Source: an uncultured Alphaproteobacteria bacterium (lineage in GTDB: Bacteria; Pseudomonadota; Alphaproteobacteria; RF32; CAG-239). From it: 64,000 nucleotides of DNA. The notes below the pieces were generated by a model. The model worked only from the letters and a program-made list of their open reading frames with translations. It ran no database searches and was not told the DNA's origin. Positions 1 through 64,000 of the stretch are shown here, piece after piece. A program made the position numbers and the translations under genes. Each line of letters opens with the position of its first letter. The stretch's first letter is position 1. The stretch is taken from assembly GCA_944391615.1 (NCBI GenBank), contig CALXUE010000005.1:1-64000 (forward strand), given 5' to 3'.

Positions 1-171
1 GGCACAAATATGATGTATAGCGCATGCAAGCCTTGTCCGAACCTCGGAACGGATGACGCTTGTCCGCCGTGTTCGGTTTGTTCTTATGAAGAATGTTCCA
101 ACAAATATTATGTGACGGGGTGTGCTGCGGGTTGCACCGATTACTGCGACTACTGTGCGTTTGAACAATAA
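1..171 (+). CDS. Cys-rich secreted protein, C-terminal fragment (cassette copy 1)
   Basis: The open frame runs in from the left edge and ends in TAA at 169-171, giving the last 56 residues. It is nearly identical in pattern to the C-termini of the Cys-rich proteins at 37781-38620 and 59843-60712. Shared blocks are GTNMMYS, CxPCP, a CSVCxYEECSNKYYVTGC-like segment and a final DYCDYC. The tail alone carries many cysteines, suggesting a disulfide-rich exported protein, but no function can be assigned. The next gene starts 34 bp downstream, as in the two other copies, so this is the upstream member of a repeated two-gene cassette whose promoter lies outside the window. Confidence 0.8.
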   Translation, partial: GTNMMYSACKPCPNLGTDDACPPCSVCSYEECSNKYYVTGCAAGCTDYCDYCAFEQ

Positions 172-205
172 AAGAGAAAGTTTAATTATTATTTAGGAGG
201 AGAAA

Positions 206-1504
206 ATGAGAAAGTTTTTATTATATTCATCGGCTTTGGCGGTGTTTGGTTTGAGTAGTAGCGTGGCCGAGGCGGCCTGCATCCAAACGCCGACGTGCTC
301 AAGTTTGGGATATTCATCAAGTTCATCTTGTTCCGGCGGAACAAAATGCCCCTTCGGAAATTATTGGAACTGCACCGCCCCAAACAAAATCACTGAACTT
401 GAAAAAATATTGGAAGAACTGAAAGTTCAAATCTCTACTTCGAACTGCAAAGTCGGTGATATTTTGTATTCTGATATGACCTGTGGAGAAAATACCTACC
501 CAGATAAAACAGCAATTGGTGTAGTTTTTGATGCCGCAAAAGGATTGGCTGTAGCTTTGGATTCTTATCCTAGTATGTGGGGATTTGTTAACGTTGACGT
601 CCCCTCATTACCTAATTATAATACATATGAAGATGCTCTTTCTGATTGGAATGGTTTTAGTAACACTAAAAACGCTTATGAATACGCAAAATCCGCACAA
701 TTTATGGCACCAGCATTTGAAATTGCTTTAGCCCATTCAACCAAAGGGACTGTACGTGGCCAGTGGTATTTGCCTGCTCGAGGTGAGTTAAAGGCATTAG
801 GTAGCAATTCAGATACTATAAAATCAACATTGAAAAAAGTTGGTAGTGATTCACGTGCCATTTTTGATGTATCATCAACTGAGAATAATTCTTCTCAATT
901 TTGGTCCTCTGAAGGAGCAAAAAGAAAATGGATTGCTTCTACTGGTTTTCCTTATTTTTCTCCAATTATCAATTATACTTCTCAAGAAAAAATAAAAGTT
1001 TCAGAATGTATGTTTGGTGATATATTGTATTCTGATAAAACTTGTTCTAAAAATAAAATTAATGGAAAAACTCCTATCGGCATAGTATTTGACGGAACTA
1101 GAAAACGAGCAATTGCGCTTCGTTCCATCAACTCTAGTAGATCTTCATTTTCTCTATCTAGGAATATCTCCATTGAAAGTGATATTGACGGTAAAAAAAA
1201 TACTCAAGAATTTCTTGCTTATAATATACCATTTATTAATGCTGCGCATAATTATTCAACAGAAGGAACAAAGGTTGGCGATTGGTACATACCTGCAATG
1301 GGAGAATGGTATGTAATTAATTATTCTTATTTATTCTTAAATGAGCGCTTGAAGGAAGTTAATGGTGAAGAATTTGTACATCTGTCTGATTACTGGTCTT
1401 CTACAGCCGGAAATAATACAGTTTATTATATATCAATTGGCTTTGGATACCTAGATAATAGCTATAAAGAATCACACAAAGTTCGTCCGGCATTGGCTTT
1501 CTGA
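206..1504 (+). CDS. Secreted protein with two DUF1566/Lcl-like repeats (cassette copy 1)
   Basis: This 432-residue protein starts at ATG 206 behind a strong AGGAGG site. It has a signal peptide ending near VAEA, then a conserved mature N-terminus (ACIQTPTCSSLGY, a GG-KCPFGN-WNC motif) and a short coiled-coil-like ELEKILEEL stretch. Two repeats of about 180 residues follow. Each begins with a Cys-x-x-GDILYSD block and a K-T-x-IGxVFD motif and ends with a G-x-WYxPAxGE motif and a W-S-S segment. The last motifs resemble DUF1566 (Lcl C-terminal) domains, known in Legionella Lcl as a glycosaminoglycan-binding adhesin domain. A role as exported surface or adhesin protein is inferred. Paralogues lie at 38643-40019 and 58463-59827. 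The second repeat here is the most diverged, with GEWYVIN in place of GEL. Confidence 0.75.
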   Translation: MRKFLLYSSALAVFGLSSSVAEAACIQTPTCSSLGYSSSSSCSGGTKCPFGNYWNCTAPNKITELEKILEELKVQISTSNCKVGDILYSDMTCGENTYPDKTAIGVVFDAAKGLAVALDSYPSMWGFVNVDVPSLPNYNTYEDALSDWNGFSNTKNAYEYAKSAQFMAPAFEIALAHSTKGTVRGQWYLPARGELKALGSNSDTIKSTLKKVGSDSRAIFDVSSTENNSSQFWSSEGAKRKWIASTGFPYFSPIINYTSQEKIKVSECMFGDILYSDKTCSKNKINGKTPIGIVFDGTRKRAIALRSINSSRSSFSLSRNISIESDIDGKKNTQEFLAYNIPFINAAHNYSTEGTKVGDWYIPAMGEWYVINYSYLFLNERLKEVNGEEFVHLSDYWSSTAGNNTVYYISIGFGYLDNSYKESHKVRPALAF

Positions 1505-1520
1505 CAACTTTTTAATTCTT

Positions 1521-2069
1521 CTACCACTCTAACACAAAATAGTCGCAATTGGCAAATGAGCGTTTGAGCCCATATTGGTCATAATAAATGTTATACATTA
1601 TACCACCGTGCATCACGATAATGGCCTTATCGCTCTTTGCCTCTCTTTTGAGTTTATTAAACGCTTTATAAGCGCGTTCCAGACTGTCGGCTACGCTTTC
1701 TGCATTCGGTAAATGTGCTGTTTTGAAGTTTGGGTTATTCTCATCGCGGATGATACCCAATATATCTTTATACTTTTCTTCAACATCGCAATTATACATT
1801 CCTTCTGCATCGCCGTAATGAATTTCTTGCACGCCTGCAATTTCTTCTACTCTTGCATTCATGCCCGAAGCCACAATTTCTGCCGTTTGTCTGGCTCTGG
1901 TCATTGTTGAACAATAAACAACCTGAAACTTGAGCGGAGACATTATCTCTTTTAATTTTTCGGCCTGCGCTCTGCCCTTGTCATTTAACGGCATATCTAT
2001 GCCTGAGCCCTGGACTATCTTATTAACATTTCCGTCCGTTTCACCGTGTCTACATATATAAAACTTCAT
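1521..2069 (-). CDS. Histidine phosphatase family protein (phosphoglycerate mutase-like)
   Basis: This 182-residue protein begins MKFYICRHGETDGN, the RHGE phosphohistidine motif of the histidine phosphatase superfamily. A STMTRARQTAE segment follows, then a second catalytic His in VMHGG near the C-terminus. The size fits small broad-specificity phosphatases (GpmB, CobC or PhoE type) rather than a glycolytic mutase; the substrate cannot be told. The start at 2069 is chosen because the RHG motif must lie near the N-terminus and a GAGAG-type ribosome site precedes it; a longer frame to 2114 adds an unrelated Lys-rich leader. It converges with the secreted-repeat gene, separated by 16 bp. Confidence 0.85.
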   Translation of the reverse strand: MKFYICRHGETDGNVNKIVQGSGIDMPLNDKGRAQAEKLKEIMSPLKFQVVYCSTMTRARQTAEIVASGMNARVEEIAGVQEIHYGDAEGMYNCDVEEKYKDILGIIRDENNPNFKTAHLPNAESVADSLERAYKAFNKLKREAKSDKAIIVMHGGIMYNIYYDQYGLKRSFANCDYFVLEW

Positions 2070-2159
2070 TGTTTTTTCTCTCTTCTGTGTATTTTTTTTA
2101 TTTATACTTCCCAATAGTTAATTTTTGCCTACACATAATGTAAAGTTTTGTAATATTTG

Positions 2160-2188
2160 TTGATGGGAAAAAATGAGAATCTTAATAC
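2160..2188 (+). promoter_or_regulatory. Possible adhE promoter
   Basis: TTGATG at 2160-2165 and TAATAC at 2183-2188 are separated by 17 bp, 68 bp before the adhE start. The -10 box is weak, so this is tentative. Confidence 0.3.
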
Positions 2189-2255
2189 TTTATTTATGAA
2201 TTATGCCTTATTTTGTAAACGATAAAAAAGTTTTTTTATTTGGAGTTTTTTTAAT

Positions 2256-4877
2256 ATGGCAGAAAAGAAAAAAGTCGCAGCCGAACCGGTTATCGATGAA
2301 AAAAAGTATGTCGATGATTTGGTGGATAAAGTCAGTGCTGCTCAGAAAATTTTTGCAACTTATTCTCAAGAACAAGTTGATCACATTTTCAGACGTGTGG
2401 CTCTGAAACTTAGCTCTTTGCGTATTCCTCTGGCTAAAATGGCCGTGGATGAAACAGGTATGGGCGTGTGGGAAGATAAGGTGATTAAAAACCATTTTGC
2501 TTCCGAATATATTTATAATAAATTTAAAAATGTTAAAACCTGCGGTATTATCAGTGAAGATACTGACGGCGGTATGATGAAAATTGCCGAACCGCTCGGT
2601 GTGATTGCCGGTGTTATTCCGACAACCAACCCGACTTCTACCGTGATTTTTAAATCCTTGATTGCATTGAAAACTCGTAATGCTATTATCTTTTCGCCTC
2701 ATCCGCGGGCTAAAAAATGCACCGTTGAAACGGCTAAAATCATTTTGGAAGAGGCTGTTAAGGCCGGTGCTCCCGAAAATATTATCGGCTGGATTGAAAG
2801 CCCGACCATTAATATGACGCAAATGTTAATGCAACACCCGAAAGTTGATATCATTCTTGCGACCGGTGGTCCCGGAATGGTTAAATCCGCCTATTCTTCC
2901 GGAAAACCTGCTTTGGGTGTCGGTGCCGGAAATGCGCCTGCCGTTATTGATGAAACTGCTGATATTGAAACGGCTGTCAGCTCTATTTTGATGTCTAAAA
3001 CTTTTGATAACGGTATGATTTGCGCCTCTGAACAGTCTGTTGTTTGTGTCAAAGATGTTTATGACGAAGTTCAGAAAGAATTCCTTAAACGCGGGGCTTA
3101 TATTCTTTCTCCTAAAGAAAAAGAAAAGCTTGGCAAAGTTATTATGATTGATGGAAAGCTTAACTCCGCTATCGTGGGGCAAAAGGCTGCTCATATTGCT
3201 GAAATGGCTGGCCTAAAAGTGCATCCGGATACTAAGGTATTGATTGCTGAATGTCAAAAAGTCGGCAAAGAAGAGCCTTTTTCTGCCGAAAAACTCTCCC
3301 CTGTTTTGGCTATGTATAAAGCCAAAAATTTTGAAGAAGCCGTTGCCAAAGCCAAAGAACTTGTTTCTTTCGGCGGGGCTGGTCATACTTCTATTCTTTA
3401 TACTGACCAAAACAAAAAAGACCGTATTGAATATTTTGGTAAAGAACTGCACACCGGTCGTATTTTAATTAACTGCCCATCTGCTCAAGGAGCTATCGGA
3501 GATATTTATAACTTCCGTTTAGAGCCTTCTTTGACCCTTGGATGCGGTTCTTGGGGCGGTAACTCTGTCAGCGAAAACGTGGGAGTAAAACATCTGATGA
3601 ATATTAAATCTGTTGCTAAAAGAGAAGAAAATATGCTTTGGTTCAAAGTTCCTAGCAAAATTTACTTCAAACCAGGGTCTTTGCCTGTTGCCCTCAGAGA
3701 GCTTGAAGGCAAAAAGAGAGCCTTTATCGTTACCGATAAATCTATCTTTGATTTGGGCTTTACAAAACGTGTTACTGATGTTTTGGAAAATATTGGCATC
3801 AAATTCCAGATATTCAGTGATGTTAACCCTGACCCTGATTTGTCTACTGTAAACAGAGCTATTAAGTTGGTGGATAGCTTCCAACCGGACATCATTATTG
3901 CTATGGGTGGCGGCTCACCTATCGATGCTGCAAAAATCCTTTGGATTATGTATGAGCATCCTGAGCTTAAATTTGAAGATCTTGCTATGCGCTTTATGGA
4001 TATTCGTAAACGTATTTTTACCTTCCCTGAGTTGGGTAAAAAAGCTATGATGGTGGCTATTCCTACAACCTCTGGTACCGGTTCTGAAGTTACACCGTTC
4101 TCTATTATTACGGATGACCAAGCCGGGGTGAAATACGCTATTGCTGACTATGCACTCACTCCGAATATGGCTATTGTCGACTCTGATTTGGTGCTCACGA
4201 TGCCTAAAGGATTATGTGCTGCTTCGGGTATCGATGTGATGACGCATGCTCTTGAATCTTATGTTTCTTCTATGGCAACCGAATTTACGCGCGGTTTATC
4301 TATTCAAGCCGGACAGTTGATTATGCAATATTTGCCTAAATCATACAAAGAAGCTGATGTTTATGCGCGTGAACGTGTTCATCACGCAGCTACAATTGCC
4401 GGCATGGCTTTTGCTAATGCTTTCCTCGGTGTGTGCCACTCAATGGCTCATAAGCTCGGTGCCGCTTTTCATATTCCGCATGGTATTGCCAATGCTTTGC
4501 TCATTTGTCAGGTTATTCGCTATAATGCCACCGACAAACCGGTTAAGCAATGCGCTTTCCCTCAATATAAGTTTCCAAACACTAAAGCTGCTTATGCCGC
4601 TTTTGCCGAATCTTTGGGCATTAAGGGCAAGGACGATGATGCTAAGGTTGACGGCTTAATTAAGGCTCTTTCTGAAATGAAAAAGACTCTTAATATTCCG
4701 GCTTCCATTAAAGAATATGGTATTGACAAGAAAGAGTTCGACAAGGTTATGGAATACTTGCCGCAATGGGCTTTCGATGATCAATGCACTGGTTCTAACC
4801 CGCGTTATCCGTTGATTGAAGAAATCAAAAAGCTTTATTATTTGGCTTATGACGGGGTTACGGATTTTGAGATGTAA
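2256..4877 (+). CDS. adhE: Bifunctional acetaldehyde-CoA/alcohol dehydrogenase AdhE
   Basis: The 873-residue protein has the two-domain AdhE layout. The N-terminal aldehyde dehydrogenase half (about 1-440) contains GVIAGVIPTTNPTST, and its catalytic Cys lies in GMICASEQS. The C-terminal iron-dependent alcohol dehydrogenase half (about 450-873) contains GGGSPIDAAK and metal-binding histidines in CHSMAHKLG and HIPHG. It reduces acetyl-CoA to ethanol in two NADH-dependent steps, regenerating NAD+ during fermentation, and in other bacteria forms cytosolic spirosome filaments. Length matches the family (E. coli about 891). The ATG has a TGGAG site upstream. It is monocistronic, with a strong terminator after it. 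AdhE points to an anaerobic or facultative lifestyle. Confidence 0.97.
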   Translation: MAEKKKVAAEPVIDEKKYVDDLVDKVSAAQKIFATYSQEQVDHIFRRVALKLSSLRIPLAKMAVDETGMGVWEDKVIKNHFASEYIYNKFKNVKTCGIISEDTDGGMMKIAEPLGVIAGVIPTTNPTSTVIFKSLIALKTRNAIIFSPHPRAKKCTVETAKIILEEAVKAGAPENIIGWIESPTINMTQMLMQHPKVDIILATGGPGMVKSAYSSGKPALGVGAGNAPAVIDETADIETAVSSILMSKTFDNGMICASEQSVVCVKDVYDEVQKEFLKRGAYILSPKEKEKLGKVIMIDGKLNSAIVGQKAAHIAEMAGLKVHPDTKVLIAECQKVGKEEPFSAEKLSPVLAMYKAKNFEEAVAKAKELVSFGGAGHTSILYTDQNKKDRIEYFGKELHTGRILINCPSAQGAIGDIYNFRLEPSLTLGCGSWGGNSVSENVGVKHLMNIKSVAKREENMLWFKVPSKIYFKPGSLPVALRELEGKKRAFIVTDKSIFDLGFTKRVTDVLENIGIKFQIFSDVNPDPDLSTVNRAIKLVDSFQPDIIIAMGGGSPIDAAKILWIMYEHPELKFEDLAMRFMDIRKRIFTFPELGKKAMMVAIPTTSGTGSEVTPFSIITDDQAGVKYAIADYALTPNMAIVDSDLVLTMPKGLCAASGIDVMTHALESYVSSMATEFTRGLSIQAGQLIMQYLPKSYKEADVYARERVHHAATIAGMAFANAFLGVCHSMAHKLGAAFHIPHGIANALLICQVIRYNATDKPVKQCAFPQYKFPNTKAAYAAFAESLGIKGKDDDAKVDGLIKALSEMKKTLNIPASIKEYGIDKKEFDKVMEYLPQWAFDDQCTGSNPRYPLIEEIKKLYYLAYDGVTDFEM

Positions 4878-4890
4878 TCTTTAGATAAAC

Positions 4891-4929
4891 AAAATCCCTC
4901 AGGATTTTTTCTCCTGAGGGATTTTTTTG
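4891..4929. terminator. Bidirectional terminator between adhE and the 4930 gene
   Basis: AATCCCTCAGGA and TCCTGAGGGATT form a 12-bp perfect stem, followed by a T run on the + strand and with an A run on the other side. It lies between convergent genes. Confidence 0.85.
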
Positions 4930-5430
4930 TTAGCACTTATCGGCAAACTTTGAAAGTTCGGCGATAAAATTTGATTGCGGATTTCCCTCTTTACACTGCC
5001 GATCAAGGTAACTTAACCAAACAGAGGCATCATACTCTTGCTCTGATATTTTGAGCTTTTGTTGTTTGATGCGTCGATTTGATTTGATGGCAAAAAACGG
5101 GCAAAGTTTCTTTTTATCTTCAAGTCTTTGCAACTGCTTTGTTCCCAGTATTACTTGACCTAGGAGTTTGTCCTGTTTTGTAATGGGAATCGTTTGTAAT
5201 TGCAAATTTGACAAATAACGCTTCACCTGTTTTATGGCATCTTGCCGAAGAGAAAGATAAACTGATTTTGCGTCACACTCCCCTCGACAAAAGCTCAAAA
5301 TGGAATAGTTCATGTTTTTACGAATGAGCGTAAGACATGTTTCTGCAATCAAATTTGTGTAATTTTGTTGTTTTTGTGCTGTTTTTAATTCTTTTAAACT
5401 TTCTGACAGCTCTACTAAATTTAGTTTCAT
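4930..5430 (-). CDS. Protein of unknown function, 166 aa
   Basis: I do not recognise this protein. It is hydrophilic, rich in Lys, Gln and Leu, and mostly predicted helical by eye (repeated LKELKTAQKQQN-like and KQLQRLEDKKK stretches). It has several cysteines (CRGEC in the middle, KLCPFF, and a C-terminal ADKC) and no signal peptide or membrane segment. It shares the bidirectional terminator with adhE and is the only gene in its unit. No Shine-Dalgarno sequence is visible before ATG 5430; the leader is AU-rich, as for several other unknown genes in the window. Confidence 0.6.
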   Translation of the reverse strand: MKLNLVELSESLKELKTAQKQQNYTNLIAETCLTLIRKNMNYSILSFCRGECDAKSVYLSLRQDAIKQVKRYLSNLQLQTIPITKQDKLLGQVILGTKQLQRLEDKKKLCPFFAIKSNRRIKQQKLKISEQEYDASVWLSYLDRQCKEGNPQSNFIAELSKFADKC

Positions 5431-5523
5431 AATATCTATAATAATTAATCTTCGGGGTGGAATATTATATTTTTCTTTAGACTTGTCAATAGATTTTCAA
5501 AAAAAAATCTTGATAAAAAATGC

Positions 5524-5552
5524 TTGCATTTTTAATAAGAGCGTTTTATAAA
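5524..5552 (+). promoter_or_regulatory. tRNA-Pro promoter
   Basis: TTGCAT (5524-5529), a 17-bp spacer and TATAAA (5547-5552) lie 12 bp before the mature tRNA 5' end, the expected position for a tRNA promoter. Confidence 0.65.
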
Positions 5553-5564
5553 TATCATCGTTAA

Positions 5565-5641
5565 CGGGATGTAGCGCAGCCTGGTAGCGCATTTGCATGG
5601 GGTGCAAGTGGTCGCTGGTTCGAATCCAGTCATCCCGACCA
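5565..5641 (+). tRNA. tRNA-Pro (anticodon GGG)
   Basis: The cloverleaf reads clearly. The acceptor stem is CGGGATG/CATCCCG with the C1-G72 pair typical of bacterial tRNA-Pro. The anticodon stem is TTTGC/GCAAG with loop ATGGGGT, giving anticodon GGG. The T arm is GCTGG-TTCGAAT-CCAGT. The 3' CCA is encoded. Length is 77 nt. A terminator follows 15 bp downstream. Confidence 0.95.
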
Positions 5642-5655
5642 TTAAAACAAAAAAA

Positions 5656-5682
5656 TCCGCCGTTTATGGCGGTTTTTTTTTG
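5656..5682 (+). terminator. Terminator after tRNA-Pro
   Basis: CCGCC-GTTTAT-GGCGG stem-loop followed by nine T residues. Confidence 0.85.
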
Positions 5683-5730
5683 TTTTAAATGACCACGGCG
5701 TGGTTTGTATGCAATTTCTCTTTATGATGC

Positions 5731-5766
5731 ATAAAAAAAGCATCTCTTTTCTAAAAGAGGTGCTTT
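5731..5766 (-). terminator. Terminator of the 5765-6211 gene
   Basis: The stem AAAGCAxCTCTTTT / AAAAGAGGTGCTTT has a short loop. On the minus strand it ends in a T run, just after the stop codon of the gene at 5765-6211. Confidence 0.65.
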
Positions 5767-6211
5767 ATATTAATTTCACTTTTTGTTTATGCAGCTTCAC
5801 TGAAACTATATGCTCATGATAAATTATACGTAAATTTTCATTTTTTATGTTATGCAGTCGTACAGCTATTCCGCTTATAATCACTACCCACATTACCAAA
5901 AATATTATAATTCCCCAAATATAATCATCTATAAACTCATGTTTATACATATAATAACAAGCAATTAAAACCGCTACTTCTATTACCACCAAATATAACG
6001 TATTCTTTAGAAATTGCTTATCTCTAGATTTATATTTGATATATGCTTTCACACTATCTTCTGAAGAAGCAAATATTATTTCATTTTTATATATATGATT
6101 GAGTTTATATCCTTCTTCCTCAGGAAATTTGTTATATTTTTGTTTGTATAAGTTCTGCGCCTGAATGAGCAAATTTTCTCGTTCTTCGGCTGGATTTTTA
6201 TGTGTTTTCAT
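5765..6211 (-). CDS. Small two-helix membrane protein of unknown function
   Basis: This 148-residue protein has a hydrophilic N-terminal part (about 1-68; basic, with QNLYKQKYNKFPEEEGY), then two hydrophobic helices (about 70-90, LYLVVIEVAVLIACYYMY, and about 98-117, GIIIFLVMWVVIISGIAV). A short basic tail follows. The two helices with a short loop suggest an inner-membrane hairpin with both ends in the cytoplasm. I recognise no family. It has its own terminator and no operon partner on the same strand nearby. Confidence 0.6.
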   Translation of the reverse strand: MKTHKNPAEERENLLIQAQNLYKQKYNKFPEEEGYKLNHIYKNEIIFASSEDSVKAYIKYKSRDKQFLKNTLYLVVIEVAVLIACYYMYKHEFIDDYIWGIIIFLVMWVVIISGIAVRLHNIKNENLRIIYHEHIVSVKLHKQKVKLI

Positions 6212-6297
6212 AAGTATAATAATTTAAGATTTGGCAAAATAATAACTAATTATCTTTACTCTATTCTCTTATTCTTAAAATTGCAATGTTCTTTTAT

Positions 6298-6336
6298 AAA
6301 AAAAAAGCATTTCTCTTTCTCAAGAGAAATGCTTTG
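6298..6336 (-). terminator. Terminator of the 6351-7403 gene
   Basis: Perfect stem AAAGCATTTCTCTT / AAGAGAAATGCTTT; on the minus strand it is followed by a run of T residues, 15 bp after the stop codon. Confidence 0.8.
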
Positions 6337-6350
6337 TGGTTATTGGATTG

Positions 6351-7403
6351 TTATAGTCCTACCCAGTTTTTGGTCAGCTCGGCAGAAGAATTAACCAATG
6401 CTTTTTGCTTGTCAGTCATTTTTCTGCCTGTACCTTTAAACTCCCAACCAAAAATGAGATTGCTCATTAAATCATCTTCCCTACTGAAAAAATGCTCAAT
6501 TGCCTCATCATCCAACTTACCTCCATGATCATGATAAATTTCATAGAGATTGTCGTCTAGGAATTTTTGGTTCTCCGGCTGAAGATAAACCTCATCCTGC
6601 ATTTTTTTACAATAGCTTTCAAAGAGGCTCTTGTTTTTCTTTCCGGCTAGGATAATCTGCCTTTCAGCGTAGCTGGCCAATGCTTTTTGGATGTCGTCCT
6701 TAATATTGCTATTCATCAAATCCGCAATCATTCCTTTGGGTAGACTGTTTCGTTTGATGTACCAGCACAAGATGATCAGTGCATCACCTTGTTTTTTAGC
6801 ATAATCAGCTACGCAGCGGAGAATTTCTTCTGGACGCTGCTGCTTTAGGTATTCTATAACAAGCGTACTTTTACCTTGCTCCAGAAGTATGCCGATTTCT
6901 TTCGCACTCAGCTCGCCAAGTTGCTTGATTACCTGAGGCTGCAAGTTTCCACAACTGCGAAAGACATGGCGCAGTACCTCTTTGCTCAGCATTTGCTCTT
7001 TTATAAGAAATTTTTCGTTGCATTGATAAAAAATCTCGACCTGCTCCTCAAAGGTGGCGTGTTCCAACCTGCCTTCTAAGAGCAAAGCCTTTCTGCTCTT
7101 CCATGGCAACATCTTGCGGGATGCATTAATTTTATCCCAATAGTATGTTGCTATTTCCTTTGTTGGACTATTATATTCCAAGGTTTTTTTATGCAGCGAA
7201 CGGGCTGCTTTTTCAGGAGCAAACAAGCTCCAAATTAAAAACGTCAGTCGATTATACTTAACCGACATTTTAATTAATAACCACATTGCCGCAACAACGG
7301 TTTTCACCGTTGAAAAAAAGTTTTTTGCCTTCATATACTTAAAATTTAGAAGGTTACTCCAATGTTCCGATTGAAGCGAATACTTTATTTGTCTAAGGAA
7401 CAT
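6351..7403 (-). CDS. Protein of unknown function, 350 aa, possible N-terminal membrane anchor
   Basis: I do not recognise this protein. A hydrophobic stretch lies near residues 32-63 (TVKTVVAAMWLLIKM and LTFLIWSLFA), followed by a long, largely helical soluble region with HEAT- or TPR-like character (repeated LSAKEIGILLEQGK, LVIEYLKQQRPEEILR, IQKALASYAER segments). The C-terminal portion is acidic. The start is uncertain: ATG 7403 has AAGG directly against it, whereas an internal ATG at 7334 (MKAKNFF) would give 327 residues. Neither has a good ribosome site. It is monocistronic with its own terminator. Confidence 0.6.
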   Translation of the reverse strand: MFLRQIKYSLQSEHWSNLLNFKYMKAKNFFSTVKTVVAAMWLLIKMSVKYNRLTFLIWSLFAPEKAARSLHKKTLEYNSPTKEIATYYWDKINASRKMLPWKSRKALLLEGRLEHATFEEQVEIFYQCNEKFLIKEQMLSKEVLRHVFRSCGNLQPQVIKQLGELSAKEIGILLEQGKSTLVIEYLKQQRPEEILRCVADYAKKQGDALIILCWYIKRNSLPKGMIADLMNSNIKDDIQKALASYAERQIILAGKKNKSLFESYCKKMQDEVYLQPENQKFLDDNLYEIYHDHGGKLDDEAIEHFFSREDDLMSNLIFGWEFKGTGRKMTDKQKALVNSSAELTKNWVGL

Positions 7404-7644
7404 CCTTGCTAAAACAAGTGAGACAAAGGCTCGTCAGGAAATTTTATATTCAGCTAAACACTAATCACCTCGTTGAGAAGAACTCAACCCAACAACCAGT
7501 TTTCACAATTATAAAACATATCCATACTTTACCAATTTTAGATATACTATTTTTTCTAAATTTTGTCAAATATTTTTTTAAGCAAACATAAACTAATTTG
7601 TTATATTATTTGTTTTAGTTATTGTTTATATAAGAGGTTTTATT

Positions 7645-8208
7645 ATGACTGCTTTATGGATTACTTTAGCCGTTGTGGCTGGAATTTTTTATTTACTCTA
7701 TGTTTCTCTTATTCAAAAGCGAAACAGACTTAAAGAATCTGCATCCGGTATTGATGTGCAACTCAAGAAAAGATATGACCTCATCCCTAACCTTATGACC
7801 ATGGCTGCTAAATATATGGAGCATGAAAAATCTCTTATGGAAGAAATTACAAAACTCCGTAGTGAAGCCATGAAAGTTGATTTTAATGTTGACCCGAGCA
7901 AAAAATTTGAACTTGATAACCTACTCTCTCAACGTCTGAACGACTTCAAACTCTCAGCTGAAAATTATCCGGATATGAAATCTAACCAGACAATGCTCAA
8001 CGCTATGGAATCTCTCAATGCTGTTGAGGAGCATATTGCTGCGGCACGCCGCTTCTATAACTCTAATGTTACGGCACTTAAAAACGCCGTTGAAATCTTC
8101 CCTAGCTCTTTGATCGCTAAAATGATTGGCATTAAGCTTGATATGCCTTATTTTGAAGCTGAAGAAGCTGCTAAAAAATCTGTTAATGCTGCGGAGTTTT
8201 TTAAATAA
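7645..8208 (+). CDS. lemA: LemA family protein
   Basis: This 187-residue protein has an N-terminal membrane anchor (about 3-23) and the LemA signature. It contains RLKESASGIDVQLKKRYDLIPNL, long helices (EKSLMEEITKLRSEAM) and the C-terminal ARRFYNSNVTALKNAVEIFPSS block. LemA proteins are membrane-anchored four-helix-bundle proteins of unclear biochemical role. The start has an AAGAGG site. The stop overlaps the start of the next gene by one base (TAATG), so the two are translationally coupled. LemA is often paired with DUF3137 proteins, as here. Confidence 0.92.
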   Translation: MTALWITLAVVAGIFYLLYVSLIQKRNRLKESASGIDVQLKKRYDLIPNLMTMAAKYMEHEKSLMEEITKLRSEAMKVDFNVDPSKKFELDNLLSQRLNDFKLSAENYPDMKSNQTMLNAMESLNAVEEHIAAARRFYNSNVTALKNAVEIFPSSLIAKMIGIKLDMPYFEAEEAAKKSVNAAEFFK

Positions 8209-9206
8209 TGCAATCCGAAAACAGAAATATTGATGAATTGAAATCCGGCTTTGAGACTTTTTATCAAAGTCGGATTTTGCCTATTATGCAAGACATGGAA
8301 AAAGTTCGCCAAAAGTATTTGCGCTATTTTATTCTTGCCTGTTGTTTGGCTATTGTTGCCATTCCGTTGCTCATGTGTGGAATTTTTTATTTTCAACTCG
8401 GAGCTTCTATTGCAGAACAAAATAGCTCCTCTTTTGCTGACTCGGCTATCTACGGGCTTGTTGTTCTTATCATTACAATTTGCGCAACGCCTATTGCTCT
8501 TTACAAGAAAAAGTCTAAATCTAAAATTATGCCTCTCATACTGCAATATTTTGAGGGCTTTAACTATCAATACAAAAAAACTATTTCTTCCGTTAATATC
8601 AATGATACACGTCTTATCGGCTTTTATGACGGGCGTGAGGGCGATGATTATTTTGAAGGCGTTTACAAAAATGTTCCGATTAAGGTTTCGGAAGAAAAAT
8701 TTACCCAGCGCAAGCTTGTCTATCGCAACAACAAACCTCACTATGAAAATGTTGAGGTCTTTCACGGTGTTCTCATCCTTTTAGACATGAACAAAAACTT
8801 TAGCGGGCAGACGGTTGTGCTGCAAGACAAAGGTTTTTTGAATGTTTTTTCAAAAGTCAGCCGCGACCTTAAAGGCTTGAGCAACGTTAAGCTTGAAGAC
8901 AGTGTGTTTGAGAAAGAGTTTGAAGTTTTTGCATCTGACCAAGTGGAAGCGCGCTATTTGCTCACCACTGCTTTTATGGAAAGAATGCTTAAACTCCGTG
9001 CGGCTTATCATGCTGATAGTGTGGAGTTTAGCTTTTTGAATAACCAGCTGTTTATCGCACTTAAAACTAAAGAAAATATGTTTGAAGCAACATCTATCTT
9101 TAAATCTTGTCTTGATAAAAAAATGGTTGAAGAAGCTTTTATGCAGATTGTTTCCATTTTTGCCATTATTGACATTTTGAGTTTGGATAAGCGCATTGGC
9201 TTGTAG
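8208..9206 (+). CDS. DUF3137-type membrane protein, LemA partner
   Basis: The 332-residue protein starts on the last base of the lemA stop codon. A cytoplasmic helical N-terminus (about 1-35) is followed by two membrane helices (about 38-62, FILACCLAIVAIPLLMCGIF, and about 82-102, GLVVLIITICATPIAL). A large soluble domain then contains GRxGDDYFEGVYKNVPIKVSEE and a repeated FHGVLILLDMNKNFSGQTVVL stretch, which matches my memory of DUF3137 proteins that follow lemA. The function of the family is unknown. The gene ends at a strong bidirectional terminator. Confidence 0.8.
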   Translation: MQSENRNIDELKSGFETFYQSRILPIMQDMEKVRQKYLRYFILACCLAIVAIPLLMCGIFYFQLGASIAEQNSSSFADSAIYGLVVLIITICATPIALYKKKSKSKIMPLILQYFEGFNYQYKKTISSVNINDTRLIGFYDGREGDDYFEGVYKNVPIKVSEEKFTQRKLVYRNNKPHYENVEVFHGVLILLDMNKNFSGQTVVLQDKGFLNVFSKVSRDLKGLSNVKLEDSVFEKEFEVFASDQVEARYLLTTAFMERMLKLRAAYHADSVEFSFLNNQLFIALKTKENMFEATSIFKSCLDKKMVEEAFMQIVSIFAIIDILSLDKRIGL

Positions 9207-9223
9207 GCTCTAACTTAAAAAAA

Positions 9224-9254
9224 ACGGCGGTTGTTTTTTTACAACCGCTTTTTT
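9224..9254. terminator. Bidirectional terminator between the DUF3137 gene and the ABC exporter operon
   Basis: GCGGTTGT-TTTTTT-ACAACCGC stem-loop flanked by A and T runs, so it can act in both directions between convergent genes. Confidence 0.85.
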
Positions 9255-11003
9255 TTAGCTTTGCAAGTTCCATAATTTTGCATATTTTCCCTGATGTTTT
9301 AGGAGTTCATCGGGCGAGCCTTCTTCAATTATCTCACCTTTTTCCATAACGATTATTCTATCCATATTGCGCAAGGTTGACAAGCGGTGCGCCACGGCGA
9401 TAACCGTCTTTTTCTTTATCAGTTTTTCCAAGCTCTTTTGAATGAAAAACTCTGACTCACTGTCAAGTGCCGACGTTGCCTCATCCAGCAATAATATCGG
9501 TGCATTTTTCAAAATTGCTCGGGCTATGCCTATTCTTTGCCGTTGTCCTCCCGAAAGTTTAACACCTTTATCGCCGACTTTGGTTTCATAGCCTTTAGGA
9601 AAGTCCTCAATAAACTTATCGGCATAAGCTTTTTGCGCGGCGGCTTTTACCTCTTTCTTTGGGGCTTTGATATCTCCGTAGTGAATATTTTCACCAATGC
9701 TCCGGTGGAACAAAGACGTGTCTTGCGGAATGAAGGCAATCGCCTGATGAAGGCTTTCTTCCTTAACATCACTGATATCTTGATTATCAATAAAAATTGT
9801 TCCTTTGGGCGGTTCAATAAAGCGTTGCAACAAGTGGAGCAAAGTGGTTTTGCCGCCACCCGATATGCCGACCACGCCGATTTTTTCCCCTGCCCTAATC
9901 TTTAGGCTGACGTTCTTAATCGCGGTTTGTCCGTCACGGTAGGCATAATGCAAATTTTTTATCTCAATCTCACCTTTATTCACGTTCAACTTTTGCGCTC
10001 TGACCGTCTTATCCGGTTCAATATCTAAGAGGTTCAGCGCGGATTTGACTTTATAATACTGCGAACGCGCAAACTGGATAACCTCCATTATCAATCCTAA
10101 ATTATTGGCCAGCGAGGTTACGGAGGTTAAAATATAAACCACATCACCGACCGTGATAATTTGCTTTACCCATAAGGTAATTGCATAAATAATCACGCTC
10201 ATGGTAAACAGCATGGAAAAAGCCTCATGCACTGCTTGATTTTTGGATCTTAAGCCACGGTTTTTCTTCATAGATTTGATAACTGTATCCAGATTTTTGC
10301 TTAACTTGTTCTCTTCTCTTGTAAGGCTGCCGAAAATCTTTAACAGAAAATGATTTTGTATCATATTGACGATTTTACCATTGGTCTTATGCAAAAAAAT
10401 CTCTTGTTGAGCCGAGGCACGTTTAACATTAGCGGAAATTTTATAAAAGCAAAAAGTCAGTGCAAAAAACGCCGCAACGCAATAAAGCCCCAAGCAGGTG
10501 TTTATCTTAAAAATAAAGCCTATGACCACCAGCCACTTACAAATCGGGATATAGCCCTCAAACAAGATGGTGCCAATCATGGACTGAGCACCCAAACTGC
10601 GGCGGACGGTTTCTATTCTGCCCCAAACCGAGCCGGCTGCGTTGCGGCTCCAAAAACGGCTGTCGCGCGGCAGAGTTTTATCAAACAAATCCTGTCGGAT
10701 GTCTATCCCCAGAGGAATCAATAATTTTTTTTGCATAAACATCATATTGAAGTAGCCTAAGGGTCTTACTATAATCATAAGAACTAAGACCAGTACACAA
10801 AGCTTTTTTATCTCTTGCCAAACTTCCGCACGGTTGGCGGTATCGGTTATCAAAGTTATAGCCTGTGCCAAATACCATGAAATTAGCTGCAGCAAAAACG
10901 GAGAAAATGGCAAGAGCACAAGCAGAACCGCAAAATATTTCCAGCGGCCGTGATAGTGCTTTTGGGCATAAGTCCAGACAATATTGGTTTTATTATCCTT
11001 CAT
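9255..11003 (-). CDS. ABC exporter half-transporter (permease-ATPase fusion), downstream gene
   Basis: The 582-residue protein has about six N-terminal membrane helices (about 20-320) and an ABC ATPase domain. The ATPase has Walker A GISGGGKTT, a LSGGQRQRIGIARA signature, Walker B ILLLDEATSALDS and an H-loop AHRLST, all intact. This is the MsbA/multidrug exporter architecture; the substrate is not apparent. The start at 11003 is favoured because AGGAGG precedes it at ideal spacing; the open frame extends to 11063 but that part overlaps the upstream gene. It overlaps the preceding exporter gene by 11 bp, so the pair probably forms a heterodimer. Lipid, glycan or peptide export is possible but not demonstrable. 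Confidence 0.9.
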   Translation of the reverse strand: MKDNKTNIVWTYAQKHYHGRWKYFAVLLVLLPFSPFLLQLISWYLAQAITLITDTANRAEVWQEIKKLCVLVLVLMIIVRPLGYFNMMFMQKKLLIPLGIDIRQDLFDKTLPRDSRFWSRNAAGSVWGRIETVRRSLGAQSMIGTILFEGYIPICKWLVVIGFIFKINTCLGLYCVAAFFALTFCFYKISANVKRASAQQEIFLHKTNGKIVNMIQNHFLLKIFGSLTREENKLSKNLDTVIKSMKKNRGLRSKNQAVHEAFSMLFTMSVIIYAITLWVKQIITVGDVVYILTSVTSLANNLGLIMEVIQFARSQYYKVKSALNLLDIEPDKTVRAQKLNVNKGEIEIKNLHYAYRDGQTAIKNVSLKIRAGEKIGVVGISGGGKTTLLHLLQRFIEPPKGTIFIDNQDISDVKEESLHQAIAFIPQDTSLFHRSIGENIHYGDIKAPKKEVKAAAQKAYADKFIEDFPKGYETKVGDKGVKLSGGQRQRIGIARAILKNAPILLLDEATSALDSESEFFIQKSLEKLIKKKTVIAVAHRLSTLRNMDRIIVMEKGEIIEEGSPDELLKHQGKYAKLWNLQS

Positions 11004-12753
11004 TTTTGCCTCCTTTTTGCTTTTGCAATTTCCAATACTTATAGAATTTGCCTTTCTTGGCAATCAACTCATTCAACGTTCCGTCTTCGACGATTTTGCC
11101 CTTTTCTATCACAATTATTCTATCCATATTTTTCAAAGTCGACAGTCTGTGGGCAACGACCAAAACGGTTTTATCCTGAATAACATTTTCAATCGCTTTT
11201 TGAATATAAAACTCAGACTCACTGTCCAAGGCAGAAGTGGCTTCATCCAACAGCAATATCTGAGAATCTTTCAAAATTGCCCTTGCAATCGACAGGCGTT
11301 GCATTTGTCCACCCGAAAGCTGATTTTGCGCGTTCAAAATCGTTTTATAGCCATTGGGCAGCTCGTGAATGAACTCATCGGCAAAAGCGTCTTTGGCAGC
11401 CTGTTCAATCTCTTCTTTTGTGGCGTTTGGCCTGCCGTAGGCGATATTTTCACCAATCGTTCTTTCCAACATCTGGCTGCTTTGGGGAATATAGCTCATG
11501 GCTTTATGCAGGCTCTCTTGCGTGACATCTGTGATATTTTGCCCATCAATTTTTATCTCGCCGCTATTCACATCATAAAAGCGTTGCAGCAGTTTTATCA
11601 AAGTTGACTTGCCTCCACCCGACATGCCGACAACGCCAATCTTTTGCCCTGGCGGAATCTCTAAGTTAAAATTCTTAAACACAGGGTTGTTGTCTTTATA
11701 AGCAAAATTCACATTTCTTAATTCGATTTTTCCGGCTGTGACTTTCAGTGCCTTGGCATCTTCTTTATCCGCTAAATCATGCAGGGTGGCAAAGGGAACC
11801 AAATTTGTTCTTATCTCTGAAGCATAACCACTTAAAACGACCCAGCGGTGCAAAATGAAAGACACGCTACGGCCTAAACTCCCAATCAGCATTAAAATCA
11901 AAACGACCTCGCCGCCGGTTGCTTTGCCCTCTCTCCACAAATAAACACCGTAAATCCAAAATATTAGCGTGAAAATATCAAAATAAAGTTTTTCGCCCTG
12001 GCCCATGCCATTTTCTAATCTGACTGTGCGTTTTATTACCTCTCCTTCTTCTTCCATCAAACGCTTGGCTCGGCGGCTCTCATAATCATAACGGCCGAAG
12101 ATTTTTACGAAAAAGTTATTTTGCATCGCGTCAATCAAGTTACCCGAAATTTTGCTCCGCATTTTGACCATCTCGGAACGATATTTTTTCAAATATTCTG
12201 AAGGATAGCGTAAAACAAAAACCGAAAACAAAATCGCGCCCAATAGCACCAGACCATAAGTCACATTAACCTGAAACAACATTATCAATGAAATTATAAT
12301 ACCGCTTAAGCCCACCAAGAAATAGAGTATGCCACTGTAAAAATAGCTTGTATTGGTTATTTCTTGTTGATTATTGGCCAAAGCTCCGGCCTGATTGTCG
12401 GCAAAATATTCTATTGAATGATGATTCAGATAATCAAAGGTGTCTAACCCAATTTGTTTATAAACCCTTGGGCAGAAATAAACATCCGATGTCGTGATAC
12501 CCGCTAAATCCAACGCCTTAGCAGCAATGCCGCTAAAAATTATCATCACGACATAATAAAAAATGCTGCCTTTAATTGCCTCATATTGCGCCTCGCCTGA
12601 AAACAAGTCCACCAATTTTGAAAAATAATAGAGAACAAGTTTTTCGGCTAATGAACTGCCTATATACAACACGGCAATCAATAAAAATAATGGCAAATTC
12701 CTCTTGGCATAACGCCACAAAAAGAAAAATGGGCTGGAGGGAAAAGGTTTCAT
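10993..12753 (-). CDS. ABC exporter half-transporter (permease-ATPase fusion), upstream gene
   Basis: The 586-residue protein has about six membrane helices in residues 15-310 and a C-terminal nucleotide-binding domain. The domain has Walker A GMSGGGKST, signature LSGGQMQRLSIARA, Walker B ILLLDEATSALDS and H-loop AHRLST. Both this gene and its downstream partner keep all catalytic motifs, so neither nucleotide site looks degenerate. The start at 12753 (MKPFPSS) follows an AAAGGTG site. It is the first gene of a two-gene unit with an 11-bp overlap. The two proteins are clearly related and probably arose by duplication. A SIMPL-domain gene lies 72 bp upstream on the same strand. Confidence 0.9.
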   Translation of the reverse strand: MKPFPSSPFFFLWRYAKRNLPLFLLIAVLYIGSSLAEKLVLYYFSKLVDLFSGEAQYEAIKGSIFYYVVMIIFSGIAAKALDLAGITTSDVYFCPRVYKQIGLDTFDYLNHHSIEYFADNQAGALANNQQEITNTSYFYSGILYFLVGLSGIIISLIMLFQVNVTYGLVLLGAILFSVFVLRYPSEYLKKYRSEMVKMRSKISGNLIDAMQNNFFVKIFGRYDYESRRAKRLMEEEGEVIKRTVRLENGMGQGEKLYFDIFTLIFWIYGVYLWREGKATGGEVVLILMLIGSLGRSVSFILHRWVVLSGYASEIRTNLVPFATLHDLADKEDAKALKVTAGKIELRNVNFAYKDNNPVFKNFNLEIPPGQKIGVVGMSGGGKSTLIKLLQRFYDVNSGEIKIDGQNITDVTQESLHKAMSYIPQSSQMLERTIGENIAYGRPNATKEEIEQAAKDAFADEFIHELPNGYKTILNAQNQLSGGQMQRLSIARAILKDSQILLLDEATSALDSESEFYIQKAIENVIQDKTVLVVAHRLSTLKNMDRIIVIEKGKIVEDGTLNELIAKKGKFYKYWKLQKQKGGKNEG

Positions 12754-12825
12754 ATTCTGCGCACCTTTTATTTGGTTATTTTGGAGCGCATGATACCACA
12801 CTTTCCCCTCGCATACAATATTTAA

Positions 12826-13572
12826 TTATTCAAGCCAATAATCTATCGTGGAAACCACGCGAACCGTCTTGTTTATCTGTTGTCTTTCATCTGCCCCTGC
12901 TACCTGCTCCCTTGGCAAAATCGAAAACACGCCCTGATTGGCCTTGCGGATGGTTCCAACCTTGCTGCCGGAGTTTTTGGCAAACTCTAAAGCCGCCGTC
13001 TTGGCGTTGCGGGTTGCCTCCTCCAACATTTTGGGCTTAATCTCATTCAAACCCGTAAAAATATACGACACCGCATCATAAGATGATGTATCAAAAATAA
13101 TGCCTTGAGCTATCAGAGCGTTTGTGGCAGGGATTGAACTGGCTATTTTTTCGACTTCCGGTGTGCGAATCGTTACCGCCCTTTTCAAGATAAAACGATT
13201 ATTCATCGCATTTTCGCTACGATAAGGGTTAGACATTAAATCCTCAACATCTATTTGGCCTAAGTCAATTTCTTCCTGCTTAAAGCCTTGCTTTAATAAA
13301 AATGTGTTAACTGCTTGTGTTTGCTGATTTATTTGTTGTTCCACCTGCTTTAGGTCATTACCCACAACCGAAAAACGCAGTTTCCATACACCCAAATCCG
13401 CCTTGACATCCATCTCAGACAACCCCTTGACCGTCACGTAATTGCTGTCGACCTTGGTCTTATAATAATAGTACCCTGGGAAAAATCCACCAATTGCTAC
13501 TCCCAAACCCAATATGGCCGCGCTTAGCAACTTGCCGTAACCTTTGATATTTTCATTATCTCTTATCATCAT
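12826..13572 (-). CDS. SIMPL (DUF541) domain protein
   Basis: The 248-residue protein has a membrane anchor or uncleaved signal near residues 15-40 (LLSAAILGLGVAIGGFFPGYYYY). A SIMPL/DUF541 domain follows: VTVKGLSEMDVKADLGVWKLRFSV, a QQINQQTQAVNTFL helix and TRNAKTAALEFAKNSGSKVG. Related periplasmic proteins have been linked to oxidative-stress protection and oligomeric assemblies, but no precise activity is established. AGGAG lies 3 nt before the first ATG and 6 nt before the second, so 13569 is an equally good start. It may be cotranscribed with the two ABC exporter genes 72 bp downstream. Confidence 0.88.
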   Translation of the reverse strand: MMIRDNENIKGYGKLLSAAILGLGVAIGGFFPGYYYYKTKVDSNYVTVKGLSEMDVKADLGVWKLRFSVVGNDLKQVEQQINQQTQAVNTFLLKQGFKQEEIDLGQIDVEDLMSNPYRSENAMNNRFILKRAVTIRTPEVEKIASSIPATNALIAQGIIFDTSSYDAVSYIFTGLNEIKPKMLEEATRNAKTAALEFAKNSGSKVGTIRKANQGVFSILPREQVAGADERQQINKTVRVVSTIDYWLE

Positions 13573-13735
13573 CTGCTCCTTTTGAAAATTTGAGATGTGT
13601 TATTGTATGTTATTTTTTTTTATTTGACAGCAAAAAAATTTTTTTCTCAGAACTTAAATTATCTCGTTGCGTTTATCTTCATTTAATAGTACATTCTGCT
13701 TGTATTTATCATTGTCTTTATAGGATTTTTTTATC

Positions 13736-14593
13736 ATGGTTAAAGTTTCGGTTTTGATGCCGGTTTATAAAACAAATGAAGCTTATTTGCGCGAGGCGAT
13801 TGAAAGTACATTAAAACAAACATTCACAGACTTTGAATTCTTGATTGTTGATGATTGCCCGAGCGACACGCGCGAATCTATTGTTAAATCTTATAATGAC
13901 CCTCGTATTATCTATTCCATCAACGCTCAAAATATGGGTATCACCGGTGTGCGCAACAAAATGATTGATATGGCTCAAGGTGAATATCTTGCTATTATGG
14001 ATCATGATGATGTTTCTTTGCCGGAGCGTTTTCAAAAACAAGTGGAAATTCTTGATGCTCACCCCGAAATCGGCGTTGTCGGTTGCAAAACTCAGCGTAT
14101 GTCTAATGGTAATTTTTCTAAAAATCCTACAAATGATGAAGACATTCGTTTGGCTTTGATGCGCGTGTGTGCCATAACCCACCCTTCTGCCATGATTAGA
14201 AAATCTGTTCTTACGGATAACAATATTCGTTATGAAGAAGAATTTTCTCCTTCAGAAGATTATGCCTTGTGGTGTCGGCTTATTCCTTATACGAAATTCT
14301 ATAATCTTAAAGACCCGCTCTTTCTTTATCGTGACCATGCACAAAACACAAGCCATGCTCAACAGGGAAAAATGCGCTCGGCTACTCTTGCTATACAGGC
14401 ATTTGTGCAAACGCAAAATCCTGCACTCTACCAAGAATTTTTGTTTAAGGCAACGCATCTTTCTAAATTTAAGCTCTTTAATCTTATTCCGTTTTTAACC
14501 GTTAAGAAACAAGCGCAAAAAACAAGAGTTTATCTTTTTGGGTGTTTGCCGTTACTCTCTTGGAAGTCGACTTCAAAACTCCAAGAAAAATAA
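13736..14593 (+). CDS. Family 2 glycosyltransferase
   Basis: The 285-residue protein has a GT-A fold start (KVSVLMPVYKTNEAYLREAIESTLKQT), FEFLIVDDCPSD, and the DxD-like metal and sugar-nucleotide motif MDHDDVSLP near residue 85. SxDYALWCRL follows in the acceptor region. It has no membrane segments and presumably acts at the cytoplasmic face of the inner membrane, adding a sugar to a lipopolysaccharide, capsule or glycoprotein acceptor; donor and acceptor cannot be told. It is a single gene, convergent with the sensor kinase gene, not in a glycan cluster. Confidence 0.9.
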   Translation: MVKVSVLMPVYKTNEAYLREAIESTLKQTFTDFEFLIVDDCPSDTRESIVKSYNDPRIIYSINAQNMGITGVRNKMIDMAQGEYLAIMDHDDVSLPERFQKQVEILDAHPEIGVVGCKTQRMSNGNFSKNPTNDEDIRLALMRVCAITHPSAMIRKSVLTDNNIRYEEEFSPSEDYALWCRLIPYTKFYNLKDPLFLYRDHAQNTSHAQQGKMRSATLAIQAFVQTQNPALYQEFLFKATHLSKFKLFNLIPFLTVKKQAQKTRVYLFGCLPLLSWKSTSKLQEK

Positions 14594-14602
14594 GTTTTGC
14601 CC

Positions 14603-15955
14603 TTAGTTTTTCGTTATGGAAACGCTAAATTCGTCGCCTTCCAAAGATGTTGTCATTTGGCAATTATGAAGGGTGCTGATTTTTTCTACAATCGACAAGC
14701 CTAAACCGCTTCCCGTCACACTTTGGCCTGCCGGTCTGAAAAATCTTTCGCCCAAACGCGACAAATTCTTTTTATCCAAGCTGACCTTGTTGTTGCTGAC
14801 GATTAATTCTTTGTCATTCAACTCTATCTTTATTTTAGCACCCTCTCCGGAATATTTTATGGCATTGTCCAACAAATTTCTCAGTAACAGCGAAATTAAA
14901 AGTCCATGCCCCTCTTTTAGAAAATAGGGCTCTTTAATCTTTGTTTCTATCTCTATCTTCTTGCTTTTTGCCGCCGATTTTTGTTCTTCTATCTCATTAT
15001 TTATGGCTTTATGCCAATCCAAAATATCAAAATTTTGATATTGCTGAGTATTGGCCTCCAATCTGGATAAGGCCAGTAACTGTTCTACCAACCTTGAGGC
15101 TCTTTCCAGACCTTTTCCTAAATTTTGTAATGCTTTTTCATGCGCAGCCTTATCATCATAAGCTAGTTCGGCGACTTCAAGCTGAACTTTCATCGCGGTT
15201 AATGGACTTCTTAATTCATGGGCAGCATCTGATATAAAACTTCTCTCTCTGCTTATCATTTTTGAGATACGATCAAACAAGCTATTCATCGACACGATTA
15301 AAGGTTTTATTTCTTGCGGGGCAAAATTTTCTTTTAACGGAGATAAATCATCTGCGTCTCTTTTTGATATGTTCCTAGTTATTAACTTTAGCGGGTTGAG
15401 CTCCCTGTTCACGAGCAATATAATGGCTAAAAGCATTATTGCTAAGCCGATTAACCATGGCGTAACCGCCTCTTCAACCATTTCAACCGCAGCCTTATTA
15501 CGATATTTTAATTCTTGTCCGACTGCTATGGTAAAGTCATTATCTACTGTTTTCATCCAGATAATTCGCCACAGCTTGCCTTTATGCCCGCTCGGCTGGT
15601 TTACGAATCCCGATGCATATTGATTATAGGTGAAATATTTGCCATCTTCATCATCATGAAATATCATTTTGCCATTCTTATCAAAAACGGCAAAGCCTAA
15701 GGCTTCATCTTCATCTTCCCCGTCGTCATCGAGTTCTTCAACCAGCGTATTCACTCTTGCCTGTGTGCCCGGCTTGATGTTACTCCAATCTGCCGCTGAC
15801 AGTTGGCGCGCCAAATGTAACTGATAGGTGTCATAAAACTCATCAACATATTCCCTACTCTCATACCACGAAAGGGCAGCCGAGCCGCCCCATATGCCGA
15901 TTGACACTAAACAAAATGATAATATTAATCTGAATCTTAAGCTTTTTTTTATCAT
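14603..15955 (-). CDS. qseC: Sensor histidine kinase, QseC/PmrB-like
   Basis: The 450-residue protein has a membrane helix at about 10-30, a periplasmic sensor region at about 31-162 and a second helix at about 165-182. A HAMP-like linker, the H-box AAHELRSPL (His246), and a C-terminal ATPase domain with NLLDNAIKYS and GSGLGLSIV follow. It would autophosphorylate and pass phosphate to the response regulator encoded just upstream. The sensor region contains a striking acidic run (EELDDDGEDEDE, residues 73-84), reminiscent of acidic metal-sensing segments in PmrB. The start overlaps the regulator stop by one base (TAATG). Gene order ygiW-qseB-qseC supports the QseC assignment, though PmrB-like sensing is equally possible. 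Confidence 0.88.
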   Translation of the reverse strand: MIKKSLRFRLILSFCLVSIGIWGGSAALSWYESREYVDEFYDTYQLHLARQLSAADWSNIKPGTQARVNTLVEELDDDGEDEDEALGFAVFDKNGKMIFHDDEDGKYFTYNQYASGFVNQPSGHKGKLWRIIWMKTVDNDFTIAVGQELKYRNKAAVEMVEEAVTPWLIGLAIMLLAIILLVNRELNPLKLITRNISKRDADDLSPLKENFAPQEIKPLIVSMNSLFDRISKMISRERSFISDAAHELRSPLTAMKVQLEVAELAYDDKAAHEKALQNLGKGLERASRLVEQLLALSRLEANTQQYQNFDILDWHKAINNEIEEQKSAAKSKKIEIETKIKEPYFLKEGHGLLISLLLRNLLDNAIKYSGEGAKIKIELNDKELIVSNNKVSLDKKNLSRLGERFFRPAGQSVTGSGLGLSIVEKISTLHNCQMTTSLEGDEFSVSITKN

Positions 15956-16611
15956 TAATCTTCCATCACATAGCCAATTTTATTTATGGTTTTGATTATC
16001 TCTTTGCCAAGCTTTTTTCTTAAGTGGTGGACATGCACTTCAACGGCGTTACTCTGGACTTCTTCATCCCACGAATAAAGCTTGTTTTCTAAAAATTCTT
16101 TGGACATGACTTTGTTGCGGTTCATCAATAAAACTTCCAGCAACATAAGCTCTTTCGGTGCCAAAACAACCGGTTTTCCATCATTTTCTACGGTTTTGGT
16201 TTCCGGATAATAATTGATATTCTTAAAGCTGACAACAGGCTCTAAACGGTCATTACGCCTTCTTATCAGAGCCTTTAATCTAGCGGCAACTTCTGCCAAG
16301 GCAAACGGCTTGCTTAAATAATCATCTGCTCCACTATCTAAGCCTATTACTCTTTGATCAACATCTCCTTGAGCTGTTAAAATCAACACTGGCTCTTTGC
16401 GCTTGTCTTTCCGCCAGCTTTTTAAGATGCTTAACCCATCCATATCAGGTAACCCTAAATCGAGGACAACCGCGTCATAGGGAGCTTGATAGATCGCCTC
16501 ATGCCCATCGGCTCCGTTTTGAAACCAATCCGTGGTGAAACCTAATCGGTTTAGGCCTTCATTCAAGCCGTCTCCTATTAATCTGTCGTCCTCGATTAAG
16601 AGTATGCGCAT
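15955..16611 (-). CDS. qseB: OmpR-family response regulator, QseB/PmrA-like
   Basis: The 218-residue protein has a receiver domain (MRILLIEDDRLIGDGL, phospho-acceptor Asp51 in VVLDLGLPDMDG, switch Thr in LILTAQ, Lys in SKPF) and a C-terminal winged-helix DNA-binding domain (APKELMLLEVLL, NAVEVHVHHLRKKLG, GYVME). It is the cognate regulator of the overlapping kinase gene. It lies 17 bp after a ygiW-type gene, the same order as E. coli ygiW-qseB-qseC. A direct repeat CTTAAG-N5-CTTAAG at 17079-17095, upstream of the operon, matches the type of site bound by PmrA and QseB, which suggests autoregulation. Confidence 0.92.
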   Translation of the reverse strand: MRILLIEDDRLIGDGLNEGLNRLGFTTDWFQNGADGHEAIYQAPYDAVVLDLGLPDMDGLSILKSWRKDKRKEPVLILTAQGDVDQRVIGLDSGADDYLSKPFALAEVAARLKALIRRRNDRLEPVVSFKNINYYPETKTVENDGKPVVLAPKELMLLEVLLMNRNKVMSKEFLENKLYSWDEEVQSNAVEVHVHHLRKKLGKEIIKTINKIGYVMED

Positions 16612-16628
16612 TGCTGCTTACCTTTTTT

Positions 16629-17003
16629 TTATTTTTTAGAGATGGAATCTACATCAACTTCTACGTTCATGAAATCTTTGTCGATTTCGCCTCTGATTTC
16701 AACCGTATCTTTTTCACTGACGGTTAAACCTCTCCAATCTTCGTTGTCTATCTCAACAGTGATTGAATCAGTTCCATCTTGGAACATATATTTTTCGCCG
16801 CCTAAGCTCTTAACAATTTTACCTGTCATAACTACCGGTGTATCATCACCCAATTTTTTAGCTTCGGCAACGCTGACCGTGTCAATTGTCGGACCAGTAA
16901 AGCCGCCTTGCGCCGGCGTAGTTCCAACATAACCACCTTGTGCCATTGCTGTGCCGGCAAAACCCATAAGGGCTAAAGTTGAAATTGCGAAAAATTTTTT
17001 CAT
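16629..17003 (-). CDS. ygiW: YgiW/YdeI-family periplasmic OB-fold (BOF) stress protein
   Basis: The 124-residue protein has a signal peptide ending AMA-QGG. The BOF domain contains VSVAEAKKLGDDTPVVMTGKIV, LGGEKYMFQDGTDSITVEID and an EIDKDFMNVEVDVDSI end, the usual layout of YgiW/VisP/YdeI. Such proteins are small periplasmic oligosaccharide- or cationic-stress-related factors; the exact ligand here is unknown. A good AAGGAG site precedes the ATG. It is the first gene of the operon with qseB and qseC, 17 bp apart. The glycine-rich stretch after the signal (QGGYVGTTPAQGGFTG) is a short imperfect repeat. Confidence 0.9.
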   Translation of the reverse strand: MKKFFAISTLALMGFAGTAMAQGGYVGTTPAQGGFTGPTIDTVSVAEAKKLGDDTPVVMTGKIVKSLGGEKYMFQDGTDSITVEIDNEDWRGLTVSEKDTVEIRGEIDKDFMNVEVDVDSISKK

Positions 17004-17078
17004 TACGGTTCTCCTTAAAATTATATCTCATTAAAGTTAATCTGTATCTGTTTTACATCATCATATCAACATTGTAAA

Positions 17079-17095
17079 CTTAAGGTTCGCTTAAG
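17079..17095. promoter_or_regulatory. PmrA/QseB-type direct-repeat box
   Basis: CTTAAG-GTTCG-CTTAAG gives two half-sites 11 bp apart, 76 bp before the ygiW start. On the minus strand it directly abuts a TTTACA that could be the -35 of the operon. PmrA and QseB boxes are direct repeats of CTTAA-type half-sites with this phasing, so autoregulation by the QseB-like protein is likely. Confidence 0.55.
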
Positions 17096-17123
17096 GATAA
17101 AAAAATTTTTTATTTTTTTATTG

Positions 17124-17152
17124 TTGACACAATTTGACAAATAAGCTATCTT
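17124..17152 (+). promoter_or_regulatory. Promoter of the 17175 gene
   Basis: TTGACA (17124-17129), a 17-bp spacer and TATCTT (17147-17152). The expected transcript begins about 16 nt before ATG 17175. The sequence resembles the promoter at 25793-25820. Confidence 0.6.
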
Positions 17153-17174
17153 TCTTTTTAGAACTTTAATTTTT

Positions 17175-17948
17175 ATGTATATGGAATTATTTGTATTTAT
17201 TTCAATTATGGTTGTAGCCATTGCTTTGGCGTGTATTCTTATCTATATCCGCCACTGTGCAAAAACGCAAAAAAAAGTCGATCACTTGTGGATTTGGCTG
17301 GCTGGAATTGCTATTATTGTCGTCTTAATCTTATTTTGGACGGAAAAGTCTCGTCTGCATGCATATACGACTTCAAGTTTTTGTGTGCAAACTCCAATTC
17401 CTGCTAAGGTTGATAATGCCGAATCTTTTGATTTGGCCGTTAAAAAAACTTGTATTGCTCAAACTTATCTTAAAGGTATCCCTGCGGATTTAGAAGCTTC
17501 TAATCCTGGCGATATTCTTCTTGAACAAGTTAATGCTCAAAAATCTGACTTTCTGGCTCTGGTGCCTCAAAATCTGGATTCAAATCAGATTATGAGCTTG
17601 TTCCTTGCTTATGATAAATTAGGCAATGAAGCGTTCAAAAAACAAATGGCTCAGCATTCCCTCTCCGACTGGGAAATCGAAAATGTCGGCTCTATCTTTT
17701 TTGATATGGCCGAATCCTTTCCTTCAAGCAATAGAGAGGAAAACCTCAAATATTTTTGGGTGTTGTTCCACCTCTATATGGGAACTATTACTTGGGATGA
17801 TGTGTGGGATTTTCCCATAAAGTCTTATCTTAACTTGGATGTGGATGAAATATACATCAATGACTATCCAACTTGGGATGACAAATTTATCGACACCCTC
17901 TCCAGAGGATTTTTATATTCCTCCCATGAGGCTGGAATTGTCTTCTAA
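17175..17948 (+). CDS. Membrane-anchored protein of unknown function, 257 aa
   Basis: I do not recognise this protein. It has an N-terminal hydrophobic helix (about 4-25), a short basic loop with KTQKKVDH, a second helix (about 38-56, IWLAGIAIIVVLILFW), and a soluble, acidic, helical domain of about 190 residues. The domain contains FDLAVKKTCIAQTYLKG and a Trp/Asp-rich end (TITWDDVWDFPI, DYPTWDDKFIDTLSRG). There is no Shine-Dalgarno sequence; an ATG two codons later is an alternative start. It has its own promoter and terminator, so it is monocistronic, and it is divergent from the ygiW operon. Confidence 0.6.
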   Translation: MYMELFVFISIMVVAIALACILIYIRHCAKTQKKVDHLWIWLAGIAIIVVLILFWTEKSRLHAYTTSSFCVQTPIPAKVDNAESFDLAVKKTCIAQTYLKGIPADLEASNPGDILLEQVNAQKSDFLALVPQNLDSNQIMSLFLAYDKLGNEAFKKQMAQHSLSDWEIENVGSIFFDMAESFPSSNREENLKYFWVLFHLYMGTITWDDVWDFPIKSYLNLDVDEIYINDYPTWDDKFIDTLSRGFLYSSHEAGIVF

Positions 17949-17968
17949 AAAAATTATGTTATTTTTAC

Positions 17969-18003
17969 CGCCTTTAAGCTCTGTCTTAAAGGCGTTTTTT
18001 TTA
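17969..18003 (+). terminator. Terminator of the 17175 gene
   Basis: CGCCTTTAAG-CTCTGT-CTTAAAGGCG stem-loop followed by a long T run. Confidence 0.85.
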
Positions 18004-18059
18004 TTTTATCTTAACTTGTTGCTGCTATCCTTATTTAAATTTTTGTTAAGGACACCCAA

Positions 18060-18947
18060 ATGAGCAAAGTTATTTTAACCGAACAATGCAACCCTGATAC
18101 CGTCAATATTGACTTGATGAGTGGCGTTGAAATTGCGCAACGCATTAATAATGAAGACAAAAAGGTGGCTCTTGCCATTGAAAATGTTTTGCCGCAAATC
18201 GGGCAAGCTATCGAAGTTATTGCCGAATCCTTCAAAAAAGGCGGGCGTCTTGCTTATTTTGGAGCAGGAACCAGCGGCAGAATCTGCGTGCTTGATGCTT
18301 CTGAATGCCCGCCAACTTATGGCACGAATCCTAATTTGGTTCAGGCTTTTATTGCCGGTGGTGACGATGCATTGCGCTATTCCGTTGAAAATGCAGAAGA
18401 CTCTGAAGCTCTCGCTCTCCAAGATATTAAAAACTTTGCGCCTTCCGCAAAAGATGTGGTCGTTGCCGTTTCAGCCTCGGGGAACCCTCGATACTGTATC
18501 ACTGCACTTAAGTCTGCGCAAAAGGCCGGCTCTTTTACAATCGCAATATCGTCCAATCCCGATGCTAAAATGCAAAAGTTTGCCAACATCTTCATTAACC
18601 CAATTCTCGGACCGGAGGTTATTACCGGCTCTTCCCGCATGAAGTCAGGTACTGCGCAAAAAATGATTTTGAATATGCTTTCTACCGGAGCGATGATTAG
18701 AATTGGCAAAACTTACCACAACTATATGATTGATGTCGGTCTTTTAAATGGAAAGCTTTATGATCGTGGTTGCCGTTTTGTTTCTGAAATTGCTGACGTT
18801 TCTTTTGATGAGGCGCAAAATCTCATTTCTCTAACAAACAATGTTAAAGCTGCCTGTGTTATGGCTCGCAAAAAATGCTCAGCAGAAACCGCGTTCAAAC
18901 TTTTGGAAGAAAACGGCGGAATTTTGCGGCGTGTTATCGGCGATTAG
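18060..18947 (+). CDS. murQ: N-acetylmuramic acid 6-phosphate etherase MurQ
   Basis: The 295-residue protein is a SIS-domain etherase. TEQCNPDTVNIDLMSG matches the family N-terminus, and FGAGTSGRICVLDASECPPTYG is the substrate-binding loop with the catalytic Glu. SRMKSGTAQKMILNM and a C-terminal helical region follow. It cleaves the lactyl ether of MurNAc-6-phosphate to give GlcNAc-6-phosphate and D-lactate, a step in cell-wall recycling. Length is normal (E. coli 298). AAGGA lies before the start. No anmK, murP or nagZ is adjacent. Its 3' end overlaps the unknown gene on the opposite strand by 14 bp. Confidence 0.95.
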   Translation: MSKVILTEQCNPDTVNIDLMSGVEIAQRINNEDKKVALAIENVLPQIGQAIEVIAESFKKGGRLAYFGAGTSGRICVLDASECPPTYGTNPNLVQAFIAGGDDALRYSVENAEDSEALALQDIKNFAPSAKDVVVAVSASGNPRYCITALKSAQKAGSFTIAISSNPDAKMQKFANIFINPILGPEVITGSSRMKSGTAQKMILNMLSTGAMIRIGKTYHNYMIDVGLLNGKLYDRGCRFVSEIADVSFDEAQNLISLTNNVKAACVMARKKCSAETAFKLLEENGGILRRVIGD

Positions 18948-20271
18948 TGTTTTGTTCTAAAGCTTGTCTTATGTTGAGGTTTTGGCTCTCGTTTTTAATA
19001 TAACCGTTTGTAATACCAAAACTAATAATGCCATAATGGAAATTCTTTTTGGTGCTTATCTTGTCTATTTTTCTTTTGATAATAGCAAATTTTTCTTGTA
19101 TCTGCTCTTTTGTTTCAAACAGTTCTTGTGTTTGGGCTTCTTTTTTATCCCCTTTTATTTGATATCTTCTAACGACATTTTGCTGGAATTCTTCCTTTTT
19201 ATTTTTATAGATTTGCTCGAAGTTTATGTGTCCAATATCTTGTTCTTGAATCAATTTTTGATACAGCATATCAACGGCAACCTGATTTTGTATTTCCTTT
19301 TCCTGTGGGCGTTTTCTTGGACTTTCTTGTGTCCACTGCAAAACTTTTTCAATTTCGTGTTTTTCTTTATTGTCATAGGTTTCCACAAGCATATTCGCTG
19401 TATCTGCCAAATGTTTTTCTGCAGCGGCTGTTCTAAACGGATGTGTCTTTAATATTTTACTTAATTCCTTAACTTCTTCCCGCATAAAGCTGTTTTTTCT
19501 GACAACCGCTTTCATCATCTGCGCAAATTTTCTCATAGCCGGCGCGTTCAACTCATACGCTTCTCTTTTTTTCATCAAGCTCCCGACATATATCCTCGCA
19601 CAATCTTTTAATAATTCTTTATCTATACTATCTTTTGTTTTATTATTCCCATCAAACAAATTTAACTGCGGCGTAAACTCCTTATGCTCGGCTCTTTTGC
19701 CCAAAATCGTATATAAACTGCTGAAATGCGCATATCGCCAGTCTACATCACTATCCGTCAGCAAGTTAAAAAGCTCTGTTGTTTTAATTTCAAACTCTTT
19801 TTTATCAAACTTTTCTCCATAGCGATAATAATCATATATATGTTGTATTCTTTGTCTGGTTGAATAATATCTCTCATCTTTTTCATTTTTTGAATTCAAA
19901 AAGTCTAAAACTGCCCTACTCACTCCGAGATGATGTTTTTCAACATAGCCTTGCGCTATCTTTTTATTGTGGTTGTCGACCTTTATTACTTTGATGGCTT
20001 GGTTAAACAACGCAGTCACCTTATATAATTTTTGCCGATATAATTCACTTTCTGAAGGCATATATAACTTACTATACTGCAATTTGTATTCATTATGCTT
20101 TATTGAGCTTAAAAAACGCCACATCACATCCGCCGACACAAATCCATAATCTCTATGGTCTTTATACTGCGCGATTTTTTCCAAATCTGTTTTGATATGC
20201 TCTTTGTTGCCGGCTTTCATATCTTCATCAAAAACTTTCAACAATGCATATAATTCTTTTGAACGGCTCAT
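18934..20271 (-). CDS. Protein of unknown function, 445 aa, helical and highly charged
   Basis: I do not recognise this protein. It is soluble, very rich in Lys, Glu and Gln, and appears almost wholly alpha-helical; there is no signal peptide or membrane segment. The N-terminal half contains LYALLKVFDEDMKAGNKEH and aromatic segments (YYSTRQRIQHIYDYYRYG). The C-terminal third is a coiled-coil-like region (KEEFQQNVVRRYQIKGDKKEAQTQ pattern, EQIQEKFAIIKRKID). AAGGA precedes the ATG at 7 nt. It overlaps the murQ 3' end by 14 bp, tail to tail. Confidence 0.65.
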   Translation of the reverse strand: MSRSKELYALLKVFDEDMKAGNKEHIKTDLEKIAQYKDHRDYGFVSADVMWRFLSSIKHNEYKLQYSKLYMPSESELYRQKLYKVTALFNQAIKVIKVDNHNKKIAQGYVEKHHLGVSRAVLDFLNSKNEKDERYYSTRQRIQHIYDYYRYGEKFDKKEFEIKTTELFNLLTDSDVDWRYAHFSSLYTILGKRAEHKEFTPQLNLFDGNNKTKDSIDKELLKDCARIYVGSLMKKREAYELNAPAMRKFAQMMKAVVRKNSFMREEVKELSKILKTHPFRTAAAEKHLADTANMLVETYDNKEKHEIEKVLQWTQESPRKRPQEKEIQNQVAVDMLYQKLIQEQDIGHINFEQIYKNKKEEFQQNVVRRYQIKGDKKEAQTQELFETKEQIQEKFAIIKRKIDKISTKKNFHYGIISFGITNGYIKNESQNLNIRQALEQNTNRR

Positions 20272-20333
20272 CTTTTAGTCCTTTTATTCAATATATTTTT
20301 ATCTTATATGCTTTTTGTTTTTTGGCAAGCACA

Positions 20334-20368
20334 AAAAAGAGCCGCTTTTCTTTGCGACTCTTTTATTT
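20334..20368 (-). terminator. Terminator after merR-type gene
   Basis: Stem AAAGAGxCGC / GCGACTCTTT with one mismatch and a minus-strand T run, 18 bp after the stop codon at 20386. Confidence 0.6.
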
Positions 20369-20385
20369 TGTTGTTATATATTTTT

Positions 20386-20784
20386 TTACATTAAGGCTTT
20401 TTGCAAATTATCGTGAATTTCCTTGAGCTCTTTCACCGTGCTCAATAATATTTCACGAGCTTGTGCGCTCAACTCAACCTCCGGCGTGTCATCTTCAAAG
20501 AAATCTTTCATAATTTCTTCTCCCATAAAGGCTTTTAAGCCCTTTTCTTTTATGACTTTTTGGACGCCTTCGATTGTGTAGCGTTTATCATAAAGCAAAT
20601 CCCTGATTTTTCGAACAAGCTCGACATCATCTGGTCTGTAATAGCGACGGCCTCCTGCTCTTTTCATCGGCTTGATTTGCGGAAATTTTGTTTCCCAAAA
20701 GCGCAAAACATGCGTTGCTACACCCAACTCGTCTGCTACTTCTGCTATGGTGCGAAACGCTGATTTTGACTTGTTTATAACCAT
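20386..20784 (-). CDS. MerR-family transcriptional regulator
   Basis: The 132-residue protein has the MerR winged helix: [34 protein letters not shown], then [36 protein letters not shown] short C-terminal helix for dimerisation follows ([19 protein letters not shown]). There are no Cys ligands for a metal. This is the small MerR gene that follows ihfA in many Alphaproteobacteria. It lies 25 bp after ihfA and ends the plsX-fabH-ihfA unit. Its targets are unknown. Confidence 0.92.
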
Positions 20785-20809
20785 ATTTCCGGCCTTAATG
20801 ATAAAAAAA

Positions 20810-21094
20810 CTATGCGTTTATTGTTTTTCTCAATGTTTGAGAGGCTTTGAATGAAATAACTCTTCTCGGCGTGATTTCTGCTGCAACACCGGTTTTAGGA
20901 TTGCGGCCGGCTCTTGCTCTTTTGGATCGCAACGTAAAGGTGCCAAAAGATGACAACTTTACTTCGTTTCCTTTGCACAACTCGCTTACTATCTCTTCCA
21001 ACATCGTATCTAAAATATCACTTGAATCTTTTCTTGATAAGCCGACTTCTTCATAAATCGTTTCTGCGACATCTGCACGTGTAATCGTTTTCAT
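20810..21094 (-). CDS. ihfA: Integration host factor subunit alpha
   Basis: The 94-residue protein belongs to the HU/IHF family: [30 protein letters not shown], then [28 protein letters not shown], the DNA-intercalating arm with the RNPKTG motif, and RRVISFKAS. It bends DNA as a heterodimer with IhfB, which is not in this window. The position after fabH and before a MerR gene is characteristic of alphaproteobacterial ihfA rather than of HU. A GGGAAG site precedes the ATG. Confidence 0.93.
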
Positions 21095-21212
21095 CTTTTC
21101 TTCCCTTTAATACTTTTTATTATCTATTGTGTGAACTGTTGTTTTTTATATCACATATATTTCAAAAACAAGACACTTCTTTATGTTCTTACACAACTTT
21201 ATTTTTTTAAGC

Positions 21213-22187
21213 TTAAAACCGAACCAATGCGCCGCCCCAAGTAAAGCCTGCACCCATAGCGGTTAAAACCAACAAATCGCCTTTTTTGATGCGGCCGCTT
21301 TCAATGTTTTCGGACAAAGCCAACGGAATTGAGGCCGCTGAGGTGTTGCCGTGATGGTCTACCGTTACAATGACTTTTTCTGTCGGCAAGCCCAATTTCT
21401 CACCAACATTGCTGATAATGCGGATGTTGGCCTGATGCGGAATCAAAAACTTTATTTCATCACTGGAAACGCCACACATTTTCATTACTTCTTCCGCTGC
21501 TTGCGATAATGAATTTACCGCAAATTTAAAGACTTCTTTGCCATCCATAGTAATGAATCCTGGGGTTTGTGTCGTTGAAACACCACCGGTGGTTTTTAAG
21601 TTGTCATAATGCGAACCATCGGCATACAGTTTTGTGGCCAAAATACCCGTGTCAGCTTTTGTGCCTTCGCCTTCTGTGGCTTTTATCACAACTGCTCCGG
21701 CACCATCCCCAAACAAAACACAAGTATTGCGGTCTGTCCAGTCAACTATTTTTGATAAGCTTTCCGAGCCGACAACCAAAGCTGTTTTGACCTGTCCTAG
21801 TCTTATCATATTATCTGCCATGCTTAAGCCATAAACGAATCCGGAACATGCTGCTGATATATCAAAAGCTATTGCGCCATATTTTAGTCCCAAACGATTG
21901 GATACTTTGGTGGCTACCGACGGGGTCGTATTATCCGGCGTGATTGAGGCAACAACTATCAAATCTATATCTTCAGGTTGTATGTTTGCTCTTTTCATTG
22001 CCATCTCGCAGGCTTTGGTTATCAAGTCTGACGTGGTTTCATTTTCTACAATGTGACGTGTTTTAATGCCCGTGCGGGTGCTAATCCACTCATCACTGGT
22101 TTCAACTATTTTAGCCAGGTCATCGTTTGTAACAACTTTTTGCGGCAAATAATGCCCCCATCCAATTATTTCTGATCTAATAAGCAT
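21213..22187 (-). CDS. fabH: 3-oxoacyl-ACP synthase III (FabH)
   Basis: The 324-residue protein has the full KAS III triad: Cys in ISAACSGFVYGL, His in IPHQANIRI and Asn in HGNTSAASIP. The N-terminus (SEIIGWGHYLPQKVVTN) and the closing GAGFTWGGALVRF are also typical. It condenses acetyl-CoA with malonyl-ACP to start fatty acid synthesis. The start at 22187 gives the normal N-terminus; the upstream extension to 22214 lies within plsX. It overlaps the plsX 3' end by 11 bp, indicating translational coupling. Confidence 0.96.
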   Translation of the reverse strand: MLIRSEIIGWGHYLPQKVVTNDDLAKIVETSDEWISTRTGIKTRHIVENETTSDLITKACEMAMKRANIQPEDIDLIVVASITPDNTTPSVATKVSNRLGLKYGAIAFDISAACSGFVYGLSMADNMIRLGQVKTALVVGSESLSKIVDWTDRNTCVLFGDGAGAVVIKATEGEGTKADTGILATKLYADGSHYDNLKTTGGVSTTQTPGFITMDGKEVFKFAVNSLSQAAEEVMKMCGVSSDEIKFLIPHQANIRIISNVGEKLGLPTEKVIVTVDHHGNTSAASIPLALSENIESGRIKKGDLLVLTAMGAGFTWGGALVRF

Positions 22188-23226
22188 CGTATAATATTTC
22201 CTGTAACAGTTCATCTAAATCAACGTGTTCCAATTCTTCGCGAATCGTTGTCACAAAATTGCGGCGTGCCAAGCTTATGGCATTGCTCACAGCAACCGAA
22301 TATCCTAACGCATCTGCTGCTCCGTGACTCTTTACGGTTAAGCCGTTTAGACCGACCAACATTGCCCCGTTATAAAGTCTCGGGTCCATCGTCTTTTTGA
22401 TGCGCAAGCCGACTCCTAACATAAACGGAAGCCCTAGTTTTGCCATAACTGATTTTTTGACGGAATCCTTGATTAATCTGATAACGAGTTTAGCCGTACC
22501 CTCAATTGATTTTAGGGCTATATTGCCACTGAAACCATCCGTGACAATAACATCTGCCTTGCCTTCGGGGATCTCGTGCGGTTCTATATATCCGATAAAA
22601 TCCATATCTAAGTGCGAGTTTTTGATGACTTTTGCCGCTTGATGAATTTCTTCTTTGCCCTTCATCTCCTCAGAGCCAATGTTCAGCAAGGCGACTCTCG
22701 GACGTTCAATATCCAGTGCATGCTTGGCAAAAACATTTCCCATCAACGCAAATTCAGCAAGATTCAAAGCATCACATTCGGTATTGGCCCCCAAATCCAA
22801 CATGACATAACGTCCCGTGCGATGCGGCATTATGGTTACAATCGCCGGACGGTGTATTTTTTGTATGGTTTTTAAGGTTAATTTTGAGATTGCCATTAAG
22901 GCTCCCGTATTGCCGGCTGAAACAACCGCTTGTGCCTCTCCTTGTTTGACGGCATTTATTGCCATAAACATACTGGTGTTGCGATTACGGATAACGGCAG
23001 AGGGCTTGTCCTCGTTGCGAACTACCTCCGGTGAATGTCTGACTTCACAGACTTTGCTCAACGATGGATATTCTTTTAATATCTCGTTTACGCGGGATGA
23101 ATCTCCAAATACCAAAAATCGGGCATCCGGATTTTTTTTGGCAGCTAATGCTAACCCCTCTATTACGACTCGAGGGGAATTATCTCCCCCCATCGCGTCT
23201 ATGGATATTACCAGATTATTTGACAA
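22177..23226 (-). CDS. plsX: Phosphate acyltransferase PlsX
   Basis: The 349-residue protein carries ISIDAMGGDNSPRVVIEG, VVSAGNTGALMAIS, MLDLGANTECDALNLAEFALMG and VTDGFSGNIALKSIEG, the PlsX hallmarks. It makes acyl-phosphate from acyl-ACP for phospholipid synthesis and works with PlsY at the inner membrane. The start codon appears to be TTG at 23226, with GGAG 8 nt upstream; no ATG or GTG gives the standard N-terminus. It precedes fabH with an 11-bp overlap and follows rpmF, the usual order. Confidence 0.95.
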   Translation of the reverse strand: MSNNLVISIDAMGGDNSPRVVIEGLALAAKKNPDARFLVFGDSSRVNEILKEYPSLSKVCEVRHSPEVVRNEDKPSAVIRNRNTSMFMAINAVKQGEAQAVVSAGNTGALMAISKLTLKTIQKIHRPAIVTIMPHRTGRYVMLDLGANTECDALNLAEFALMGNVFAKHALDIERPRVALLNIGSEEMKGKEEIHQAAKVIKNSHLDMDFIGYIEPHEIPEGKADVIVTDGFSGNIALKSIEGTAKLVIRLIKDSVKKSVMAKLGLPFMLGVGLRIKKTMDPRLYNGAMLVGLNGLTVKSHGAADALGYSVAVSNAISLARRNFVTTIREELEHVDLDELLQEILYDAY

Positions 23227-23265
23227 AACCTGTTCTCCACTATTTTAGTTTAATTCAATAATATC

Positions 23266-23457
23266 TTATTCTTCGCTGGTTGTTTTTTGGGTAACAACTT
23301 CACGATTGTCGTATTGTCCGCATTTCGGGCATACATTGTGCGGTCTCTTCAATTCCCCACAATTCGGGCATTCCATATATGAATTGCCTGTAAGTGCCTG
23401 ATGAGAACGGCGCATATCACGACGTGATTTTGATACTTTCTTCTTTGGTGTTGCCAT
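23266..23457 (-). CDS. rpmF: Large ribosomal subunit protein bL32
   Basis: The 63-residue protein starts [22 protein letters not shown] and has a zinc-ribbon pair CPNC and CPKC, typical of the C+ form of L32. It is a structural protein of the 50S subunit. It lies between DUF177 and plsX as in most proteobacteria. The short acidic C-terminal tail (TQKTTSEE) is a little longer than in E. coli. Confidence 0.96.
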
Positions 23458-23623
23458 TTTCTTACACTCTTTATTTGGTTATTAATATTAATTTTCATTC
23501 AGAAGACATTCTTATACCATTTGATTATAAAAATCAACCCTTAAAATATCTTCCAAATATTTGCTATCTGCTTTTTAGCTAAAAATTTTCTTTTTTGCAA
23601 GCAATATTTTACATATTTTGCAA

Positions 23624-24142
23624 TTATTTTAGTTTTTTTAGCACATCAAAGGGATTTTTCTTCTCATCTTCTTCCGAAAACTCGGACTTAAACTCAAATC
23701 TTTCTCCTTCTTGACGCGGATAATCATCCATCACAAGGGCTATTTGCTCTATGGCTATATCCGACAAATCTATCACACCGTTTATTACAACATCCGGCGT
23801 GTTGTCATCTATGCTGATTTCTTCTTCCTCTTCCCTTTGTGACTTTAAGGTTGCTTTGGTGTCATACGTTAATTCAAAATCAGCGGCATAATCTTTAGCA
23901 AAATTTTCTAGACTGATAACGCTTTGCAAAACCAAATCAGCCTTCACCCTGCCCCATAACTTTAATATGTTGGTCTTGTGGTCTAATCTTAACCTGATAT
24001 CTGCGGAAAAACTCTTAACCGCCGGAACTTTAAGTATTTCTTGTATTTTTTTGCAATCTTCTTCATCTGCCGTTAGGCGATAATGCTGCTCCGTGTTGGG
24101 CAAGTTATCAACTTTTATTTGATATGAAAAAAAATTTTGCAT
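23624..24142 (-). CDS. DUF177/YceD-family protein
   Basis: The 172-residue protein resembles the YceD/DUF177 family, linked to 23S rRNA accumulation in bacteria and plants. Visible features are FSYQIKVDNLP, a LWGRVKADLVLQSVISLENF middle region (one Cys of the classical CQR motif is replaced, reading LVLQSV), an acidic stretch EEEEEISIDD and VVINGVIDLSDIAIEQIALVMDDYPRQEG. The position directly upstream of rpmF is diagnostic. AGGAAAAC precedes the ATG. It is divergent from bamE. Confidence 0.85.
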   Translation of the reverse strand: MQNFFSYQIKVDNLPNTEQHYRLTADEEDCKKIQEILKVPAVKSFSADIRLRLDHKTNILKLWGRVKADLVLQSVISLENFAKDYAADFELTYDTKATLKSQREEEEEISIDDNTPDVVINGVIDLSDIAIEQIALVMDDYPRQEGERFEFKSEFSEEDEKKNPFDVLKKLK

Positions 24143-24202
24143 TCTTGTTTTCCTTATGCTATATTCCTCTCTGGTTGTAACAATTATAGGTTTGTTTGCA
24201 TT

Positions 24203-24673
24203 ATGTCAATAAATAAAGTTTGTGTTTTGAGCTTTTGCGTGGCATTGGCTCTTTCGGCCTGCTCTACTAATAAAGAATGGTTTACTGACCATAACGGAAA
24301 TATGCCCAGTGAAGATAGAATCGCTAAACTGCAAATCGGACAATATAAAGAGGACGTGTTTGCTAATCTCGGAACGCCGTCTTCTATCATATCCTTAGAC
24401 CAAAACACTTGGATTTATATGTCTGCCGATGTGGAACGCGTGGCCTTTTTCAAACCTGAAGAAGTTGATCGAGATATTCTTATTATTCGCTTTAATGATG
24501 AAAACAAGGTGGCTGAAATTAAACGTATGAATCAAAAAGACGGACAAGAGGTTAAGGTGAGCGAAGAACAAACCCCTACCTTGGGTGATAAACCGGGGTT
24601 CTTTGAGCGCTTTTTCGGTGGTGTCGGCAATTACTCGCCTTTTATGGGTAAAACACAAAACCCCAATATGTAA
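24203..24673 (+). CDS. bamE: Outer-membrane assembly lipoprotein BamE (SmpA/OmlA)
   Basis: The 156-residue protein has a lipoprotein signal with lipobox LALSACS, so Cys near residue 20 would be lipidated. The BamE fold follows: IAKLQIGQYKEDVFANLGTPSSI and NTWIYMSADVER. A C-terminal extension (about 60 residues) includes a GFFERFFGG segment and is longer than in E. coli. BamE stabilises the BAM complex that inserts beta-barrel proteins. The ATG at 24203 is used because it starts the signal peptide. Divergence from DUF177 is the usual alphaproteobacterial arrangement. Confidence 0.88.
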   Translation: MSINKVCVLSFCVALALSACSTNKEWFTDHNGNMPSEDRIAKLQIGQYKEDVFANLGTPSSIISLDQNTWIYMSADVERVAFFKPEEVDRDILIIRFNDENKVAEIKRMNQKDGQEVKVSEEQTPTLGDKPGFFERFFGGVGNYSPFMGKTQNPNM

Positions 24674-24692
24674 CTCTTCGTCTCATTACACA

Positions 24693-24731
24693 AAAAGCGT
24701 TGCTCTTTCGAACAACGCTTTTAATTTTTTT
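24693..24731. terminator. Bidirectional terminator after bamE
   Basis: AAAAGCGTTG-CTCTTTCGA-(A)CAACGCTTTT stem-loop with flanking A and T runs, between convergent genes. Nearly the same hairpin recurs at 27278-27314. Confidence 0.8.
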
Positions 24732-25212
24732 AGTTTTCCGCAATATGGAAAATTCGGCTTTCTCCATCTTTTCCTGTGGCTGTCAAGGTAACTTCTTTTT
24801 TTATTTTACCTCCAACCCAGGTATAAACTTCTCGGTAAGTAACCTTACTACCCTTTTGCAGAACTTCAGGAATTACGTTAAACTTACGGGGAGCAAGGGT
24901 CAATTTACCTCTTTCCGTAAAGACAATCAGCTCATAAGTATCATCTTCCTTCTGTTCAACCGTTACATCGTGGATTTCAAGTTCTTGTTCAACATCGTTT
25001 TGGGCGGCTTCTTTGGCTTTTTTCTTACCATAGGTAAAGACCTCTACAAAAGCCTCTTTGGCAAACGCCAAACTCTTTTCCGTACCCTTATCAATGATAA
25101 GCCAAAGCGCGGCAATGCAAATCAGAACAAAAATCAATTTCCATGAAACAGAGAGCAACACAATGCCAATAATGACGGCTGCAGCGACAAATAATATTTT
25201 TTTGATATCCAT
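24730..25212 (-). CDS. Membrane protein of unknown function, 160 aa
   Basis: I do not recognise this protein. The first 42 residues are strongly hydrophobic (about two helices: KKILFVAAAVIIGIVLLSVSW and IFVLICIAALWLII). A basic linker (KKKAKEAAQ) and a beta-rich soluble domain of about 85 residues follow (DDTYELIVFTERGKLTLAPRKF). It is the second gene of a two-gene unit, starting 5 bp after the stop of the coiled-coil membrane gene, so the products probably work together. No strong ribosome site is seen, consistent with coupling. Confidence 0.62.
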   Translation of the reverse strand: MDIKKILFVAAAVIIGIVLLSVSWKLIFVLICIAALWLIIDKGTEKSLAFAKEAFVEVFTYGKKKAKEAAQNDVEQELEIHDVTVEQKEDDTYELIVFTERGKLTLAPRKFNVIPEVLQKGSKVTYREVYTWVGGKIKKEVTLTATGKDGESRIFHIAEN

Positions 25213-25217
25213 AGTGC

Positions 25218-25673
25218 TTAAGATTTTAAGTTAGACATATTCTTAATCACCACTTTGGCTGCGGTGTAGCTTGTTTCATAGCAAGCAGCTGTTTTATCAT
25301 CCAAAACACCTCGCGTAGCGTTGATTTTAACTTCCTCAATCATACCGTCTATACGATCAGACATATTGGAGATGAAAACCTGATGTCTGGCCGCAAGCAT
25401 ATTTGCCTGATGTTTTTTCCAAAGATCATCATTTTGGTGAACTTCATCGGTAACGGCGGCAAGTTCCTTGTTGGTTTGCTTCAACGCATCATCTGTTGAC
25501 GCGGTTGTTTCTTTGAGTTTGCCGATGTCCTCAGACATTACAACTCCTTTTTGAACAACTTGTTTCCAGTTGCGATAAGCCATTACCGCCAACACAATTA
25601 CTAATACAAACAGCACGCTAACTGCCACAATGAGGGCAATTCCCGCATTTAATGATAAACTTTCCATTTCCAT
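25218..25673 (-). CDS. Membrane-anchored coiled-coil protein of unknown function
   Basis: The 151-residue protein has one N-terminal membrane helix (about 10-33, ALIVAVSVLFVLVIVLAVMAY). A helical region with coiled-coil character follows (GKLKETTASTDDALKQTNKELAAVTDEV), then a C-terminal helical part with Met- and Asn-rich stretches. There is no Shine-Dalgarno sequence; the leader carries TATTAACTTAAA, like the gene at 27341-28228. It is upstream of and 5 bp from a second unknown membrane gene. A bitopic membrane scaffold is possible, but this is a guess from topology. Confidence 0.62.
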   Translation of the reverse strand: MEMESLSLNAGIALIVAVSVLFVLVIVLAVMAYRNWKQVVQKGVVMSEDIGKLKETTASTDDALKQTNKELAAVTDEVHQNDDLWKKHQANMLAARHQVFISNMSDRIDGMIEEVKINATRGVLDDKTAACYETSYTAAKVVIKNMSNLKS

Positions 25674-25792
25674 AAAAATAAAAAATTTAAGTTAATAATA
25701 TAGATAAATATACAAAATTCGAGAACATTTATATTATACTTTCGTTTACTTGTCAAGACAAAAAAATATTTTTTTGACATATTTTTTTATTG

Positions 25793-25820
25793 TTGACAAA
25801 AAATTTTTTTATGTTATCCT
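25793..25820 (+). promoter_or_regulatory. Promoter of the 25859 gene
   Basis: TTGACA (25793-25798), 16-bp spacer, TATCCT (25815-25820). The downstream TTCTTTT-GAA-TTTA pattern resembles the 17124-17152 promoter. Confidence 0.55.
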
Positions 25821-25858
25821 TCTTTTCGAATTTTATATTATTTTAAATATTTATATTT

Positions 25859-26962
25859 ATGGGAAAAGAATTATTACCATCGTTAATTAATGTTGATCCC
25901 TTTGATTTTGGTAAAAAGACAAAGGATGAACATTTGGTTTTTGAGGAAAGAGTGTGGGGCTTAAAACAAGGCGAAAACTTTGTTTTTGATCCTGATCATT
26001 ATGGAATCAAAGATTTTTTGAGCTTAGACAATCCCCCGAAAGACGCTGTATTGAGTGATACTGTCATTCGCTATTATTCTTCCGGAAGAAGAGAGGTTGT
26101 TCCTGCTGAAAGAATTAAAATGTTTCAGATTGGAAAAAATCTCTGGGAGCGTAAACCCCATTGTTTTGGAACAAATATCTCTTGGGCTACTATGGAAAAT
26201 ATGCTCACAATGTTTCCTAAAGATACGTATTTGAAAATGCTTTGTGAAAAATACCCTTATCTGAAAGAAACTGGGCGGTTTGCGCTTAACTTGGATACTG
26301 ATGAATATGAGTTGGCTATGCCTTTAGACAAAGCAGATTGTGTTGCTGGTACGTTAAAATCCATTGCCAATTGTTTGAGGTGTTCGGACTTGGGAAATTT
26401 ACATAAGTTTTTTGGCGGATATGCTCACTGGTTGACAGCCGGTGTTGAAGAAAACAATCAGGCTATATGTGCCGAATTGGATAAAAAAATGGGTGAACAT
26501 CCTATTCAGGCTCATTATTCAAATGGGCGCTGGCGTTCCTACGGTTTATCTTGCACCTTGTATTCCGGATACACAGATTTGTCTTATAACACGGCCGAGA
26601 CTATGCTTAAACTCGCTCACAAAGACATAAAACCTTTGCGAGAAGAGTATTTGCAAAACGGAGAACCATTGCATCTGACTTATGGATTGCAGATTTTTTC
26701 TAAGGATAAATGTAATGATTATTCCAGTTTTGATAAGGATTTCGGTTGTCCCAAAGGGGTATTCTTATTTGTTCCTGAAGTTTTTAGCTCTTGGGGAAAG
26801 CAGTTTTTGCCCTTTGAGTTAGAGATCATTCATCGAGAACGTGAGTTCTGTTATTGGAATCCTGACTTACCTGATTATCGCCAGAAAAACCTTATTCATA
26901 GGCAAATGTCTAAGAAAAAAACTTCTAAAGTGATGTCTAATCTCTTAAAAATATTCCAATGA
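25859..26962 (+). CDS. Protein of unknown function, 367 aa
   Basis: I do not recognise this protein. It is soluble, without signal peptide or membrane segment, and rich in aromatic residues and His/Cys pairs (CFGTNISW, NCLRCSDLGN, YGLSCTLYSG, CNDY and DFGCPKG). The C-terminus is basic (RQMSKKKTSKVMSNLLKIF). The pattern of Cys and aromatics is reminiscent of a globular enzyme-like domain, but no motif is diagnostic. A promoter is visible and the leader has no Shine-Dalgarno sequence. Its stop overlaps the start of the next gene by 4 bp (ATGA), so the two are coupled. Confidence 0.6.
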   Translation: MGKELLPSLINVDPFDFGKKTKDEHLVFEERVWGLKQGENFVFDPDHYGIKDFLSLDNPPKDAVLSDTVIRYYSSGRREVVPAERIKMFQIGKNLWERKPHCFGTNISWATMENMLTMFPKDTYLKMLCEKYPYLKETGRFALNLDTDEYELAMPLDKADCVAGTLKSIANCLRCSDLGNLHKFFGGYAHWLTAGVEENNQAICAELDKKMGEHPIQAHYSNGRWRSYGLSCTLYSGYTDLSYNTAETMLKLAHKDIKPLREEYLQNGEPLHLTYGLQIFSKDKCNDYSSFDKDFGCPKGVFLFVPEVFSSWGKQFLPFELEIIHREREFCYWNPDLPDYRQKNLIHRQMSKKKTSKVMSNLLKIFQ

Positions 26963-27273
26963 AACTAATTTTATTTTTATTGATTATCGGGGCGGCTCTT
27001 GTTCTCATTCTGAAATGCTACATAAAACTGGAAAAAAAGCAGAATGAGATTAGAAAAAAGAGCATTGTCACGCAAATTCCTGAAACTGAAGAGGATAAAA
27101 AAATTGTTGGCACGGCTCTGCAGCTTTATGGGCAAGATTCTAAACTTCCGGTTATTATCTGTCGGAAAACGCCCGAAGCTGAAGAAGAGGATGATAAAGC
27201 CTTGTATAAATTCGTGCTGATTTGTGCTGCAATCATCTTAATCGCATTCGGGCTTATGATTGCGGTTTTATAA
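26959..27273 (+). CDS. Small membrane protein of unknown function, 104 aa
   Basis: The 104-residue protein has a hydrophobic helix at each end (about 2-18, LILFLLIIGAALVLIL, and about 84-103, FVLICAAIILIAFGLMIAVL). Between them is a charged cytosolic or periplasmic loop of about 65 residues (EKKQNEIRKKSIV, PETEEDKKIV). It is coupled by a 4-bp overlap to the 367-residue gene and may anchor that soluble protein to the membrane. It ends at a bidirectional terminator. Confidence 0.62.
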   Translation: MKLILFLLIIGAALVLILKCYIKLEKKQNEIRKKSIVTQIPETEEDKKIVGTALQLYGQDSKLPVIICRKTPEAEEEDDKALYKFVLICAAIILIAFGLMIAVL

Positions 27274-27277
27274 CATC

Positions 27278-27314
27278 AAAAAAAGCGTTGTTCTTTCGAA
27301 CAACGCTTTTTTTG
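27278..27314. terminator. Bidirectional terminator after the 26959 gene
   Basis: AAAAAAAGCGTTG-TTCTTTCGAA-CAACGCTTTTTTT; perfect stem with A/T flanks. It is almost the same as the hairpin at 24693-24731. Confidence 0.85.
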
Positions 27315-27340
27315 TTTGGTTTAAGTAATTCATTTATTTG

Positions 27341-28228
27341 TCAACTAGTGTATTTACGACATTTTGCTATCAAAATACATGCTGATATTATCAATCCCAA
27401 TATGGTTAATTCTACAACGCTGAAAAAATTTCGCGTTACCCAATCCATGATAATAAAAGCTATACCAACTGCAATCCCTATAGATAAGACTAACAAAGCA
27501 AACACCACCCAACATGTTTCCTTTTTTCGGTATAAAACATAAAAAGCGGTAAGAAAACCTATTGCAAACAGCGTGTAACACCAATATCCTATTGCATACA
27601 GCGTGTAACACCAATATTGCAATACTGTTACTTTATTAAGGTCTGACGCAAAAATATCAAACTTATCCAAGGCTTCTTTCGTAGAGGTAAGTTTTTCTTC
27701 AGCTTTGGCAAGTTTTTCCTCATAAATGATTTTGTCGACTCTGCTTTGGGCTTGTGCAACAGCTTGTTGACATTTTGCATGCTCCGTTTCAGCTTTTTCA
27801 TAGGCTGAAACTTTTTTCTGCTCATAATATCGCAAAGCATATTCATAATCCCAATACAGCCTCAGGTTAAAAAACTGTGGTATTTGTGTTGCAGTTTTAG
27901 AAACCTCCGTCTTTTGGGACTGCTTCAATGATGACCACCCTTCCAACAGCTCTTGTTTATAGCTGTCAAAAATAGCTGCCGCTGCTCCAATGATGACGAT
28001 TATCGCAATAAAAAAAACTGACAGTCGTCTTGTTCGTTGGCGTTCTGCATCATAAGTCCTGCTTGACTTACCTCCTTTTGCAACCCGCTCTAAATCCGAA
28101 ACGGATACTAAAGCATCTTTTTGCTCTTGTTCATACACTTGTGTTACCTTTTGCATATGCCTTTTGGCAAAAAATATAACTGCCAAAATCAAAGCAATGC
28201 ACACGAAACAAATAATAATAAAATTCAT
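27341..28228 (-). CDS. Multi-helix membrane protein of unknown function with coiled coil
   Basis: The 295-residue protein has an N-terminal helix (MNFIIICFVCIALILAVIFF), a charged stretch and a second helix (LSVFFIAIIVIIGAAAAIF, about 70-90). A coiled-coil region follows (EKAETEHAKCQQAVAQAQSRV and KLAKAEEKLTSTKEALDKF), then about three C-terminal helices. A ten-residue unit YWCYTL(Y/F)AIG occurs twice in tandem in the C-terminal part, from a 30-bp tandem duplication. I recognise no family. ATG 28228 is used; the frame extends to a TTG at 28252 without support. There is no Shine-Dalgarno sequence. Confidence 0.6.
   Translation of the reverse strand: MNFIIICFVCIALILAVIFFAKRHMQKVTQVYEQEQKDALVSVSDLERVAKGGKSSRTYDAERQRTRRLSVFFIAIIVIIGAAAAIFDSYKQELLEGWSSLKQSQKTEVSKTATQIPQFFNLRLYWDYEYALRYYEQKKVSAYEKAETEHAKCQQAVAQAQSRVDKIIYEEKLAKAEEKLTSTKEALDKFDIFASDLNKVTVLQYWCYTLYAIGYWCYTLFAIGFLTAFYVLYRKKETCWVVFALLVLSIGIAVGIAFIIMDWVTRNFFSVVELTILGLIISACILIAKCRKYTS
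27559..27618. repeat. 30-bp tandem duplication inside the 27341 gene
   Basis: Units 27559-27588 and 27589-27618 are identical except for two bases, adding ten residues in frame. Confidence 0.9.
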
Positions 28229-28316
28229 AATTTTATTTTTTAAGTTAAACAATAATATAATTTGTGCTGATAATTTAACACCTTTCTTAATTTTGTCAAG
28301 TTTTTTTTCTAAAAAT

Positions 28317-28350
28317 AAAGACTGCCCTTTTAGAGCAGTCTTTTTGTGCC
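28317..28350 (-). terminator. Terminator of the RND efflux operon
   Basis: AAAGACTGC-CCTTTTAGA-GCAGTCTTT stem-loop, 16 bp after the pump stop codon at 28366, with a minus-strand T-rich tail. Confidence 0.75.
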
Positions 28351-28365
28351 GGAACGACTATGCAG

Positions 28366-31300
28366 TTACCGCATTTTGTCCTTTAACAGCGGGCGTCCCC
28401 TCTTGAGGGCACGGCGGCGAATTTTGCGCCTTTGAATGTTTTCCGTGTCAAAGCGCTCGCCTATCATGGCAAACAGCATCGGCACAAACATTGTTGAAAT
28501 AAAGGTTGATACCAACATTCCGCCTACCATGCCCGTTCCAATGGCATGACGGCTGGCTGCTCCCGCACCGCTGCTTATGGCCAATGGGACTACGCCAAAC
28601 GTAAATGCCAATGAGGTCATCACTATCGGACGAAAACGCAGTCTTGCCGCATCAAGCGCCGCATCCACATAAGTTTTTCCGGCATGAACTTGTTGAATGG
28701 CAAACTCTACAATCAAAATCGCGTTTTTGGCAGCCAAACCTATCAATGTCACCAAGCCGACCTGAAAATACAGGTCATTGTCTATGCCTCTCAGCCAGAT
28801 GGCTATCAACGCACCCAGCACCGCAAACGGAACCGACATTATGACCACAAACGGTAATGACCATTTTTCATACTGCGCCGACAATATCAAGAATATCATG
28901 ATAATACCAAACGCAAAGGCTTGTGTTGATGCTCCACCCGCCAATTTTTCCTGATATGCCGAACCAATCCATGACAAAGTATAGCCGTCTCCCAAAACTT
29001 TTGCTGCAACGTCTTCCATCGCCGCTATGGCTTGGCCGGAGCTATATCCTTCTGCCGGATCACCGATTACTTTTGCCGCAGGGAAAATGTTGAAGCGGTT
29101 AACCAATTCCGGTCCTGTTACTCTCTTAACCGTAATCAAAGATGATAACGGTACCAGCTCTCCCGTTGTGGACTTGACGTAAACATATCTTAAATCATCC
29201 GGTGAGCGGCGAAATCTTGATTCAGACTGCAACGAAACATGGAAGTTGCGCCCCATGTAGGTAAAGTCGTTCACATACAAACTGCCAAATGTTGACTGCA
29301 TGACCGCATAAATCGAGCCAATCGACACATTCATCATCATCGCCTTATCTCTATCCAACTCTATGGTATATTGCGGCGTTGATACCGAAAATGTCGTCTT
29401 AACATTCGCTAAAGCCGGATTTTTGTTGGCTTCCGCCACCAGCTCTTCTGTCTTTTTCATCAGTTCTGCGGAGCTTGCGCCTATGCGGTTTTGGACATAG
29501 GCCTCAAAACCACCCGTCGTACTCATACCCATTATCGGCGGCATACTGAACGAATAGCCTATACCTCTGGGATCACTCAGCCCCATTTGGGTGAATAATC
29601 TCGATAAAGCAAAGGCTGATTGCTCCGCCTCTTTGCGCTCATCCCAATTTTTCAAGATTATAAATGACACGCCCGAATAAGTGTTTTGGCTCGACGACAG
29701 CATGTTATAACCGTTAATCGTCACGACTGTTTCTACGTTTGGATTATTTCTGACTTCTTCTGCCACTGTCGAGGTAAATTTGGTTGTTCGCGGCAAAGAT
29801 GATGCCGGCGGTAACTCATAGGACATCAGCAAGTTACCCATATCTTCCATCGGCACCAAGCCCCCCGGAACAACCTTAAACAACACGCCAATTGCTGCCA
29901 GCACACCTACAAAACCCAGCAAAGCCGTTTTGCGGTGATGCAAGAAAAAGCTCACGCAAGCAATATAGCCATTTGTAACTTTTTCAAAAAACTTATCAAA
30001 CCACAAGAAAAATCCGTGGGGTTCGTGTTTGTTTTTCTTTATCAACAATGCGCACAACGACGGTGTTAATGTTAATGCCATCAAGGCTGATATCAATACC
30101 GAAATCGCAATTGTTACTGAAAACTGTTTATACATCACACCGGTCATACCGCCCAAAAAGGCAATCGGCAAAAACACCGATGACAGCACCAGCGCAATGG
30201 CAACCACCGCCCCCGAAACTTCTTGCATGGCCTTTATCGCGGCTTCTTTCGGTGTTAGCCCTTCCTCACTCATCAAGCGTTCTACATTTTCCAAGACCAC
30301 AATGGCGTCGTCTACCACAATACCAATTGCCAATATCAAGCCAAACAGCGTTAACAAGTTGATGGAAAATCCTAATACATACATTCCCGCAAAGGCACCG
30401 ATGATTGAAACCGGAACGGCAATTATCGGTATCAACGTGGCTCGGAAATTTTGCAAAAACAGGTACACAACCAATATAACCAGCAATACGGCTTCAAAAA
30501 ATGTATGGATAACCTCTTTAATAGACTCATTCACAAATAATGTTGTATCATAAGGAATATCATAGGTTATGCCTTCAGGAAAATTTTTTGCCAACTCGGT
30601 CATTTTGGCTTTCACCAGCTCTGCTGTTTCCAAGGCATTTGCCCCCGGTTGCAGATAAATGGCAAAGGCCACGGCCGGCTCGCCGTTAAACCGCGCATTC
30701 ACACTATAATCTTGTGCTCCAAGCTCTATTCTCGCAACATCTTTTAATCTCAGAATTGCACCGTTTGAATCCGTGTTTAAAATAATATTGCCAAATTCTT
30801 CCGTGGTAACAAGTCTTCCTTTGGTATTAACCGAATAGGTATAAGGTTGGACTTCTTTCATCGGTTCTTGACCAAACTGTCCGGCTGCGTATTGGGAATT
30901 TTGGCTTTGTATGGCATTGATGACATCTTGTGATGTTAAATTATGGTCGGCCAGTTTATCCGGTGAAAGCCATATTCTCATTGAATAATCTTGTGAGGCA
31001 AACAATGATGCACTCCCCACACCCTTAATTCTCTTTATTTCATCCAAAACGTTCAGCAAGGCATAGTTTGACACATAAATCGTATCATATCTATCCGTTG
31101 TGGAGCGCATGGTTACAACCTGCAAAATGGAATTTGACTTTTGTTCCACCGTTACGCCATTCTTGGTTACCTCTGACGGCAGTTGCGGCGTGGCAGCCTG
31201 AACTTTATTGTTCACGTCTATCGTCGCCTGATCCGGATCAGTACCTATGTCAAATACGACACCTATGGTCAAATATCCGCTCGAGGTCGCGTTTGAATAC

Positions 31301-31536
31301 ATATAAATCATATTTTTAACACCGTTGATTTCTTGCTCAAGCGGTGCTGCTACCGTATCTGCCAGAACTTCAGCCGTTGCTCCCGGATAGGTGGCTGATA
31401 TTTGAATTTCTGTTGGGACAATATTTGGATATTGCTCAACCGGCAAGACTTCTATTGAAACTAATCCGGCCAGAACTATCACCAAAGATATAACGCTTGC
31501 AAATATCGGCCTATCTATAAAAAACTTTGAAAACAT
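28366..31536 (-). CDS. RND multidrug efflux permease (HAE1/AcrB family)
   Basis: The 1056-residue protein (AcrB 1049) starts MFSKFFIDRPIFASVISLVIVLAG and follows the AcrB plan: helix, periplasmic pore/porter domain, six helices, second periplasmic domain, six helices. Proton-relay Asp pair GIVVDDAIVVLENVER in helix 4 is intact, as is a second-half conserved Lys in AKNAILIVEFA. It forms a trimer in the inner membrane that exports drugs or other amphiphiles with an adaptor and outer-membrane channel. The adaptor gene is 31 bp upstream. No TolC-like gene or TetR repressor is adjacent. Confidence 0.95.
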   Translation of the reverse strand: MFSKFFIDRPIFASVISLVIVLAGLVSIEVLPVEQYPNIVPTEIQISATYPGATAEVLADTVAAPLEQEINGVKNMIYMYSNATSSGYLTIGVVFDIGTDPDQATIDVNNKVQAATPQLPSEVTKNGVTVEQKSNSILQVVTMRSTTDRYDTIYVSNYALLNVLDEIKRIKGVGSASLFASQDYSMRIWLSPDKLADHNLTSQDVINAIQSQNSQYAAGQFGQEPMKEVQPYTYSVNTKGRLVTTEEFGNIILNTDSNGAILRLKDVARIELGAQDYSVNARFNGEPAVAFAIYLQPGANALETAELVKAKMTELAKNFPEGITYDIPYDTTLFVNESIKEVIHTFFEAVLLVILVVYLFLQNFRATLIPIIAVPVSIIGAFAGMYVLGFSINLLTLFGLILAIGIVVDDAIVVLENVERLMSEEGLTPKEAAIKAMQEVSGAVVAIALVLSSVFLPIAFLGGMTGVMYKQFSVTIAISVLISALMALTLTPSLCALLIKKNKHEPHGFFLWFDKFFEKVTNGYIACVSFFLHHRKTALLGFVGVLAAIGVLFKVVPGGLVPMEDMGNLLMSYELPPASSLPRTTKFTSTVAEEVRNNPNVETVVTINGYNMLSSSQNTYSGVSFIILKNWDERKEAEQSAFALSRLFTQMGLSDPRGIGYSFSMPPIMGMSTTGGFEAYVQNRIGASSAELMKKTEELVAEANKNPALANVKTTFSVSTPQYTIELDRDKAMMMNVSIGSIYAVMQSTFGSLYVNDFTYMGRNFHVSLQSESRFRRSPDDLRYVYVKSTTGELVPLSSLITVKRVTGPELVNRFNIFPAAKVIGDPAEGYSSGQAIAAMEDVAAKVLGDGYTLSWIGSAYQEKLAGGASTQAFAFGIIMIFLILSAQYEKWSLPFVVIMSVPFAVLGALIAIWLRGIDNDLYFQVGLVTLIGLAAKNAILIVEFAIQQVHAGKTYVDAALDAARLRFRPIVMTSLAFTFGVVPLAISSGAGAASRHAIGTGMVGGMLVSTFISTMFVPMLFAMIGERFDTENIQRRKIRRRALKRGRPLLKDKMR

Positions 31537-31567
31537 TGCTCTTCCCTGCGTCTGTTATGGTTATGGC

Positions 31568-32776
31568 TTATTCATCAACACCGGCTGTGGTGGGTTGCTC
31601 ATTTGTGATTTGCGCCTTGACCGGCATACCGGGGCGAACTTTCATTAAATTTGAGGTAATGACAATATCGCCTGCTTTCAAGCCTTCATCTATTATCCAA
31701 CCACCATCTTGTGTTGAAAGTCCTGTTATCACATTAACCGATTCAACAACGCCTTTATCGTTCACAATATATACAAACGAGCTGTTGGCTCCTTGCATTA
31801 CGGCTTCTTTAGGAACAACCAGTGCATTTAACCTGACAATCCCTTCCATAACTAATCTCACAAACTGTCCTGGTTTGATTTTATCTTTCGGGTTTGGAAA
31901 AACTGCTCTTAACTGCAATGTTCCCGTTTTTTCATCAACTGTCGGATTGATAAAATTTATGTCTCCGTCTTCAGAATAAACGTCACCTGAGCTAAATTTG
32001 ACTTTTGCTTTAATTTCACGGCATTTTTTGCGATTGCCTGATTCATCAAATTCTGCCACGCAATCTCCCTCTTCTGCTCTTATCAATCCTTTAGCCCCCA
32101 TGGTCGTTAAGGATGCTATTTCTCCTTCCGATGTTGAAAACATCACATAAATCGGGTCTGTTTGTGTTATGTTGGTCAACAAGCTGTCACTTCCTGTGGC
32201 GCTAATCAAGCTTCCTTCCGACTGGGTTTCCATACTGGTTAAACCTGCAACCGGTGCCGTTACTTTTGTATAGCTTAGATTTAATTCAGCCTCATCAACC
32301 TGTGCTTGTGCCATTTGCATGGCTGCTTCTGCCGAATCTAAATTAGCCTTAGCATCATCTTTAGATTTTTCACTCACAATTTTTTGATTAAATAATTTTG
32401 ATATGCGGCTCCAATCTTGTTTGGCTGAAAGCAATTGAGCTTTTGATTGTGCCAACTGCGCCTTAGCTTTTGACAAGGCTACTTCATATTGTGCGGGGTC
32501 TATTTCAAACAAGATGTCTCCCGCTTGAACTTTGGTCCCCTCGATATAATTTCTTTTCAGCAAAATTCCGCCGACTCTTGCCCTGACCTGAACTTCTTTG
32601 GAGCCGACTGCTCTGGCCGGATATTCAAAGCTTAAAGGTATGGTTTGCGGGGTTACTTTAATCGCTGCTACATTCATGGCTTGTGATACTTGTGCATTGT
32701 CCGTATTATTTTTTTTGCATGCGGCCAAAGCCAAGAAGCCTGTCGCCATTATTAAAATTTGTTTTGCTGAAAGCAT
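31568..32776 (-). CDS. RND efflux periplasmic adaptor lipoprotein (AcrA family)
   Basis: The 402-residue protein has a lipoprotein signal with lipobox LAACKK. The membrane-fusion domain order is a lipoyl half (VGGILLKRNYIEGTKVQAGDILFEID), an alpha-hairpin (KAKAQLAQSKAQLLSAKQDWSRI) and a second lipoyl half (LSYTKVTAPVAGLTSM). A beta-barrel and a membrane-proximal domain (VPKEAVMQG) complete it. It links the inner-membrane pump encoded next to an outer-membrane channel. GAGGAAACG precedes the ATG. The two genes form an operon. Confidence 0.95.
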   Translation of the reverse strand: MLSAKQILIMATGFLALAACKKNNTDNAQVSQAMNVAAIKVTPQTIPLSFEYPARAVGSKEVQVRARVGGILLKRNYIEGTKVQAGDILFEIDPAQYEVALSKAKAQLAQSKAQLLSAKQDWSRISKLFNQKIVSEKSKDDAKANLDSAEAAMQMAQAQVDEAELNLSYTKVTAPVAGLTSMETQSEGSLISATGSDSLLTNITQTDPIYVMFSTSEGEIASLTTMGAKGLIRAEEGDCVAEFDESGNRKKCREIKAKVKFSSGDVYSEDGDINFINPTVDEKTGTLQLRAVFPNPKDKIKPGQFVRLVMEGIVRLNALVVPKEAVMQGANSSFVYIVNDKGVVESVNVITGLSTQDGGWIIDEGLKAGDIVITSNLMKVRPGMPVKAQITNEQPTTAGVDE

Positions 32777-32919
32777 ACTCGTTTCCTCATAAAATTAATT
32801 TTATTCTTTATATAACTTACTCTATACTTTTGAAATTTCCATATTTATATGCAAAATTTTTATTCTTTATGTGGATATTTAAATATTTTTTAAATCTACT
32901 TTTGGTAATATTGAAATTT

Positions 32920-32940
32920 TATAACTCACTATTAGTTATA
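32920..32940. promoter_or_regulatory. Inverted repeat upstream of the arginine decarboxylase gene
   Basis: TATAACT-CACTATT-AGTTATA is a perfect 7-7-7 dyad, 40 bp before the start. It could be an operator or overlap the -10 region. A TTGAAA lies just upstream. Confidence 0.4.
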
Positions 32941-32980
32941 AGACCTCATTGTAATGTTTAATTTTTTTATGGAGGAATTT

Positions 32981-33571
32981 ATGACTACTCAAGGTGTTCG
33001 TTATCCTACTTTTGCTTTTATTACCGGTGGCGCCGGACAATCTGATGATGGTATTCCACCACAACCTTTTGAGACTTTTTGTTATGATTCCGCTTTGATG
33101 GAAGCTAAAATCGAAAACTTTAACATCGTCCCTTACACCTCTGTTCTGCCTAAAGAATTGTTTGGACGCATCGTGCCTCTCGACAATAAAATCGTCAGCC
33201 ACTTCAAACATGGGGCCGTATTGGAAGTTATTATGGCCGGTCATGGCGCCAGCAGAGACCAGCATAAGGCTTTGGCTACCGGAATCGGTGTTTGCTGGGG
33301 TAAAAATAAAAAAGGCGAACTTATCGGCGGTTGGGCGGCTGAATATGTTGAATATTTTGATACACAAATCGACGATGAAATCGCTAAAGGACACGCTGAA
33401 ATGTGGCTTAAAAAATCTCTTAACCACGAACTTTCTTTGCGTGGGGTGGAAAAACACTCTGAATTTCAGATGTGGCACAACTACTGCAATATCACTCAGC
33501 AGTTTGGATATTGCTTGACTGCTATGGGCTTCTTGAACTTTGAACACGCTGATCCTATTCAAACAAAATAA
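32981..33571 (+). CDS. aaxB: Pyruvoyl-dependent arginine decarboxylase (AaxB type)
   Basis: The 196-residue protein matches the pyruvoyl-dependent arginine decarboxylase family, closest in motifs to chlamydial AaxB. It has [14 protein letters not shown], where self-cleavage between Thr53 and Ser54 would make the pyruvoyl group on the beta-chain end, and [20 protein letters not shown] and AAEYVE. It would convert arginine to agmatine, consuming a proton. The start at 32981 has GGAGG at 6-nt spacing; upstream Met codons in the frame are not supported. The next gene is an amino-acid antiporter, which supports an arginine/agmatine acid-resistance system. Only sequence motifs are used, so exact substrate specificity is inferred. 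Confidence 0.88.
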
Positions 33572-33586
33572 CGTGTTGCGGTTTTT

Positions 33587-33625
33587 GCCCGAATTGGGGC
33601 TTCCTCAATTCGGGCTTTTGTTTTT
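33587..33625 (+). terminator. Hairpin between decarboxylase and antiporter genes
   Basis: GCCCGAATTG-(loop)-CAATTCGGGC is a 10-bp stem followed by TTTTGTTTTT, a good intrinsic terminator in the gap between the two genes. Confidence 0.7.
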
Positions 33626-33640
33626 ATGAAGGGGTTTATT

Positions 33641-35119
33641 ATGATTAAAAAAAATGTTACTCCGCAGACTATGCCTGATAATCCTAACGGGTTGGGTGTG
33701 TTTGCTCTTGCCGCAATTGTTGTCAGCTCTATGATTGGCGGCGGAATCTACTCCTTGCCGCAAAATATGGCTGCCGGCGCTTCTGCCGGTGCTATTTTGC
33801 TCGCCTGGATTATTACCGGTATCGGGATTTATTTTATTGTGAATACTTTTTCTATTCTTTCTTTGGCAAGACCTGATTTGACAACCGGCATTTATTCTTA
33901 CAGCCGCGCCGGCTTTGGGGCTTATACCGGATTTACCATCGGCTGGTCTTATTGGCTATGTCAAGTATGCGGTAATGTCGGATATGCGGTTATTACCATG
34001 GATGCTCTTAATTATTTCTTCCCTCCTCACTTCCAAGGCGGAAATAATCTTCCTTCCATTATTGGCGGCTCTATCATTATTTGGGGCTTTTATTTTATGG
34101 TGCTCAAAGGTATTAAACAAGCCAGCTTCATCAACCTTATCGGAACAATTCTCAAAATCGTGCCGCTTATCTTATTTGTTATCATTATGTTGTTTGTCTT
34201 TAATGCTGACAAATTTGACTTTGACTTCTGGGGTGAAAATGCTGCAACGAAAGCTCGTCTCGGCGGCTTGGAGGCTCAAATTAAAAGCACGATGCTTGTT
34301 ACACTTTGGGCCTTTATCGGTATTGAAGGGGCTGTGGTTATGTCTAACAAGGCAAAAAGTATTAATATTATCGGCAAGGCAACCTTCTTAGGCTTTATCT
34401 CTTGCCTTGTTATTTATATTTTGTTGTCTTTGGCTCCGTTTGGCTTTATGAATCAGGCTGAACTCGCTAATGTGGCTAACCCGTCAACCGCCGGAATTTT
34501 GGAACAAGTCGTCGGTAAATGGGGCGCTTGGCTGATGAACATCGGCTTGGTGATTTCTGTTCTTTCCAGCTGGCTTGCTTGGACCATGGTTACAGCTCAA
34601 ATTCCTCAAGCCGCCGCCGTTGACGGAACATTCCCCAAAGCCTTCGCCAAAGAAAATGCTCAGGGCTCTCCTGGTGTTTCTTTATTTGTGACAAGTATTG
34701 CCATGCAGCTCTTCTTACTCTTGGTTTATTTTTCAAATAATGCTTGGAACACGATGCTTAGTATTACCAGTGTGATGGTATTGCCGGCTTATTTTACCTC
34801 CTGCGCTTATTTGTGGAAAATGTGCGTTGATGGTGAATATCCGGCTCAATCCATGACTGAAAAACGTTCTACGGCTTTGTTTTCGGCTGTGGCCGGTTCT
34901 ATCTTTGCTCTGTGGTTGATTTATGCCGCTGGTCTTAAATATCTGTTATTAGCCGACATTATTTTGGCCTTGGGTATTCCGGTCTTTATATGGGGCAGAA
35001 AGCAAAATCACCCTGATGAGCCTTCTTTTACACACAGAGAAAAATGGCTGGCTATTTTGCTCGTTATTATTGCTCTGTGGGCAATATATGCCTTTGCTCA
35101 CGGCATTATCAAAATCTAA
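33641..35119 (+). CDS. aaxC: Arginine/agmatine-type amino-acid antiporter (APC family)
   Basis: The 492-residue protein has about 12 membrane helices, an N-terminal VVSSMIGGGIYSLPQNMAAGAS motif (APC helix 1 with a GSG-like break) and an IEGAVVMSNKAK motif (unwound helix 6 region). It belongs to the basic amino-acid/polyamine antiporter group (ArcD, AdiC, AaxC). Its position after the pyruvoyl arginine decarboxylase suggests arginine-agmatine exchange. AGGGG precedes ATG 33641 at 7 nt; the ORF could start at 33626, but that leaves the ribosome site inside the gene. A hairpin separates the two genes, so the antiporter may be expressed at a lower level. Confidence 0.85.
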   Translation: MIKKNVTPQTMPDNPNGLGVFALAAIVVSSMIGGGIYSLPQNMAAGASAGAILLAWIITGIGIYFIVNTFSILSLARPDLTTGIYSYSRAGFGAYTGFTIGWSYWLCQVCGNVGYAVITMDALNYFFPPHFQGGNNLPSIIGGSIIIWGFYFMVLKGIKQASFINLIGTILKIVPLILFVIIMLFVFNADKFDFDFWGENAATKARLGGLEAQIKSTMLVTLWAFIGIEGAVVMSNKAKSINIIGKATFLGFISCLVIYILLSLAPFGFMNQAELANVANPSTAGILEQVVGKWGAWLMNIGLVISVLSSWLAWTMVTAQIPQAAAVDGTFPKAFAKENAQGSPGVSLFVTSIAMQLFLLLVYFSNNAWNTMLSITSVMVLPAYFTSCAYLWKMCVDGEYPAQSMTEKRSTALFSAVAGSIFALWLIYAAGLKYLLLADIILALGIPVFIWGRKQNHPDEPSFTHREKWLAILLVIIALWAIYAFAHGIIKI

Positions 35120-35125
35120 GTCTAA

Positions 35126-35161
35126 AAGAGCGGAAGTCAAATTCCGCTCTTTCTTTTTATT
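35126..35161. terminator. Terminator between antiporter and eptA
   Basis: AGAGCGGAA-GTCAAA-TTCCGCTCT stem followed by TTCTTTTT, between convergent genes. Confidence 0.8.
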
Positions 35162-35165
35162 TTTT

Positions 35166-36752
35166 CTACTTTTTACGACAACGGGTAAAAATATCCAGCC
35201 CTTTATCATAATCTTCTATTTTCAACCCGCCTAAACCTAATAACGAGTGAAACAGATTGTCGTGGCTGATTTCATCCTTTTGATGGCTTTGTAAACACTT
35301 CCAATCATAATTCATATTTTCTACCGTTGACTTGGGCATCCAGATAAAAAACGGAACTTCTTTTTGCTTTGCAGGCGCATTTTCGTATGGTGCTCCGTGC
35401 AAAAACTTTCCGCCCTCGCCCAGTGTTTCTCCATGATCTGATGTGTAGAGCAAAACAATATTATAATCTTTTTCCAGCGGCTTAACTTCTTTGATTAGGT
35501 CAGCTATCACATATGATGTATAATATATGGTATTATCATATGCATTCGTTAGCTCTTCCTGAGTGCAGTCTTTGAAATTTGCTGAACGGCACACTGGTGT
35601 GTATTTTTCAAATTCAGCAGGATAGCGTTTGTAATAAAGTGGGCCGTGGCTGCCTCTTTGATGAAATACAACCAACATATTTTTGCCGGAAGCTTTAACT
35701 TCTTGGGCAAAATTTTTGTGCATCTCTATATCCATACAACTGCCATATTCACAATAAATTTGTGTTTTTACACGGTTGCATACGCCCTTGCAACCGGAAT
35801 TGGCATCTTTCCATATGACATCATAACCGCTTTTTTCAAAAACATCTAAAATATTTTCACTATATGAAGTGAGCTTTTGCGTAAATTGTTTTCTCGGATA
35901 TGGCGAAAATATGCAAGGAACGGATACTGCCGTTGAGGTGCCGCAAGAATACATCTTGTCATAGACAATCATATCTTGACGATATTTATTCAGCGGTTCG
36001 TTGGTGTTACGCGTGTACCCACTCAACGAAAAACTATATGCGCGCGCTGTTTCGCCAACTATCATTATGAATAAATTTTTACGATTGGTATCTTTCCAAT
36101 AAGGTATTTGTTCTATGTCTTTAGTTAGAATTTTTACCTTATCTGGCGCTTTTATCATTATCTTGGCAACAGAAACGACCGAGCCAATATAATTGCTTGG
36201 AACAATATAATATCTTAACTCCTTGTTCTCATCCATAAAATCTGCTATCTTTTTGAAATTTGTGCCAAATATAATTCCGCCGATTATTCCCGCACTCAGA
36301 ATCATTATTATTCTGGCCTTAATCTCTAATCTCAAACTTTGATATGTTATTTTAACCTTGATGAGCCATAATAAGGCTAAAATTAATAAAATTCCATAAG
36401 GCAGCATATTCCACTGCAGGAGTTCTCCGACTTCTCCTTTGTCGGTTTGTATCGCATTGATTATCATTATCTTATCTATGGCGGCATTGTAACCACTCAT
36501 AAAATAGAGTACAATCGTATTACCTATCAAAAGAAGAAACAATAGCGGTTTCGTGATATATTTTACAAATAAAAGTGAATATACTATCACTTCCATACAA
36601 TAGAGCAAAATTGCCGCACCTACGATATTTAGCCATCCTACTTCTGCTATATGTAAATTTTTTAGAAAAACACTGTTAAACAGCAAAACTGATATAACCG
36701 CGTATGCCAGAATGAGCTGACGCGAAGATATGGTTAATATTTTTTTTAGCAT
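35166..36752 (-). CDS. eptA: Phosphoethanolamine transferase (EptA/MCR family)
   Basis: The 528-residue protein has about five N-terminal membrane helices and a periplasmic sulfatase-fold domain from about residue 215. Metal ligand Glu234 is in IVGETARA, the likely phospho-acceptor Thr274 in CGTSTAVSVPC and the C-terminal ligands in TSDHGETLGE. Cysteine pairs typical of the EptA/MCR family are present (C270/C280 and KGVC). It transfers phosphoethanolamine from phosphatidylethanolamine to lipid A, lowering negative charge and often conferring polymyxin tolerance; lipid A as acceptor is inferred. It is a single gene and has no CTTAAG-type box upstream, so regulation by the QseB-like regulator is not shown. 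Confidence 0.93.
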   Translation of the reverse strand: MLKKILTISSRQLILAYAVISVLLFNSVFLKNLHIAEVGWLNIVGAAILLYCMEVIVYSLLFVKYITKPLLFLLLIGNTIVLYFMSGYNAAIDKIMIINAIQTDKGEVGELLQWNMLPYGILLILALLWLIKVKITYQSLRLEIKARIIMILSAGIIGGIIFGTNFKKIADFMDENKELRYYIVPSNYIGSVVSVAKIMIKAPDKVKILTKDIEQIPYWKDTNRKNLFIMIVGETARAYSFSLSGYTRNTNEPLNKYRQDMIVYDKMYSCGTSTAVSVPCIFSPYPRKQFTQKLTSYSENILDVFEKSGYDVIWKDANSGCKGVCNRVKTQIYCEYGSCMDIEMHKNFAQEVKASGKNMLVVFHQRGSHGPLYYKRYPAEFEKYTPVCRSANFKDCTQEELTNAYDNTIYYTSYVIADLIKEVKPLEKDYNIVLLYTSDHGETLGEGGKFLHGAPYENAPAKQKEVPFFIWMPKSTVENMNYDWKCLQSHQKDEISHDNLFHSLLGLGGLKIEDYDKGLDIFTRCRKK

Positions 36753-36928
36753 TGTTAGTTCCTGTTCTATAATATGTATAATGTTTTATTTTTTATTATT
36801 ATTTTTTTGTTTTGCAAACACAATTTCTCTTTACTCACAAGTTTATAGACAAAACTTCTTGAAAAATTATTTTTTTGTGGTATGTATATTTTGTTTTTAT
36901 TTTATTGTGTCACTAAACTTATATTTTT

Positions 36929-37627
36929 ATGAAAAATTTTATTAATCTCAGTGAGGCTGAAGTTTTAAAAACTTTTAAGTCGCAACGAAGTTATTATGTT
37001 TTGGCTGACAAAATTGTCTTTCAAAAAGTGTTGTGCATTCAGAATTATGAACTTTTGTTTGAAAACAACCGTCAAATTTTTACTAAAGGACAATCTTATG
37101 CTTTATGGATAGCTCAGGTGCAAAACAAATCTACCGGTGCAATGTTTTATTTTGTTACCAGACCCAAAATGATTGATGATGGTGATGCTGATTTTTATAT
37201 TGTGCCCCAAGATGTGTTTGGCTACATCAACTTAACGATTGAACCCATTATTACCGTCATTGAAAAAATGCCTTATCAACTGGTGGTATCGCCAAGCGGG
37301 CAACAGCTGCTTATTCCTGTTTGGCGTTTGAATAGGGATTTGGTCGAAAACTATATTGCCGCTATGGACAAGGATGCACCCTTGAAATATAAACTTGTTC
37401 CTCGTTTTTTGGGAAAAAGTTTGAACGATATGTTTCCAGCTTGGGAAATCAAAAAAATTTTTGATGGGCGAAACGAAAGCTTTTATTTCAATGTCTTTAC
37501 CGGTGAAATAAAATCTGATTGGCAAGAACAAAAAGTTTTTATTTCTATCGGCAGCAACCAAAAAAATATGCTGCTTGGTGCATTAAGTATTGCTTATCGA
37601 AAGAAAAAAATGGTTATTAAATTTTAA
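36929..37627 (+). CDS. Protein of unknown function, 232 aa
   Basis: I do not recognise this protein. It is soluble with no signal or membrane segment. Alternating hydrophobic residues suggest a beta-rich fold (VFQKVLCIQNYELLFENN, YALWIAQVQNKSTGAMFYFVTRP). The C-terminal half contains FLGKSLNDMFPAWEIKKIF and a KVFISIGSNQKN segment. The leader has no Shine-Dalgarno sequence (ACTTATATTTTT before the ATG), as for several other unknown genes here. It has its own terminator, so it is monocistronic. It lies between divergent eptA and cassette copy 2. Confidence 0.6.
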   Translation: MKNFINLSEAEVLKTFKSQRSYYVLADKIVFQKVLCIQNYELLFENNRQIFTKGQSYALWIAQVQNKSTGAMFYFVTRPKMIDDGDADFYIVPQDVFGYINLTIEPIITVIEKMPYQLVVSPSGQQLLIPVWRLNRDLVENYIAAMDKDAPLKYKLVPRFLGKSLNDMFPAWEIKKIFDGRNESFYFNVFTGEIKSDWQEQKVFISIGSNQKNMLLGALSIAYRKKKMVIKF

Positions 37628-37636
37628 AACTCACTT

Positions 37637-37669
37637 AATGGGGAAGGAGAAATTCTTCCTCATTTTTTG
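37637..37669 (+). terminator. Terminator of the 36929 gene
   Basis: AATGGGGAAG-GAGAAATT-CTTCCTCATT stem (one mismatch) followed by TTTTTTG. Confidence 0.7.
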
Positions 37670-37685
37670 TAAAAAAAAAATCGTG

Positions 37686-37761
37686 TAAACCCTTGTCAAT
37701 CCTTGAAAATTTCTATTTACAGACTTTTTTCCTTGTGGTATAATGCGAGTCGTGGAGATAA
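37686..37761 (+). promoter_or_regulatory. Conserved promoter/leader of cassette copy 2
   Basis: This 76-bp block is identical at 72 positions to the one upstream of copy 3 (60736-60811, minus strand). It contains -35 TTTACA (37716-37721), a 17-bp spacer and -10 TATAAT (37739-37744) with an extended TGG. The conserved leader includes GCGAGTCGTGGAGATAA, beyond the expected transcript start. A CCCTTGTCAATCC motif lies upstream of -35. Confidence 0.85.
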
Positions 37762-37780
37762 GTTGAAAGGTGTTTCGAAA

Positions 37781-38620
37781 ATGAAAAATAGAACTTTTTT
37801 GTTTTCAGCATGCAATGCTTTATTATGGCTTTTTAGTTATAATAATGTATATGCTGATGTTTCAAATTTCAAGACAACAGACAAGGATTTTTTGACCAAC
37901 ACACAACACACACTTTTCTTGTCTGAAAATCACTCTGACTTATCTCCCGATAAGTTTATTAAAACAGCCCAAGTTTGTTGGATTATGGATACCGGTGATT
38001 GTGCCGGTATGGAGTTTGTTGACACTGATACCGGAGGGGCAAACGGCGGACCGGAAGATTATGTTCCTAAAGGGCCGGAAGATTGCATTAAAGAAGGTTA
38101 TACCATAACCCAATGTCCTGATGGAGAAAAAGGCGACAAAGAATGTTTGTATGCCGATGGTTATTACGCTGATTGTATTCCCGATTGTCCTGATAGTTAC
38201 AAAAAATGTGAAGAGCCTTATCATGGTGTGGGGCAAGAGTGCGGCGACGGATATTATGCTAGTTGCCAATGTGATTATTGCGAAGGTTATTCCTACAAAA
38301 AAGAAGATATTCCCGACGGTTATGTTGCGGACGGGGCGGCTTGCGTGTCTTGCAACGGCGAGATGTATAAAATTAAGCCCAATCCTTGCGAAGGGTATCA
38401 AGATTGCGGCTCGATGGGCGGCAAGGTCGGTGCGACTTCGTGCTTGTCGGGAACGAATATGATGTATAGCGAATGCAAACCCTGCCCGAGTTTAGGGGAA
38501 TATGACACCTGCCCGCCGTGTTCGGTCTGCACTTATGAAGAATGTTCCAACAAATATTATGTGACGGGTTGCGCCACAGGTTGTGCGGATTATTGCGACT
38601 ACTGCGCGTTTGAAAATTAA
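37781..38620 (+). CDS. Cys-rich secreted protein (cassette copy 2)
   Basis: The 279-residue protein has a signal peptide (MKNRTFLFSACNALLWLFSYNNVYA) and a mature part with about 27 cysteines. It includes VCWIMDTGDCAG, PEDCIKEGYTITQCP, a LYADGYYADC repeat-like region, DYCEGYSYKKEDIPDGY, CLSGTNMMYS and the C-terminal EECSNKYYVTGC and DYCDYC. The many cysteines suggest a disulfide-bonded extracytoplasmic protein; the function is unknown. An upstream TTG in frame falls inside the promoter and is rejected. It is followed 22 bp later by the repeat protein gene. Paralogues are at the left edge (fragment) and at 59843-60712. Confidence 0.85.
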   Translation: MKNRTFLFSACNALLWLFSYNNVYADVSNFKTTDKDFLTNTQHTLFLSENHSDLSPDKFIKTAQVCWIMDTGDCAGMEFVDTDTGGANGGPEDYVPKGPEDCIKEGYTITQCPDGEKGDKECLYADGYYADCIPDCPDSYKKCEEPYHGVGQECGDGYYASCQCDYCEGYSYKKEDIPDGYVADGAACVSCNGEMYKIKPNPCEGYQDCGSMGGKVGATSCLSGTNMMYSECKPCPSLGEYDTCPPCSVCTYEECSNKYYVTGCATGCADYCDYCAFEN

Positions 38621-38642
38621 TTATTATCATGGGAGAAAGAAA

Positions 38643-40019
38643 ATGAGAAAGTTTTTATTATATTCATCAGCTTTGGTGTTAGGTTTAAGTGGGGTAGCGG
38701 AGGCAGCCTGTATCCAAACCCCGACGTGTTCTTCTTTAGGCTACACCTCAAGTTCTGCTTGTACCGGTGGAGTGAAGTGTCCGTTCGGAAACGCTTGGAA
38801 CTGCACTGTTGTTGATAAAATTACTGAGCTGGAAAAAATTATTGAAAATATTCAACAAAGCACCTCATCCGGTGACTTATCAAACTGCCATATCACCGAT
38901 TTTTTATATTCAGATAAAACTTGTTCTCCCCATTTGGAAAATAATAAAATTCCTATTGCCGTGGTATTTGACCCAATCAATAAATTAGCTGTCTCTCTAA
39001 CTAGAGCATCTGGAGTTTGGGCTACTACAGAGTTTGACGCACCTAAGTTGCCTCCGTCCGGTGATACTAACATGCAAGGTAAAAATAATACAAAAATAAT
39101 GTTGGACTTCTGCAAAGCAAATGGCAAAACATGCCCCGCTTTTGAATATGTAAATAAATATAAGACCGCGGGAACCAAAGCCGGTGATTGGTATCTTCCT
39201 GCTGCCGGAGAAATGCTTGAGGTTGCTCAACATTTAGATTCATTAAATATATCATTAGATAAAGCAAGTAAATCAAAGTTTGACGATGAGTTTTATACCA
39301 CCTATTGGACTTCTTGTAATGACTATAGTGTTTATTCAGAACCTCAAGCAATTTATATACCTTTTCCTGGCGGAAGTAATGTAGTATATAGTGATTATAC
39401 TGAGAGGCGCTTCATTCAACCAATTATAAACTATGCAGACTGGGAAAAAGAACCTTCAACAGAAAATACATCAACCACTTGTAAATTAGGTGATATTTTG
39501 TATGCAGATAAAAGTTGCTCTGTAAACATTGTTAGTTCAAAAACACCAATCGGCTTGGTTTTTGATGCCACTAAAAGGTTGGCTCTTGGTATAACTTTTA
39601 GTCGCAAAGAATGGTCGACAACAGATTTCGATGTTCCCGGATTAAAGAACTATACATCCAGTCCTGAAAATGATTGGGATGGAAAAAATAATACAAAAAT
39701 TATCCTTGATTATTGTAAAGCAAATGGTAAAAGTTGTCCTGCCGTTGAATATGTAAGCAGCTATCAAACAGAAGGCACAAAGGCAGGAGATTGGTATTTA
39801 CCTTCTGCCGGAGAAATTAGTAAAATTTCCGAAAATATTGATATTTTAGATGAAACATTTGAATTTGTTTCTGGAGGGTACTCTCTGGGTGACTATGAAA
39901 TTTGGACTTCTACAGAATATAGCGAAAATAGTGCTTATTATCTGAATGATAACACTCATAGTGTTTGGCGGTTTGGTAAAGATGCTTCATTCACGATTAT
40001 TCCTATACTGAAGTATTAA
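38643..40019 (+). CDS. Secreted protein with two DUF1566/Lcl-like repeats (cassette copy 2)
   Basis: The 458-residue protein has a signal peptide ending GVAEA, the conserved CIQTPTCSSLGY and KCPFGN-WNC block, and an ELEKIIENIQ helix. It carries two repeats (about 80-285 and 286-458), each with Cys-x-x-x-DxLYxDK, IPIA/TPIGxVFD, KAGDWYLPxAGE and a YWTS or IWTS element. The two internal copies share DFCKANGKTCPA / DYCKANGKSCPA, so they are more alike than in the other copies. The start is ATG 38643 with GGGAGA upstream; the longer frame begins inside the Cys-rich gene. It ends at a terminator. Confidence 0.8.
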   Translation: MRKFLLYSSALVLGLSGVAEAACIQTPTCSSLGYTSSSACTGGVKCPFGNAWNCTVVDKITELEKIIENIQQSTSSGDLSNCHITDFLYSDKTCSPHLENNKIPIAVVFDPINKLAVSLTRASGVWATTEFDAPKLPPSGDTNMQGKNNTKIMLDFCKANGKTCPAFEYVNKYKTAGTKAGDWYLPAAGEMLEVAQHLDSLNISLDKASKSKFDDEFYTTYWTSCNDYSVYSEPQAIYIPFPGGSNVVYSDYTERRFIQPIINYADWEKEPSTENTSTTCKLGDILYADKSCSVNIVSSKTPIGLVFDATKRLALGITFSRKEWSTTDFDVPGLKNYTSSPENDWDGKNNTKIILDYCKANGKSCPAVEYVSSYQTEGTKAGDWYLPSAGEISKISENIDILDETFEFVSGGYSLGDYEIWTSTEYSENSAYYLNDNTHSVWRFGKDASFTIIPILKY

Positions 40020-40038
40020 TTTCTATCTAAAAAATGCT

Positions 40039-40070
40039 AAAGCCCGTTCGTTATGAACGGGCTTTGGTGC
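40039..40070. terminator. Terminator after cassette copy 2
   Basis: AAAGCCCGTTC-GTTAT-GAACGGGCTTT, an 11-bp stem between convergent genes. The T run is short. Confidence 0.7.
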
Positions 40071-40085
40071 ATTTCTTGCTTGCTT

Positions 40086-42248
40086 TTATTTGCAACGATT
40101 TTTTTTGATTACTTCAACATTGCGACGGAACATTTCATTTCCTTCAAAATCTTCCAAGTCTATCGGAAGACGACGGCGCCAGTTCGGGTGTTTGTCCCTA
40201 TCTACTCCCGGGAGATTTTGACGCTTGTCTACTTCCAAGATATTCTCTAACTCGGCCAAAAAGACCTTGCTCGGACTTGATGAAACAAACGCATTCACCG
40301 CTTCGGCCATGCCCTCAGGATAAGCTTCGCCATATAGGTAATTGCCTTTTCTTAACCTATCCTTTGGCCATACACCCGCTGCATCCAATGCACATAACAA
40401 ACGCCAACGGTCTTGCTCGCGATCGTGGTAATTGTTCTTCATTACCTCATCGTTGGGCAATATATCTGCTTTACGCATATCGGCAATATCATAACCAAAC
40501 CACCACATTTTTAATGGTGCCATATCATGTGTTCCTATCGACGTAAACGCCCTTTCGGGATATGCTGATGGTGGCAAGAAATCTCCGTTCCAGCCGCCTC
40601 CGCCGTTTCTTTCTGCCCACAAAACACTCAAGGCATATATATTTTTATTTTCCAGAGCTTCTAAAAATCCGTCCGGAACATTGCCCAAACTCTCTCCGGC
40701 TACAACGCATTTGTTCAAATAACTCTCTATTGCCACGATATTCAACATATCGGCAAAGTTATACATAATATATGTGCCCTGCTTGCCCTCGTTAGGTATC
40801 ACGTATAATCTCATCAAGCTCATCACATGGTCTATTCTCAATGCGCCCGTGTTTCTCATATTCGCACGCAAAATTTGGATAAACGGCTCATAAGCTTTTT
40901 GCTTTAGCACATACGGGTTAAATGCGCCTAAGCCCCATTTTTGTCCTCCTGGGAAGCAGGCATCCGGTGGTGCACCCGCGCCTGATTCTGCAATGAAGAT
41001 ATCCGGATTGCTCCATGACTCTGCACTATCTTGGCCGACACCTACTGCTAAATCTCTGTAAAAGCCTATCTTTAAGCCTTTTTTCTTGACTTCGTCTGCG
41101 GCTTCTTTGAACTGTCTGTCTGCCTCAAACTGCAAAAACTTGAAGAACCCTACTCTATCCTTATGCTCTTCAGCGTATTCTTTTACTGCGGGATTGGATG
41201 GAGAGCGATATTTTTCTTCCCATGCGCGCCAGCCACCCCAAACGCTGTGACAACGTTCTTCATACATCGCCAAAAAGACGGCCAACTTTTCAAGCTCTGC
41301 TCCTTCTCTCTCACAATAAGCCTTATACTCTTCCTGACGTTTTTTATCTTTGCCTTCTTTAAAACGAGCATAAAACTTTTCCATAAACTGCATTTTGAGC
41401 GGATAAATATCTTCATACCGGATTATATCCGAGTTGCGATATTCATTCAACTTATCTTCAATGCCTCGTAAATCTTCTTTTTTAAACTCCGGCACGTTCT
41501 CTATATCAATGTATATCGGGTTCAAAAACAGTCTGCTGACAGACAAATACGGGCTGGCATTTTCCGGATAATTATGCTCCAAAATATTCAGCGGATTTAA
41601 CCCTATCACATCGGCTCCGCACTTGGCGCAGACATCCACAAAATTTTTCAAATCCGTAAAGTCGCCAACACCCCAGTTGCGTTTGCTCTTCATTGCGTAT
41701 AGCTGGGTTGCGTATCCCCACAGTTTTGATGATTCCAAATCATTGTTCTTATAGCACTCTCTCGGAGCAACTGCCAATACTGACTTGTATTCCTCGCCGC
41801 CGGCCGACACCGTTATGTCATAATACCCAACCGCTAAATCCGTATGAATTTTGAATTTTTGGCAGGTGAACTTGCCTGAATATAAATCTCTTTCTTCTCC
41901 GCCCTGATATTCAAAATTCAAATCCATTTCTTTGCCATCCTGACGGCTTTTGGCTCTGATATATTTTATCGTATCCCTATCTTCATAACGGGTCACAATA
42001 TCTATGACTTTATCATTTTCATCCACTACATAAACCGGTGACAACGTGGTTTCGTATCTTTGGTTATCAAACCTTTTTATTGAGCGTTCGATATCTTCTG
42101 CCGTGTCAGCTTTATACCCTAATTTGGATACAAAAAACTTCATGATATCTTCACTTATCTCATATTTTTTTCTATCTTGTCCGGCATCATAAAACTCGCT
42201 TAAAATGCCTAACTTGTCGGTTAATACCTTTAGTCTTTCGTTTATCAC
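40086..42248 (-). CDS. malQ: 4-alpha-glucanotransferase (MalQ)
   Basis: The 720-residue protein has an N-terminal region of about 180 residues with beta-rich segments, then the GH77 catalytic domain: LWGYATQLYAMKSKRNWGVGDFTDLKNFV, ASPYLSVSRLFLNPIYID, GALRIDHVMSLMRLYVIP, and VVAGESLGNVPDGF and TSIGTHDMAPL. It transfers maltosyl or glucan segments in glycogen and maltodextrin metabolism. GTG 42248 is preferred: AGGGAG lies 6 nt upstream, overlapping the glgX stop. The TTG at 42275 lies inside glgX. It is the last gene of the glgB-glgX-malQ unit. Confidence 0.9.
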   Translation of the reverse strand: MINERLKVLTDKLGILSEFYDAGQDRKKYEISEDIMKFFVSKLGYKADTAEDIERSIKRFDNQRYETTLSPVYVVDENDKVIDIVTRYEDRDTIKYIRAKSRQDGKEMDLNFEYQGGEERDLYSGKFTCQKFKIHTDLAVGYYDITVSAGGEEYKSVLAVAPRECYKNNDLESSKLWGYATQLYAMKSKRNWGVGDFTDLKNFVDVCAKCGADVIGLNPLNILEHNYPENASPYLSVSRLFLNPIYIDIENVPEFKKEDLRGIEDKLNEYRNSDIIRYEDIYPLKMQFMEKFYARFKEGKDKKRQEEYKAYCEREGAELEKLAVFLAMYEERCHSVWGGWRAWEEKYRSPSNPAVKEYAEEHKDRVGFFKFLQFEADRQFKEAADEVKKKGLKIGFYRDLAVGVGQDSAESWSNPDIFIAESGAGAPPDACFPGGQKWGLGAFNPYVLKQKAYEPFIQILRANMRNTGALRIDHVMSLMRLYVIPNEGKQGTYIMYNFADMLNIVAIESYLNKCVVAGESLGNVPDGFLEALENKNIYALSVLWAERNGGGGWNGDFLPPSAYPERAFTSIGTHDMAPLKMWWFGYDIADMRKADILPNDEVMKNNYHDREQDRWRLLCALDAAGVWPKDRLRKGNYLYGEAYPEGMAEAVNAFVSSSPSKVFLAELENILEVDKRQNLPGVDRDKHPNWRRRLPIDLEDFEGNEMFRRNVEVIKKNRCK

Positions 42249-42258
42249 CTGTTTCTCC

Positions 42259-44334
42259 CTATTTTTTGATTTCAAAAACCAATATGCTCCATGACGGAAC
42301 TCTTATCATTTGTTGTGCGCACAATTTGCTTTTGCCCAAACCATCTCCGCTGCTGTCCAGAACCAAGTTCCATTCCCCTTCCAGATTTGGCAGACGCCAT
42401 GTTTTTTCTGCTGCTTCCGCATTCATTATCACATAAACATATTTGCGTTTTTGGCTGATGGCATATGACAGACTTCTTCTCATGTTGTCAGACCAATCTG
42501 CCTGTGTAAACTCAATACCTTTTTCCGTATACCAGGCTAAATCTTTGTCACCCTTGCGATTGAGTTGGCGTCCACTAAAAAACTTTAGGCGGTCAAATAT
42601 CTTTAATCTTTTTCTTAACGTGATGGCTCTTCTGACAAATTTGGTGACTTCAAAATCACTCTCTCGAATGGCTTCCCACTTTATCCAGGTTATGATATTA
42701 TCCTGACAATAGGGATTGTTGTTGCCAAATTGGGGATTAAACAATTCATCTCCCGCCAATAGCATCGGCACGCCATAAGACATCAACAAACTACCCATCA
42801 TCGCCTTTGAGCGGCGTCGGCGCAACTTTTGAACATCTTCGTTTAAGGTTTCTCCCTCTTCTCCGGAATTCCAACTCCAGTTTGAATTGGTGCCGTCTTG
42901 GTTATTTTCTCCGTTACTCATATTATGCTTGCTATTAAAGCTTACAACATCTCTTAAGCAAAAGCCGTCATGCGCCGTAATAAAATTTACACTACTCGTA
43001 ATATTGCGGTTTTCGTGGTTGAAAACATCGCTTGAACCACTGATGCGGCTTGCAAGTTCCGGTATCTGGTATGTATCTCCTTTCCAGAAACGGCGTAGGC
43101 AATCTCTATATTTGTCATTCCACTCGCTCCAGCCCGGCATAAAAGATCCAACCTGATAGCCGGCATAACCGACATCCCATGGCTCTGCAATCAGCTTGAC
43201 TTTGCTTAAAACAGGGTCTTGCTTTACGGCATACATAAAGCCGCTATCTTTTCTGAAATCTGTCTTGTAGCGGCATAAGGTCGGGGCTAGGTCAAAACGG
43301 AATCCGTCCACGTGCATTTTTTCAACCCAATAACGCAAAGAATCCATAACTAATTCCAGAACATATGGATTTTGGAGATTGAAGCTTGCTCCCGTACCGG
43401 TGCTGTCGTAATAATAACGTTTGTTTTCGGAATCTAATGTATAATATGAGGCGTTGTCTATTCCCTTATAACACAAAGTCGGCCCTAGCTGGTTGCCCTC
43501 GCCCGTATGATTATATACGACGTCTAATATAACCTCCAGCCCTTTTTGGTGTAGGCCTTTGACCATATCCTTAAACTCGTTTATGCTACTACCGACTAAA
43601 TAATTTTGTTCCGGCGCAAAAAACGAAAAACTCTCATACCCCCAATAATTATCATTTATCCAGCCCTTACGATGGCGGTTGCCAAAAAAGGCATGTATCG
43701 GCAGCAATTCTACTGCCGTAACCCCCAGCCACTTCAGATAGTTGGTGACGCTGCGATGTTTTAATCCTATAAACTTGCCTCGCTCATAATCTTGCAACAA
43801 TGGGTGGAGTTTGGTGAAACCTCTTACATGCGTTTCATAGATTATGGTATCTTCCAATTTGGTATAGGGATGCTCATCGCCTTCCCAGTCATAATCATTA
43901 CTCACGACCACTGACTTTGGAACATAGGGCGCACTGTCTAGCGGACTAAAAGATAAGTCTTTATCCGGACTGTCTATATCATATCCAAATATTGCTTTAT
44001 GCCATATCAGCTTGCCAACCAACTGCTTGCCATAGGGGTCTATCAATAATTTATTCGGATTAAATCGGTGCCCTAATTCCGGTTGGTAAGGGCCGTATAC
44101 TCTGTATCCGTAAACCTGCCCTACTTCCAACCCCGGAATATATATGTGCCATATATTGTTATCATTTGATAAAATTTCATAACGCTTTTGCTCTTCGGCT
44201 CCGCTCTTGTCAAACAAGCACAATTCAACTTTTGTGGCATGTGCTGAAAAAAGCGCGAAATTAACCCCTTTTCCGTCATAGTGCGAACCTAACGGATATG
44301 GATTTCCGGCTTGAGGTTTGTTCTCGTTTGCCAT
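42259..44334 (-). CDS. glgX: Glycogen debranching enzyme GlgX
   Basis: The 691-residue protein has an N-terminal CBM48-like domain (GNPYPLGSHYDGKGVNFALFSAHATKVELCLFD) and a GH13 barrel. The barrel has VILDVVYNHTGEGN, VDGFRFDLAPTL (nucleophile Asp), LIAEPWDVGY (acid Glu) and TAHDGFCLRD. It hydrolyses the alpha-1,6 branches of phosphorylase-limit glycogen. AGGAG precedes the ATG. It lies between glgB and malQ on the same strand, with overlap into malQ and 29 bp from glgB. Confidence 0.95.
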   Translation of the reverse strand: MANENKPQAGNPYPLGSHYDGKGVNFALFSAHATKVELCLFDKSGAEEQKRYEILSNDNNIWHIYIPGLEVGQVYGYRVYGPYQPELGHRFNPNKLLIDPYGKQLVGKLIWHKAIFGYDIDSPDKDLSFSPLDSAPYVPKSVVVSNDYDWEGDEHPYTKLEDTIIYETHVRGFTKLHPLLQDYERGKFIGLKHRSVTNYLKWLGVTAVELLPIHAFFGNRHRKGWINDNYWGYESFSFFAPEQNYLVGSSINEFKDMVKGLHQKGLEVILDVVYNHTGEGNQLGPTLCYKGIDNASYYTLDSENKRYYYDSTGTGASFNLQNPYVLELVMDSLRYWVEKMHVDGFRFDLAPTLCRYKTDFRKDSGFMYAVKQDPVLSKVKLIAEPWDVGYAGYQVGSFMPGWSEWNDKYRDCLRRFWKGDTYQIPELASRISGSSDVFNHENRNITSSVNFITAHDGFCLRDVVSFNSKHNMSNGENNQDGTNSNWSWNSGEEGETLNEDVQKLRRRRSKAMMGSLLMSYGVPMLLAGDELFNPQFGNNNPYCQDNIITWIKWEAIRESDFEVTKFVRRAITLRKRLKIFDRLKFFSGRQLNRKGDKDLAWYTEKGIEFTQADWSDNMRRSLSYAISQKRKYVYVIMNAEAAEKTWRLPNLEGEWNLVLDSSGDGLGKSKLCAQQMIRVPSWSILVFEIKK

Positions 44335-44363
44335 TTATTCGCGCTCCTTTCTTACTTGTTTTT

Positions 44364-46562
44364 TTATTCTCTTATCAATTTGATAACAATTGTTGCCAAT
44401 GGCGGTAAGGTTACGTTAATTGAACGAGGTTTGTCATTCCAGCCGATTTCTTCTGCCTTCATAAAGCCCTCATTCTTCACGCCGCTGCCCCAATAATTTT
44501 TATCATCACTATTGAAAATTTCCTGATAATTACCGGCCTCATAAACACCTATGCGATAATTATTGCGCACGACCGGTGTAAAGTTGCAGGCAACAATCAA
44601 ATAATCTCCCGGTTTTTCACCTTTTCTCATATAGGTGATGACGCTGTCATTGGCATCTGAGTGCTCTATCCACTCAAAGCCTCTGTAATCAAAATCTATT
44701 TGATAAAGTGAGGGATTGCCTTTATACATCAAGTTTAAATCTCTGACGCAATTTTGCATTCCTTTATACATCGGGTAGTCAAGCAAAAACCAACGCAGGC
44801 CTTCTTCCGAATTCCACTCCCAATCTTGGCCAAATTCACAGCCCATAAACAAAAGTTTCTTTCCGGGGTGGGTATACATAAAGCCATAATAAGCTCTTAA
44901 GTTGGCAAACTTTTGCCATTCATCTCCCGGCATCTTTGACAGCATTGAGCCTTTACCATGCACAACTTCATCATGCGAAATCGGCAGAATAAAGTTTTCG
45001 TTAAATGCATACAGTAAACCAAACGTCAGCATTCCATGATGATATTTGCGGTGTATCGGCTCATGTGACATATAGCGCAAGGTGTCGTTCATCCAACCCA
45101 TGTTCCATTTATATCCAAAGCCCAAACCGCCCATGGAGGTCGGACGTGAAACCATCGGCCATGCCGTTGATTCTTCCGCACATGTAAAGGCTCCTTTGCA
45201 CTGACCATATACTAGCTCGTTCATCTTTCTTAAAAACGAAATAGCTTCCAGATTTTCGTTGCCGCCGTATTGGTTTGGAATCCACTCGCCGGGCTTTCTT
45301 GAATAATCCAAATACAGCATGGATGCAACCGCATCAACTCTCAGGCCGTCGATGTGAAACTCTTTTAACCAATACAAAGCGCTCGCGCACAAAAAGTTGC
45401 AAACTTCTGTTCGACCATAGTTGTAAATTTTTGTTCCCCAATCTTTATGTTCGCCTTTCCTCGGGTCGGCGTGTTCATATAAATGTGTGCCATCAAACTC
45501 AACTAGTCCGTGTCCATCTTTGGGGAAATGTGCTGGAACCCAATCCATTATGACGCCGATACCTGCCTGATGGAATTTATCAATTAAATATCTTAAATCA
45601 TCTGGTGTACCAAAACGAGAGGTGGCTGAAAACATTCCAACGACTTGATAGCCCCATGAGGCATCTAACGGATGTTCGGCTAAGGGTAAAAATTCTACAT
45701 GCGTAAAGCCCATATTCACAACATAGGGCACCAAGGTGTCGGCCAACTCACGATAGCTTAAATATTCGTTATTTTCTTTACGGCGCCATGACCCTAAATG
45801 AACCTCATAAATCGACATCGGCTTGTCAAAAGAATTATATTCTTCGCGATATTTCATCCAGTCTTCATCCGACCACATATATCTGTCAATATTATATACG
45901 ACAGAAGCTGTATGCGGTCTCTTTTCGGCATAGAATCCAACCGGATCAGACTTGGTTAAAATGTAGTCATTTTGTGTTTTTATTTCGTATTTATATATCT
46001 CGCCTTCTTTTAGCCCCGGCATAAAAATATCCCACACGCCGCAATTGATGTTTTTGCGCATCGGATTGACTCTGCCATCCCAATTATTGAAGCCTCCGAC
46101 GACCGACACTCTTTTTGCATTTGGTGCCCACACGGCAAAACTTACACCTTGGACGCCATCCATTTCTCTTAAGTGTGCGCCCAATACTTTGTACATATTC
46201 AGGTGATTGCCTTCCGCCAGCAAATATACGTCAATATCTCCTAATGTGGGCGGAAATCTGTAAGGATCTTCTGCCTCATAGATATTTCCTAAATCATTTT
46301 CTATTTTGAATTTATAGGCAAAATTATCGCCTACGCCGAGATTGATTTGGTAAAAGCCTCTCTCATCTAATTTTTCCATAAAGCCCAGAGAGCTGTTGTC
46401 TGATTTTTTGATTACTTCTATTGATTTTGTATTCGGATGATAGGCACGGATAAAAACCTCTTTTGAACCTTTATTGCGGTGTATTCCCAATACCGCAAAT
46501 GCGTTTCCGTGATCCCCGTTGATGATTGATTCCATCTCTTCTTTTGATAATAAATTTTCCAT
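44364..46562 (-). CDS. glgB: 1,4-alpha-glucan branching enzyme GlgB
   Basis: The 732-residue protein (E. coli 728) has two N-terminal CBM48-like modules (HRNKGSKEVFIRAYHPNTKSIEVI; GVSFAVWAPNAKRVSVVGGFNNWDGR). The GH13 domain has VIMDWVPAHFPKDGHGL, IDGLRVDAVASMLYLDYSRK (nucleophile Asp), FTCAEESTAWP (Glu) and LPISHDEVVHGKGSM. It forms the alpha-1,6 branches of glycogen. It is the first gene of the unit; synthesis genes glgA and glgC and the phosphorylase glgP are not in the window, so they must lie elsewhere if glycogen is made. Confidence 0.96.
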   Translation of the reverse strand: MENLLSKEEMESIINGDHGNAFAVLGIHRNKGSKEVFIRAYHPNTKSIEVIKKSDNSSLGFMEKLDERGFYQINLGVGDNFAYKFKIENDLGNIYEAEDPYRFPPTLGDIDVYLLAEGNHLNMYKVLGAHLREMDGVQGVSFAVWAPNAKRVSVVGGFNNWDGRVNPMRKNINCGVWDIFMPGLKEGEIYKYEIKTQNDYILTKSDPVGFYAEKRPHTASVVYNIDRYMWSDEDWMKYREEYNSFDKPMSIYEVHLGSWRRKENNEYLSYRELADTLVPYVVNMGFTHVEFLPLAEHPLDASWGYQVVGMFSATSRFGTPDDLRYLIDKFHQAGIGVIMDWVPAHFPKDGHGLVEFDGTHLYEHADPRKGEHKDWGTKIYNYGRTEVCNFLCASALYWLKEFHIDGLRVDAVASMLYLDYSRKPGEWIPNQYGGNENLEAISFLRKMNELVYGQCKGAFTCAEESTAWPMVSRPTSMGGLGFGYKWNMGWMNDTLRYMSHEPIHRKYHHGMLTFGLLYAFNENFILPISHDEVVHGKGSMLSKMPGDEWQKFANLRAYYGFMYTHPGKKLLFMGCEFGQDWEWNSEEGLRWFLLDYPMYKGMQNCVRDLNLMYKGNPSLYQIDFDYRGFEWIEHSDANDSVITYMRKGEKPGDYLIVACNFTPVVRNNYRIGVYEAGNYQEIFNSDDKNYWGSGVKNEGFMKAEEIGWNDKPRSINVTLPPLATIVIKLIRE

Positions 46563-46724
46563 TCGGTAGCCCCCTAATAGACTCTTACATAATTAGATTA
46601 AACTCTTGAGATTTTATCTATAATATATCCTCATTTTTTTGCAACAAAATAAACTCACATTTAGACACTTTTTCTTACTTATTTTTTTTATCTACTAAAT
46701 TGTTATAAACTATAAGATTTTTTA

Positions 46725-46752
46725 TTGACGTATTTTTTTTTGATTGTATAGT
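46725..46752 (+). promoter_or_regulatory. Promoter of the DUF2934 gene
   Basis: TTGACG (46725-46730), a 16-bp spacer and TATAGT (46747-46752), 38 bp before the ATG. Confidence 0.6.
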
Positions 46753-46790
46753 GATTGTGTTGACCAAACATTTTTTATTTGGAGTTAGTT

Positions 46791-46994
46791 ATGGTTAAAT
46801 TAAATGAAAACGCAATCAGAGAAGCTGCTTATTATAATTGGCAGAATGCCGGTTGCCCTCAAGGTCAGGATGAATATTTTTGGTCCTTGGCTGTTGAACA
46901 GCTTTCTAATTGCAACTGCTCTTGCAGCAATTCTTCCAAGAAGTCTTCTTCTTCTAAGAAATCTTCTAAAACAACCTCTAAAAAATCTAAGTAA
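46791..46994 (+). CDS. DUF2934-like small protein with Ser/Lys-rich tail
   Basis: The 67-residue protein has a DUF2934-like core (NAIREAAYYNWQNAGCPQGQDEYFWSLAVEQL). The C-terminus is CNCSCSNSS followed by a run of Lys-Lys-Ser-Ser repeats. DUF2934 is a short family of unknown function. The basic low-complexity tail suggests nucleic-acid binding, but this is a guess. GGAG lies 7 nt before ATG 46791; a frame start at 46779 is upstream of that site and rejected. A strong promoter and terminator flank it. Confidence 0.72.
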   Translation: MVKLNENAIREAAYYNWQNAGCPQGQDEYFWSLAVEQLSNCNCSCSNSSKKSSSSKKSSKTTSKKSK

Positions 46995-47018
46995 TTCAGA
47001 TTGTTAGAGTTTTTCTAA

Positions 47019-47053
47019 AGCCTCGTTTTTATAAACGGGGTTTTATTTTTTTG
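47019..47053. terminator. Terminator after the DUF2934 gene
   Basis: AGCCTCGTTT-TTAT-AAACGGGGTT stem with one weak pair and a T-rich tail, between convergent genes. Confidence 0.7.
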
Positions 47054-47061
47054 TAAAAAAT

Positions 47062-48381
47062 TTATGATATTTTTTTGGCACTTATGATGTATCCCATCAC
47101 TTTTTTTTCACCCTCGTTTCTGAGTTTTTCATGTGCTGTTTTTTCCATTTGGAATCCATTTTTTTCCAGCATATTTTTTACATAATTTATGTTATGCAAA
47201 AATCTTCCGGATGGGTGCAATGTATAATTGTTTTTATCTTGATTATTTTCACTTATGCTAAATATTAATCGACCATTGTTTTCAAGATTTTTATTGATAT
47301 TTTCAAAAAGCTCATCCAGTCTGCCAAAATAGGTAAAAACGTCGGATGAAACCATTAAATCATAGAGCTTCGTATTTTGGGTTAAATATGAATTTATGTC
47401 TTCTTGAACGAGATTATAATATACTTTTTTGCGCTCGGCCTCTTCCAACATTTTGGCTGACAAATCAACACCTTCAAGGCCTTTGGGCTTGGCATATTTT
47501 TGCAAAAATTTACCACATAATCCCGTGCCGCAACCCAAATCTAATATACGTAATTTTTCGCCTCTTTGCTGTTGATAAATGTTTGACAGCATTTCCTCTA
47601 TTAATCTTGGTGCTTGATAATCAAGTGAGGCCAAAACACTCTCAAAATCAGGTGCAAAAATATCAAAAATATCTTCTACATATTCTTGTTCTGCTTGTGA
47701 AACTTTTTTGCTACCTACAAGCGCTTTGCACATATATGAAACGATTGGATTTTGACCATAATTTTTATACCACAGAGCCACACATTCTTTTATCGAATCC
47801 AAACCTTTTTCCGTGCCGATTTCATAAAATAAATAGCCTAAATTTATGTGATGCGCGTTCTCAATTTCAGAGCCTAGTTGAACAGCTTTCCAGGCATTTT
47901 TTAATGATGCTTTGTAATTGCCGTTTTTTTGATAACTTTGTGATATATAGTTATACAACCATGCATCATACGGGTCGATGGATAAGGCTTTCATAAAGCA
48001 ATTAATCGAAGCTTCATATCCTTCCAGCTCACTATATGAATTTCCCATTATGGTATAGGATAATTTTTCTTTTGGGTATATTTCTGATGCTATTTTTGCA
48101 TAGCGTATTGCTTTAGAAAATTGTTTTATTTCATAACAGCTGTTGGCCAAATTGATTAAAGCGGAATAATTTTTGGAATCTACATCTATTGCTTTTTCGT
48201 AATATTTTACGGCTTCGGCATATTTATTTTGCATATAAAAAATGTTGCCGATTGTAATTAAAACGCAAGTGTTTTGCGAATCGGACTTTAATAACTCACA
48301 GCAAAGTGCATATGATTTTTCATATTCACCTTTTTCATAAGCATTCAGTGCTTTATCTATCGCATTGTTTATTCCAAACAT
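47062..48381 (-). CDS. TPR protein with C-terminal SAM-dependent methyltransferase
   Basis: The 439-residue protein has about five TPR repeats in the first 190 residues (EKSYALCCELLKSDSQN, YAEAVKYYEKAIDVDSKNYSAL, and similar). After a linker comes a class I methyltransferase domain with the SAM motif RILDLGCGTGLCGKFL, DLSAKMLEEAER and motif-IV-like SSDVFTYFG. A methyltransferase for a protein, sugar or small molecule is expected; the substrate is unknown. The TPR part may bind a protein partner. It is monocistronic, on the strand opposite the DUF2934 gene. Confidence 0.88.
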   Translation of the reverse strand: MFGINNAIDKALNAYEKGEYEKSYALCCELLKSDSQNTCVLITIGNIFYMQNKYAEAVKYYEKAIDVDSKNYSALINLANSCYEIKQFSKAIRYAKIASEIYPKEKLSYTIMGNSYSELEGYEASINCFMKALSIDPYDAWLYNYISQSYQKNGNYKASLKNAWKAVQLGSEIENAHHINLGYLFYEIGTEKGLDSIKECVALWYKNYGQNPIVSYMCKALVGSKKVSQAEQEYVEDIFDIFAPDFESVLASLDYQAPRLIEEMLSNIYQQQRGEKLRILDLGCGTGLCGKFLQKYAKPKGLEGVDLSAKMLEEAERKKVYYNLVQEDINSYLTQNTKLYDLMVSSDVFTYFGRLDELFENINKNLENNGRLIFSISENNQDKNNYTLHPSGRFLHNINYVKNMLEKNGFQMEKTAHEKLRNEGEKKVMGYIISAKKIS

Positions 48382-48436
48382 TTTTTTACTTCTTATTATT
48401 TTTTTATTATCTTAGTAAATTTTAGTAAAAAAACTA

Positions 48437-48465
48437 TTGACGAATAAAAATTTTTATTATATCTA
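48437..48465 (+). promoter_or_regulatory. tRNA-Leu promoter
   Basis: TTGACG (48437-48442), a 17-bp spacer and TATCTA (48460-48465), 15 bp before the mature tRNA 5' end. Confidence 0.65.
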
Positions 48466-48480
48466 TCTTTTGTATTCGAT

Positions 48481-48566
48481 GGGGGTATGGCGGAACTGGT
48501 AGACGCGCTAGACTCAAAATCTTGTTCTCTCTGAGAGTGTCAGTTCAAGTCTGACTACCCCTACCA
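48481..48566 (+). tRNA. tRNA-Leu (anticodon CAA)
   Basis: Class II tRNA with a long variable arm. The acceptor stem is GGGGGTA/TACCCCT with a G1-U72 wobble. The D-arm contains GGCGGAACTGGTAGACGC, typical of tRNA-Leu. The anticodon loop CTCAAAA gives CAA; the anticodon stem has one T-T mismatch. The T arm is GTCAG-TTCAAGT-CTGAC and the 3' CCA is encoded. Confidence 0.92.
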
Positions 48567-48569
48567 ATT

Positions 48570-48600
48570 AAAAGCTCGGTTCTAAAACCGAGCTTTTTTC
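48570..48600. terminator. Terminator after tRNA-Leu
   Basis: AAAGCTCGGTT-CTA-AAACCGAGCTTTTTT stem-loop. It serves the tRNA on the plus strand and may also serve the ABC-F gene on the minus strand. Confidence 0.85.
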
Positions 48601-50448
48601 TTATTCTTCTTCGTTTGAAAGCTCCAACCATTCTTCTTCCGCCGCAGAAATTCTTTCTTCAATTTGTTTAAATTCTTTTTGCAGAGATATCATATCTTCT
48701 GTTGATTGAAAAGTTTCAAAGCTCTTTTCTATTTCTGCTTTGCGTTTTTCCAATAAAGAAAGTTCTTTTTCCAAATTGCGGATTTTTTGCTTTTGCTCTT
48801 TGTCCTTATTTTTCTTTTCTTGCTTTTGGGCTTTTATGATTTCTTTTTGTTTTTCTTCTGCCTCTTTTTTCTTTTTCTCGGCTTTGCTTTCTGTTTTTTC
48901 CAACAATAATTTTTTGTAATCTTCCAAATCGCCGTCATAAATTTTGCACGTTCCTTTGTTGACGAGCCATAATTCGTCTGCCACCAAATCTATGGTATGC
49001 ATATCATGGGTTATCAGTAACACAGCACCTTTATAGTCATTCAAAGCATCCACCAGAGCATCGCGCGAATCCATATCCAGATGGTTGGTCGGTTCATCCA
49101 ATATTAACAAATTCGGCGCACCTATACTCATGGAAGCAAACAGTAATCTTGCTTTTTCTCCACCTGAGAGATTGGCTATTTTGGTTTGTGATTTTTCCTG
49201 GACCAGACCAAATCGCCCCAAATATGCCCTCACCTGTGTTTCGGTTTTATCCGGCATAAACTCTGCAATATATTCTGCCGCAGTTTTATCATAAGGAAGC
49301 TCCTCGCTTTGATGTTGCGCGAAGTAGCCTATTTTTAGTTTGGGTGTACGCCGCAATGTTCCCGTCATCGGCGTTAGCTTTTCTGACAGCAACTTTGCAA
49401 AAGTAGACTTACCATTACCGTTCGCGCCCAGCAAAGCTATGCGGTCATCTTTTTCAATACTCAAATTCAAATTTTTCAAAACAACCTTATCTCCATACCC
49501 TACCGAAACATCTTCCATATTAATTATCGGTGAAGATATCTCTTGTGGTTCGGGAAACTCAAACCTGATTGATGATTCATCTTCCATCAATGTTACGGTC
49601 GGCATTTTTTCAAGCAATTTTAGACGGCTTTGTGCTTGCTTGGCTTTGGTGGCTTTATAGCGAAAACGCTCCACAAAACTCTCCAGATGTTTGCGCTTTT
49701 GCTGCTGCTTTTTATACATTCTCTCAAGAACTTCTTTTTGCTCGGCGCGCGTGGTTAAAAAGCGGTCGTAATTGCCGCTGTAAGTCACTAATTTTTTATT
49801 ATCAAAATGGATAATATAATCGCAGACTTCATTTAAAATTGTTCTATCATGACTGATTATCAACAGTGTTCCCTTGTACTTTTGCAAATGCGCGGTCAAC
49901 CATATCGCGGCTTCCAAATCCAAGTGGTTGGTCGGCTCATCCAAAAGCAAAATATCCGAGGGCTGAAACAAGGCCGCTGCCAAGGCTAATCTCATCCGCC
50001 AGCCGCCGGAAAATTCGGCAACCGTTTTTGAAAAATCATCATTTGCAAACCCCAAGCCATTCAAAATCGCGGAGGCTCTTGCCGGTGCCGAATCCGCTTC
50101 TATCATTTTCAGCCGTTCGTGTATTTCACCCAACTCCGTAGAATCCGCCGTTTGGAGTTTTTCCATAAGTTCTGTTCGTTCTTTGTCTTGTGCCAAAACA
50201 AAATCAAGTATTTTTACATTGGTATCGTTTATCTCTTGTTTGACATAGGCGACTTTGCTGTGTTCGGGAAAATACACTTCTCCCAACTCGGTTTCATATT
50301 CTCCTTGCAAAATACGAAACAATGTTGTTTTGCCACAACCATTCAGGCCTACAAGCCCGACTTTTTGATTATCCGAAATATGAGCAGAAGCTCCTTCTAA
50401 CAAAACTTTTCCGCCTATTCTGACCGTGATGTTTTTTATATCTATCAT
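48601..50448 (-). CDS. ABC-F family ATPase (Uup/YheS-like)
   Basis: The 615-residue soluble protein has two ATP-binding cassettes without membrane helices. The first has GLNGCGKTT, signature FSGGWRMRLALA and LLLDEPTNHLDLE; the second has LGANGNGKST, LSGGEKARLLFA and LILDEPTNHLD. The linker between them is characteristic of ABC-F. The C-terminus is a long, Lys- and Glu-rich coiled coil (about 525-615). ABC-F proteins act at the ribosome, in translation control or antibiotic protection; the subtype cannot be fixed, though FSGGWRMR favours the YheS-like group. Confidence 0.92.
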   Translation of the reverse strand: MIDIKNITVRIGGKVLLEGASAHISDNQKVGLVGLNGCGKTTLFRILQGEYETELGEVYFPEHSKVAYVKQEINDTNVKILDFVLAQDKERTELMEKLQTADSTELGEIHERLKMIEADSAPARASAILNGLGFANDDFSKTVAEFSGGWRMRLALAAALFQPSDILLLDEPTNHLDLEAAIWLTAHLQKYKGTLLIISHDRTILNEVCDYIIHFDNKKLVTYSGNYDRFLTTRAEQKEVLERMYKKQQQKRKHLESFVERFRYKATKAKQAQSRLKLLEKMPTVTLMEDESSIRFEFPEPQEISSPIINMEDVSVGYGDKVVLKNLNLSIEKDDRIALLGANGNGKSTFAKLLSEKLTPMTGTLRRTPKLKIGYFAQHQSEELPYDKTAAEYIAEFMPDKTETQVRAYLGRFGLVQEKSQTKIANLSGGEKARLLFASMSIGAPNLLILDEPTNHLDMDSRDALVDALNDYKGAVLLITHDMHTIDLVADELWLVNKGTCKIYDGDLEDYKKLLLEKTESKAEKKKKEAEEKQKEIIKAQKQEKKNKDKEQKQKIRNLEKELSLLEKRKAEIEKSFETFQSTEDMISLQKEFKQIEERISAAEEEWLELSNEEE

Positions 50449-50568
50449 TTTTAGTCTTTATCTTGGTTATCTTTTTTTTGTGATGTTAATGGTCTTTGAT
50501 AAAAATTGCAAGGCTAAAGAGTTTGTTAGCAAATTTGTGCTATCCTTTTGCCATTAAGGAGAGAATCG

Positions 50569-52008
50569 ATGAAACTTGCGGAACTTATTCAGAATACTAA
50601 ACTTACAACAAATTTACCTAACCTTGAAATTTCGGGTATCGAATCCGACTCTCGAAAAGTGCAGAAGGGATATCTTTTTGCTGCACTCAAAGGTGTGACT
50701 TTTAACGGAGAAGAATTTATCGCCCAAGCCATTCAAAACGGTGCTGTTGCCATATTATGCGAATCCTCTGAAATAATACAAAAATTTCCACATACTGCCA
50801 TTTTAGTTTCTGGTAACGCTCACCGCGATTTTGCACTTCTCGCTGCTGCCTTTTATGGCAAACAACCAGAAAATATTGCCGCTGTTACCGGTACAAACGG
50901 TAAAACTTCCATTGCCGATTTTACGCGTCAGGTTCTCATCATGATGGGGCAAAAAGCAGCCTCTCTCGGAACACTTGGTTTGATTAAAAACAACGAAGAA
51001 CCGCAATATGCCATGACAACTCCTGACACGCTCACCATTCACAAAACTCTCCGCTCCCTTGCAGATGATAATTTTAAGTATCTTATTATGGAAACATCCA
51101 GCCACGGATTATGCCAATATCGGGTCGGCGGCGTTAAATTCAAAGTGGCCGGTTTTACCAACCTTACACGCGATCATTTGGATTATCACAAAACCATGGA
51201 AAATTATTATAAAGCCAAAGAACTTCTTTTTACCGAATTTTTAGAGCCAAACGGAGCGGCTGTTCTCAATGCGGATATCGATATTTTTAATCGTTTAAAA
51301 AATGCTTGTATCAGCACCGGAAAACGCGTTATATCCTATGGACGCAACGGCGAACAACTCAAGCTTCTTCACGCAACTCCTCTGGCGCATGGGCAAATGC
51401 TTGATGTGCTTTATTACGGCAAAAATGTTTCTCTCAATATTCCTTTAGCCGGGGAATTTCAGGCTATGAATGTTTTGTGCGCTTTGGGAATTTTGGCTGA
51501 GCTTACGAAACAGCCTTTTGAGGTTGTTAAATACATTGAAAAAATCCACGGTGCCAAAGGGCGTTTGGAACTTGTGGCGCAAACCCCAAACGGCGCTGCA
51601 ATCTATGTTGATTATGCCCACACACCTGATGCGATTGAAAATGTTATCAAGGCTTTACGTCCGCATTGCTCCGGAAAGTTGCGTATTCTTTTTGGGTGCG
51701 GCGGTGACAGAGATAAGGGCAAGCGTCCGCTTATGGGTAAAATAGCCAATGACCTCGCCGATGTGGTGTATATCACAGATGACAATCCTCGCTCTGAAGA
51801 ACCAGAGGTTATTCGCGCTGAAATTTTAGCGGCCTGCCCTAAAGGTATTGATATCGGTAACCGCGGTGAAGCTATTAAACAAGCTATCTCCGAACTTGAA
51901 GCCGGCGATATCCTCATCGTTGCGGGCAAAGGGCATGAACCGGGGCAGATTATCAAAGGCGTTACGCACCACTTTAGCGACCATGAAGAGGTTTTGAAAA
52001 ACGTATAA
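50569..52008 (+). CDS. murE: UDP-MurNAc-tripeptide synthetase MurE
   Basis: The 479-residue protein carries ISGIESDSRKVQKGYLFAAL, the P-loop AAVTGTNGKTSIADF, TMETSSHGL and YAHTPDAIENV. The DNPRSEE motif indicates meso-diaminopimelate as the added residue. It adds the third residue to UDP-MurNAc-Ala-Glu in the cytoplasm. ATG 50569 has AGGAGA upstream; an extension to 50548 has no support. It stands alone here, not with ftsI or murF as in the usual dcw cluster. It is divergent from the ABC-F gene and convergent with the TerB-like gene. Confidence 0.95.
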   Translation: MKLAELIQNTKLTTNLPNLEISGIESDSRKVQKGYLFAALKGVTFNGEEFIAQAIQNGAVAILCESSEIIQKFPHTAILVSGNAHRDFALLAAAFYGKQPENIAAVTGTNGKTSIADFTRQVLIMMGQKAASLGTLGLIKNNEEPQYAMTTPDTLTIHKTLRSLADDNFKYLIMETSSHGLCQYRVGGVKFKVAGFTNLTRDHLDYHKTMENYYKAKELLFTEFLEPNGAAVLNADIDIFNRLKNACISTGKRVISYGRNGEQLKLLHATPLAHGQMLDVLYYGKNVSLNIPLAGEFQAMNVLCALGILAELTKQPFEVVKYIEKIHGAKGRLELVAQTPNGAAIYVDYAHTPDAIENVIKALRPHCSGKLRILFGCGGDRDKGKRPLMGKIANDLADVVYITDDNPRSEEPEVIRAEILAACPKGIDIGNRGEAIKQAISELEAGDILIVAGKGHEPGQIIKGVTHHFSDHEEVLKNV

Positions 52009-52017
52009 AATTTCCTC

Positions 52018-52719
52018 TCACATTGCGGCTTGAAAACGAATATTATTATCCCTGTAAAACTGCATTAGTTCTGCTAAATATAATTTTTCTTCATAATGGA
52101 TTACGCCGTCTGTGGCACTGATTTTTATTGCCTCGTTGATTAAGTCTTCCAGAATGTCTTCTTCATGGTAGGGCAATTCTTCCAGAGCGCTGTAAAATGC
52201 CGCAACATTTATGGTTTGCGCCTTGATAAATGCTTCAATATATTGACTGCTAAAATTTGAAGCCTTGGCTTGATGTTTTTTTATAAAGTCTACCACCACC
52301 GATATTTTGACGTTTTCTAACTCCGGTCTCATCAGGGCAAAAAACATTAAGACTATTATTTCCGGAACTAAAGGCTGCAAGGTGTTAAAATTATTTTCTA
52401 TTCTGGCTGCTTTTATCTCGTCTTTGGCGCGATTTTCTCTTGCCTGCATGACCTCGTTATAATCATTTATAAATGCCTGAATATCTTTATAATATTTTTC
52501 GGTACTTTTGTCATACAAGTCATAAATATAGTGCGTATCCAAAGCTTTGGTCTTTTTAGAATCGTAGAAATAGACCTTAAAGTAACAGTTCTCCCCTTTT
52601 TGCCAAATTCCTCTGACTGCAATATTTTCTTTTTGCAGGCGGTGATTGATGAATATGTGCGCCTCTATATTATAAAATGACAAAGGGCAAGTTTTTTCTT
52701 CACTCAAAATATCAGTCAT
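52018..52719 (-). CDS. TerB-like protein downstream of mfd
   Basis: The 233-residue protein has a poorly recognised N-terminal half (HIFINHRLQKENIAVRGIW, YFKVYFYDSKKTKALDTHYIY). The helical C-terminal half resembles a TerB/TerB-like (DjlA N-terminal) domain: LPYHEEDILEDLINEAIKISATDGVIHYEEKLYLAELMQFY. Such domains occur in tellurite-resistance and chaperone-associated proteins; the function here is unknown. The start is one base after the mfd stop codon (TAAG-ATG), so expression is coupled to mfd. A typical alphaproteobacterial mfd neighbour is succinate dehydrogenase assembly factor 2, which this is not. Confidence 0.65.
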   Translation of the reverse strand: MTDILSEEKTCPLSFYNIEAHIFINHRLQKENIAVRGIWQKGENCYFKVYFYDSKKTKALDTHYIYDLYDKSTEKYYKDIQAFINDYNEVMQARENRAKDEIKAARIENNFNTLQPLVPEIIVLMFFALMRPELENVKISVVVDFIKKHQAKASNFSSQYIEAFIKAQTINVAAFYSALEELPYHEEDILEDLINEAIKISATDGVIHYEEKLYLAELMQFYRDNNIRFQAAM

Positions 52720-52720
52720 C

Positions 52721-55700
52721 TTACTCCACCATGGCAACTAATTTTGACACGTATTTTTTGATTGTTTCTATACGCAAAGCATAGCTCTCCAAATTCTTTT
52801 CAATAAAGAGTTTTTGGTCTGACCTTACTTTGATTAAACCACCTTGTTTTGCGATAAAGTCTAGCAACTTGTCTGCAGCCTTAAACACATTGTTATGGAA
52901 GCTGATTAAAATTCCCTTCATGCCGGCGTCTATCTTGGCAATATTGGCCTTATAGCACATTTGTTTTATCTCTACGGTTTGCAGTAGATTTTCAACCTCT
53001 TGCGGAATTTTACCAAAGCGGTCGGTTAGCTCCTCTCGCATATTCAAAAGGCCTTCTTTGTCTTGAATATCACCAATGCGCTTATACAGGCCCAAACGCA
53101 CGCCCAAATCTCTGACATAAGTTTCGGGAATCATAATCGGAATACCTGTGGTGATTTGCGGTGACCAATCGTGTAAAGCATCTCCCGAGACAGAAGTTTC
53201 CTGAGCTTTTTCTCCGGTTTTAATCCGCATAATCTCTTCTTCCAGCATGTGTTGATACAAGGCAATACCAACATCTTTGATATGGCCGGATTGTTCCTCT
53301 CCCAAGACGTTGCCTGAGCCTCTGATATCCATGTCGTGGCTGGCCAAAGAAAAACCCGCTCCCAATGTATCGAGTGCTTGCAAGATGCTCAACCTTCTTT
53401 CTGCGACCGGATTTAGGTTCTTTTGCTTGGGTACCGTAAAGTAGCAATAGCCCCTGACCTTAGAACGGCCGACACGTCCTCTTAACTGGTACAATTGTGC
53501 CAAACCAAACATATCAGCTCGATAGACAATCATGGTATTTACGCTTGGCATATCTATGCCTGATTCAATAATCGTGGTGGATAAGAGCATATCTGCCTTG
53601 CCGTCGGCAAAAGAGTTCATCACCTCTTCCAATTTTGCAACCGGCATTTGCCCATGCGCCACCAATATCTTAACATCCGGCACAAGCTCCCTCAATTCCT
53701 TCTCCACTCCGAAAATATCCGACACGCGCGGGCAAACAAAAAATGTTTGGCCGTTACGGAATTTTTCTCTGTATATGGCCTCTTTTATCATCACCTTGTC
53801 AAAAGGCATAACAAAGGTTCGGGCGGCTAATCTGTCAACCGGAGGTGTCGCGATAATACTTAATTGCTTCACGCCGGTTAAGGACATTTGCAGCGTTCTT
53901 GGAATCGGGGTTGCGGTTAAAGTCAAAACATGAATATCTGATTTTAAGGCCTTGATTTTTTCTTTATGGGCGACGCCAAAGTGCTGTTCCTCATCAATAA
54001 TCAGCAACTGCAAATTGGCAAATTTTATATCTTTGGCCAACAAGGCGTGCGTTCCGATAACTATATCAACAGAACCGTTTTCAAGTCCCTCTTTGGTTTC
54101 TTTGGCCTCTTTAGTCGTTACCAAACGCGAGAGCATTTTGACTTTTACGGGAAAGTTTTCCATACGTTTTTTGAAGTTATAATAATGCTGGCGCGCAAGC
54201 AGGGTTGTCGGCACTATCAAGGCCACCTGACCGCCGTTTGCTGCCACACAAAAAGCAGCCCTCAAAGCTACTTCGGTTTTGCCGAATCCGACATCACCGC
54301 AAATTAACCTATCCATCGGAATTCCTCCGGCCAAATCGCCCAACACATCATTAATGGCGTTTTGTTGGTCTTCGGTCTCACTAAATGGAAATTTGGCACA
54401 AAACTCATCATACAGACCTTCCGGCGGGGTAAATATCTCAGCTTTTTTAAGGTGTCTTTCTGCCGCGATTTTAATCAGCTTTTCGGCAATGTCTTTGATT
54501 TTTTCTTTAACCTTGGCTTTTTTGGCCTGCCATGCCATTCCGCCCAAAACATCAAGCTGGGTATTGTCATCTTCCGAACCATAGCGAGACAAAACATCTA
54601 TGTTTTCTACCGGAACAAAAAGCTTGGCATCGTTTGCATATAAAATCTTTAAGCAATCATGCGGCGCGCCTCCGGCCATGATATTTTCAAGCCCCAAAAA
54701 CTTTCCGACACCATGCTCAATATGTACGACCAATTCGCCGATATTTAATGAACCAATATCGGCAATTAAGTCCTTTGAAGTTACCTTTGGTGTTTTGCGG
54801 TGTTGGCGTTCGCCCAAAATATCTTGCTCGGATATCAAACACCAATTCTCACCATTTTTGATATCTGCGGCTGTTCTGAAACCATGTTCCAAGTTCATTA
54901 CAAATAAGACGACTTGTTTCTTTTGAGCTTTGGCTACCGCTTCATCAAAATTTTCGGCAAAGGTCATATCTGCAATGTCATGCTCACTCATCAAAGAAAA
55001 AAGTCGTTCTCTTGAGCCTGCTGAATAACAACAGATTATGCGTTTGAGTTTTTTGTTTTCGTTTAAGTAATTTTTTAGTTCCTCATAAACTTCAGACGCA
55101 TTAATATGCTTGGCGTGCGAAAAATCTCTCCCCGGCAAAACACCAACATTCAGCACTTTATCGCCGCTCGGTGTGCTTAACGGGCTGAAATAAACCGCGC
55201 CGCGGGATGATAATTTTTCAGCCAAAGCTTTGTCATCCAGATAAAATAATTCGGGCGGTATGGGGTGGTAGGTGTCAACCTCGCCCACTGATTTAACCTT
55301 TAAGGCCTCCAATCTTGCATGATAATAATCTGCGATACTGTCGCATTTTGAAACCGCAGCTTCCTCAACATTTTTCCCGACAATGACTTTTGCTCGCGGC
55401 AGATAGTCAAATATGGTGGGTAAAGCATCTTCATAAAACAAAGGAAGCCAGTTTTCCATGCCCATATATTTTTGCCCTGATGATACGGCTTCATAAAGTT
55501 CATCTTTTAAGCCATCTGCTCCAAACAACTCTCTGTATTTTGAACGAAATGTTTTAACCGCATTATTATCTATCACAACCTCGTTCATCACCTGAAAACA
55601 ATAACTTTTTAACTCTCCGGTGGTGCGTTGGCTCATCACATCAAAGGTGCGAATTTTTTCAATGTCTTCATCAAATAAATCTATTCTTAGCGGCTCTTTG

Positions 55701-56224
55701 GTTCCGACCGGAAATATATCCAATATATCGCCACGGACAGCATATTCTCCCGGTTCATAAACCTGCTCAACGCGGTTATATCCATTAATCACCGCATAAT
55801 GAATAAAGTCATTAAAGTTTAGCTTGCCGCCGACTTTTATCTCCCGCATGGCATTTAAAAATATCTTCTTCGGCGGAAGTTTTTGCAAAACGGCACCGAT
55901 ACTGGTTATTATCACGCGTGGCTTTTTAGCCTCCGGAACTTCGGACAACTCCGCTAAAGTTTCTATTCTCTCCGCCACGATATTGGCATTCGGCGAAACA
56001 CGGTCATATGGCACCGTATCCCACGCAGGTAGGCGCAAAACTTTTATCTCGGGGGCGATTTTTGCCAACAATTCCGCCGCGTGCTCCATACTCAAACCGT
56101 CACTTGTGATATATAAAATATCTCTTTCTTGCGAAAGTGCAAAATCTTTAAGTAAAAAAGCATCGTATCCGTCGGATACTGATGACAGGGTTATGTTTTC
56201 CAGTTTGCTGATATCTATTTGCAT
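52721..56224 (-). CDS. mfd: Transcription-repair coupling factor Mfd
   Basis: The 1167-residue protein (E. coli 1148) has the UvrB-like N-terminal module, an RNA-polymerase interaction domain (LVVHIEHGVGKFLGLENI) and a RecG-type translocase. The translocase has Walker A GDVGFGKTEVALRAAF, LLIIDEEQHFGV, TATPIPRTLQ and GRVGRSKVRGYCY. A C-terminal TRCF domain follows (LGVRLGLYKRIGDI). It removes stalled RNA polymerase and recruits UvrA to DNA lesions. It is divergent from recG, with 99 bp between the starts. Confidence 0.96.
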   Translation of the reverse strand: MQIDISKLENITLSSVSDGYDAFLLKDFALSQERDILYITSDGLSMEHAAELLAKIAPEIKVLRLPAWDTVPYDRVSPNANIVAERIETLAELSEVPEAKKPRVIITSIGAVLQKLPPKKIFLNAMREIKVGGKLNFNDFIHYAVINGYNRVEQVYEPGEYAVRGDILDIFPVGTKEPLRIDLFDEDIEKIRTFDVMSQRTTGELKSYCFQVMNEVVIDNNAVKTFRSKYRELFGADGLKDELYEAVSSGQKYMGMENWLPLFYEDALPTIFDYLPRAKVIVGKNVEEAAVSKCDSIADYYHARLEALKVKSVGEVDTYHPIPPELFYLDDKALAEKLSSRGAVYFSPLSTPSGDKVLNVGVLPGRDFSHAKHINASEVYEELKNYLNENKKLKRIICCYSAGSRERLFSLMSEHDIADMTFAENFDEAVAKAQKKQVVLFVMNLEHGFRTAADIKNGENWCLISEQDILGERQHRKTPKVTSKDLIADIGSLNIGELVVHIEHGVGKFLGLENIMAGGAPHDCLKILYANDAKLFVPVENIDVLSRYGSEDDNTQLDVLGGMAWQAKKAKVKEKIKDIAEKLIKIAAERHLKKAEIFTPPEGLYDEFCAKFPFSETEDQQNAINDVLGDLAGGIPMDRLICGDVGFGKTEVALRAAFCVAANGGQVALIVPTTLLARQHYYNFKKRMENFPVKVKMLSRLVTTKEAKETKEGLENGSVDIVIGTHALLAKDIKFANLQLLIIDEEQHFGVAHKEKIKALKSDIHVLTLTATPIPRTLQMSLTGVKQLSIIATPPVDRLAARTFVMPFDKVMIKEAIYREKFRNGQTFFVCPRVSDIFGVEKELRELVPDVKILVAHGQMPVAKLEEVMNSFADGKADMLLSTTIIESGIDMPSVNTMIVYRADMFGLAQLYQLRGRVGRSKVRGYCYFTVPKQKNLNPVAERRLSILQALDTLGAGFSLASHDMDIRGSGNVLGEEQSGHIKDVGIALYQHMLEEEIMRIKTGEKAQETSVSGDALHDWSPQITTGIPIMIPETYVRDLGVRLGLYKRIGDIQDKEGLLNMREELTDRFGKIPQEVENLLQTVEIKQMCYKANIAKIDAGMKGILISFHNNVFKAADKLLDFIAKQGGLIKVRSDQKLFIEKNLESYALRIETIKKYVSKLVAMVE

Positions 56225-56323
56225 TTTTTATGTTCTTAAATGTTTACAACTTTATCTAAAATATATACAATATGGCCATATTAGCAACAAAAAACTTAAA
56301 TTTAGGTGAAAAGAGAATCGTTT

Positions 56324-58405
56324 ATGCGTCCGCAGGTTTTGTTTCCGTTATTCACAGATGTCGCCTCGCTCAAAGGTGTTGGCGCAAATTATGAAAAGCT
56401 CATCAAAAAGCTGTGCGGCGACAAGGTAGTGGATTTGCTTTGGCATTTGCCTTATTCCATGATTGATCGAACCTATCAGCCTAAAATCGCTTTTGCTCAG
56501 GACGGAAAAATTGCCTCTATCAAGGTTAAGGTAAAAGAACATATCGAACCCCAAAGCAAAAAACAGCCCTACAAAGTTATGGTTGAAGATTCTTCGGGTG
56601 AGATGGCTTTGATTTTTTTCAAAGTTTATAAAGATTCTATCAAAAAAAATCTGCCTGTTGGTGAAATGCGCCTCATATCCGGAAAAGTTGAAAGCTTTAA
56701 CGGTTTAAAGCAAATGACGCACCCTGACTATATTGTTAAACTCGAAGATGCAGCCAAGGTTATTGGTTTTGAGCCGGTTTATCCCCTGACGGCCGGTGTC
56801 AGCAACAAGATGCTCCACAAGCTTATTTATCAAGCGTTGCAGCGGGTGCAGGATTATCCCGAATGGTTGGAGCCAAACTTTAAGGCGCAAAAAGGTTTGA
56901 TGAATTTTCGCGAAGCTCTTATCGCCGCTCATTTTCCTAAAAAGATTCAAGACACGGAGGCCTTGTCTCCCTCGCACATTCGTTTGGCTTATGATGAACT
57001 TTTGGCCAACCAGCTAGCCTTGGCTCTCGTACGGCAAAAGGTTAAAAAACAAGCCGGACGCGTTTTGAAAGGTGATGGAAATTTACGGAAAAAAGTATTG
57101 TCTTTGCTCGCATTTGACCTTACCGATGCGCAAAAACGCGTTTTGACTGAAATTTATGCCGATATGGAAGCTCCGTTTCGAATGCTACGCTTGTTGCAGG
57201 GTGATGTCGGCTCCGGCAAAACCATTGTTGCACTGCTTTCGATGCTTAATGCCGTGGAATGCGGAGCGCAGGCGGCAATTATGGCTCCGACCGAAATTTT
57301 GGCCAAGCAACATTTGGAAACAATGCAAGAGCTTTGTTCTAAAATCGGTGTGCGTTGCGAACTCCTTACCGGGCGCGTTAAAGGCAAAGCAAGGCAAAAA
57401 ATTTTAGATGACCTCAAAGAGGGAAAAATCAATATTCTTATCGGAACGCATGCTTTGTTTGTTGATAAAGTGGAGTTTCAAGACTTGGCCTTTGTTGTGG
57501 TGGATGAACAACACAGGTTCGGCGTTCAACAAAGGTTGTCACTTTCAAACAAAGGGCATCAGGCTGATATTTTGGTGATGACTGCAACACCTATTCCCCG
57601 CACGCTCGTTTTGACTGCGTATGGCGATATGGAATATTCCAAAATTGATGAAGTTCCCAAAGGGCGTAAGCCGGTTGAAACAAGCGTGTTGCCTCTTTCT
57701 AAGCTCAATGGCGTGGTTGAGGCTTTAGCCCGAAAATTAGAGCAAGGGTGTCGGGCTTATTGGGTTTGTCCTTTAGTGGAAGAATCCGAAAAAATCGACC
57801 TTGCCGCCGCTGAAGAACGTTTTGAAAGTCTCAAAAAAATTTTTGGTGACAAAGTCGGCTTGGTTCACGGCAAAATGAAAGAAGCCGAAAAAGACGCGGT
57901 GATGGAGCGTTTCAAAACAGGTGAGATTTCGCTCCTTGTTGCCACAACCGTGATTGAGGTGGGCGTGAATGTGCCGGAAGCCACGATTATGATTATCGAA
58001 CATGCCGAGCGTTTTGGTTTGGCGCAACTGCACCAGCTCAGAGGGCGCATCAAACGCGGCTTTCAAGCATCCAACTGTATATTGATGTATGGGTACCCGT
58101 TATCCGAAACATCGCACGCACGTCTGAACATCATGAAAGAGACTGAAGACGGTTTTTTGATTGCAGAAAAAGATTTGGAACTCCGCGGCGGCGGCGAAAT
58201 TCTCGGTAATCGGCAATCTGGCTTTTCCGAATTTAAAATCGCTGATTTAAGCGTTCACAAAGATTTGCTTTATACCGCAAACAAAGATGCCAAAATGATT
58301 GTTGCTCAAGATGCCGCTCTTGCATCTCCCAGAGGGCAAGCCCTCAAAATTTTGCTCTATCTTTTTGAGCAAGATGATGCCGTGCGTACCTACTTGGCCG
58401 GATAA
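56324..58405 (+). CDS. recG: ATP-dependent DNA helicase RecG
   Basis: The 693-residue protein, the same length as E. coli RecG, has a wedge domain with an OB fold (about 60-150). The helicase core contains RLLQGDVGSGKTIVALL, MAPTEILAKQH, VVVDEQHRFGVQQR, ATPIPRTL and a HQLRGRIKRG segment. The C-terminal domain contains RGGGEILGNRQSG. It remodels stalled forks and Holliday junctions. The ATG at 56324 gives the standard start; a GTG at 56306 is less likely. It is divergent from mfd. Confidence 0.96.
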   Translation: MRPQVLFPLFTDVASLKGVGANYEKLIKKLCGDKVVDLLWHLPYSMIDRTYQPKIAFAQDGKIASIKVKVKEHIEPQSKKQPYKVMVEDSSGEMALIFFKVYKDSIKKNLPVGEMRLISGKVESFNGLKQMTHPDYIVKLEDAAKVIGFEPVYPLTAGVSNKMLHKLIYQALQRVQDYPEWLEPNFKAQKGLMNFREALIAAHFPKKIQDTEALSPSHIRLAYDELLANQLALALVRQKVKKQAGRVLKGDGNLRKKVLSLLAFDLTDAQKRVLTEIYADMEAPFRMLRLLQGDVGSGKTIVALLSMLNAVECGAQAAIMAPTEILAKQHLETMQELCSKIGVRCELLTGRVKGKARQKILDDLKEGKINILIGTHALFVDKVEFQDLAFVVVDEQHRFGVQQRLSLSNKGHQADILVMTATPIPRTLVLTAYGDMEYSKIDEVPKGRKPVETSVLPLSKLNGVVEALARKLEQGCRAYWVCPLVEESEKIDLAAAEERFESLKKIFGDKVGLVHGKMKEAEKDAVMERFKTGEISLLVATTVIEVGVNVPEATIMIIEHAERFGLAQLHQLRGRIKRGFQASNCILMYGYPLSETSHARLNIMKETEDGFLIAEKDLELRGGGEILGNRQSGFSEFKIADLSVHKDLLYTANKDAKMIVAQDAALASPRGQALKILLYLFEQDDAVRTYLAG

Positions 58406-58407
58406 AC

Positions 58408-58443
58408 AAACCCCGCCCTTTTTTTGAATTAAGGGCGGGGTTG
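58408..58443. terminator. Hairpin between recG and cassette copy 3
   Basis: AACCCCGCCCTT-(loop)-AAGGGCGGGGTT, a strong GC-rich stem between convergent genes. Only short T runs follow on either side. Confidence 0.7.
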
Positions 58444-58462
58444 GTGCTTATTGGCTTTGAGT

Positions 58463-59827
58463 TTAGAATGCTAGAACTGGGCGGACGTAACCGTTATAGC
58501 CATTCACACGGGTGTAGCTCACGTCACCGTCACTGAACATCAAAAACCACACGCTGTTGGCCGGACCCTCGGAAGAAGACCAATAGTAATCAAAACTAAA
58601 TGTTGTTCCTCCGATTTTTCTTAAGGTTGTATTTAATACATTTTTATTACTATATATTTCATTCAATTCTCCCAAAGCTGGCAGATACCAGTCGCCCGCT
58701 TTTGTTCCGCTTGTAGTGTAATTATACGCATATCCCGCTGCTGGAAAATCCGACAAGTCACTATCATACGCTTTTATCGCCGCCGTGTTCACCTTTCCAT
58801 TGTAGTCTTGTTTAGCTTGGCTTCCATTTGTATAATTCGTTATCCCTGGGATATTATTATGAGATCCCTGCAACCTTATGTAAGTATCACTCAATGCTAC
58901 AGCCAAACGGTTAGGCCCGTTAAATACCACGCCGATTGGCATTTTACCGCTGACAACACTCGCAGAACAAGTCTTGTCTGAATATAATATATCTCCGACT
59001 TTGCAAGCAGTTGATCTATCCGTAAGTTCTATATCTATCTTGTCTTTTGATATAAAATTGATAATCGGCTTAGCTGTTCCTCTGTAGCTTTTTCTTGTAT
59101 TGCTCAAACTTCCTCCCAAGGTTATTTGCCATACATTATTGCTGTCTTGTTCGGATGATGACCAATAATTACCAGACATCTGCGTTCCGCCGATTTTCGC
59201 CAATGTCTCATTTAATGTGTCTTTATTGGTCGATATCGCCTGCAATTCTCCCGCCGCCGGCAGATACCATTGTCCCTGTGATGTACCTGTGGTTGAATAT
59301 AACAATACTTTTTCCATTGATGGATAATAGCCGCCTTGTGATTTTTCATAGTCATAGATGGCTTTGGTGTTGCTAAAACCCTGCCAATCCGCCACTGAGG
59401 TTGATGAATTAGCATAGTTTTGAATGCCGGAAATATCTCCACTCATCCCCCAGGCAAAATTTGTAAACTCATCTTTCGCTATGGCCAAACCATTGGTTAC
59501 ATCAAAGATAACGCCGATTGGCGTTTTGGAGGCTACCACATTGGTATTGCACGACATATCATGATACAAAATATCACCGATTTTACATTTTGCCAACGCT
59601 TCCTGCTGGGCGGTTTGTTCCAGTTTTTCAATCGTGATTTCAAGTTGTGCGATTTTGTCCGCTAGTGTGCAATTCCACGCATTGCCAAACGGGCATTTGA
59701 TGCCGCCTTCGCAGGCAACCGTGCTGTCATAACCCATGGCGCCGCAGGTTGGTGTTTGAATACAGGCCGCTTCCGCCACCCCGCTTATCGCCACCAACGC
59801 CGAACTCATTAATAAAATCTTTCTCAT
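58463..59827 (-). CDS. Secreted protein with two DUF1566/Lcl-like repeats (cassette copy 3)
   Basis: The 454-residue protein has a signal peptide ending GVAEA, the ACIQTPTCGAMGY and KCPFGNAWNC block and a LEITIEKLEQ helix. Two repeats follow, with CKIGDILYHD / CKVGDILYSD, TPIGVIFD / MPIGVVFN, GQWYLPAAGEL / GDWYLPALGEL and YWSSSE in both. The C-terminus NGYNGYVRPVLAF is the closest in the window to a classical DUF1566 end. AGGAGG lies before the ATG. It is co-oriented with, and 15 bp after, the Cys-rich gene. This is the best preserved member of the three. Confidence 0.82.
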   Translation of the reverse strand: MRKILLMSSALVAISGVAEAACIQTPTCGAMGYDSTVACEGGIKCPFGNAWNCTLADKIAQLEITIEKLEQTAQQEALAKCKIGDILYHDMSCNTNVVASKTPIGVIFDVTNGLAIAKDEFTNFAWGMSGDISGIQNYANSSTSVADWQGFSNTKAIYDYEKSQGGYYPSMEKVLLYSTTGTSQGQWYLPAAGELQAISTNKDTLNETLAKIGGTQMSGNYWSSSEQDSNNVWQITLGGSLSNTRKSYRGTAKPIINFISKDKIDIELTDRSTACKVGDILYSDKTCSASVVSGKMPIGVVFNGPNRLAVALSDTYIRLQGSHNNIPGITNYTNGSQAKQDYNGKVNTAAIKAYDSDLSDFPAAGYAYNYTTSGTKAGDWYLPALGELNEIYSNKNVLNTTLRKIGGTTFSFDYYWSSSEGPANSVWFLMFSDGDVSYTRVNGYNGYVRPVLAF

Positions 59828-59842
59828 TTTCTCCTCCGTAAA

Positions 59843-60712
59843 TTAATAATAAACGTCGCAATAACCGCAATAGTCGGTGTAACCTGACTTGCAGCCGGTC
59901 ACATACCATTTGCTTGAACATTCTTCAAAAGAACACACCGCCCCCACCGGACAACTGTCCAACGTGCCTTTGTATTCACACGGGCGGCATGAGCTATACA
60001 TCATATTTGTTCCCGACAAACACGCGCTTGCACCAGCTTGCCCGCCGGTTGAGCCGCAAGATAAATACCCCGTGCAAGGGTTGGGTTTGACTTTATACTT
60101 CAAGCCCGTGCAAGAATTGCATGGCTCTCCGTCCACAACATAACCGTCGGGAACATTGTCTTTAGAATAAGAATAACCATCACAAGAATCACAGGTGCAG
60201 CTGGCATACATCCCGTCACAAGCCTCACCCACACCATAATAAGGGTCTTCACATTTTTTATATCCGCTCGGACAAGCCACTTTGCAGGCGGCATAATAGC
60301 CATCCGCATACAAGCAAGCCTTATCTCCTTCATAACCCTCGGGGCAGTTGGTGATGGTATAACCCTCTTTGATACAATCTTCAGGACCTTTCTTGTCAAA
60401 TTCTTCGGTGTTGTCGTCAGCTCCGCCGCCTCCACCGTGATTGCCGATATCCGAACTTACAAAGTCCAAACCGGCGCAATCACCCGTGTCCATAATCCAA
60501 CAGACTTGGGCTACCTTAACCAAAGATTTTTGATTTTTTGAAACTTGTTGTGGAGATAAACCTAGCTCAAGTGATAAATGTGTGTGAAGTGTGTTGAAAG
60601 GTATAACATCACTCAAGCCATATAACCTCAAAGAACTATCTGCACTTGCCGAACTTATGCCACAGCACAAGCTGACAAAAGCCCCAGACACCAACAAAAA
60701 ACGAGTCTTCAT
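59843..60712 (-). CDS. Cys-rich secreted protein (cassette copy 3)
   Basis: The 289-residue protein has a signal peptide (MKTRFLLVSGAFVSLCCGISSASA) and a mature Cys-rich region matching copy 2. Shared features are VCWIMDTGDCAG, EDCIKEGYTITNCP, CLYADGYYAAC, GYSYSKDNVPDGYVVDG, CLSGTNMMYSSC and a final DYCGYC. The start at 60712 has GAGGAT upstream; a TTG 15 nt earlier overlaps that site. It shares a 76-bp promoter/leader with copy 2. The mature N-terminal segment before VCWIMD is variable between copies and lacks cysteines. Confidence 0.85.
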   Translation of the reverse strand: MKTRFLLVSGAFVSLCCGISSASADSSLRLYGLSDVIPFNTLHTHLSLELGLSPQQVSKNQKSLVKVAQVCWIMDTGDCAGLDFVSSDIGNHGGGGGADDNTEEFDKKGPEDCIKEGYTITNCPEGYEGDKACLYADGYYAACKVACPSGYKKCEDPYYGVGEACDGMYASCTCDSCDGYSYSKDNVPDGYVVDGEPCNSCTGLKYKVKPNPCTGYLSCGSTGGQAGASACLSGTNMMYSSCRPCEYKGTLDSCPVGAVCSFEECSSKWYVTGCKSGYTDYCGYCDVYY

Positions 60713-60735
60713 GATAATAATCCTCAAAAATTACT

Positions 60736-60811
60736 TTATCTCCACGACTCGTATTATAACACAAGAAAAAAAGTCTGTAAATAGAAATTTTCGAGGATTG
60801 ACAAGGGTTTA
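60736..60811 (-). promoter_or_regulatory. Conserved promoter/leader of cassette copy 3
   Basis: Reverse complement of the copy 2 block with only four differences. It carries TTTACA, a 17-bp spacer and TATAAT with an extended TGT, then the ACGAGTCGTGGAGATAA leader. Confidence 0.85.
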
Positions 60812-60826
60812 GGCAATCTTTTTTTG

Positions 60827-60862
60827 CAAAAAAAAACGCCCGCTCTTTGGGAACGGGCTGAA
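60827..60862 (-). terminator. Terminator of the FadL-type porin gene
   Basis: GCCCGTTC and GAGCGGGC stem (one mismatch) followed on the minus strand by a run of nine T residues. Confidence 0.7.
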
Positions 60863-60881
60863 TTTAATGATGAGTTTTATC

Positions 60882-62138
60882 TTAAAAACGATAATTTATT
60901 CCGGCTGCAAACAAATGGATGTTACCTTTATATTGTGCCGTCAGTGGGCCACGCGTTTGGTCATAGCCCGTACCATTTAAATTAACGCGGTTCTTTTTGG
61001 CGCGAATATATGCATAACCGGCATTCAACGTCATATTATCCGTTAACTTATATTCGGCACCGGTCGTGAACCAGGTTCTGTCCGAATCCGGAATACGCGG
61101 CGTTCTGTAAGCATCGCTGACCGGTGTTACGTCATAGGCCACACCAAAACGCAACTTCAAATCATCAGACACGCGATAAGATGTGCCTAAAGAGAAAAAC
61201 CATACGTCTTTCCAGTTTTCTTCCGTATAACTCAACACACCTGATTTGTGCCCGTTAATAACCAAGTTGTCAAAAGATGACCAATAGGTTTTTTGAGCCT
61301 CAGCCATCACCGACCATTTGCGTGTGATGTCATGATAAGCTCCAAATGTTAACAAAGCCGGTGTTTTGACGCTGGCATCAATGTCTTGATTAACTATGCC
61401 TGCTTGCGGAATGTTACGATTGAAAGAAACCTCACCTTTAAGCTTATGTTTGACCTCACTGCGGTAGGATACACCTACTCTTGTTCTTGGCGAAAACTCA
61501 TATAATGCGCCCACGATATAACCTAAGCTGGTGTCATCACCTTTCATATTGGCAACAATATCATTATAAGGTAAAGCACCCATATTTTGCATGGTTCCGC
61601 TTTTGAGGTTGGCATCAATATATTGTACAACCAACCCTGCTCCGAGTGTCAAATTGCAAGTTGCGCGATAGGCCAACATAGGCGTTAAATTATAGGTCGT
61701 TAAATCTGATAATGTTCCATGATTGGCTCCAACCCATGTCGGAGAATAATCTGTTACCAGCCCAAAAGGCGCACTCAATGACAAACCAAAACTCGTTCTG
61801 GAATTAAGCGCATGGGTCAACGCCACCGAAGGCAAAACCTTTTTATCTACGACATGATCCATTTGTCTTTGATATTTGCCGTTTCCTGTAGCATTATAAC
61901 CTTTTGCATCGCCTATAATTGCTGTTGCATTGACAGAGGCCTGAGTACCTGCTTGGCGAATAATTCCGGCCGGATTATAAAAAGAATAAGAACCGTCTTC
62001 GGCTCCGGCTGTTGCTCCGGCAAAAGCATTTCCCATGCCGGCAGCTGATTGTTCCCGCAGAAGAAATCCCGCTGCCTGTGCTGTTGATGCGGCACAAACG
62101 GCGTATCCCATTGCGGTCAACATTAGTAGTTTCTTCAT
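60882..62138 (-). CDS. FadL/TodX-family outer-membrane porin
   Basis: The 418-residue protein has a signal peptide (ASTAQA) and the FadL-type mature N-terminal hatch segment GFLLREQSAAGMGNAFAGATAGAEDGSYSFYNPAGI. An alternating beta-barrel pattern follows, ending LFAAGINYRF, with the C-terminal Phe typical of BAM substrates. It probably carries fatty acids or other hydrophobic molecules across the outer membrane. It is divergent from the aas-type gene, whose product activates and uses fatty acids, so a linked lipid-uptake role is plausible. Confidence 0.9.
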   Translation of the reverse strand: MKKLLMLTAMGYAVCAASTAQAAGFLLREQSAAGMGNAFAGATAGAEDGSYSFYNPAGIIRQAGTQASVNATAIIGDAKGYNATGNGKYQRQMDHVVDKKVLPSVALTHALNSRTSFGLSLSAPFGLVTDYSPTWVGANHGTLSDLTTYNLTPMLAYRATCNLTLGAGLVVQYIDANLKSGTMQNMGALPYNDIVANMKGDDTSLGYIVGALYEFSPRTRVGVSYRSEVKHKLKGEVSFNRNIPQAGIVNQDIDASVKTPALLTFGAYHDITRKWSVMAEAQKTYWSSFDNLVINGHKSGVLSYTEENWKDVWFFSLGTSYRVSDDLKLRFGVAYDVTPVSDAYRTPRIPDSDRTWFTTGAEYKLTDNMTLNAGYAYIRAKKNRVNLNGTGYDQTRGPLTAQYKGNIHLFAAGINYRF

Positions 62139-62370
62139 ATATTTTACTTTTTGTAGTTATAGACCAATATTAACTCAAAAAATCAAGCTAATAATTTTCT
62201 TTTATACAAATTTTTACAAAAACACAAGTAGACAATTATCCCCTGTGCAAATAAAACAAAAGTTTATATATTTCAATGTATTATAGGATTTTAGTCCAAT
62301 GTGACAAATTTAATCTTTACAAAAAGTTAAAATTTTTGTTTAATCTCTTTATCTTTAACTCTGGAGTTAT

Positions 62371-64000
62371 ATGGACTTGAGGAACTTTGTCAGATTTTGC
62401 TTGCGCGTTTTCTTTACTATATTCAAAACTCGCTGCACCATTCAGTTTAATGAAAAAAAATTGCCCTCCAAGGGGGTATATGTTTCAAACCACGTATCTT
62501 ATCTGGATCCGATTTTGTTGTTTGCATTTTTGCCGGGAAATCCTATTTTTGCTTTAAATGGGCATTTATATCGCAAGCCTCTTATTCGCTTTTTGATGAA
62601 AACGGCCGATGTGGTCGAGTTTAACCCGATTGAACCGGGGGATATTAAAAACTTGATTGCTCAAGTGGACAGTGGCCGTTTATGTATGATTTTTGCTGAG
62701 GGTCGGGTTACCGAAGACGGCGGATTGATGAAAATTTATGAAGCGCCGGGCTTGGTTGCCGATAAATCTCACGCTCCGATTATCCCTGTTTGGATTAATG
62801 GTCCTCAATATGGATATTTTTCTAAAACAAAAGGAAAATTGCCGCATCGTCCCTTGCCTAAGATGAGAATCACTGTCGGAAAACCTCGCCCATTCAAATT
62901 AAAAGATAATTTAAGACGCCAGAGAGACCACATCAGCAACGAAGTTTATATGATTTTGCGTGAGATGTGTTTTGAAGTTAATTATAACCCGAATATTTCG
63001 CTTTTTGCCCAATTGATGAAAACTGCAAAAGTTCACTCCAAAAAGGGTTTCATTAAACGACCGAAATTTGTTGAAGATATTTCACGTCAGCCCAATTCAT
63101 ATAAAGACATCCTTATAAAGTCATTTGTATTAGGGCGTTATTTTAAGAAGATTACAACGCATAATGAACAGGTAGCATTGCTTATTCCAAATTCAATCGC
63201 AGCCGTTTGCACCTTTTTCGGGTTGGTGGCTTATGAAAGAATTCCTGTAATGTTAAACTTTTCCGTCGGGGCGCAAAATATGCTCTCGATGTGCAAAACA
63301 GCCTGCGTCAAAAAAGTTATCACCTCTCTAAAATTTATCAAAACAGCAAAAATGGAAACAGTAGTTGAGGTTTTGAAAGCAAATGGAATTGAGATTATTT
63401 ATTTGGAAAAATTAGCTACTAAAATTTCTCTCTTCAACAAAATCGGCGCTTATATTCGATATAAAATCAAACGCGTTCCTCACAGAGACGGTGGTAATAA
63501 AAAAGCTGCAATTTTGTTTACTTCAGGATCTGAAGGTGCTCCGAAAGCTGTTGTTCTGTCTCATGCAAACATTATTTCAAACATCAAGCAAATGTCTGCT
63601 TTGGAGACAATTAATATTTCCGATACGGTCTTTAATGCTTTGCCTATGTTTCATAGTTTTGGTTTGACGGTCGGAACTATTTTTCCGCTTCTTGAAGGGG
63701 CTAAGTTGTTTTTGTATCCTTCGCCTTTGCATTATCGTGTTATTTCCGAAATTGTTTATGAAATTGGGGCAACGATTATGTTTGGCACGGATACATTCTT
63801 CAGAGGATATGGCAAAATCGCGCATCCGTTTGATTTCCATAATATTCGCTTTATGTATGGCGGTGCCGAAGCAATTAAACCTGATACACGCAATATGTGG
63901 ATGGAAAGATTGGGTATTCGCGTCATGGAAGCTTATGGGGCGACTGAGTGTTCTCCGGTGGTTTCTGCAAATAATCGAATCTTTAACCGTTTTGGCTCTA
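62371..64000 (+). CDS. aas: Bifunctional acyltransferase/acyl-ACP synthetase (Aas type), 3' truncated by window end
   Basis: The open frame runs off the right edge after 543 codons. The N-terminal PlsC-type acyltransferase domain has SNHVSYLD (His41, Asp46) and FAEGRVTEDGGLMKIYE, the Aas form of block III, with Ala replacing Pro. The second domain is an adenylating enzyme with LFTSGSEGAPKAVVLSH and MEAYGATECSP. It would re-acylate lysophospholipids and activate fatty acids on ACP at the inner membrane. No lplT is upstream. ATG 62371 has TGGAG four bases before. The 232 bp between this gene and the porin hold only AT-rich sequence. Confidence 0.9.
   Translation, partial: MDLRNFVRFCLRVFFTIFKTRCTIQFNEKKLPSKGVYVSNHVSYLDPILLFAFLPGNPIFALNGHLYRKPLIRFLMKTADVVEFNPIEPGDIKNLIAQVDSGRLCMIFAEGRVTEDGGLMKIYEAPGLVADKSHAPIIPVWINGPQYGYFSKTKGKLPHRPLPKMRITVGKPRPFKLKDNLRRQRDHISNEVYMILREMCFEVNYNPNISLFAQLMKTAKVHSKKGFIKRPKFVEDISRQPNSYKDILIKSFVLGRYFKKITTHNEQVALLIPNSIAAVCTFFGLVAYERIPVMLNFSVGAQNMLSMCKTACVKKVITSLKFIKTAKMETVVEVLKANGIEIIYLEKLATKISLFNKIGAYIRYKIKRVPHRDGGNKKAAILFTSGSEGAPKAVVLSHANIISNIKQMSALETINISDTVFNALPMFHSFGLTVGTIFPLLEGAKLFLYPSPLHYRVISEIVYEIGATIMFGTDTFFRGYGKIAHPFDFHNIRFMYGGAEAIKPDTRNMWMERLGIRVMEAYGATECSPVVSANNRIFNRFGS

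Follow-up and report, generated by a model that had tools for sequence, protein, structure and literature searches.

A CTTAAG-N5-CTTAAG direct repeat upstream of a ygiW-qseB-qseC operon in an uncultured alphaproteobacterium is very probably the site bound by the operon's own regulator, as judged from its sequence, position, and conservation. On our reading, to which we give a probability of roughly 0.85, this box would be an operator for QseB control of ygiW-qseB-qseC, with head-to-tail binding of the regulator and positive autoregulation of the operon. The box lies in a 64-kb window, which is the whole stretch of DNA analyzed (64,000 nucleotides), and the features discussed here are collected in Table 1.

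The letters at window positions 17079-17095, whose coordinates are exact, are CTTAAGGTTCGCTTAAG. The operon is encoded by the minus strand; in its sense the box reads CTTAAGCGAACCTTAAG and stops 75 nt short of the ygiW ATG. Because each CTTAAG is palindromic, the box is an inverted as well as a direct repeat and can be read as a box on either strand. Boxes of the PmrA/QseB class consist of two half-sites of the CTTAA type, repeated directly at an 11-bp phasing; the PmrA part of this definition is taken from the published literature. The box in the window has two such half-sites, in direct repeat and with this phasing. An earlier note on this DNA had proposed a direct repeat of this regulator class here, and the proposal is borne out: the repeat is real and exact, and it is the sole exact CTTAAG-N5-CTTAAG in the window (shuffle mean of 0.01, with one match in one of 100 dinucleotide shuffles) and in the organism's own 1.57-Mb genome. 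Matches with up to three mismatches number 29 in the window versus 31.8 expected. Because these looser matches show no excess, it is the exact site, together with its conservation, that carries the claim.

Table 1. Features of the ygiW-qseB-qseC region, in window coordinates (window A+T content, 60%)
Feature	Position	Strand	Remarks
QseB/PmrA-class box, CTTAAG-CGAAC-CTTAAG (operon sense)	17079..17095	-	exact and unique in window and genome; upstream of ygiW in 46/46 regulator-bearing family genomes
Box half-sites	17090-17095 and 17079-17084	-	CTTAAG each
A-then-T tract upstream of box (operon sense)	17098..17110	-	at least 12/13 A/T in 43/45 aligned promoters
Putative promoter block downstream of box	17053..17078	-	fixed register to box
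TTTACA	17078-17073	-	directly downstream of box in operon sense
TGTTGATAT	17071-17063	-	part of promoter block
TGTAA	17057-17053	-	part of promoter block
Shine-Dalgarno-like AAGGAGA	17010..17016	-	read from sequence
ygiW, BOF/YgiW-family protein, 124 aa, probable signal peptide (by eye)	16629..17003	-	PF04076 4e-28, NF033674 5e-37, both over cut-off
qseB, OmpR/PhoB-type response regulator, 218 aa	15955..16611	-	PF00072, PF00486; best NCBIfam model QseB
qseC, sensor histidine kinase, 450 aa	14603..15955	-	PF00512, PF02518, PF08521; best NCBIfam model QseC

The regulator is called a QseB orthologue by tree and synteny, not by the NCBIfam model. Its score against the NCBIfam QseB equivalog is 286 bits, below the cut-off of 345, yet this is still its best model; the PmrA model gives 235 bits, which places the protein nearer to QseB. 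The qseC product scores 470 bits against the QseC model (cut-off of 475), with the kinase domains present. Compared with the E. coli proteins, 123 of 219 aligned positions are identical in QseB (56%), and 176 of 457 aligned columns are identical in QseC. In a midpoint-rooted tree of 103 regulators, a sample that included no Pasteurellaceae and no experimentally studied PmrA, the window's QseB belongs to a clade of 24 rows (100/100) that contains family members, four other members of the class, and three uncultured relatives. This clade is nested in a 99/97 group of 30 rows together with enterobacterial QseB. The two closest named relatives among the matches listed are "uncultured Alphaproteobacteria" records, at 75 and 65% identity, which lends indirect support to an alphaproteobacterial origin of the window. 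Inside the window's own lineage, the tree departs from taxonomy: QseB of genome G023, from the window's genus, groups with that of G246, from another family, which could reflect gene exchange or mislabeled taxonomy.

The domain structure and residues of the regulator agree with this call. QseB has a receiver and a winged-helix domain, the phosphorylatable Asp, and DNA-contacting residues. Receiver residues D51, D8, D9, T79, and K101 are all present. Seven of the 10 DNA-contact residues named for Klebsiella PmrA are identical in the window's QseB, and the other three are replaced (R210 by N, R171 by K, and T187 by S); the 10 residues come from a published model in which Klebsiella PmrA was docked to DNA.

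The sensor kinase differs from most of its family relatives in one short stretch. Residues from about 145 to 155 of QseC (gene at window 14603-15955) form a juxtamembrane stretch, VGQExxYR. A D or E precedes the Y/F-R pair in 38 of the 46 family members, as in E. coli (EYRED); the window's own protein reads KYRNK, and among the eight genomes of its genus in the set, the position is K in six, A in one, and E in one. The Y/F-R residues are presumably the counterparts of Y149 and R150 in Haemophilus influenzae QseC. According to a review, Y149G/R150T in that protein abolish the response to Fe2+. Sensing by QseC may thus be different in the window's genus.

Conservation of the box was followed through a set of 82 family genomes drawn from a larger group, with a threshold of E <= 1e-40 for the regulator. 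The regulator is present in 46 of these genomes, and in all 46, as in the window, ygiW, qseB, and qseC lie in one direction and in this order. A loose pattern, CTTA-N7-CTTA, finds the box upstream of ygiW in 45 of the 46. The strict pattern finds the same number, so the invariance of the half-sites is not due to the choice of pattern. The contig of the 46th genome stops 72 nt upstream, and an overlapping contig has the box, bringing the count to 46/46. Three further genomes of the genus all have the box upstream of ygiW, as do four members of the class outside the family, so that the location in the promoter region is conserved across orthologous operons, a comparison that the earlier note had proposed. 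That note would have given up the box if the genome held no other copy and there were no conservation upstream of orthologues. The former is true of exact boxes, and the latter is false; because both had to hold together, the lone exact box does not count against the assignment, and it fits an autoregulated system with one target. The exact pattern was found in 48 of the 82 genomes, namely the 46 with the regulator plus G029 and G076 without it, and the reversed pattern, used as a control, in three. In G001 and G016, an additional exact match lies at another place.

Beyond the family, a search of the class found the exact match in 36 of 385 genomes, three of the 36 being in the family. Of the 33 box-bearing genomes outside the family, 27 were examined, and four have ygiW-qseB-qseC behind the box. 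One more has a regulator of 45% identity directly behind it, without ygiW; one has a regulator/kinase pair at a place other than behind the box; another shows no more than a regulator match of 24%; and 20 have no relative within 1.5 kb of the box. Named relatives were sampled as the best 80 listed. A search of the 900 nt upstream of the regulator in these relatives gave an exact CTTAA-N6-CTTAA in 18 and the reversed pattern in none. No exact CTTAA-N6-CTTAA was found upstream in the other 62 of the 80 listed, most of which are other regulators of the wider class. All eight listed relatives with an adjacent ygiW have the box, five of them divergent enterics and three uncultured organisms with the operon order, and two listed relatives with a BOF gene more than 1.5 kb downstream have none. 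In E. coli K-12, the corresponding sequence between ygiW and qseB is CTTAACAACTTCTTAAG. The PmrA/QseB-like regulators of Bosea, Brucella, and Methylorubrum (L169, L182, and L184) have the exact CTTAAG-N5-CTTAAG 53-71 nt upstream; they are 44-46% identical to the window's QseB, no adjacent ygiW was found for them, and they stand elsewhere in the tree.

The sequence around the box is conserved as well. In a gapless alignment of 45 family promoters, the spacer of the box is CGTTC in 20 and of related forms in the rest, TG occurs at +24/25 in 44, and TGTAA, in full or with four of its five letters, occurs at +38 in 35. The A-then-T tract upstream of the box, beyond which conservation drops, may be an UP element or a bend. 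The ATG lies anywhere between 50 and 126 nt from the box, while the register of box and promoter is fixed. Box and promoter therefore appear to shift as one block, as expected for an activator that touches RNA polymerase. The candidate -35 that the earlier note had placed next to the box is presumably TTTACA; it does adjoin the box, but over the 45 promoters it is conserved only as about TTTnnA. A scan with the sigma-70 consensus gave no minus-strand pair that uses TTTACA as its -35, and no fixed position stands out as a canonical -10 in the aligned family promoters. The promoter and its -35 and -10 are accordingly given as putative. The IHF consensus core was found in only four of 46 upstream regions and is not a shared feature; IHF is reported for Aggregatibacter in a title cited by a Klebsiella paper. 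The intergenic region that holds the box is shared with a divergent plus-strand gene (window 17124-17948), which encodes a protein of 257 aa that has a hydrophobic stretch near its N terminus and matches no Pfam or NCBIfam model. A TTGACA-17-TATCTT pair at 17124-17152 is listed with this gene as lying just upstream of it.

In the mechanism that we infer, which extends to binding, phosphorylation dependence, activation over repression, a -35/-10 pair, co-transcription, and a signal, phosphorylated QseB would bind the box as a head-to-tail dimer, with one winged-helix domain on each CTTAAG. The 11-bp phasing would put both domains on the same face of the helix, and bound QseB would help RNA polymerase at the weak promoter directly downstream. 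The operon would in this way be under positive autoregulation, and its main output would be YgiW, a secreted OB-fold protein. The literature on relatives offers parallels. QseB of Glaesserella is reported to bind the promoter of the ygiW-qseBC operon that encodes it, whose three genes are co-transcribed. A review describes the H. influenzae ygiW-qseBC operon as autoregulated and responsive to Fe2+, Zn2+, and cold, with D51 of QseB required for ygiW transcription on FeCl2. Other papers report that PreA of Salmonella raises ygiW and that Klebsiella without QseC strongly overexpresses it. The latter effect may be read as QseB being left active, an interpretation that is in part our own.

QseB might instead bind the box to repress the operon, or might do so in one phosphorylation state. 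Such a role would suit a site close to the promoter block, and a published model for Glaesserella has phosphorylated QseB repressing capsule promoters. We consider this unlikely, given that the box precedes the conserved promoter block instead of covering the start, and that in the relatives described above ygiW or the whole operon is reported to be activated, the rise of ygiW upon loss of QseC in Klebsiella among them. An assignment of the box to another, PmrA-like regulator of the OmpR/PhoB type appears very improbable. Its appeal comes from the related regulators of Bosea, Brucella, and Methylorubrum, which have the same exact box, and from the PmrA boxes of Salmonella and Klebsiella, which the literature describes as two 6-bp half-sites arranged head to tail and 5 bp apart, CTTAAG followed by NTTAAT. 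The window's box differs from the described PmrA second half in having CTTAAG in both halves and is therefore symmetric. Against this assignment, the exact box tracks the QseB-like regulator, being present in 46 of 46 genomes that have it versus two of 36 that do not, and both of these exceptions are hairpins followed by T-runs.

Those two exceptions, G029 and G076, and the ability of CTTAAG to pair with itself raise the question of whether the palindromic repeat could be an RNA hairpin or a terminator, for which we see hardly any likelihood. The box lies between divergent genes and has a T-run directly after it on neither strand, and the spacer and the promoter block keep a conserved register. 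A terminator scan raised no flag, but its rule of three G-C pairs can hardly be satisfied here. That the repeat arose by chance in A+T-rich DNA has a negligible probability: although the window is 60% A+T and loose matches are as frequent as expected, 0.01 exact matches would be expected in the window, and conservation at the same place in 46 of 46 genomes rules this explanation out. Binding by QseB, with activation of its own operon, is the reading that we retain.

The scan for further direct repeats that the earlier note had called for yielded no second exact box, and near-matches that lacked an excess specific to the spacing. With up to two mismatches, N5 gives 68 sites in the genome, including the operon box, N8 gives 84, and N3 gives 87, versus 48, 40, and 57 for the respective reversed-pattern controls. 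Every spacing thus exceeds its own control, and because the right spacing yields the fewest sites, the excess is attributed to composition rather than to a regulon. A wider regulon was rejected on this ground, near-matches being no more common at the right spacing than at the wrong ones. CTTAA-N6-CTTAA occurs at six places beyond the two readings of the operon box (two for the reversed pattern), and CTTAAG-N5-CTTAAG with one mismatch occurs at two sites. Of these eight sites, four are inside open frames, one overlaps a frame start, and three are intergenic, before frames that resemble lgt and mraZ by eye and at an arsC-like site. Eleven genomes of the genus have 24 one-mismatch sites besides the operon box versus 20 control sites. 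Judged by sequence, the regulon appears to comprise a single operon, with one strong site per genome; a few weak sites are possible.

One of the weak sites was noticed after looking through the hits. It is a one-mismatch box at C17:30978-30994 (L086) in the window's own genome and recurs in G008, G463, G064, and G080. A one-mismatch box is thus present upstream of arsC/marC-like genes (by eye) in five of 11 genus genomes, with a sequence that differs between them; it is absent in three, and in the other three the region is out of view. This site is possibly a second QseB target, although a weak candidate. BOF/YgiW-like genes also occur outside the operon, at C8:52035-52334 in the window's genome and in many family genomes. 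A BOF gene is present in 77 of 82 family genomes, including 31 of the 36 without the regulator. Across the 82 genomes, no exact box was found on the contigs of BOF genes other than the operon's. In eight paralogue regions, no site with up to two mismatches precedes the BOF paralogue, and the lone site (in G064) is about 2.4 kb away.

The earlier note took the gene order to be well known in enteric bacteria, which is not supported: ygiW is divergent from qseBC in E. coli K-12 and, according to the Klebsiella paper, likewise in that species. Co-transcribed ygiW-qseBC is reported for Glaesserella and H. influenzae, and for Aggregatibacter through a citation in the Klebsiella paper. These Pasteurellaceae systems (FirRS/QseBC in H. 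influenzae) have the same three genes in the same direction and order as the window, and the self-binding of Glaesserella QseB and the autoregulation in H. influenzae add to the likeness, which covers gene content, order, and regulation; they differ in belonging to another lineage. The E. coli system shares the exact CTTAA-N6-CTTAA between ygiW and qseB and differs, apart from gene orientation, in having CTTAAC in place of CTTAAG at one half-site. The broad regulons described in the literature for E. coli and for Salmonella (PreAB) are a further difference. A literature search, largely outside subscription journals, found no paper on QseBC or ygiW in such bacteria. The box class, the regulator, and the operon type are already known, and CTTAAG is the described first half of PmrA boxes; what is new is the lineage, the invariance at the level of single bases, and a regulon that appears to have one site.

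These results place a module best known from enterics and Pasteurellaceae, together with its operator, in an uncultured family of Alphaproteobacteria, and the conservation is high enough for the operator to be specified at each base. These small genomes have almost no other exact box, so that the family offers a clean natural case for a minimal QseBC regulon, whereas in Salmonella the question of QseBC targets is blurred by overlap with PmrAB. We tentatively suggest, while holding it short of probable, that QseBC here forms a closed circuit with one output, in which one strong QseB site per genome sets the level of YgiW and of the system itself. If this is true, control of YgiW would be the core job of QseBC, and the broad virulence and motility regulons of enterics would be later additions or indirect effects.
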